Both the position numbers and the translations under genes were made by a program. From positions 1 through 38,961 of the forward strand of contig JAFGAW010000097.1 of assembly GCA_016933475.1 (NCBI GenBank): 38,961 nt of DNA, read 5' to 3'. Of this stretch, positions 1 through 38,961 are shown piece by piece. The stretch's first letter is position 1; every line of letters starts with the position of its first letter. The stretch comes from Thermoleophilia bacterium (GTDB lineage Bacteria > Actinomycetota > Thermoleophilia > UBA2241). The notes under the pieces are model-generated. The model saw only the letters and a program-made list of their open reading frames with translations. It had not been told where the DNA came from and searched no databases.

Positions 1-426
1 CAGGTCTTTCTCCACCGCGAGGTCGACGAGGTCCCCGACACCGACTCCGGGCGGCGCTACGCCCAGGGCGTCATCGACAACGTCCGGATGGCCAAGGCGA
101 AGGGCGTGAAGATCGCCCTCGGCTCGGACACGGTCTTCACGCCCTTGACGCCCTACGGTGAGTACAGTGCCCGCGAGCTCAAGGCGCTCGTCCAGCACGG
201 CGGCATGACGACGCTCGAGGCTATCGAGGCGGCGACGTACACCGCCGCCCAGGCGCTCGGTATGGCACACCGCCTGGGGTCGATCGAGCCGGGCAAGGCC
301 GCCGACATGCTCGTGGTGACCAAGGATCCGACCGCCAACCCGGAGGTGCTGTACGACGCCGCGAACATCCATTGGGTCATCGCCGGCGGCCGGCTGGCGG
401 TCGAGGAGGGCCGACTCGCCTTCTGA
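1..426 (+). CDS. Amidohydrolase family protein, C-terminal part (5' truncated by window edge)
   Basis: Frame open from base 1; GSDTVFTPLTPYGEYSARELKALVQHGGMTTLEAIEAATYTAAQALGM...GSIEPGKAADMLVV is typical of imidazolonepropionase-like amidohydrolases. Confidence 0.9.
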   Translation, partial: QVFLHREVDEVPDTDSGRRYAQGVIDNVRMAKAKGVKIALGSDTVFTPLTPYGEYSARELKALVQHGGMTTLEAIEAATYTAAQALGMAHRLGSIEPGKAADMLVVTKDPTANPEVLYDAANIHWVIAGGRLAVEEGRLAF

Positions 427-459
427 GCGGCCGCCTCGCCGGCCGAGGCGGCGCTGGAT

Positions 460-1245
460 CTACTGCGCGGGCGGCGCGCCCGCCGCACGGGGGCTTCGTT
501 TGCTGAGTCGGCGCTTCTTCTGGTGAGCGGGCGGCTCTCCCGCTCCGTTCGCTGCCCCGTCCGCTGCCAGGGCTCGCTGCACGGCCGGCTTGAGGAGTTC
601 GAAGGCGTACTCGTCGTCTACGGCGGCGGGGTCGAGCGCGACCTGGAGAGCGAGACCGTCGACCGCGGCGAGCACGAGGCCGGCGGTGGCGAGCAGGCGG
701 CGACGACCCTCCGGGTCGTCGGGGAGGGTCACGCCGCAGGCCTTCAGAGTGATCTCGCGGTACCACTCGTACAGCCTCGCCATGCGGGGCCGCAGTTGGG
801 GGTCGCGCAGGGCGTGCGGGGCGATCTGGAAGAAGGCGCGGTAGGCGTCGATGTCCTCGGCGATCGTCCTCAGGCCGGCGATGTAGGCGCCGACGCGCTC
901 CTCGCCGGGGGGCATCCCGTCGACCGCGGCCACCAGGGCGACGTAGGCGTCGTGTACCAGCGAGTCGAACAGCGTCTCGATCAGACCCGACTTGCTGCCG
1001 AAGTGGTGCGTCACCGACGCCTTCGTCTCGCCCGCCTCGAGGGCGATGCGCTCGATGGTGAGGGCATCGAAGCCGCGCTCGACGAGCAGTCGGCGCGCCG
1101 TCTCGAGGATGCAACGCGCCGTCGGGCTCAGCGTCGAGAGCGGGTTCTCCACGGCCAGCCCGGGGTGCTCGGGTCTCGCGGGGCTCTTCGGCGGTCGTCC
1201 TCTCTTGCGCTGCGGCTGACCGGTCGCGTCGGCGTTCTCCTGCAT
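460..1245 (-). CDS. TetR/AcrR family transcriptional regulator
   Basis: MQENADATG...ARCILETARRLLVERGFDALTIERIALEAGETKASVTHHFGSKSGLIETLFDSLV: TetR HTH; start chosen at ATG 1245 inside the longer ORF. Confidence 0.9.
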   Translation of the reverse strand: MQENADATGQPQRKRGRPPKSPARPEHPGLAVENPLSTLSPTARCILETARRLLVERGFDALTIERIALEAGETKASVTHHFGSKSGLIETLFDSLVHDAYVALVAAVDGMPPGEERVGAYIAGLRTIAEDIDAYRAFFQIAPHALRDPQLRPRMARLYEWYREITLKACGVTLPDDPEGRRRLLATAGLVLAAVDGLALQVALDPAAVDDEYAFELLKPAVQRALAADGAANGAGEPPAHQKKRRLSKRSPRAAGAPPAQ

Positions 1246-1297
1246 GGGCGGGAGTATAGACCCTTGAGTGCGGAGGCGGCGGGCACCGCTCCGGTGG

Positions 1298-1411
1298 AGG
1301 AAGAGCCCGCGCCGTCGAGCTCCGCAAGCCCTCGCCACGGAGGAAGACCCGCCCCGGCGAAATCCGCAGGCCCTCGCGCAGGAAGACCCGCCCCGGTGCC
1401 GAACTCGGCTG
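1298..1411. repeat. Imperfect tandem repeat, about 2.7 copies of a 39-43 bp unit
   Basis: aggaagaSccgc... copies begin at 1298, 1341 and 1380 (aggaagacccgccccggYg + tccgca(a/g)gccctcgc). Confidence 0.75.
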
Positions 1412-1589
1412 CCAGAGGGGGCTGCCGACGAACCAGTACTCCTTCGGCTCGCTCGACTGGTCATTCCGTATCGCCGGCAGCCCCTTCGCCGCCCCGGGAG
1501 CGGGGCGGGAGGGGCTGCAGCGCCGCGCGACGTACATTCGGGAGGGGCCGCAGGGCCGCGCGGCGCGCGGCGGGGCGGCCCCTGCCAGG

Positions 1590-1617
1590 TTGACTTGCGG
1601 TGCGCGGCGCGCATAAT
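1590..1617 (+). promoter_or_regulatory. Predicted sigma70-type promoter for ftsE operon
   Basis: TTGACT (1590-1595), 16-nt spacer, CATAAT (1612-1617), about 43 bp before the ftsE ATG. Confidence 0.6.
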
Positions 1618-1659
1618 CGGGCGTTGGCCGGCGGCGACCCCGAGAGGAGGAGCCCGCCC

Positions 1660-2373
1660 ATGATCGTCTTCGAAGACGTGACCAAGATCTACGACCCGGA
1701 TGTGGTCGGACTCCAGAATTTCACCTGTCACATCGGCAAGGGCGACTTCGCCTTCCTCGTCGGCGCCTCGGGCTCCGGCAAGTCGACGCTGATCAAGCTC
1801 GTCCTCAAGGAGCTCGAGCCCGACGAGGGCCGCATCCTCGTAGCGGGCCGCAATCTCAACACGCTGTCGCGTCGCAAGGTCCCGCTCCTGCGGCGCAACA
1901 TCGGCTGCGTCTTCCAGGACTTCAAGCTGCTGCCCACCAAGACGGTGTACGAGAACGTCGCCTACGCGCTCGAAGTGGTCGGTGAGCCGCGGCGCTCGAT
2001 CCGCCGCAAAGTGCCCGAGATCCTCAGCCTCGTCGGGCTCTCCGACAAGGTGAACAGCCTGCCCCACGAGATCTCCGGCGGCGAGCAGCAGCGCGTCTCC
2101 GTGGCGCGCGCCTTCGTCAACCATCCGCCGCTGCTCCTCGCCGACGAGCCGACCGGCAACATCGACCCCGACACCGCGATCGGCATCATGCAGCTGCTCG
2201 TGCGCATCAACCGCACGGGCACGACCGTGCTCGTAGCGACCCACGACCGCGCCATGGTCGACCGCATGCGGCGGCGCGTCCTGCAGCTCGACAACGGGCG
2301 CCTCATCCGCGACGAGCGCCGCGGCGGCTACGACCATCCGGTCGAGGCCGAGCCCCTGCTGCAGGAGGTCTGA
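1660..2373 (+). CDS. ftsE: Cell division ATP-binding protein FtsE
   Basis: MIVFEDVTKIYDPDVVGLQNF; Walker A GASGSGKST; signature ISGGEQQRVSVARAF; followed by ftsX. Confidence 0.95.
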   Translation: MIVFEDVTKIYDPDVVGLQNFTCHIGKGDFAFLVGASGSGKSTLIKLVLKELEPDEGRILVAGRNLNTLSRRKVPLLRRNIGCVFQDFKLLPTKTVYENVAYALEVVGEPRRSIRRKVPEILSLVGLSDKVNSLPHEISGGEQQRVSVARAFVNHPPLLLADEPTGNIDPDTAIGIMQLLVRINRTGTTVLVATHDRAMVDRMRRRVLQLDNGRLIRDERRGGYDHPVEAEPLLQEV

Positions 2374-2375
2374 GC

Positions 2376-3287
2376 GTGCGCTTCAGCTTCTTCCTCCGCG
2401 AGGCGCTCGGCTCGATCAGGCGCAACTGGGTCATGACCATGGCCGCCGTCATCACCGTCTTCATCTCGACGGCGATCCTCGGCGCCGTGCTGGTCACCGA
2501 CCGCAACCTCGACCGCGGGGCCACCTCGCTCAAGAACCGGGTCACCATCGAGGTCTTCATCAAGGACGAGGCCGGCCCCGAGGGGCAGCAGGCGCTCGAG
2601 CAGAAGATCGCCGCCATGCCCGAGGTCAAGTCCTTCACCTACATCAGCAAGGACGATGCCCTCGAGCGCTTCAAGGAGCGCTACGGCGACCGCATCGTCG
2701 ACAACCTCCCCATCAACCCGCTGCCGGCCTCGTTCGAGATCCAGGTCAACGACGCCGACCAGGTCGAGGTCGTGGCGCAGCGGTTCTTCGACGACCCCAA
2801 CGTCGACAACGACAAGGGCACGACCAACGGGGTGCAGTACGCCCAGGCGACGGTGCGCAAGATGCTCGGCACCATCAACCTCGTCGAGAAGGTGATGTGG
2901 GTCGTGACCGGCGTTTTCGGCGTCGCCGCCGTGATGCTCATCTCGACCACGGTGCGCCTCTCGATCTTCGCCCGCCGGCGAGAGATCGAGATCATGCGCC
3001 TCGTCGGGGCGACCAACTGGTTCATCCGCTGGCCCTTCGTGCTCGAGGGGTTCATGACCGGGCTCGTGGGCGCGGTGCTGGCGGCGCTCGCGGTCTGGGG
3101 CTCCAACTGGACCATCTTCAACTGGATCAAGAGCACCGACCTCGACTATCTGAGCATCGAGATCTACCCGCTGTGGCTGCAGGCCGGCACCTGGCCGCTG
3201 GGCATGCTCTTCACCCTCGCGCTCCTCGGCGCCGTGCTCGGCTCCGTCGGCAGCATCTTCGCGATGCGCCGTTACCTGAGAGTATAG
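2376..3287 (+). CDS. ftsX: Cell division permease-like protein FtsX
   Basis: MRFSFFLREALGSIRRNWVMTMAAVITVFIS... FtsX topology, 2 bp after ftsE stop. Confidence 0.95.
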   Translation: MRFSFFLREALGSIRRNWVMTMAAVITVFISTAILGAVLVTDRNLDRGATSLKNRVTIEVFIKDEAGPEGQQALEQKIAAMPEVKSFTYISKDDALERFKERYGDRIVDNLPINPLPASFEIQVNDADQVEVVAQRFFDDPNVDNDKGTTNGVQYAQATVRKMLGTINLVEKVMWVVTGVFGVAAVMLISTTVRLSIFARRREIEIMRLVGATNWFIRWPFVLEGFMTGLVGAVLAALAVWGSNWTIFNWIKSTDLDYLSIEIYPLWLQAGTWPLGMLFTLALLGAVLGSVGSIFAMRRYLRV

Positions 3288-3303
3288 GAGGAGGTGCGCG
3301 CCG

Positions 3304-3328
3304 CCCCGGCCTACAGGAAAGGCCGGGG
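3304..3328 (+). other. Perfect 9-bp stem-loop between ftsX and M23 hydrolase gene
   Basis: ccccggcct (3304-3312) / aggccgggg (3320-3328), 7-nt loop, no U-tract. Confidence 0.65.
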
Positions 3329-3353
3329 TTGCCGAAGAACCGTAGAGGACGCC

Positions 3354-4559
3354 ATGCCCCGCCATCGCCGCATCCTCATCGCGCTGATCGCCGTCACAGT
3401 CGGCCTCCTCACCGTGGCCGGCGGCCTTGTCGCCGTGCGGCCGGCGGCCGCCGACGAGCTCTCCGACGTACAGGAGAAGCTGAGTCTCACACGCGAGCGC
3501 ATCGATGCGGCGCGTGCAGAGGCGAAGACCCTCGACGGGCAGCTCGAGAGCCTCGACGCGCGGCTCACCTCGATCGACGGCAAGCTCGCCGCGCTCGGCT
3601 CCGAGATCGCCGTGCTGCAGGAGAAGCTGGACATCACCGAGGAGAAGCTCGCCGTCGTGCGCAAGCAGCTCCGGCTCAAGAAGCTCGAGCTCGCCGGGGC
3701 CGAGCGCGAGCTCGCACTGCAGGAGGCGGCCTTCGAGCAGCGCGTCGTGCTCACCTACAAGACGCGCGAGATCGACTACCTCGACATCGTCCTCGAATCG
3801 AGCAGCTTCGACGACCTCGTGACCCGCCTGCGCCTCGTGCGCGAGCTCGTCGGCAGCGACAACGACCTCGTCGCTCAGCTCGAGAAGACGCGCGCCAGGG
3901 TCGAGCGCGAGAAGACCGAGGTCGCCGACCGCGAGCAGGAGGTCTCGGACCTCGCCCACGAGTTGCAGACGCAGAACGACCGCCTGCTCGCGCTGCAGGC
4001 TGCCGAGCAGCAGCAGCGCGCCGAGGCGGCGGCGGCGCGTGCGGACAAGGGGCAGGCGCTCGCCGCCGTCGAGCAGAACCTCGAGGAGCTCGAGAAGCAG
4101 GAGCGCGACCTCCTCGCCGAGAGCCGGGCGCTGGCCAGCGTCATCAGCGGCGGCTCGTCCAGCGGCGGCGGCAGCGGCGTGCTCATCTGGCCCTGCAGCG
4201 GCACCGTCGTCTCCGATTTCGGCTGGCGCACCCACCCGATCCTCGGCATCGAGCTCTTCCACACCGGCATCGACATCGCCGCCCCGTACGGCACGCCCAT
4301 CAAGGCCGCCGCGAGCGGCAAGGTCACCATGGCGGCCTGGTACGGGGGCTACGGCAACTGCACGATCATCGACCACGGCGACGGGCTCTCGACGCTGTAC
4401 GCGCATGAGAGCTCCTTCAAGGTCGGCACCGGGCAGAGCGTCTCCCAGGGCCAGCTGATCGGGTACGTGGGGTCGACGGGGCTGTCCACCGGCCCGCATC
4501 TGCACTTCGAGACGCGGGTCAATGGAGAGCCGGTCGACCCGATGAGGTATCTTCCCTGA
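3354..4559 (+). CDS. EnvC-like murein hydrolase activator: coiled coil plus M23 peptidase (LytM) domain
   Basis: Signal peptide, long coiled coil, then GWRTHPILGIELFHTGIDIAAPYGTPIKAAASGKV...GLSTGPHLHFETRVNGEPVDPMRYL. Confidence 0.93.
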   Translation: MPRHRRILIALIAVTVGLLTVAGGLVAVRPAAADELSDVQEKLSLTRERIDAARAEAKTLDGQLESLDARLTSIDGKLAALGSEIAVLQEKLDITEEKLAVVRKQLRLKKLELAGAERELALQEAAFEQRVVLTYKTREIDYLDIVLESSSFDDLVTRLRLVRELVGSDNDLVAQLEKTRARVEREKTEVADREQEVSDLAHELQTQNDRLLALQAAEQQQRAEAAAARADKGQALAAVEQNLEELEKQERDLLAESRALASVISGGSSSGGGSGVLIWPCSGTVVSDFGWRTHPILGIELFHTGIDIAAPYGTPIKAAASGKVTMAAWYGGYGNCTIIDHGDGLSTLYAHESSFKVGTGQSVSQGQLIGYVGSTGLSTGPHLHFETRVNGEPVDPMRYLP

Positions 4560-4587
4560 CGGACCCGTCACCTCGGTGACGGGCGTC
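4558..4587 (+). terminator. Terminator/attenuator-like hairpin overlapping the stop of the M23 gene
   Basis: gacg(ga)cccgtcac-ctcg-gtgacggg-cgtc, followed by pyrimidine-rich cttctctctct. Confidence 0.5.
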
Positions 4588-4616
4588 AGACTTCTCTCTC
4601 TACGGAGGTGACGAAC

Positions 4617-5786
4617 GTGCGCGCCCTCAAGACGGGCATCGTGGTGGTGCTCATCGCCCTCGGGTTCCTGGGCGGCTTCTTCGTCGGCTGGGCGCTCAAC
4701 GACGCCGGCGTCGTGCGCCTGAGCGGGGGCGGCGACGCGGCCGGTGAGATCTCTGCGCTGCAGGAGCGCATCCTCGAGGAGCTCGACGACCGCTACTACC
4801 GCGAGGTCGACGCCGACGAGCTCAAGGAGGGCAGCATCAAGGGCATGCTGCAGGCGCTGGACGACCCGTACACCGCCTTCCTCAACGCCGACGAGACCCA
4901 GCGCCTGCGCGAGCAGACCGAGGGTGAGTACTCGGGCATCGGAGCGGCGCTCGAGAAGAAGAACGGCGCCCTCGTGATCACCCGCGTCTTCGAGGGCTCC
5001 CCGGCGGCCGAGGCCGGTCTCGGGCCCGGCGACGCGATCGTGAGCGTCGACGGCGAGAGCACGGCCGATGCCGCCATCGAGACCAGCATCTCGCGCATCA
5101 AAGGCGAGGCCGGCACCGAGGTCGAGCTCGAGGTGCGGAAGAAGGGCGAGAAGACGACCGCGGCGCTCACCGTCACGCGGCGCACGATCGCGATCCCGCA
5201 GACCGAGACCAGGATGCTTCTCGTCGACGGCACGAAGGTCGGCTATGTCCAGCTCTACGACTTCTCCGAGGGCGCCGGTGATACGGTCCGCGAGAATGTC
5301 GAGGGGCTGATCGACGACGGCGCCGAGGCCGTGATCCTCGACCTGCGCTACAACGGTGGAGGCCTGCTCTCCGAGGCGGTCGACGTGTCCAACGTCTTCC
5401 TCGACGGCGTCGTCGTCTCGACCAAGGGCCGCAACTCCCCGCTCGAGGTCTTTGAGGCGCAGGAGGAGGTCGAGACCGACGTCCCGCTCGTCGTGCTGGT
5501 CAACGAGTACACGGCGAGCGCCTCCGAGATCGTCGCCGCCGCCGTCCAGGACCGCGACCGCGGCACCATCGTCGGCAAGACGACCTTCGGCAAGGGCAGG
5601 GTGCAGGCGATCGTGCCGCTGGAGGACGGCGCCAGCCTGCGGCTGACGACGGCCGTCTACTACACGCCCGCCGGCAGGGACATCAATGAGAAGGGCGTCG
5701 AGCCCGACGTGAGGGCGGTCGACGACCCCGACACGCTGCGCGACGAGGCGCTCCAGCGAGCCCTGTCGATCGTCGGCGCCGACTGA
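4617..5786 (+). CDS. S41 family C-terminal processing peptidase (CtpA-like) with PDZ domain
   Basis: PDZ GSPAAEAGLGPGDAIVSVDGES; VILDLRYNGGGLLSEAVDVSNVFL; EYTASASEIVAAAVQD; GTIVGKTTFGKGRVQ. Start set at GTG 4617 because GTG 4608 lies in the SD. Confidence 0.93.
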   Translation: MRALKTGIVVVLIALGFLGGFFVGWALNDAGVVRLSGGGDAAGEISALQERILEELDDRYYREVDADELKEGSIKGMLQALDDPYTAFLNADETQRLREQTEGEYSGIGAALEKKNGALVITRVFEGSPAAEAGLGPGDAIVSVDGESTADAAIETSISRIKGEAGTEVELEVRKKGEKTTAALTVTRRTIAIPQTETRMLLVDGTKVGYVQLYDFSEGAGDTVRENVEGLIDDGAEAVILDLRYNGGGLLSEAVDVSNVFLDGVVVSTKGRNSPLEVFEAQEEVETDVPLVVLVNEYTASASEIVAAAVQDRDRGTIVGKTTFGKGRVQAIVPLEDGASLRLTTAVYYTPAGRDINEKGVEPDVRAVDDPDTLRDEALQRALSIVGAD

Positions 5787-5793
5787 GGTCTCC

Positions 5794-7809
5794 GTGACGC
5801 GACGGGAGCGCACGGGCCCGGCCGCGGCGCCGCTGCCGTACCGCGTCGCGCGCTGGGGCAAGTTCTGGTCGCTCGAGCCCGTCTTCGGCGACGAGCGCGC
5901 CTGCCTCACCGCCAAGGGAGGCCTGCCGCCGCGCCTCGACGACCTGGTCCTCGCGGTGCCGGTGCACGGCGACCGGCGGCGTATCGTCGAGGTGCTCGGG
6001 CCGGCCGACGACCTGGCCGCCGTCCTCCGCGCCCTGCTGTGGGCGAAGGGTGTGCGGCAGGGGTTCGGCGACGACGTGGCCGACGAGGCGGCGACCGTCG
6101 CGGCGCGTGCCGCGCGCGAGGACGACGGCCGCCGCGACGTCGTCGGCCTGCCGACCTTCACCATCGACCCCGACACGGCGCGCGACTTCGACGACGCGAT
6201 CTCGGTCGCCGCCGAGCCCGGCGGCGGATACCGCGCCCACGTCCACATCGCCGACGTCTCGTACTTCGTCGACGAGGACGGCGCGATCGACCGCGAGGCG
6301 CGGCGGCGCACGTCGAGCGTGTACCTGCCGCTCTTCGCCGAGCCGATGCTGCCGGCGGCACTCTCGAGCGACCTTTGCAGCCTCGTGCCGCGGCAGCCGC
6401 GCAAGTGCATGACGGTCGAGTTCACCTTCGACGCGCAGGGACGGCGCACGGCGGTGCAGTTCTACCGCTCGCTGATCCGCAGCGATCACCGCCTCACGTA
6501 CGGCTTCGCCGACGCGGTGCTGGCCGCGCACGGCGCCGACGGCGCGGCCCTCGGGCTGCTGCGGGCGGGTGCGGGGCGCGAGGCGGCGGCGGAGGCCGCC
6601 GCGGCGCGCCCGACGCCGTCGGAGCTCGAGACGCTGCGCGCGGCCACGCCGGCCCCGGCCGTGCCCGACGCGACCACCGAGGCCGACGAGGCGCTCGTCG
6701 TGCAGCTCCGCCTCGCCTACGAGCTCGCCGTCGTGCTGCGCCGCCGTCGCTTCGCCCGCGGCGCCCTCGTGCTCGGCTCGTTCGAGCCCGAGTACCGCTT
6801 CACCGCGGCCGGCGAACTGCTCGGCGCCGCCGCGCGCCCGGAGACGGCCTCGCACGCTCTCGTCGAGGAGTTCATGCTGGCCGCCAACGAGGCGGTCGCC
6901 GAGTTTCTCCTCAAGCGCCGCGCGTCGGCCATCTACCGCGTCCACGAGCCGCCCGACCGCGCCAGCGCCGTCGAGCTCTGGGAGGCGCTCGAGGAGCTGG
7001 GGCTGCGCGTGCCCCCGCTGCCCGGGGGGGAGCACCTCGAGGCCGGTCGGCTGGCGGCGGCCTACGGCCGGCTCACCCGGGTCGTCGCCGAGACCGTGGC
7101 CCGCGAGGGGCGCGGGCGGATCGCCTTCGGGCAGCGCGTCCTGCGCTCGCTCAAGCAGGCCCGCTACGCGCCTGCGAACCTCGGCCACTTCGGGCTCGCG
7201 AGCCCGGCGTACCTGCACTTCACGTCGCCGATCCGCCGCTACCCCGACCTCGTCGTGCACCGCGCCGTGGCGCGCGAGATCGCCGCCGCCGGCGCGCCGC
7301 CCTCGGCCGACGAGCTGCTCGGCGTCGCCGAGGCCTGCTCGACGGTCGAGCGCGAGTTCTCGCGCCTCGAGCTCGACGCCGACGCCGTTGCCCTCTCCTT
7401 CCTGCTCGACGCGCGGCTCACCCGGGAGGGCTGGGAGACCGAGTTCGAGGGCGAGATCGTCGGCTTTGTGGCCAGCGGGGTCTTCGTCCACTTCGGCGGC
7501 TGCTACGAGGGCTTCCTGCCGCTCCGCCGCCTGGGGACGGAGCGCTACCATCTGAGCGACCACGAGACCGCCCAGGTCGGCGACGACAGCGGGCGCCGCT
7601 TGCGGCTCGGCGATCCCATCCGCGTGCGCGTCGAGCGCGTCGACCGCCTGCGCGGCAGGGTCGACCTCGTGCCGGCGGTCGAGCCGGGGCAGGGGCCGCA
7701 GACCCGGCCCGGCCGGACCCCGGCGCGGCGCACGACCGGCGGCCGCCCGCCGCGCCGCCGCCGGCCCGGCCGCGGCGGCCCCTTGACGCCGCCGCCGCGG
7801 AGTGGGTAG
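5794..7809 (+). CDS. rnr: RNB-domain exoribonuclease (RNase R/II family) with S1 domain and Arg/Gly-rich tail
   Basis: TIDPDTARDFDDAISV, HVHIADVSYFVDEDGAIDREARRRTSSVYLP, HFGLASPAYLHFTSPIRRYPDLVVHR. Confidence 0.9.
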   Translation: MTRRERTGPAAAPLPYRVARWGKFWSLEPVFGDERACLTAKGGLPPRLDDLVLAVPVHGDRRRIVEVLGPADDLAAVLRALLWAKGVRQGFGDDVADEAATVAARAAREDDGRRDVVGLPTFTIDPDTARDFDDAISVAAEPGGGYRAHVHIADVSYFVDEDGAIDREARRRTSSVYLPLFAEPMLPAALSSDLCSLVPRQPRKCMTVEFTFDAQGRRTAVQFYRSLIRSDHRLTYGFADAVLAAHGADGAALGLLRAGAGREAAAEAAAARPTPSELETLRAATPAPAVPDATTEADEALVVQLRLAYELAVVLRRRRFARGALVLGSFEPEYRFTAAGELLGAAARPETASHALVEEFMLAANEAVAEFLLKRRASAIYRVHEPPDRASAVELWEALEELGLRVPPLPGGEHLEAGRLAAAYGRLTRVVAETVAREGRGRIAFGQRVLRSLKQARYAPANLGHFGLASPAYLHFTSPIRRYPDLVVHRAVAREIAAAGAPPSADELLGVAEACSTVEREFSRLELDADAVALSFLLDARLTREGWETEFEGEIVGFVASGVFVHFGGCYEGFLPLRRLGTERYHLSDHETAQVGDDSGRRLRLGDPIRVRVERVDRLRGRVDLVPAVEPGQGPQTRPGRTPARRTTGGRPPRRRRPGRGGPLTPPPRSG

Positions 7810-7818
7810 GTAGGTCAT

Positions 7819-7845
7819 ATGTCGAAGCGACGCAGACGGAAGTAG
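7819..7845 (+). CDS. Candidate micro-ORF MSKRRRRK (leader-peptide-like) just before smpB
   Basis: atg tcg aag cga cgc aga cgg aag tag; purine-rich gtaggtagg upstream. Confidence 0.3.
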   Translation: MSKRRRRK

Positions 7846-7854
7846 GCGGCCCGC

Positions 7855-8325
7855 GTGCCGAGAGAGCAGGGGCAGAAGTCCGTGGCCGTCAACCGCAAGG
7901 CGCGGCACGACTACTTCATCGACGAGACCCTCGAGGCCGGCCTCGTGCTGGTCGGCACCGAGGTGAAGTCGCTGCGCGAGGGGCGGGTCACGCTGCGCGA
8001 CAGCTACGCCGAGATCAGGGGCGACGAGCTCTACCTCGTCGGGGTCCACATCCCCATCTACGCCGAGGGCGGCATCTGGAACCACGAGCCGCTGCGCCCG
8101 CGCAAGCTGCTGCTGCACCGGCGCGAGCTCGACCGCTTGGCCGTCAAGGTCAAGGAGCGCGGCTACACCCTGGTCCCGACCAAGATCTACTTCAAGGACG
8201 GACGGGCCAAGGTGGAGATAGGCCTCGCCCGGGGCAAGAAGCAGTACGACAAGCGTCAGGACATGGCGCGCCGTGACGCGCAGCGCTCCGTCGAGCGGGC
8301 GCTGCGGGGCCGCGGCGAGGAGTGA
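7855..8325 (+). CDS. smpB: SsrA-binding protein SmpB
   Basis: VNRKARHDYFIDETLEAGLVLVGTEVKSLREGRVTLRDSYAEIRGDELYLVGVHIPIY... canonical SmpB; GTG start. Confidence 0.96.
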   Translation: MPREQGQKSVAVNRKARHDYFIDETLEAGLVLVGTEVKSLREGRVTLRDSYAEIRGDELYLVGVHIPIYAEGGIWNHEPLRPRKLLLHRRELDRLAVKVKERGYTLVPTKIYFKDGRAKVEIGLARGKKQYDKRQDMARRDAQRSVERALRGRGEE

Positions 8326-8342
8326 GTCTGGTCGAACAGTGA

Positions 8343-8358
8343 CGCCGCACGTGCGGCG
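8343..8358. promoter_or_regulatory. Perfect 16-bp palindrome cgccgcacgtgcggcg in smpB-pterin dehydratase gap
   Basis: cgccgcac|gtgcggcg. Confidence 0.55.
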
Positions 8359-8380
8359 CCGCGGGGCGGAAGGGGGAGCG

Positions 8381-8659
8381 ATGGAGACGTTGAGCGCGGA
8401 GCGGATCGAGGCGGCGCTCGCCGATCTCGAAGGCTGGGCCTACGAGGGCGGGGAGCTCGTGCGCACCTTCCGCTTCCACGACTTCACCGGGTCGGTCGAG
8501 TTCGTCGAGCGCCTGGCCGAGGTCGCCGAGGGGATGGGGCACCACCCCGACGTCGACATCCGCTACAACAAGGTGATCGTCCACCTTGTGACCCATAGCG
8601 CCGGCGGTGTCACGGCGGCCGACCTCGGGCTCGCCGAGGCGCTCGGGCACATCGCGTAG
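8381..8659 (+). CDS. 4a-hydroxytetrahydrobiopterin dehydratase (pterin carbinolamine dehydratase)
   Basis: LEGWAYEGGELVRTFRFHDFTGSVEFVERLAEVAEGMGHHPDVDIRYNKVIVHLVTHSAGGVTAADLGLA. Confidence 0.92.
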   Translation: METLSAERIEAALADLEGWAYEGGELVRTFRFHDFTGSVEFVERLAEVAEGMGHHPDVDIRYNKVIVHLVTHSAGGVTAADLGLAEALGHIA

Positions 8660-8808
8660 GCGGGCGCCGCGGGGCCACGACTCCGGCGGGCGCGGGCGCT
8701 CCCGCCGCCCGCTGGACGCACCGCGCCGTCCGGCCTTCACGCGGCCTCGTCCCCGCCCGCCGGCGCCCGAACGCCCCGGCGCACCGTGTGCTACACTCCC
8801 GCTCTGCT

Positions 8809-8885
8809 GCCCTCGTAGCTCAGGGGATTAGAGCGCGCGCCTCCGGAGCGCGAGGTCGAAGGTTCGAATCCTTCCGGGGGCACCA
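8809..8885 (+). tRNA. tRNA-Arg (anticodon CCG), CCA end encoded
   Basis: Cloverleaf: gccctcg/cgggggc acceptor, gctc/gagc D stem, cgcgc-ctCCGga-gcgcg anticodon arm, gaagg-ttcgaat-ccttc T arm, ACCA. Confidence 0.95.
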
Positions 8886-9180
8886 ACGTTGTCGGTGCGA
8901 CGGCGTTCCCCCACTCAGCAGGCACCTCTGGTGTCCGCCCGCCCGGTCGCTCTTCCCGATCCAGCATGTTCTCCCGGGAAGGGGCTCGGCCCTGGCGGAC
9001 GCCGCCGCAGCAGCGCGGCCGCAGGCGCGAGTGCCGACGGCGGGAGGACGACCCCGGCGAGCGACCCGGCAGGCGTCGCACGGCGGGCGAGCGTCCGCGC
9101 AGATCGTCCAGGGGCCAGGCCGTCCTCCCTCCGGCCTGCTCCGATCATCCGCCGTACGGACCGCCGGTGCGGCACGTGCT

Positions 9181-17313: not shown

Positions 17314-18249
17314 GTGGAGCGCCGCGCCCCTCTCTCCGCCTACCTCGCCGCGATCGGCATGACGGTGGCCTTCGGGCTCTCTTTCGTCGCCACCAAGTAC
17401 GCGCTGCGCGGCTTCGAGCCGCAGCTCATCGCCTTCATCCGCTTCGCCTTGGCCGGCGGGATCCTGTGGTCGGTGTGGCGCCTGCGGCCCGGGCGCGAGC
17501 GCGCGACGAGGTCGGAGCTCAAGCAGCTGGCCGCCTTGGGCTTCGTCTCGCTGACGCTGTACTTCACCCTCGAGATCAACGGCATCGCGCGCACGAGCGC
17601 TTCGGAGGCGGCGATCATCATCGCCGCCATCCCGATCTTTGTCAGTGCGCTCAGCGCGGTCGTGCTTGGCGAGCGCGCGGGCCGCCTGCAGTGGGCGGGG
17701 ATCGTCGTCTCATTCGCGGGCGTCGTGGGGCTGATGCAGCTCGGTGGCGACGCCGTCGGCGGCACTCTTGCAGGCAACCTGCTCGTGCTTGCCGCCGCCT
17801 TCACCGCCGCCGTCTACAACCTGATGGCGCGCCGTCTGCTGGTGACCCGCTCGGCACTCTACGTGACCGCCTTCCAGAACCTCTTCGGGGCCCTCTTCAC
17901 GCTGCCGCTGGCCCTGCTCGAGATGGCTGTCGTCGGGGTGCGCACGCCGACGCCCACCTCGGCCGGCGCCGTCCTCTACCTCACGCTGCTCTGCTCGGTG
18001 CTCGCCTACCTGCTCATCAACTACGCCTTCCGCTTCCTCGAGGCGAGCCGGGTCGCGGTCTTCGTCAACCTCACGCCGGTCGTGGCGGTGGTCGGGGCCT
18101 ACCTTCTGCTGGGAGAACGCTTGACCGCCGCGCAGGTCGCAGCGGCGGTCGTGGTGATCGTCGGGGTGTGGGTGACGAACAGCGGGCGGTCGGCGCCGGC
18201 GAAGCCGAAGGCGCCGGCCCCGACGCTCAGAAGTCCATCGGCAGGATGA
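17314..18249 (+). CDS. EamA/DMT superfamily transporter
   Basis: VAFGLSFVATKYALRGFEPQLIAFIRFALAGG...ASEAAIIIAAIPIFVSALSAVVLGERAGRLQWAGIVVSFAGVV; two EamA repeats. Confidence 0.92.
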   Translation: MERRAPLSAYLAAIGMTVAFGLSFVATKYALRGFEPQLIAFIRFALAGGILWSVWRLRPGRERATRSELKQLAALGFVSLTLYFTLEINGIARTSASEAAIIIAAIPIFVSALSAVVLGERAGRLQWAGIVVSFAGVVGLMQLGGDAVGGTLAGNLLVLAAAFTAAVYNLMARRLLVTRSALYVTAFQNLFGALFTLPLALLEMAVVGVRTPTPTSAGAVLYLTLLCSVLAYLLINYAFRFLEASRVAVFVNLTPVVAVVGAYLLLGERLTAAQVAAAVVVIVGVWVTNSGRSAPAKPKAPAPTLRSPSAG

Positions 18250-18820
18250 GGTCCATCTCGAGGGCGGCGACCAGCTTGGCCGCCTCCTCCTCGAAGTTGC
18301 GCCGGCTGATCTCCTGCGCCGCCTGCGCGAGCTCCTGGCTGCCGTAGTAGAGGTGGCGGTTGTACTCCTCGACGTCGGCGCGGCCGAGGGTCGCGTCGCG
18401 CTCGGTCTCGCACTCGGGGCAGCGCAGCCGCAGCCGCCAGGCGGTGTCGCTCGTGCGCTGCCAGTCGACCGGGTAGACGAGCTCGCTGTGGCAGACGGGG
18501 CAGACGTGGGGCTTGCGGCCGGGCGGCGGCGCGTCGTCGGCGCCGTGCTCGCCGGGCGCGGCGACGGCGCCGGACTGGTGCCGCCCGACGTCCTCCGGCG
18601 TCACGGTCCGGGCCGGCTCGGTCTGGCCGCGTATGGCCGCCTCGCGGGCGGCCGGCGAACTCGCGCCGGCGGCCGCGGCGCGCCGCGGCGCCTCGCGCCG
18701 CGCCTCGTCGCGCCCGGCCCGGCCGCTCGAGCGCTCCACGGGCTTCTCGAAGACGAGCATCTCGATCTCGGTCCCGTCGGGGAACACGAAGAGCTCGATC
18801 CTGAAGTCCTGCTCGCGCAT
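18227..18820 (-). CDS. Zinc-ribbon hypothetical protein
   Basis: MREQDFRIELFVFPDGTEIEMLVFEK...HVCPVCHSELVYPVDWQRTSDTAWRLRLRCPECETERDATL. Confidence 0.75.
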   Translation of the reverse strand: MREQDFRIELFVFPDGTEIEMLVFEKPVERSSGRAGRDEARREAPRRAAAAGASSPAAREAAIRGQTEPARTVTPEDVGRHQSGAVAAPGEHGADDAPPPGRKPHVCPVCHSELVYPVDWQRTSDTAWRLRLRCPECETERDATLGRADVEEYNRHLYYGSQELAQAAQEISRRNFEEEAAKLVAALEMDLILPMDF

Positions 18821-18994
18821 CTCGCCTCTCCTGCCATCTGCCCCTGTCGTGCCTTTCGCTGCCGGTATCGGTGCGCACGGCGGGCGCCTTGAGTGGAACA
18901 AATGTCGGGGTTTTGGAGCATGAATGGGCGCCAATGCCCGGGGGGCCGGGGTCCTCGAGCCTCTGCGCCGCGCGGTCGCGGGTCGCCTGAGCGG

Positions 18995-19000
18995 TATACT
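18995..19000 (+). promoter_or_regulatory. -10 element TATACT upstream of murI
   Basis: gcggTATACTctcg, 62 bp before ATG; no clear -35. Confidence 0.35.
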
Positions 19001-19061
19001 CTCGTGACGCTATGCCGCCCCCGCCCGTCGGCTGGGTGCCGGCGCGGCGCCCGGACCGACC

Positions 19062-19913
19062 ATGACTGGATCTTCGACAGACGCGACCGCGCTCTCCGCC
19101 CTGCCCGTCGGCATGTTCGACTCCGGCATCGGCGGGCTCACCGTGCTGCACGAGTGCCTGGTGGCGCTGCCCGACGAGGACTTCGTCTACTTCGGCGACA
19201 CGGCGCGCTTCCCGTACGGGCCGCGGAGCCGGGCCGAGCTCGAGCTCTTCGCCGACCAGATCGCGCGCTTCCTCGAGCAGGCCGGGGTGAAGCTCATCGT
19301 CGTCGCCTGCTACTCGGCGACGGCGGCCGCGCTGCCCAGCCTGCAGGAGCGCTTCGCGACGCCCATCGTCGGCGTCGTCACGCCCGGCGCACGGGCCGCG
19401 GTCCAGACCTCGCGCTACCGCCGCATCGGGGTCATGGCGACTGAGGCGACGGTGGAGAGCGAGAGCTACGTGCACGCCATCCGCGGGCTCGACGCCGGGG
19501 CCGAGGTGCACCAGCAGGCGTGCCCCGGTCTCGCCGAGTACATCCAGGACGGCGACGTGGCCAGCCGCGAGGTCGCCGACGCGGTGCGTGCTTACACGGT
19601 GCCGCTCAAGCAGAAGCGCCCCGACGTCGTGATCATGGGCTGCACGCACTACCCGCTCATCGCCCCGCTCCTGCAGCGCCATCTGGGCCGCGACGTCACC
19701 CTCGTGAACCCCGCGGCGGAGGTGGCTCACGAGGTCGAGGAGATCCTCGACCGTCGGGGCATCGCGCGCCGCGAGGAGCGTGAGGGCGAGTACCGCTTCT
19801 TCTGTACCGGCGACGTCGAGTCGTTCCGCGCCGTGGGCGCGCGCTTCCTGCAGATGCCGCTCGAGGACGTCACGCACGTGCCGCTCGAGCGGCTCGCCGA
19901 CCTGCGGCCATGA
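19062..19913 (+). CDS. murI: Glutamate racemase
   Basis: VGMFDSGIGGLTVLHECLVALPDEDFVYFGDTARFPYG; VVACYSATAAALP; VIMGCTHYPLIAPLL. Confidence 0.95.
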   Translation: MTGSSTDATALSALPVGMFDSGIGGLTVLHECLVALPDEDFVYFGDTARFPYGPRSRAELELFADQIARFLEQAGVKLIVVACYSATAAALPSLQERFATPIVGVVTPGARAAVQTSRYRRIGVMATEATVESESYVHAIRGLDAGAEVHQQACPGLAEYIQDGDVASREVADAVRAYTVPLKQKRPDVVIMGCTHYPLIAPLLQRHLGRDVTLVNPAAEVAHEVEEILDRRGIARREEREGEYRFFCTGDVESFRAVGARFLQMPLEDVTHVPLERLADLRP

Positions 19914-19964
19914 TCGCCACGCACCGGCCCGAGCCGCTCGCCGACCTGCCGTCGTGACCGTCCC
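19871..19964. repeat. Imperfect tandem duplication (44-47 bp) of the murI 3' end including stop codon
   Basis: cacgcacgtgccgctcgagcggctcgccgacctgcggccatga then cacgcaccggcccgagccgctcgccgacctgccgtcgtga. Confidence 0.75.
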
Positions 19965-20000
19965 GCACCGCCTCGCGCGGCTCGGAGTGCCGCGCGCACG

Positions 20001-20525
20001 ATGACCACGCGCGTGCTCGTGCGCGCCGCCGTGTACGCGGTCGCCTACGCGGCGCTGACCCTCGCCCCCGGCCTGCAGGTGCTGGCCTACGGTCCTGTGC
20101 AGTTCCGCGTCGCCGAGGCGCTCACCGTCTTCGCCTGCTTCGACCCGGCGGCGATCGTCGGTCTCACGCTGGGCACGGCGCTGGGTAACGTCGCCAGCCC
20201 CATGGCGCTCGTCGACGTGCCGCTCGGGGCGCTGCTCACGCTGGTCGCCGCGGCGCTCATGTACCGCATCGGGCCGCGGGTGGCCGCCCTCGCCGCCCCG
20301 GTCGTCGTGAACGGGCTTGGCGTCCCCGTGATGCTGGCGTTCGTCCTCGACGTGCCGTACTGGTACGGTGTGGTCTTCGTCGCCCTCGGCGAGGCCGTGG
20401 TGATGGGCACGCTGGGGCTGGGGTTGCTGCTGCTCGTGCGCGAGCGAGGGGGCCTCTTCGGGCTGCCGCTCGAAGGCCGGGCGGCCCGAGGCGAGGCTCG
20501 CCGGGGTGCGCGTCGGGGCGGGTAG
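20001..20525 (+). CDS. QueT-like transporter family protein
   Basis: ALTLAPGLQVLAYGPVQFRVAEALTVFACFDPAAIVGLTLGTALGNVASPMALVDVPLGALLTL. Confidence 0.82.
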   Translation: MTTRVLVRAAVYAVAYAALTLAPGLQVLAYGPVQFRVAEALTVFACFDPAAIVGLTLGTALGNVASPMALVDVPLGALLTLVAAALMYRIGPRVAALAAPVVVNGLGVPVMLAFVLDVPYWYGVVFVALGEAVVMGTLGLGLLLLVRERGGLFGLPLEGRAARGEARRGARRGG

Positions 20526-20624
20526 GCCTCGGACGAACGGACGGCGGATCCACGGAGCGCGGACCCACGCGCCCCGGGGCGACAGCCCCGGGGACGACGA
20601 CACCCGAGACCGGAGGAGGTCGCA

Positions 20625-21350
20625 GTGAGGACAGGACGAGAGGCGCGCCGGCCGCGTCCGATCTCGATCACGACCGGGGTCGCCAAGTTCGCCGCCGGCT
20701 CGGCGCGCATCGAGCTGGGCGACACCCACGTGCTCTGCACCGCGACCGTCAACGACGGCGTCCCTGCCTGGCTGCGCGGCTCCGGCCGCGGCTGGCTGAC
20801 CGCCGAGTACAGCATGCTGCCGGCGGCCACCCCGACCCGCACGCCGCGTGAGGCGGCGCGCGGCCGCCAGGGAGGCCGCACCCTCGAGATCCAGCGCCTC
20901 ATCGGCCGCAGCCTGCGCGCCGTCACCGACCTCGGGATCATCGGAGAGCGCACGGTCATCCTCGACTGCGACGTGCTGCAGGCCGACGGCGGCACGCGCA
21001 CGGCGAGCATCAGCGGCGCCTACGTCGCGCTCTATCAAGCGCTCACTGGCCTGCAGACGCAGCTGAAGCTCAACGAGATCCCGCTCTTCGACTCGATCGC
21101 CGCGGTCTCCGTCGGCGTCGTCGAGAACCAGGTCCTCGTCGACCTCGACTACGAGGAGGACGTCGCCGCCGACATCGACATGAACGTGGTCGTCGCCGGC
21201 GACGACCGCCTCGTCGAGGTGCAGGCGACGGCTGAGGGCGAGCCCTTCGCGCGCACCGTGCTCGACGAGCTCCTCGACGGCGCGCTGGCGGGGGTCGCCG
21301 AGATCCGCCGCGCCCAGGAGGCCGCGGTCGCCGGTCTCGGCAAGGGCTGA
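20625..21350 (+). CDS. rph: Ribonuclease PH
   Basis: GSARIELGDTHVLCTATVNDGVPAWLRGSGRGWLTAEYSMLPAATPTRTPREAARGRQGGRTLEIQRLIGRSLRAVTD. Confidence 0.96.
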   Translation: MRTGREARRPRPISITTGVAKFAAGSARIELGDTHVLCTATVNDGVPAWLRGSGRGWLTAEYSMLPAATPTRTPREAARGRQGGRTLEIQRLIGRSLRAVTDLGIIGERTVILDCDVLQADGGTRTASISGAYVALYQALTGLQTQLKLNEIPLFDSIAAVSVGVVENQVLVDLDYEEDVAADIDMNVVVAGDDRLVEVQATAEGEPFARTVLDELLDGALAGVAEIRRAQEAAVAGLGKG

Positions 21351-22126
21351 TGACGCGCTTCGTCCTCGCCTCGGGTAACCGCCATAAGCTGGGCGAGTTC
21401 GCCGCCATCCTGGCGCCGCACGAGGTGATCGCCATGCCGCGCGAGGTGGAGCTGCCGCCGGAGGGGACGGAGTCGTTCGCCGCCAACGCCCGCGACAAGG
21501 CGCGCGCCCTGGCGGCGGCCGTCGCCGCCGACCCGGTGCTCGCGGCGCGTCTTGCCGGCGAGCCGCGGTCGGCGTCCGCCGTCTCCGCCGGCGGGTCGGC
21601 CGGCGAGCCGGCGGACCGTGCCGCGGCGTCGGCGGCTCATGCCGCTCGGGTCGCGGACCCGGCGGGCGACCTCGTCTTCATCGCCGACGACTCCGGCCTC
21701 GAGGTCGAGGCTCTCGGTTGGGCGCCGGGTGTGACGAGCGCCCGCTATGCGGGCGTCGACGGGCCCGGCGCCGACGCGGCCAACGTGGTGCGCCTCCTGG
21801 GCGAGCTCGACGGCGTCGCCGGCCCACTCGCCCGCCGGGCGCGCTTCGTCTGCGCGCTTGTCGCGGTCACGCCACGGATGGGAGAATACGAGGCGACGGG
21901 ATACTGGTGGGGCGCCATCGCCGAGGCGCCGCGCGGAGAGGGCGGGTTCGGGTACGACCCCGTCTTCGTCCCGGAGGGGTCAGACCTCACTGTGGCCCAG
22001 TGGCCGCAGGAGCAGAAGGACCAGGCCAGCCACCGCGCCCTGGCCGGGACGGCCCTCCTCGAACGCTTGCGCCAGGAGGGACTGCTCGATGAGCCAGACC
22101 GGGAGCGACGGCCCCAGGCCGGCTGA
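21350..22126 (+). CDS. rdgB: RdgB/HAM1 non-canonical purine NTP pyrophosphatase
   Basis: FVLASGNRHKLGEFAAIL; FIADDSGLEVEALGWAPGVTSARYAG; EGGFGYDPVFVPEG; start overlaps rph stop (TGATG). Confidence 0.93.
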   Translation: MTRFVLASGNRHKLGEFAAILAPHEVIAMPREVELPPEGTESFAANARDKARALAAAVAADPVLAARLAGEPRSASAVSAGGSAGEPADRAAASAAHAARVADPAGDLVFIADDSGLEVEALGWAPGVTSARYAGVDGPGADAANVVRLLGELDGVAGPLARRARFVCALVAVTPRMGEYEATGYWWGAIAEAPRGEGGFGYDPVFVPEGSDLTVAQWPQEQKDQASHRALAGTALLERLRQEGLLDEPDRERRPQAG

Positions 22127-23144
22127 CACTCCGGCCGCGCCGGCGATGGGCGCCGGCGTGAGCCCGCCCGGCAACGCCGCCACACCGCCGCCGGCCGACG
22201 CTCTCGCGCCGGCGATCGCCGACATCCCCGTCTCATCGGCCCACGCCGACGTCCACAACCACCCGCTGAAGGCGCGCGCTGCGGCGGTCTCGATCGCCTC
22301 CAACGCGACGCTCATCGTCTTCAAGCTGATCGTCGGCGTCCTCTCGGGCTCCATCGCGATCATCTCCGAGGCGCTGCACTCGGCGTCCGATCTCGTGGCG
22401 GCGGTGATCGCCTTCTGGTCGGTGCGCAGGGCCGCTGTCCCCGCCGACGCCCGCCACCCGTACGGCCACGAGAAGGTGGAGAACGTCTCCGGCGTCGTCG
22501 AGGCGCTGCTCATCATCGCCGCCGCCGGCGTGATCGTCTACGAGGCGGCCCAGCGCCTCTTCGGAGGACCCGAGCTGGACCACGTGTGGCTCGGCATCGC
22601 CGTCATGGCCGTGTCGGGCGCCGTCAACCTGGTCGTGTCGCTCCGCGTGCTCTACCCGGTGGCGCGGCGCACCGATTCGGCAGCCCTCGAGGCCGACGCC
22701 GCGCACCTGCTGACCGATGTCTACACCTCGTTCGGCGTCGCCGGCGGCCTGCTTCTCGTCCAGCTCACCGGCCGGACCGTCTTCGACCCGCTCGTGGCGA
22801 TCGTGGTGGCCGTCGTGATCATTCGCACGGGGTACGTGCTGGTCATCAAGTCGACGCGGGTGCTGCTCGACGAGACACTGACCGACGGCGAGCTCGAGGA
22901 GATCCGGCGCTGCGTGCGCGACCACCGCGGCGACATCATCTCCGGCTACCACAAGCTGCGCGCCCGGCGGGCCGGCAGTCGCCGCCACATCGACCTGCAC
23001 ATCACGGTCGACGAGCGGCTCAACGTGGCGGAGGCCCACGACGTGGCCGAGCACATCGCCGGCGACATCCGCGCCTGCATCCCCAATGCCGACGTGCTCG
23101 TGCACATCGAGCCGCAGTCGCACGAGCGCGAGGACGGCTCCTGA
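22089..23144 (+). CDS. Cation diffusion facilitator family transporter
   Basis: SNATLIVFKLIVGVLSGSIAIISEALHSASDLVAAVIAFWSVRRAAVPADARHPYGHEKVENVSGVVEALLI; cytoplasmic dimerisation domain RRHIDLHITVDERLNVAEAHDVAEHI. Confidence 0.94.
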   Translation: MSQTGSDGPRPADTPAAPAMGAGVSPPGNAATPPPADALAPAIADIPVSSAHADVHNHPLKARAAAVSIASNATLIVFKLIVGVLSGSIAIISEALHSASDLVAAVIAFWSVRRAAVPADARHPYGHEKVENVSGVVEALLIIAAAGVIVYEAAQRLFGGPELDHVWLGIAVMAVSGAVNLVVSLRVLYPVARRTDSAALEADAAHLLTDVYTSFGVAGGLLLVQLTGRTVFDPLVAIVVAVVIIRTGYVLVIKSTRVLLDETLTDGELEEIRRCVRDHRGDIISGYHKLRARRAGSRRHIDLHITVDERLNVAEAHDVAEHIAGDIRACIPNADVLVHIEPQSHEREDGS

Positions 23145-23166
23145 GGGAGTCTCTCGGCGACGCTCA

Positions 23167-23256
23167 GCCGGGGCGTCGCCGCTCGCTGTCCCGCCCGCCG
23201 GGGCGCCGCCGGCCGCCGCCGCGCCTGTCGGGGCGCCGCCGACCGCCGCTCAGTCT
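23167..23256. repeat. Three tandem copies of a 30-bp unit in CDF/Nramp convergent intergenic region
   Basis: gYcggggcgYcgccg at 23167, 23197 and 23227, exact 30-bp period. Confidence 0.7.
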
Positions 23257-23264
23257 GCTGAGCC

Positions 23265-24533
23265 TCAGAAGAGGATGGGCGAGAGCAGCAGCACGGCGCT
23301 CATCCCGATGAGCGCCACGGTGAAGGTCCAGGCGATCGCGTTCGCGACGCGCCCGTTCGCGTGGGTGCCCATCACCGCCGGGTCGTTGATCAGCTTCAGG
23401 GTGAACAACAGGATCACCGGCAGCAGCACGCCGTTGAGCACCTGGGCCGAGACGATCACCCGGATGAGGGGCAGCCCGGGGATCGAGGCGATGAGCGCGG
23501 GCACGAAGATCAGGAAGGTGATGATGCCGTTGAAGACCGGCGCCTCGCGGAAGCCCGTGTCGAGACCCGACTCGAAGCCGAAGGCCTCGCAGACGACGTA
23601 GGCGGTGGCGAGCGGGAGGACGCCGGCGGCGAGGATCGACACCGCCAGCAGGCCGAGGCCGAAGAGGTACCGGGCCACCTCGCCGAGGAGCGGCTCGAGG
23701 GCCATCGCCGCCTCTTCGGCGGACTCGATGACGATGCCCTTGTCGTAGAGCGTCGCCGCGCAGGCGAGGACGATGAAGAAGTCGATCATCGTCATGAAGA
23801 CCGAGCCGGCGAAGATCTCGTACTTCGTGTACGCGTACTGCCGCCAGGAGACCTTCTTGTCGACCACGGCGGCCTGGATGAAGAACTGCCCCCACGGCGT
23901 CAGCGTCGTGCCGACCGCGGCGATCACGGTGAAGAGCCAGAGGCTCTCGGAGCTGAGGCTCGGGTGCGTCGCGCCGTGCAGGGCCGCCGACCAGTCGGGC
24001 TCGGCGAGGATCCCGGCGGCGATGTAGGTCACGAGGACGAAGCCGAGACCGAGCAGCACGCGCTCGGTCTTGCGGTAGGTGCCGCGCGTGACGAGCAGCC
24101 AGATCAGGACCGAGAGCACCGGGACCCCGACGTACGGCGGCACCCCGAAGAGGCTGCCGGCGGCGGCGATGCCCGAGAACTCGGCCACCGTGGTGCCGAA
24201 GTTGGCGACCACCGCGGTGAGGATCGCGAGGGCGGTGACCTTGATGCTGAAGTTCTCGCGGATGAGGGCGGCGAGCCCGCGCCCGGTGACGACGCCGACG
24301 CGGGCGTTCATCTCCTGGACGACGGCGAGCACCGGAGTGATGAGGATCAGCACCCAGATGAGGCTGTAGCCGTAGCGCGCGCCGATCACCGACCACGTCG
24401 TGATGCCGCCGGCGTCGTTGCCGGCGTTGGCGGCGATGAACCCGGGCCCCACGACGCTGAGGAAGATGAGCAGCCGGGTACGGCCGATGCGGCCGAAGGT
24501 GCGCCGCCGGAGCTTCTCGCGACCTGTCGTCAT
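23265..24533 (-). CDS. Nramp (SLC11) family divalent metal transporter, candidate Nramp-related Mg2+ transporter (NRMT)
   Basis: FLSVVGPGFIAANAGNDAGGITTWSVIGARYGYSLIWVLI...QEMNARVGVVTGRGLAALIRENF; operonic with MgtE_N/CBS gene behind an M-box. Confidence 0.88.
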   Translation of the reverse strand: MTTGREKLRRRTFGRIGRTRLLIFLSVVGPGFIAANAGNDAGGITTWSVIGARYGYSLIWVLILITPVLAVVQEMNARVGVVTGRGLAALIRENFSIKVTALAILTAVVANFGTTVAEFSGIAAAGSLFGVPPYVGVPVLSVLIWLLVTRGTYRKTERVLLGLGFVLVTYIAAGILAEPDWSAALHGATHPSLSSESLWLFTVIAAVGTTLTPWGQFFIQAAVVDKKVSWRQYAYTKYEIFAGSVFMTMIDFFIVLACAATLYDKGIVIESAEEAAMALEPLLGEVARYLFGLGLLAVSILAAGVLPLATAYVVCEAFGFESGLDTGFREAPVFNGIITFLIFVPALIASIPGLPLIRVIVSAQVLNGVLLPVILLFTLKLINDPAVMGTHANGRVANAIAWTFTVALIGMSAVLLLSPILF

Positions 24534-24537
24534 CGTC

Positions 24538-25788
24538 TCAGCGGAAGAGGCGCGGCAGCCGCTTCTTCCAGGCCAGAGGAAGGACGAGGTCGATGGCGTC
24601 GTCGACGGTGATGATGCCGTGGAGGACGTTGTCGTCGTCGACCACGGGGAGGGCGAGGAGGTTGTACTTGGCGATCGCCTGCGTGATCTCCTCCTCGCCC
24701 GCGGAGGTGTGCACCGAGACCGGGTTCTCGGTCATGAAGTCGCGCACCTTGCGCTCGGGCGGCGTCATCAGCAGGTCGCGCAGGCTGAAGACGCCACGCA
24801 GGTGCTCGCCGCGGTCGAGGACGTAGATGTAGTAGACGGTCTCCACGTCCTCGGCCTGGCTCCGCAGGCTCTCGGCCGCCTCGGCGGCGGTGTCGTCGAG
24901 GCGCACCCAGGCGAAGTCGGGGGTCATGATGCCGCCGGCCGAGTCCTCCGGGTAGCTCAGGAGCTCCCGCATGTCCTCGGCGTCCTCCTTCTCCATCATC
25001 GCGATGAGGTGGGCGCGGCGCTCGTCGGGCAGATCGGCCAGGAGGTCGGCGGCGTCGTCCGGCGACATGCTGGCGAGCAGCTCGCTGGCGCGGTCGTCGG
25101 ACATGTCGAGCAGCAGCGACGTCTGGTAGGACGGGTGGAGCTCCTCGAGGGTGTCGGCGGCGATCTCGTCTTTGAGCGCGTCGATCACGGCGGCGCGCTC
25201 CTCGGGCGAGAGCTCGTGCACGATGTCGGCGATGTCGGCGGGGTGGAGGAGCTCGATCTTGGTGCGCGGCACGGCGAGGCGCACGCCGCTGTCGTCGGTC
25301 TCGCCGAGGTCGAGCACGCGCCAGTCGATGAGGTGCGGCTTGGGTTGCTGGCGGCCCTTCGTGAGGCGGTCGCTGACGCGGCCGAGCCCGACGCGGCGCA
25401 GGATCGCGCCGCTCGAGATGTCGACCGCGACGGCGTGCACGAAGGGCCCCGTGCGCACGAGCTGGATGTCGTTGACGCGGATGACCTTGTGTCCCTCGGT
25501 GTCGACGAGCTGCTTGTCGAGGAACTGCTGCGAGAGGCGCAGCTCGTCGTCGCCGAGCTCGCGCTCTTCGAGGTCCGAGCCGCTCACCTTGAGCATCGTC
25601 ATCGTCTCCTCGAAGGACTCGACGGTGCTCCACTCGGCGGCGACCAGACGGCCGCGGCGCTTGACGAGCAGGGCGGTGACGCGTGGGTAGTTGGGGCGGA
25701 CGGTGACGACCAGGTCCTGGAGGGTGCCCGCCGGTTTGGCGTCGCGGTCGCGGACGGGGCTGCCGAGCAGCTTGCTCAGGAAGAACAC
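24538..25788 (-). CDS. PRC-barrel / MgtE_N / CBS-domain protein without transporter domain
   Basis: LHPADIADIVHELSPEERAAVIDALKDEIAADTLEELHP...LADLPDERRAHLIAMMEKEDAEDMRELLSYPEDSAGGIMTPDF (MgtE_N), then two CBS motifs; N-term PRC-like; GTG start. Confidence 0.88.
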   Translation of the reverse strand: MFFLSKLLGSPVRDRDAKPAGTLQDLVVTVRPNYPRVTALLVKRRGRLVAAEWSTVESFEETMTMLKVSGSDLEERELGDDELRLSQQFLDKQLVDTEGHKVIRVNDIQLVRTGPFVHAVAVDISSGAILRRVGLGRVSDRLTKGRQQPKPHLIDWRVLDLGETDDSGVRLAVPRTKIELLHPADIADIVHELSPEERAAVIDALKDEIAADTLEELHPSYQTSLLLDMSDDRASELLASMSPDDAADLLADLPDERRAHLIAMMEKEDAEDMRELLSYPEDSAGGIMTPDFAWVRLDDTAAEAAESLRSQAEDVETVYYIYVLDRGEHLRGVFSLRDLLMTPPERKVRDFMTENPVSVHTSAGEEEITQAIAKYNLLALPVVDDDNVLHGIITVDDAIDLVLPLAWKKRLPRLFR

Positions 25789-25827
25789 GGTGTCACCTCC
25801 TCCTTGCCGGTCGCCGTCGGGCGACGA

Positions 25828-25854
25828 CAAAAGAACCTCTCCTCGGGAGAGGCT
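25828..25854 (-). terminator. Rho-independent terminator of the M-box expression platform
   Basis: Minus strand agcctctcc-cga-ggagaggtt followed by cttttg. Confidence 0.85.
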
Positions 25855-25878
25855 CCGCGCGCGCAAGCAGGATGGGCG

Positions 25879-26042
25879 ATCCTCACTCGTCCACGAGCTT
25901 TGGCACAGCACACCGTAGAGGTCAGGACCTCAGCCGTCTTGGGCAAAACCTTGAGCCGGTAGTGCCTGTTCTACCCGTGGGCGTCTCTCGACGTTTCCGG
26001 GCAACGGCCTTTTTGTGTGCCGGAGCCTCACCTAACGAGGAT
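25879..26042 (-). ncRNA. M-box (ykoK leader) Mg2+ riboswitch
   Basis: Minus strand atcctcGTTAGGTGAGGCTCCggcacacaaaaaggccGTTGCCCggaAACgtcgagaGACGCCcacGGGTagAACAG...CTACGGTGTGCTGTGCCAAAGCTCgtggacGAGtgaggat; matches conserved M-box blocks; P1 atcctc/gaggat. Confidence 0.93.
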
Positions 26043-26064
26043 TGCGCCTGTGTGACGCGTTCGA

Positions 26065-26093
26065 AAGGTAACCCTGCATTCCAGCGGAGTCAA
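26065..26093 (-). promoter_or_regulatory. Promoter driving the M-box leader
   Basis: Minus strand TTGACT, 17 nt, TACCTT, ending just before the M-box. Confidence 0.6.
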
Positions 26094-26142
26094 GGCGGGG
26101 CGGAGGCCGCGGACGGGGAGGGGCGCGGGGCAGCCGGTGTGG

Positions 26143-26182
26143 GGGCGCGGGGGCGGGCGGCGCGCCGCCCGCCCCCGCGCCC
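26143..26182. repeat. Perfect 40-bp palindrome in divergent intergenic region
   Basis: gggcgcgggggcgggcggcg|cgccgcccgcccccgcgccc, no mismatch or spacer. Confidence 0.9.
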
Positions 26183-26288
26183 GTCGGGGTGAACGGCGCT
26201 CCGCGCGGGGGTATACTGCCGGTGCTCTCGGGCCGGCGCCGACCTCGTCTCGCCGGCCTTCCTGTGGGGCCACTCAGGGGGCGGCGAC

Positions 26289-27251
26289 ATCATCATCACC
26301 GTGACAACGAACGCGGCCGTCGACAAGACGCTGACCGTGCCCAACTTCCAGTGCGGCTTCCGTCACCGTGCGAGCGAGAGCCTCACGCTGCCGGGCGGCA
26401 AGGGCGTCAACATCGCCCGCGCGCTCAAGAACCTCGAGCAGCCGGTCGTCGCCACCGGGCTCATCGGCGGGCGCGCCGGCCAGCAGATCGTCGGCGGGCT
26501 CGCGCGCGAGAACATCCTCAGCGACTTCGTGCGCATCGCCGCCGAGTCGCGTACCTCGACCGCGGTCGTCGACCCCACCACGATGACCCAGACCGAGATC
26601 ATCGAGTACGGGCCGGTGGTCACCGCTGCCGAGCTCAAGACGCTGCTCGACAAGGTCGAGTACCTCGCCAAGGGCGTCAACGCCGTCGTGCTCGCCGGCT
26701 CGCTGCCGCGCAAGGTGCCCGAGGACTTCTACGCCACGGTCATGCAGCGCCTGCGCCCGCAGCGCTGCTACGTCGTCCTCGACAGCGCCGGCGAGCCGCT
26801 GCGCCGCGGCGTCCGCGGCCGGCCGCACCTCGTCACCCCCAACGTGCGCGAGGCCGAAGACCTCGTCGGCCACGAGTTCCACGACGAACAGGACATGGTC
26901 GACGCCACCGGCATGATCTGCGAGATGGGCGCCCGCAACGTCATCATCAAGACCCCGCACGGCTGCGTCGCGCGCTTCACCCGCGGCCGCCGGGCGCACG
27001 TCTACCGCGCGAGCATCCAGCCCCTCGAGCGCGTGCTCAGCACGGTAGGCTCGGGCGACGCCTTCCTCGCGGGCTTCCTCTGCGCACGGTTCGAGAAGCG
27101 CGAGCTGCCCGACGCCCTGCGCCTCGCCCTCGCGACGGGCAGCGCGAACACCCTGCGGTACGGCGCCGGCGTGCTCGACGCCGCCGACGTCAAGCGCCTG
27201 TTCGACACGGCCGAGGCGACCGAGCTCGAAGAGGCACCCGCCCCGCGTTGA
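26289..27251 (+). CDS. 1-phosphofructokinase family (PfkB-type) hexose kinase
   Basis: IIITVTTNAAVDKTLTVPNF...LPGGKGVNIARALKNL; VLSTVGSGDAFLAGFL; no ATG at conserved N-terminus, so start uncertain (26289 ATC or 26301 GTG). Confidence 0.9.
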   Translation: MIITVTTNAAVDKTLTVPNFQCGFRHRASESLTLPGGKGVNIARALKNLEQPVVATGLIGGRAGQQIVGGLARENILSDFVRIAAESRTSTAVVDPTTMTQTEIIEYGPVVTAAELKTLLDKVEYLAKGVNAVVLAGSLPRKVPEDFYATVMQRLRPQRCYVVLDSAGEPLRRGVRGRPHLVTPNVREAEDLVGHEFHDEQDMVDATGMICEMGARNVIIKTPHGCVARFTRGRRAHVYRASIQPLERVLSTVGSGDAFLAGFLCARFEKRELPDALRLALATGSANTLRYGAGVLDAADVKRLFDTAEATELEEAPAPR

Positions 27252-27253
27252 CC

Positions 27254-28303
27254 GTGGAGGACGCCTCAGACGACGCTGCCGCCCGTGCCGGCGGGGAGTC
27301 GTCGGGCGGTCCGGCTCCTGCGCCGCCGCCGCTCGCAGGAGATGCCGCCGTCGAGACGGCTGGCGTCGAGGCGGCGCCGGTGGACGAGCAGCCGTCGGGA
27401 AGCGGTGGCCCGTCACCGCCGGCCGAGGCGCCCAAGCCGCCTGCGTTGCGCCCCATCGAAGGACCGGAGCTGCGTTCCCCCTGGGCTGCCCTCGCCGTCG
27501 GTCTCCTCACGCAGACCGGGTTCTGGTTCACCAACTTCGCCGCCGGGGTGATCGTCGCGTGGCTCGGCCTCGTGCTCGCGGATGCCGCCGATGTCTCTGT
27601 GCTGGCCTCGGCCGTGTCGGGAGCCGCAGGCTCGCTCGCACTGTACTGGGTGCTCGCGGCGCGGATGGAACGGCGCCGCTGCACGGAGTTGGGGGGTGGC
27701 CTGCGCGGCGTCGCGGAAGGGCTCGTGGGCCTCCTCCTCGGAGTGCTGCCCCTCGCGGTGCCGCTGGCGATCGCGCTGGGGCTCGATCTCGCCGAGTTCG
27801 CTCGCTTCCGCAACTGGAACTGGTTCCGAGTGACGACCGACGCGTTGCTGGTGGCCTCGATCAGCGCCGTGTACCAGGAGGTCATCTTCCGCGGCCTGTT
27901 GCTGCGCTACCTCCGTCTCGTCGTCGGTCTCCCGGTCGCTCTCGCGGTCTCGTCGCTGGCCTTCGCCGCGGTGCACTTCCTCAACGGCAGCATGCCGACG
28001 GCCCAGTTCCTCGCGTACGCGGTGAGTGGTCTGGCGCTCGGAGCGGCCTTCGTCGCCACGGGCAGGCTGTGGATGCCCATCGCGATGCACGCGGCGTACA
28101 ACTTCTTCCTGGGGGTGAACTTCGGCACCGAGGAGGTGCACCCCCTCATCGGGTGGGCGTTCACTCGCGTGTCCTTCCTGACGACCGGCGACGGGTGGCT
28201 CGTCGTCGAGATGGTCGTCGACGGCGTCGTGGCCGGGATCCTTCTGGCCTGGTGGTGGCGCCGATCGAGGCGCCGCCTCGACGTGCTCCCCGCCCCGCGT
28301 TGA
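27254..28303 (+). CDS. CPBP family intramembrane metalloprotease with Pro/Ala-rich N-terminal tail
   Basis: SISAVYQEVIFRGLLLRYL...LAFAAVHFLNGSMPTAQFLAYAVSGLALGAAFVATGRLWMPIAMHAAYNFFLG; EExxxR and two His motifs. Confidence 0.88.
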   Translation: MEDASDDAAARAGGESSGGPAPAPPPLAGDAAVETAGVEAAPVDEQPSGSGGPSPPAEAPKPPALRPIEGPELRSPWAALAVGLLTQTGFWFTNFAAGVIVAWLGLVLADAADVSVLASAVSGAAGSLALYWVLAARMERRRCTELGGGLRGVAEGLVGLLLGVLPLAVPLAIALGLDLAEFARFRNWNWFRVTTDALLVASISAVYQEVIFRGLLLRYLRLVVGLPVALAVSSLAFAAVHFLNGSMPTAQFLAYAVSGLALGAAFVATGRLWMPIAMHAAYNFFLGVNFGTEEVHPLIGWAFTRVSFLTTGDGWLVVEMVVDGVVAGILLAWWWRRSRRRLDVLPAPR

Positions 28304-28328
28304 CCGCCCCCGGGGGCGCTGGTAGAGT
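28300..28328 (+). promoter_or_regulatory. Promoter for guaB3-guaA with palindromic spacer
   Basis: TTGACC (28300-28305), 17-nt spacer gcccccgggggcgctgg, TAGAGT (28323-28328); 14-bp palindrome cgcccccgggggcg. Confidence 0.55.
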
Positions 28329-28376
28329 CGACCCACGGTGCCGAACGCGACGGTACTCGGCAGCATCTTGACCCGC

Positions 28377-28406
28377 AGACCCCGGTACGTCCGTGCCCGG
28401 GTCTTT
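28377..28406 (+). terminator. Attenuator/terminator-like hairpin in guaB3 leader
   Basis: agaccc-c-ggtac-gtcc-gtgcc-c-gggtct followed by tt; second hairpin tgccga...tcggca upstream at 28339-28362. Confidence 0.45.
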
Positions 28407-28444
28407 CGCATATCAGGAGCGACCCTGTCCCACAGGAGGACGGC

Positions 28445-29602
28445 ATGGAAGTAGAGATCGGACGCGGCAAGAAGGGACGCCGCGCCTACGGCTTCGACGA
28501 CATCGCCATCGTGCCCAGCCGCCGCACCCGCGACGTCGACGACGTCGACATCACCTGGAAGCTCGGACCGCACACCCTCGACCTCCCGTGCCTGGCGTCG
28601 GCCATGGACGGCGTGGTCAGCCCGGCGTTCGCCGTGGCCATGGGCAAGCTGGGCGGGCTCGCCGTCCTCAATCTCGAGGGTCTCTGGTCACGCTACGACG
28701 ACGCCGAGGCGCAGCTCGACCGCATCGCCGCGCTCCCCAAGGAGACCGCCACCCGCGAGATGCAGGCGATCTACCAGGAGCCGATCAAGCCCGAGCTGCT
28801 GGCGCGCGGCATCGAGCAGATCAAGGCCGGCGGCGTGCTCGCCGCCGCCTCGCTCACCCCGCAGCGCGTCGAGGAGCACTACCAGACCGCGCTCGAGGCC
28901 GGGCTCGACGTGCTCGTGATCCAGGGTACCGTCGTCTCGGCCGAGCACGTCTCGAGCAAGGTCGAGCCGCTCAACCTCAAGAAGTTCATCGCCGAGTGCC
29001 CGGTGCCGGTGATCGTCGGCGGCGTCGCCTCGTACGCGACGACGCTGCACCTCATGCGCACCGGCGCCGTCGGCGTGCTCATCGGCGTCGGCCCGGGCCA
29101 CGCCTGCACCACGCGCGGCGTGCTCGGCATCGGCGTGCCGCAGGCGACGGCGATCGCCGACGCCGCGGCGGCGCGAGTGCAGCACCTGCTCGAGACCGGC
29201 CAGTACTGCAACGTCATCGCCGACGGCGGCATGCGCACCGGCGGCGACGTCGCCAAGGCGATCGCTCTCGGCGCCGACGCGGTCATGATCGGCTCGCCGC
29301 TGGCCAGCGCCGCCGAGGCGCCGGGCCGCGGTTACCACTGGGGCATGGCGACGTTCCACCCCGAGCTGCCGCGCGGCACGCGTGTCAAGGCCGGGGTCAA
29401 GGGCACCCTCGAGGAGATCCTTCTCGGCCCCGCGCACGAGAACGACGGCACGCTCAACCTCTTCGGCGCCCTGCAGACCTCGATGGCCACCTGCGGCTAC
29501 GAGACCCTGCAGGCGTTCCAGAAGGCCGAGGTCATGGTCGCCCCGGCGCTCATGACCGAGGGCAAGAAGCTGCAGAAGGAGCAAGACGTCGGGATGGGTT
29601 GA
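28445..29602 (+). CDS. guaB3: GuaB3 family IMP dehydrogenase-related protein (no CBS insert)
   Basis: YGFDDIAIVPSRRTRDVDDVDITWKLG...GVGPGHACTTRGVLGIGVPQATAIADAAAAR...VIADGGMRTGGDVAKAIALGADAVMIGSPLA. Confidence 0.93.
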   Translation: MEVEIGRGKKGRRAYGFDDIAIVPSRRTRDVDDVDITWKLGPHTLDLPCLASAMDGVVSPAFAVAMGKLGGLAVLNLEGLWSRYDDAEAQLDRIAALPKETATREMQAIYQEPIKPELLARGIEQIKAGGVLAAASLTPQRVEEHYQTALEAGLDVLVIQGTVVSAEHVSSKVEPLNLKKFIAECPVPVIVGGVASYATTLHLMRTGAVGVLIGVGPGHACTTRGVLGIGVPQATAIADAAAARVQHLLETGQYCNVIADGGMRTGGDVAKAIALGADAVMIGSPLASAAEAPGRGYHWGMATFHPELPRGTRVKAGVKGTLEEILLGPAHENDGTLNLFGALQTSMATCGYETLQAFQKAEVMVAPALMTEGKKLQKEQDVGMG

Positions 29603-29719
29603 CCGCCGTCGTGCATCGGCGGGCGGGCGCCCGCCGGCGACGGGGGTCAGCCGTCGCCGACCGGCGGAGAGCGAACCACAGTGACGAGCGCCGGGTGACG
29701 GCAAGAGAGTGAGGACGGG

Positions 29720-31321
29720 TTGAGCGACACGACGGCGGGCGAGCACACGGCGGGCGGCACAGAGCCGCACATCGACGAGACGAGCACCGGCTTCGATACC
29801 GTGCTCGTCCTCGACTTCGGCGCGCAGTACGGGCAGCTCATCGCCCGCCGCGTGCGCGAGTGCCGTGTCTACTCGCAGCTCATCCCCCACGACACGCCGG
29901 TCGACGAGATCGCCGCGCGTAAGCCCAAGGGCCTGATCTTCTCGGGCGGCCCCATGAGCGTCTACGTCGACGGCGCCCCGCGCCCCGACCCGGCCCTCTA
30001 CGGGCTCGGCATCCCGATACTCGGCATCTGCTACGGCGCCCAGCTCATGGCCCTGCAGCTGGGCGGCGACGTCGCCAAGACCGGGGTGCGCGAGTTCGGC
30101 AAGACGCAGCTGCTCGTGGCTCACAACGGGCTGCTCCTCGACGGCCTCGCCGATGAGGAGCAGTGCTGGATGAGCCACGGCGACGCGATCGCCGCCGCGC
30201 CCGGCGGGTTCACGGCGCTGGCCGAGACCGACCGGGCTCCGGTCGCCGCCATGGAGGACCGTGCCCGCGGTTTCTACGCTGTGCAGTTCCACCCCGAGGT
30301 CGTGCACACGCCGCGCGGCATGGACGTGCTCAAGAACTTTCTCTACGAAGCCTGCGACTGCACGCCCGCCTGGACGCCGGCCTCGATCATCGAGGAGCAG
30401 GTGCGCCGCATCCGCGAGCAGGTCGGGCCGACCGACAAGGCCGTCCTCGGGCTCTCCGGCGGCGTCGACTCGTCGGTCGCCGCCGTCCTCGTGCACAAGG
30501 CCATCGGCGACCGCCTCACCTGCGTCTTCATCGACCAGGGCATGATGCGCTGGAACGAGGCCGAGCACGTGGTCGAGATGTTCACCGAGCACCTCGGCAT
30601 CCCGCTCATCGCGGTCGACGCCAAGAAGCGCTTCCTCGACAAGCTGGCCGGTGTCACCGAGCCCGAGCGCAAGCGCAAGATCATCGGCGAGGAGTTCATC
30701 CGCTGCTTCGAGGAGGAGGCGCGCAAGCTCACCGACGCGCGCTTCCTCGTGCAGGGCACGCTCTACAGCGACGTCATCGAGAGCGGCACGCGGCAGGCGG
30801 CCAAGATCAAAAGCCACCACAACGTCGGCGGCCTGCCCGAGAAGATGGGCTTCGAGCTCGTCGAGCCCCTGCGCCTGCTCTTCAAGGACGAGGTCAGGGC
30901 GGTGGGGGAGGAGCTGGGGCTGCCGGAGAGGATCGTCTGGCGGCAGCCCTTCCCGGGGCCCGGTCTCGGCATCCGCATCATCGGCGAGATCACCGCCGAG
31001 CGCGTCGACATCCTGCAGCGCGCCGACGCGATCCTCCAGGACGAGGTCAAGAAGGCCGGGCTCTACCGCGAGCTCTGGCAGTGCTTCGCGATCCTGCCCG
31101 TGATCCGCAGCGTGGGCGTGCAGGGCGATGAACGCACCTACGCCTACCCGATCGCGATCCGCGCCGTGAAGAGCGACGACGCGATGACGGCCGACTGGGC
31201 GCGCCTGCCCTACGAACTGCTCGAGAAGGTCTCCTCGCGCATCATCAACGAGGTGCCCGAGGTCAACCGCGTCGTCTACGACATCTCGAGCAAGCCGCCG
31301 AGCACCATCGAGTGGGAGTGA
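29720..31321 (+). CDS. guaA: GMP synthase (glutamine-hydrolysing)
   Basis: [75 protein letters not shown]-terminus. Confidence 0.97.
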
Positions 31322-31348
31322 GCGGGTGAACAGACGGGCGCCCGGCTG

Positions 31349-31681
31349 CTACTCTTCTCTGCCCGCCTCGAGGCGCTTGGCCTTGTGGCGGCGCCAGAGG
31401 TGCTTGGCCGTCGCCGCCACCGAGAGCGGCAGGGTGTAGGCGGGGCTCCCCAGGTACGTGACCTCGGCCGGCCCCACGTGCTTCGACTGCAGCGGCGTGG
31501 TCTCGGGCAGCACCTTCGGCGGCTTGCCCAGCGACAGCACCGCCTCTTCGCCCTCGACCCGGCGGCCGATCCACACGAAGGTCCGGCTCGGCCGCACGTC
31601 GAGGCCGAAGAGGTCGCCGACCTGGACCGCGACGCGTCGTTCGCCGGGCACGGCCGGCAGGTCGCGGTGCTCATCCTCCAC
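31349..31681 (-). CDS. Hypothetical protein, about 110 aa
   Basis: VQVGDLFGLDVRPSRTFVWIGRRVEGEEAVLSLGKPPKVLPETTPLQSKHVGPAEVTYLGSPAYTLPLSVAATAKHLW; overlaps upstream membrane gene stop by 11 nt. Confidence 0.65.
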   Translation of the reverse strand: MEDEHRDLPAVPGERRVAVQVGDLFGLDVRPSRTFVWIGRRVEGEEAVLSLGKPPKVLPETTPLQSKHVGPAEVTYLGSPAYTLPLSVAATAKHLWRRHKAKRLEAGREE

Positions 31682-32471
31682 TGCGGTCCTCCTTCAGACG
31701 CCCCGTCTCCATCGTCTCAAGGTACACCACGATGAGGACGACGTCGGCCACGAACAGCACGAGGCCGAAGAGGACGACCTCGACGACCATGCCGGGCAGC
31801 GCCTGTGGCAGGCCGCTCATCCACCCGGTCATCCGCCCGCTCCCGATCGCGGTCACGAGGCCGCCGAGCAGGGTCACGGCGAGGAAGGCCAGGATGGTGA
31901 CGAGCGGGTTGAGGCGGAAGACGCGCCACGAGCGTACGACGCCGGCTCGCAGGCTGAGGTCGCTGATGACGATGGCATAGTCGGCGTAGGCGATGACCAG
32001 TGAGACGGCGACGACCAGGAACGTCCCCGCGAGGGCGGCGAGTGTGCTCGTGAGGTCGAGCCCGGCGGGCTCGGCCGGCAGGCGGTCGCCGAGCACCACG
32101 GAGACGGCGACGATGGCCTCGATCGCGAGCTGCAGGCCGAGGAGGCGCCGGAACTGGCGCGCGTCGCGCGGCCCCGGGTGGAAGCGACCCACGATCGAGC
32201 GGATATACCCGGTGCGGAAGAAGGCGGTGGCGGCGGCGACGCCGAGGGCCAGCGCGGTGATCGCCCAGCTGCGCCCGGCGACGGCGTCGACGAAGGGCGA
32301 GCCCAACCGCGAGAGCACGTCGGCGAGCGAGCCGTCGTGCCGCAGCCAGCCGGAGACCAGCGGCGCGGCGTAATCGAGGGCGTACAACGCGATGGCGAAG
32401 AAGACCACGTACTGCTTGGCGCGCAGGATAGCAGCGACGCGTGGCAGCAGCGTCCGCCGTGTATCATGCAT
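31671..32471 (-). CDS. Multi-TM membrane protein of unknown function
   Basis: MHDTRRTLLPRVAAILRAKQYVVFFAIALYALDYAAPLV... about six hydrophobic segments. Confidence 0.8.
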   Translation of the reverse strand: MHDTRRTLLPRVAAILRAKQYVVFFAIALYALDYAAPLVSGWLRHDGSLADVLSRLGSPFVDAVAGRSWAITALALGVAAATAFFRTGYIRSIVGRFHPGPRDARQFRRLLGLQLAIEAIVAVSVVLGDRLPAEPAGLDLTSTLAALAGTFLVVAVSLVIAYADYAIVISDLSLRAGVVRSWRVFRLNPLVTILAFLAVTLLGGLVTAIGSGRMTGWMSGLPQALPGMVVEVVLFGLVLFVADVVLIVVYLETMETGRLKEDRSGG

Positions 32472-32510
32472 GGCGCCGAGTGTATACGTGGCGTGGCGAG
32501 GCGGTCTGAC

Positions 32511-33776
32511 ATGACGAGGGGCGGGGCGAGGCGCGTGACGCAGTCGGCGCGCCTCGCCCCGCCCCTCGTTCCTCGCCCCTCGCGCGGGCTCGTCGCTCAC
32601 CGTGGGCGCGGTCTCGTCGCTCGGCCTTCGCGCAGCATCGTCCGCGACGCGGCCGGCGGCCGCCTCCTCGGCTCGGTGGTCGCGCTGCTCCTCCTTCTCT
32701 TGGTGGGCGCGGCGGCGGTGCGGCCGTCGCCGGCGGCCGCCGCGCCGCCGCCCGACGTCGCCGCCCGCGCCTGGGCGGTCGTCGACGCCCGCACCGGCGT
32801 CTTCATCGGCGGGGAGGACGCCCACGTCTCCCTGCCCATGGCCTCGACGACCAAGGTCATGACCGCATTGGTCGTCCTGCGCGAGGTCCGCGACCTGGGC
32901 ACGGTCATGACCGTCCCCGACGCGGTCGAGCGCGTGCCCTTCGGCACGCTCGACCTCGTGCCGGGCACGCGCTACACGTGCGACGAGCTGCTCTGGGCCC
33001 TGCTGATCGAGAGCGCCAACGACGCCGCCGTCACCCTGGCCGTCAACGTCGCCGGCTCCGAGGCGGCCTTCGTCCGCATGATGAACGCCGAGGCGCGCCG
33101 CCTGGGCCTCGACGGCACGCACTACGAGAACAGCCACGGCATCGACGCCGAGGGCCACTACTCCACCGTCCGGGACATGTGCGAGCTTGGCCGGGTGGCG
33201 ATGGCCGGTGCGCGCTTCGCGAGCTACGTGCGCCATCGCACACACCCGTTCACGTTCGCCGAGACCGGTGAGCGGGTGACCTTGCGCTCGCACAACGACT
33301 TCCTCAGCGCCTTCGCCTGGGCCGACGGCGTCAAGACTGGTGAGACGGTCGGCGCGCGGTTCTGTCTCATCGCGAGCGGCGCGCCGCGCGGGGAGCGCCT
33401 CGTCGCCGCACTGCTCGGCGCGGTCTCGAGTGAGCGCCGCGCCGAGGACGCCGGGGCGATCATACAGTGGGGCGCGGCCCGGTACACGGAGTGGACGATG
33501 CCGGCGCCGGGCTCGGTCGTCGCCCTGGTCTGGGGCCCCGGCGGGCGCCGCGACCTGCCGCTGGCCCTCGTCGCCGGTGAGGCCGGCGCCTCGCTCCCGC
33601 CGGGCGTCGAGCCGTGGGCGTCGGTCGACCGCAGCCTCCAGTTCCGGTCGCCGCTCGCGCCCGGCGCGGGACTTGCCTTCGTCACCTGGCGGGCCGGGCA
33701 GCGGCGACTCGGCACCGGGGTCGCGTACGGCTCCGCGGGGTACGTCACCACGGCCGCCGGCGACGACACCCCCTGA
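32511..33776 (+). CDS. D-alanyl-D-alanine carboxypeptidase family (S11 peptidase)
   Basis: Signal peptide; SxxK MASTTKVMTAL; SxN ESANDAA; HYENSHGIDAEGHYSTVRDMCELGR; KTG DGVKTGETVGA. Confidence 0.93.
   Translation: MTRGGARRVTQSARLAPPLVPRPSRGLVAHRGRGLVARPSRSIVRDAAGGRLLGSVVALLLLLLVGAAAVRPSPAAAAPPPDVAARAWAVVDARTGVFIGGEDAHVSLPMASTTKVMTALVVLREVRDLGTVMTVPDAVERVPFGTLDLVPGTRYTCDELLWALLIESANDAAVTLAVNVAGSEAAFVRMMNAEARRLGLDGTHYENSHGIDAEGHYSTVRDMCELGRVAMAGARFASYVRHRTHPFTFAETGERVTLRSHNDFLSAFAWADGVKTGETVGARFCLIASGAPRGERLVAALLGAVSSERRAEDAGAIIQWGAARYTEWTMPAPGSVVALVWGPGGRRDLPLALVAGEAGASLPPGVEPWASVDRSLQFRSPLAPGAGLAFVTWRAGQRRLGTGVAYGSAGYVTTAAGDDTP
32514..32569. repeat. Perfect inverted repeat, 22-bp arms, 12-nt loop
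   Basis: acgaggggcggggcgaggcgcg - tgacgcagtcgg - cgcgcctcgccccgcccctcgt. Confidence 0.9.
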
Positions 33777-33947
33777 CCGGGTCGCGAGCCCGGCTCCGCG
33801 CCCGCACTGGACGCACGCAGGGCCCGCCGCGACGTTCGTCTGCTGTACGCCGCCGCTCCGAGGGTGTACAACCAAGGTGAGCGGCGGCGGCCGCGAGTCT
33901 GCGAGCGGTCCCTGCCGCGAGGACGCTGTCCAGTGGGGGGAGCCGCG

Positions 33948-34778
33948 GTGTTCACGATCGTCGATCGCCAGGAGCTCACCAAGCGAGACATGATCTCGCT
34001 GACGGTAGAGGCGCCGGCGATCGCCCGGCGCATCCGCCCCGGGCAGTTCGTGATCCTCCGTGTCAATGAGACGGGAGAGCGGCTGCCCTTGACGGTGGCT
34101 TACAGCGATGCCGTCGCAGGGACGATCACGATCATCTTCCAGGTCGTCGGCAAGTCGACCGCCCTTCTCGCCTCGCTGCCGATCGGCGACGCGATCAGGG
34201 ACCTGGCCGGCCCGCTCGGGGCGGTCATGGAGTTCGAGAACGTCGGGACCGTCGTCGGCATCGGCGGCGGGTCGGGCATCGCCGTCCTCCACCACCTGCT
34301 CATCGGGTACCGGGAGGCGGGCAATCGCCTCATCGGTGTCATCGGGGCGCGCGAGAAGGACCTCCTCATCCTCGAAAACGAGATGAATCGCCTCTGCGAC
34401 CGCGTGATCGTGACCACCGACGACGGCAGCTACGGTATGCACGGCCTGGTCACCGATGCGCTCAAGGACCTCGAGGAGCAAGGCGAGCGCCTCGATCTCG
34501 CGGTGGCCGTGGGGCCGCTGGTGATGATGCGGGCGGTGTGCCAGATGACGCGGCTCTACGACCTTCCGACCATCGTCAGCCTGAACCCCATCATGATCGA
34601 CGGTACCGGCATGTGCGGCGGCTGCCGCTGCACGGTGGGCGGCGAGCGCAAGTTCGCCTGCGTCGACGGCCCGCACTTCGACGGGCACAAGGTCGACTTC
34701 GACGAGCTGATGCGGCGCAATGCCACCTACAGCCGTGACGAGCGCCTGTCGCTGTTGAGCTCGGTGCGAAGGGGGTAG
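33948..34778 (+). CDS. Sulfide/dihydroorotate dehydrogenase-like FAD/NAD-binding subunit (SudB/NfnA-like)
   Basis: RPGQFVILRVNETGERLPLTVAYSD; VGIGGGSGIAVLHHLL; GTGMCGGCRCTVGGERKFACVDGPHFDGHKVDFDELMRR. Confidence 0.92.
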   Translation: MFTIVDRQELTKRDMISLTVEAPAIARRIRPGQFVILRVNETGERLPLTVAYSDAVAGTITIIFQVVGKSTALLASLPIGDAIRDLAGPLGAVMEFENVGTVVGIGGGSGIAVLHHLLIGYREAGNRLIGVIGAREKDLLILENEMNRLCDRVIVTTDDGSYGMHGLVTDALKDLEEQGERLDLAVAVGPLVMMRAVCQMTRLYDLPTIVSLNPIMIDGTGMCGGCRCTVGGERKFACVDGPHFDGHKVDFDELMRRNATYSRDERLSLLSSVRRG

Positions 34779-34784
34779 GCAGCC

Positions 34785-38961: not shown

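Follow-up and report, generated by a model that had tools for sequence, protein, structure and literature searches.

An M-box riboswitch precedes a detached MgtE-like sensor and an NRMT-type transporter in a Thermoleophilia-related bacterium: a candidate magnesium uptake operon

How are SLC11-type magnesium transporters (NRMTs) shut off in cells replete with Mg2+? A decade-old proposal assigns a part in this to a detached MgtE sensor. Shin et al. 2014 described M-boxes upstream of NrmT genes, observed that a gene for an MgtE cytosolic domain accompanies most members, and proposed a cytoplasmic feedback or chaperone role for the fragment (PMC4072509). The locus studied here lies in a contig of 38,961 nucleotides (JAFGAW010000097.1 of assembly GCA_016933475.1), hereafter the window, and combines the same elements. 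Neither its arrangement nor the feedback idea is new, both being found in Shin et al. 2014 (PMC4072509), and the contribution of the present analysis is comparative evidence from related genomes that strengthens the feedback proposal. Its closest known counterparts are NrmT/NRMT loci such as Ca_c0685 of Clostridium acetobutylicum (PMC4072509), where an M-box, an MgtE cytosolic-domain homologue and an NRMT also occur together. In Ca_c0685 two separate genes make up the fragment, whereas the locus studied here encodes one sensor with an N-terminal PRC part. It further differs from Ca_c0685-type loci (PMC4072509) in its Thermoleophilia-related host and in the candidate antiterminator pairing described below.

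The gene pair and its leader

On the minus strand, the M-box is followed by a terminator-like hairpin, a Shine-Dalgarno sequence, the 416-aa sensor ORF and the 422-aa transporter ORF (Table 1). Both ORFs lie where the original prediction had placed them, and the 4 bp that it counted between sensor stop and transporter start was confirmed. An alternative sensor start at GTG 25911 (457 aa) was rejected: it would begin within the riboswitch, and the GTG at 25788 has a strong Shine-Dalgarno sequence in front of it. With a PfkB-family kinase gene beginning divergently at 26301 on one side and the convergent end of a cation-efflux (CDF) family gene on the other, the pair looks like a self-contained operon; a sigma-70 promoter scan of the locus gave no match. 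The CDF gene (window 21747-23144, plus strand) ends 120 bp from the NRMT gene, and its true start is probably internal. MAGs represent both the host, an uncultured actinobacterium whose assembly is 80% complete, and its close relatives.

Table 1. Features of the sensor/NRMT locus in window coordinates
Feature	Position	Strand	Evidence
SLC11-type magnesium transporter (NRMT), predicted, 422 aa, ATG	23265..24533	-	Pfam, best solved relative, motifs, tree
TM6 substrate motif T209-T-L-T212 (TxxA/T replacing A/CxxM)	23898..23909	-	Motif alignment; signature per PMC8806188
TM1 substrate motif D40-A-G-G43 (DxxG replacing DPGN)	24405..24416	-	Motif alignment; signature per PMC8806188
Soluble sensor: PRC-barrel part, MgtE_N superhelix and CBS pair, 416 aa, GTG	24538..25788	-	Domain matches, AlphaFold, Foldseek
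C-terminal tail LPLAWKKRLPRLFR past CBS2, at MgtE plug-helix position; candidate docking segment	24541..24582	-	Motif conservation
Sensor-gene Shine-Dalgarno AAGGAGGAGG, 7 nt upstream of GTG	25796..25805	-	Sequence
Intrinsic-terminator-like hairpin and T-rich tail, separating aptamer from sensor start	25832..25856	-	Hairpin scan
M-box (ykoK leader) magnesium riboswitch aptamer	25875..26046	-	RF00380
Candidate antiterminator strand GAGGCTCCG, 5' part of aptamer	26021..26029	-	Exact complement of CGGAGCCTC

The aptamer lies outside the interval 23265-25788 given in the original prediction and matches RF00380 over model positions 1-169 of 169 (148.9 bits, gathering score 44, E 4.3e-34). Each of the nine named close relatives also has an M-box, at 145-152 bits, ahead of its sensor gene, and a chance match was rejected on this conservation together with the E-value of 4e-34. 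The terminator-like hairpin (one observed, 0.4 expected in shuffles) has the exact stem CCTCTCC/GGAGAGG and the tail TTCTTTTG; with the full-length RF00380 match, it supports the M-box control that had been claimed for the pair.

A Mg2+-dependent terminator/antiterminator mechanism is established for other M-boxes. In the window, the terminator's 5' arm contains CGGAGCCTC, exactly complementary to GAGGCTCCG in the aptamer, and a complement exists for the leader segment GAGGCTCC; complementarity of 8-10 nt is present in eight of the nine relatives. An OFF switch responding to Mg2+ would be laid out in this way, and such switching is predicted here. The window has a clear T-rich tail downstream of the hairpin, as do about half of the relatives; some lack one. 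For those without it, a Rho-dependent or translational step is possible, as has been reported for a mycobacterial M-box (PMC12810186).

The transporter and its soluble partner

The transporter matches the Nramp family (PF01566, 1e-87), and its best solved relative is EleNRMT of Eggerthella lenta (7qia, 1.4e-100), a proven Mg2+ transporter (PMC8806188); the next, at 6.7e-28, is a canonical Nramp. The NRMT-defining signature of Ramanadane et al. 2022, DxxG in TM1 and TxxA/T in TM6 (PMC8806188), is present as DAGG and TTLT, and is shared with EleNRMT along with 42.6% identity and a common clade. DAGG had been read correctly in the original prediction as standing at the DPGN position of canonical Nramps, and the paired TM6 change, TTLTPW for ATVMPH, is added here. 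DPGN/MPH proteins from the same phylum and the references DraNramp and BfraNramp differ in this signature. The SLC11 phylogeny proposed as a check was built with FastTree and placed the protein with the NRMTs and not among the Mn/Fe Nramps: it groups with EleNRMT, separate from the DPGN Nramps (support 0.97), and forms a clade with its nine relatives (support 1.0), while the inner branch uniting the two subclades is weak (0.33). A canonical Mn/Fe Nramp (MntH; DPGN and MPH) was rejected on the motifs, DAGG and TPW, and on the tree. The substrate is probably Mg2+, judging from motifs and phylogeny. No CorA, MgtE TM domain (PF01769) or MgtA was detected above cut-off in the host MAG, so that, within an assembly that is 80% complete, the NRMT gene is the sole Mg2+ importer recognised.

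The upstream gene encodes the soluble PRC-barrel/MgtE_N/CBS protein that had been predicted, with matches to an N-terminal PRC-barrel (1e-5), MgtE_N (1e-27) and two CBS domains (2e-19). Its AlphaFold model (38-sequence alignment, pLDDT 80.8, pTM 0.53) contains two N-terminal beta regions, a helical MgtE_N superhelix and the CBS pair, and MgtE cytosolic domains ranked first in a Foldseek search with this model (rmsd 1.6-2.7, about 230-244 columns). The cytosolic domain of Thermus thermophilus MgtE (TtMgtE; 2yvy/2zy9) shares the MgtE_N and CBS fold (rmsd about 1.6-1.7) and the Mg2+ ligands between N and CBS domains, but the sensor has an extra N-terminal PRC part and lacks the plug-helix ligands and the TM pore. 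While the MgtE_N and CBS parts of an MgtE channel are present, the C-terminal TM pore with its conserved Asp is absent, and the chain ends 14 residues past CBS2. The short tail, modelled with low confidence, carries the motif [LIVM]PxxW[KR], which occurs in 29 of the 38 soluble sensors examined.

Ligand positions were assigned by alignment to TtMgtE and from the mutational data in PMC5882242. Acidic residues occupy the positions of TtMgtE E59, D91, D95, D247 and D250 (D212, D244, D248, D397 and D400 in the sensor), and N376 stands in place of D226. The sites Mg4 (D91/D247), Mg6 (D95) and Mg7 (E59 as D) are therefore kept and Mg5 is half kept (D250 retained, D226 as N), so that most of the acidic residues that bind Mg2+ between the N and CBS domains of MgtE are retained in the sequence. 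Mutation of the E59, D91, D95, D247 and D250 sites impairs closure of MgtE (PMC5882242). The plug-helix ligands E258/D259 are missing, which fits a protein that has neither plug nor pore. The pattern recurs in relatives, and among 32 soluble NRMT-adjacent sensors, D247 is conserved in all, D91 in 29 and D95 in 30. The equivalents of Y170, R187 and D188, which contact nucleotide in MgtE (PMC5529423), are kept in the window sensor and variable in other sensors.

Linkage and relatives of the sensor module across the phylum

A survey of 249 genomes of the phylum identified 67 NRMT loci in 65 genomes, with a cut near 4e-53, to which two matches linked to an M-box were added, that is partly a judgement; of the excluded matches just below it, the part that was read has TM1 motifs of the DPSG or DPAG type. 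A PRC-type sensor lies within 2.5 kb of the NRMT gene in 49 of the 67 loci and is co-directional in 48 of these, and the pairing is thus widespread in the phylum. For 15 further loci the sensor is tabulated as lying elsewhere in the genome, two of which (G204, G038) in fact adjoin a split or partial sensor, and for the last three the genome survey found none. Overall, 62 of 65 NRMT genomes contain a PRC-type sensor compared with 24 of 183 others, a contrast for which the Fisher value is descriptive only, as the genomes are related. With the window included, 17 of the 25 M-boxes found are beside an NRMT gene, 15 of them together with a PRC-type sensor. The order M-box, sensor, NRMT recurs in all nine named close relatives, which were chosen by protein similarity and comprise Thermoleophilia and other actinobacterial MAGs.

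Variants of this layout occur. The sensor is downstream of the NRMT gene in G035, G095 and G138. The M-box of G222 (L079:3274-3442(+), G222:C132) sits between the two genes, leaving only the NRMT under its control. A PRC-type TM protein is encoded away from the NRMT gene in eleven genomes. One sensor is followed by two tandem NRMT genes at L012:6265-8408(+), the second cut by the contig end, and a P-type ATPase gene is located directly upstream of an NRMT gene at G069:C123:6757-9111(-). Several long open frames hinted at NRMT fusions; the one of 902 aa in G097 was rejected as a fusion, since the frames of sensor and NRMT differ. M-boxes also occur upstream of ileS in L094 (G097:C26:5549-5717(-)) and probably in L093 (G151:C1:1492294-1492463), resembling the mycobacterial rv1535-type M-box (PMC12810186).

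Near-relatives of EleNRMT (83-95% identical; L062, L064, L066, L067 and L069 in G055, G042, G143, G067 and G175) have a PRC/MgtE_N/CBS neighbour as well, but one of 450-455 aa with a single C-terminal TM helix, where the window's group has none. No M-box was found in their genomes, and the EleNRMT paper (PMC8806188) does not use the terms CBS, operon or M-box. In 32 PRC-type sensors (about 600-640 aa; L053-L074, L087, L096-L110), the C-terminal domain aligns to the TM domain of MgtE; of two scanned with Pfam, one matched PF01769. The pore Asp, D432 in TtMgtE, whose loss abolishes conduction (PMC5882242), is present in none of these 32 proteins compared with 11 of 11 canonical MgtEs. In these proteins the sensor has outlived the channel, and the MgtE pore may have been lost while the sensor survived.

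The same module is joined to an unrelated carrier in two genomes of different families, where a single 1317-aa ORF combines PRC/MgtE_N/CBS with a complete MgtA-type Mg2+ P-type ATPase (L076:778-4731(-), G243:C8; L077:1090-5046(-), G199:C77; TIGR01524 at 1099 bits in the one scanned). As in the window, the module accompanies a Mg2+ transporter, but the linkage is covalent and the carrier family unrelated. Both ORFs are intact across 1317 codons, though from fragmented assemblies; no second fusion was found in the two genomes covered from the family of G243, the other copy (G199) belonging to another family. A literature search at title and abstract level found no report of such a fusion. Of the PRC-type sensors located away from NRMT genes, all five inspected are followed by a gene for a DUF1003 membrane protein (L129, L131, L132, L133, L134), and L131 has a CorA gene upstream as well. 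The host genome itself encodes a second MgtE_N/CBS protein (L075:4615-5877(-), G000:C11:18620-19855), 41% identical to the sensor, whose neighbours are a xanthine/uracil-type permease and a TerC gene and include no Nramp. Taken together, the pore-dead relatives, the MgtA fusion and the DUF1003 pairing suggest that the module may regulate several Mg2+ carriers.

A model of feedback on magnesium uptake

The combined results point to a bicistronic Mg2+-uptake operon under two feedback loops, a model that we regard as moderately probable as a whole. The riboswitch loop on the Mg2+ importer is well supported. At high cytoplasmic Mg2+ the M-box aptamer would close and keep its own 5' strand, allowing the downstream terminator to form, and at low Mg2+ GAGGCUCC would pair with the 5' arm of the terminator and the operon would be transcribed. 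The second gene product would then import Mg2+ via its DxxG/TxxT site. The first, a soluble homologue of the cytosolic gate of MgtE built from MgtE_N, the CBS pair and the N-terminal PRC part, most likely binds Mg2+ where its N and CBS domains meet, a site that in this lineage may also accept an adenine nucleotide. At high Mg2+ it would dock at the cytoplasmic face of the NRMT, perhaps via its conserved C-terminal LPxxWK tail, and slow the transporter; both the contact and the negative sign of this second loop are predictions. The original proposal, an MgtE sensory module working in trans on an SLC11 carrier, is plausible, and the conserved adjacency, the conserved Mg2+ ligands, the pore-dead MgtE relatives and the MgtA fusion support it indirectly. 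Counted against the model are the missing E258/D259, the replacement of D226 by N, the separation of PRC-type TM protein and NRMT gene in eleven genomes, and the rescue results of Shin et al. 2014 described below. The sensor may have partners besides the NRMT, given the host paralogue without an Nramp neighbour and the copies paired with DUF1003.

These last observations also bear on the idea that sensor and carrier merely share a regulon, the sensor acting elsewhere, on another membrane partner, as a chaperone or as a Mg2+ buffer, without touching the NRMT. The permease and TerC neighbours of the paralogue and the DUF1003 partners of the orphan sensors fit this, as does the finding of Shin et al. 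2014, who also raised the chaperone role, that NrmT is functional without the MgtE-like fragment (PMC4072509). Against it stand the NRMT adjacency, seen at 49 of the 67 loci and in many families, and an in-frame fusion of the module to another Mg2+ transporter, and we consider it unlikely, though not negligible. Transport without the fragment counts against a different proposal, that the sensor is a positive subunit, stabilising or activating the NRMT when Mg2+ is low instead of inhibiting it when Mg2+ is high. A single M-box before both genes would have sensor and carrier made together at low Mg2+, and the pore-dead membrane-anchored versions resemble accessory subunits, but the homologous MgtE domains close their channel upon Mg2+ binding (PMC5882242), and the chance that the sensor is an activator appears rather small.

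The carrier could alternatively be mainly a Mn2+ transporter with a sensor that responds to Mn2+. The NrmT of Acidobacterium capsulatum, which adjoins an MgtE-like fragment, behaved as a Mn2+ carrier, fully rescuing a Mn2+ transport defect and a Mg2+ defect only at low-millimolar Mg2+ (PMC4072509). That locus, however, lacks the M-box found in the window, and the complete NRMT signature and a host genome without another recognised Mg2+ importer leave a Mn2+ system very improbable here. The A. capsulatum pair was also the subject of that study's only co-expression test, in which the fragment gave no better Mg2+ rescue and only rescue was scored (PMC4072509); an inhibitor acting at high Mg2+ would stay silent in such an assay. 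No later paper testing the MgtE-fragment partner of NrmT was found in the literature searched.

For the question of how NRMT importers are turned off, the near-relatives of the structurally solved EleNRMT, with the sensor gene adjoining the transporter gene, are a convenient test system for the predicted inhibition by the sensor. A broader reading, which we offer tentatively and as possible rather than probable, is that PRC/MgtE_N/CBS is a portable trans-acting Mg2+ gate that arose through loss of the MgtE pore with the sensor kept and has been re-used on unrelated Mg2+ carriers: beside NRMTs as a soluble, one-TM (Eggerthella type) or pore-dead MgtE form, in cis as a fusion to MgtA, and beside DUF1003. 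If this is true, DUF1003 proteins would be candidate components of Mg2+ homeostasis.
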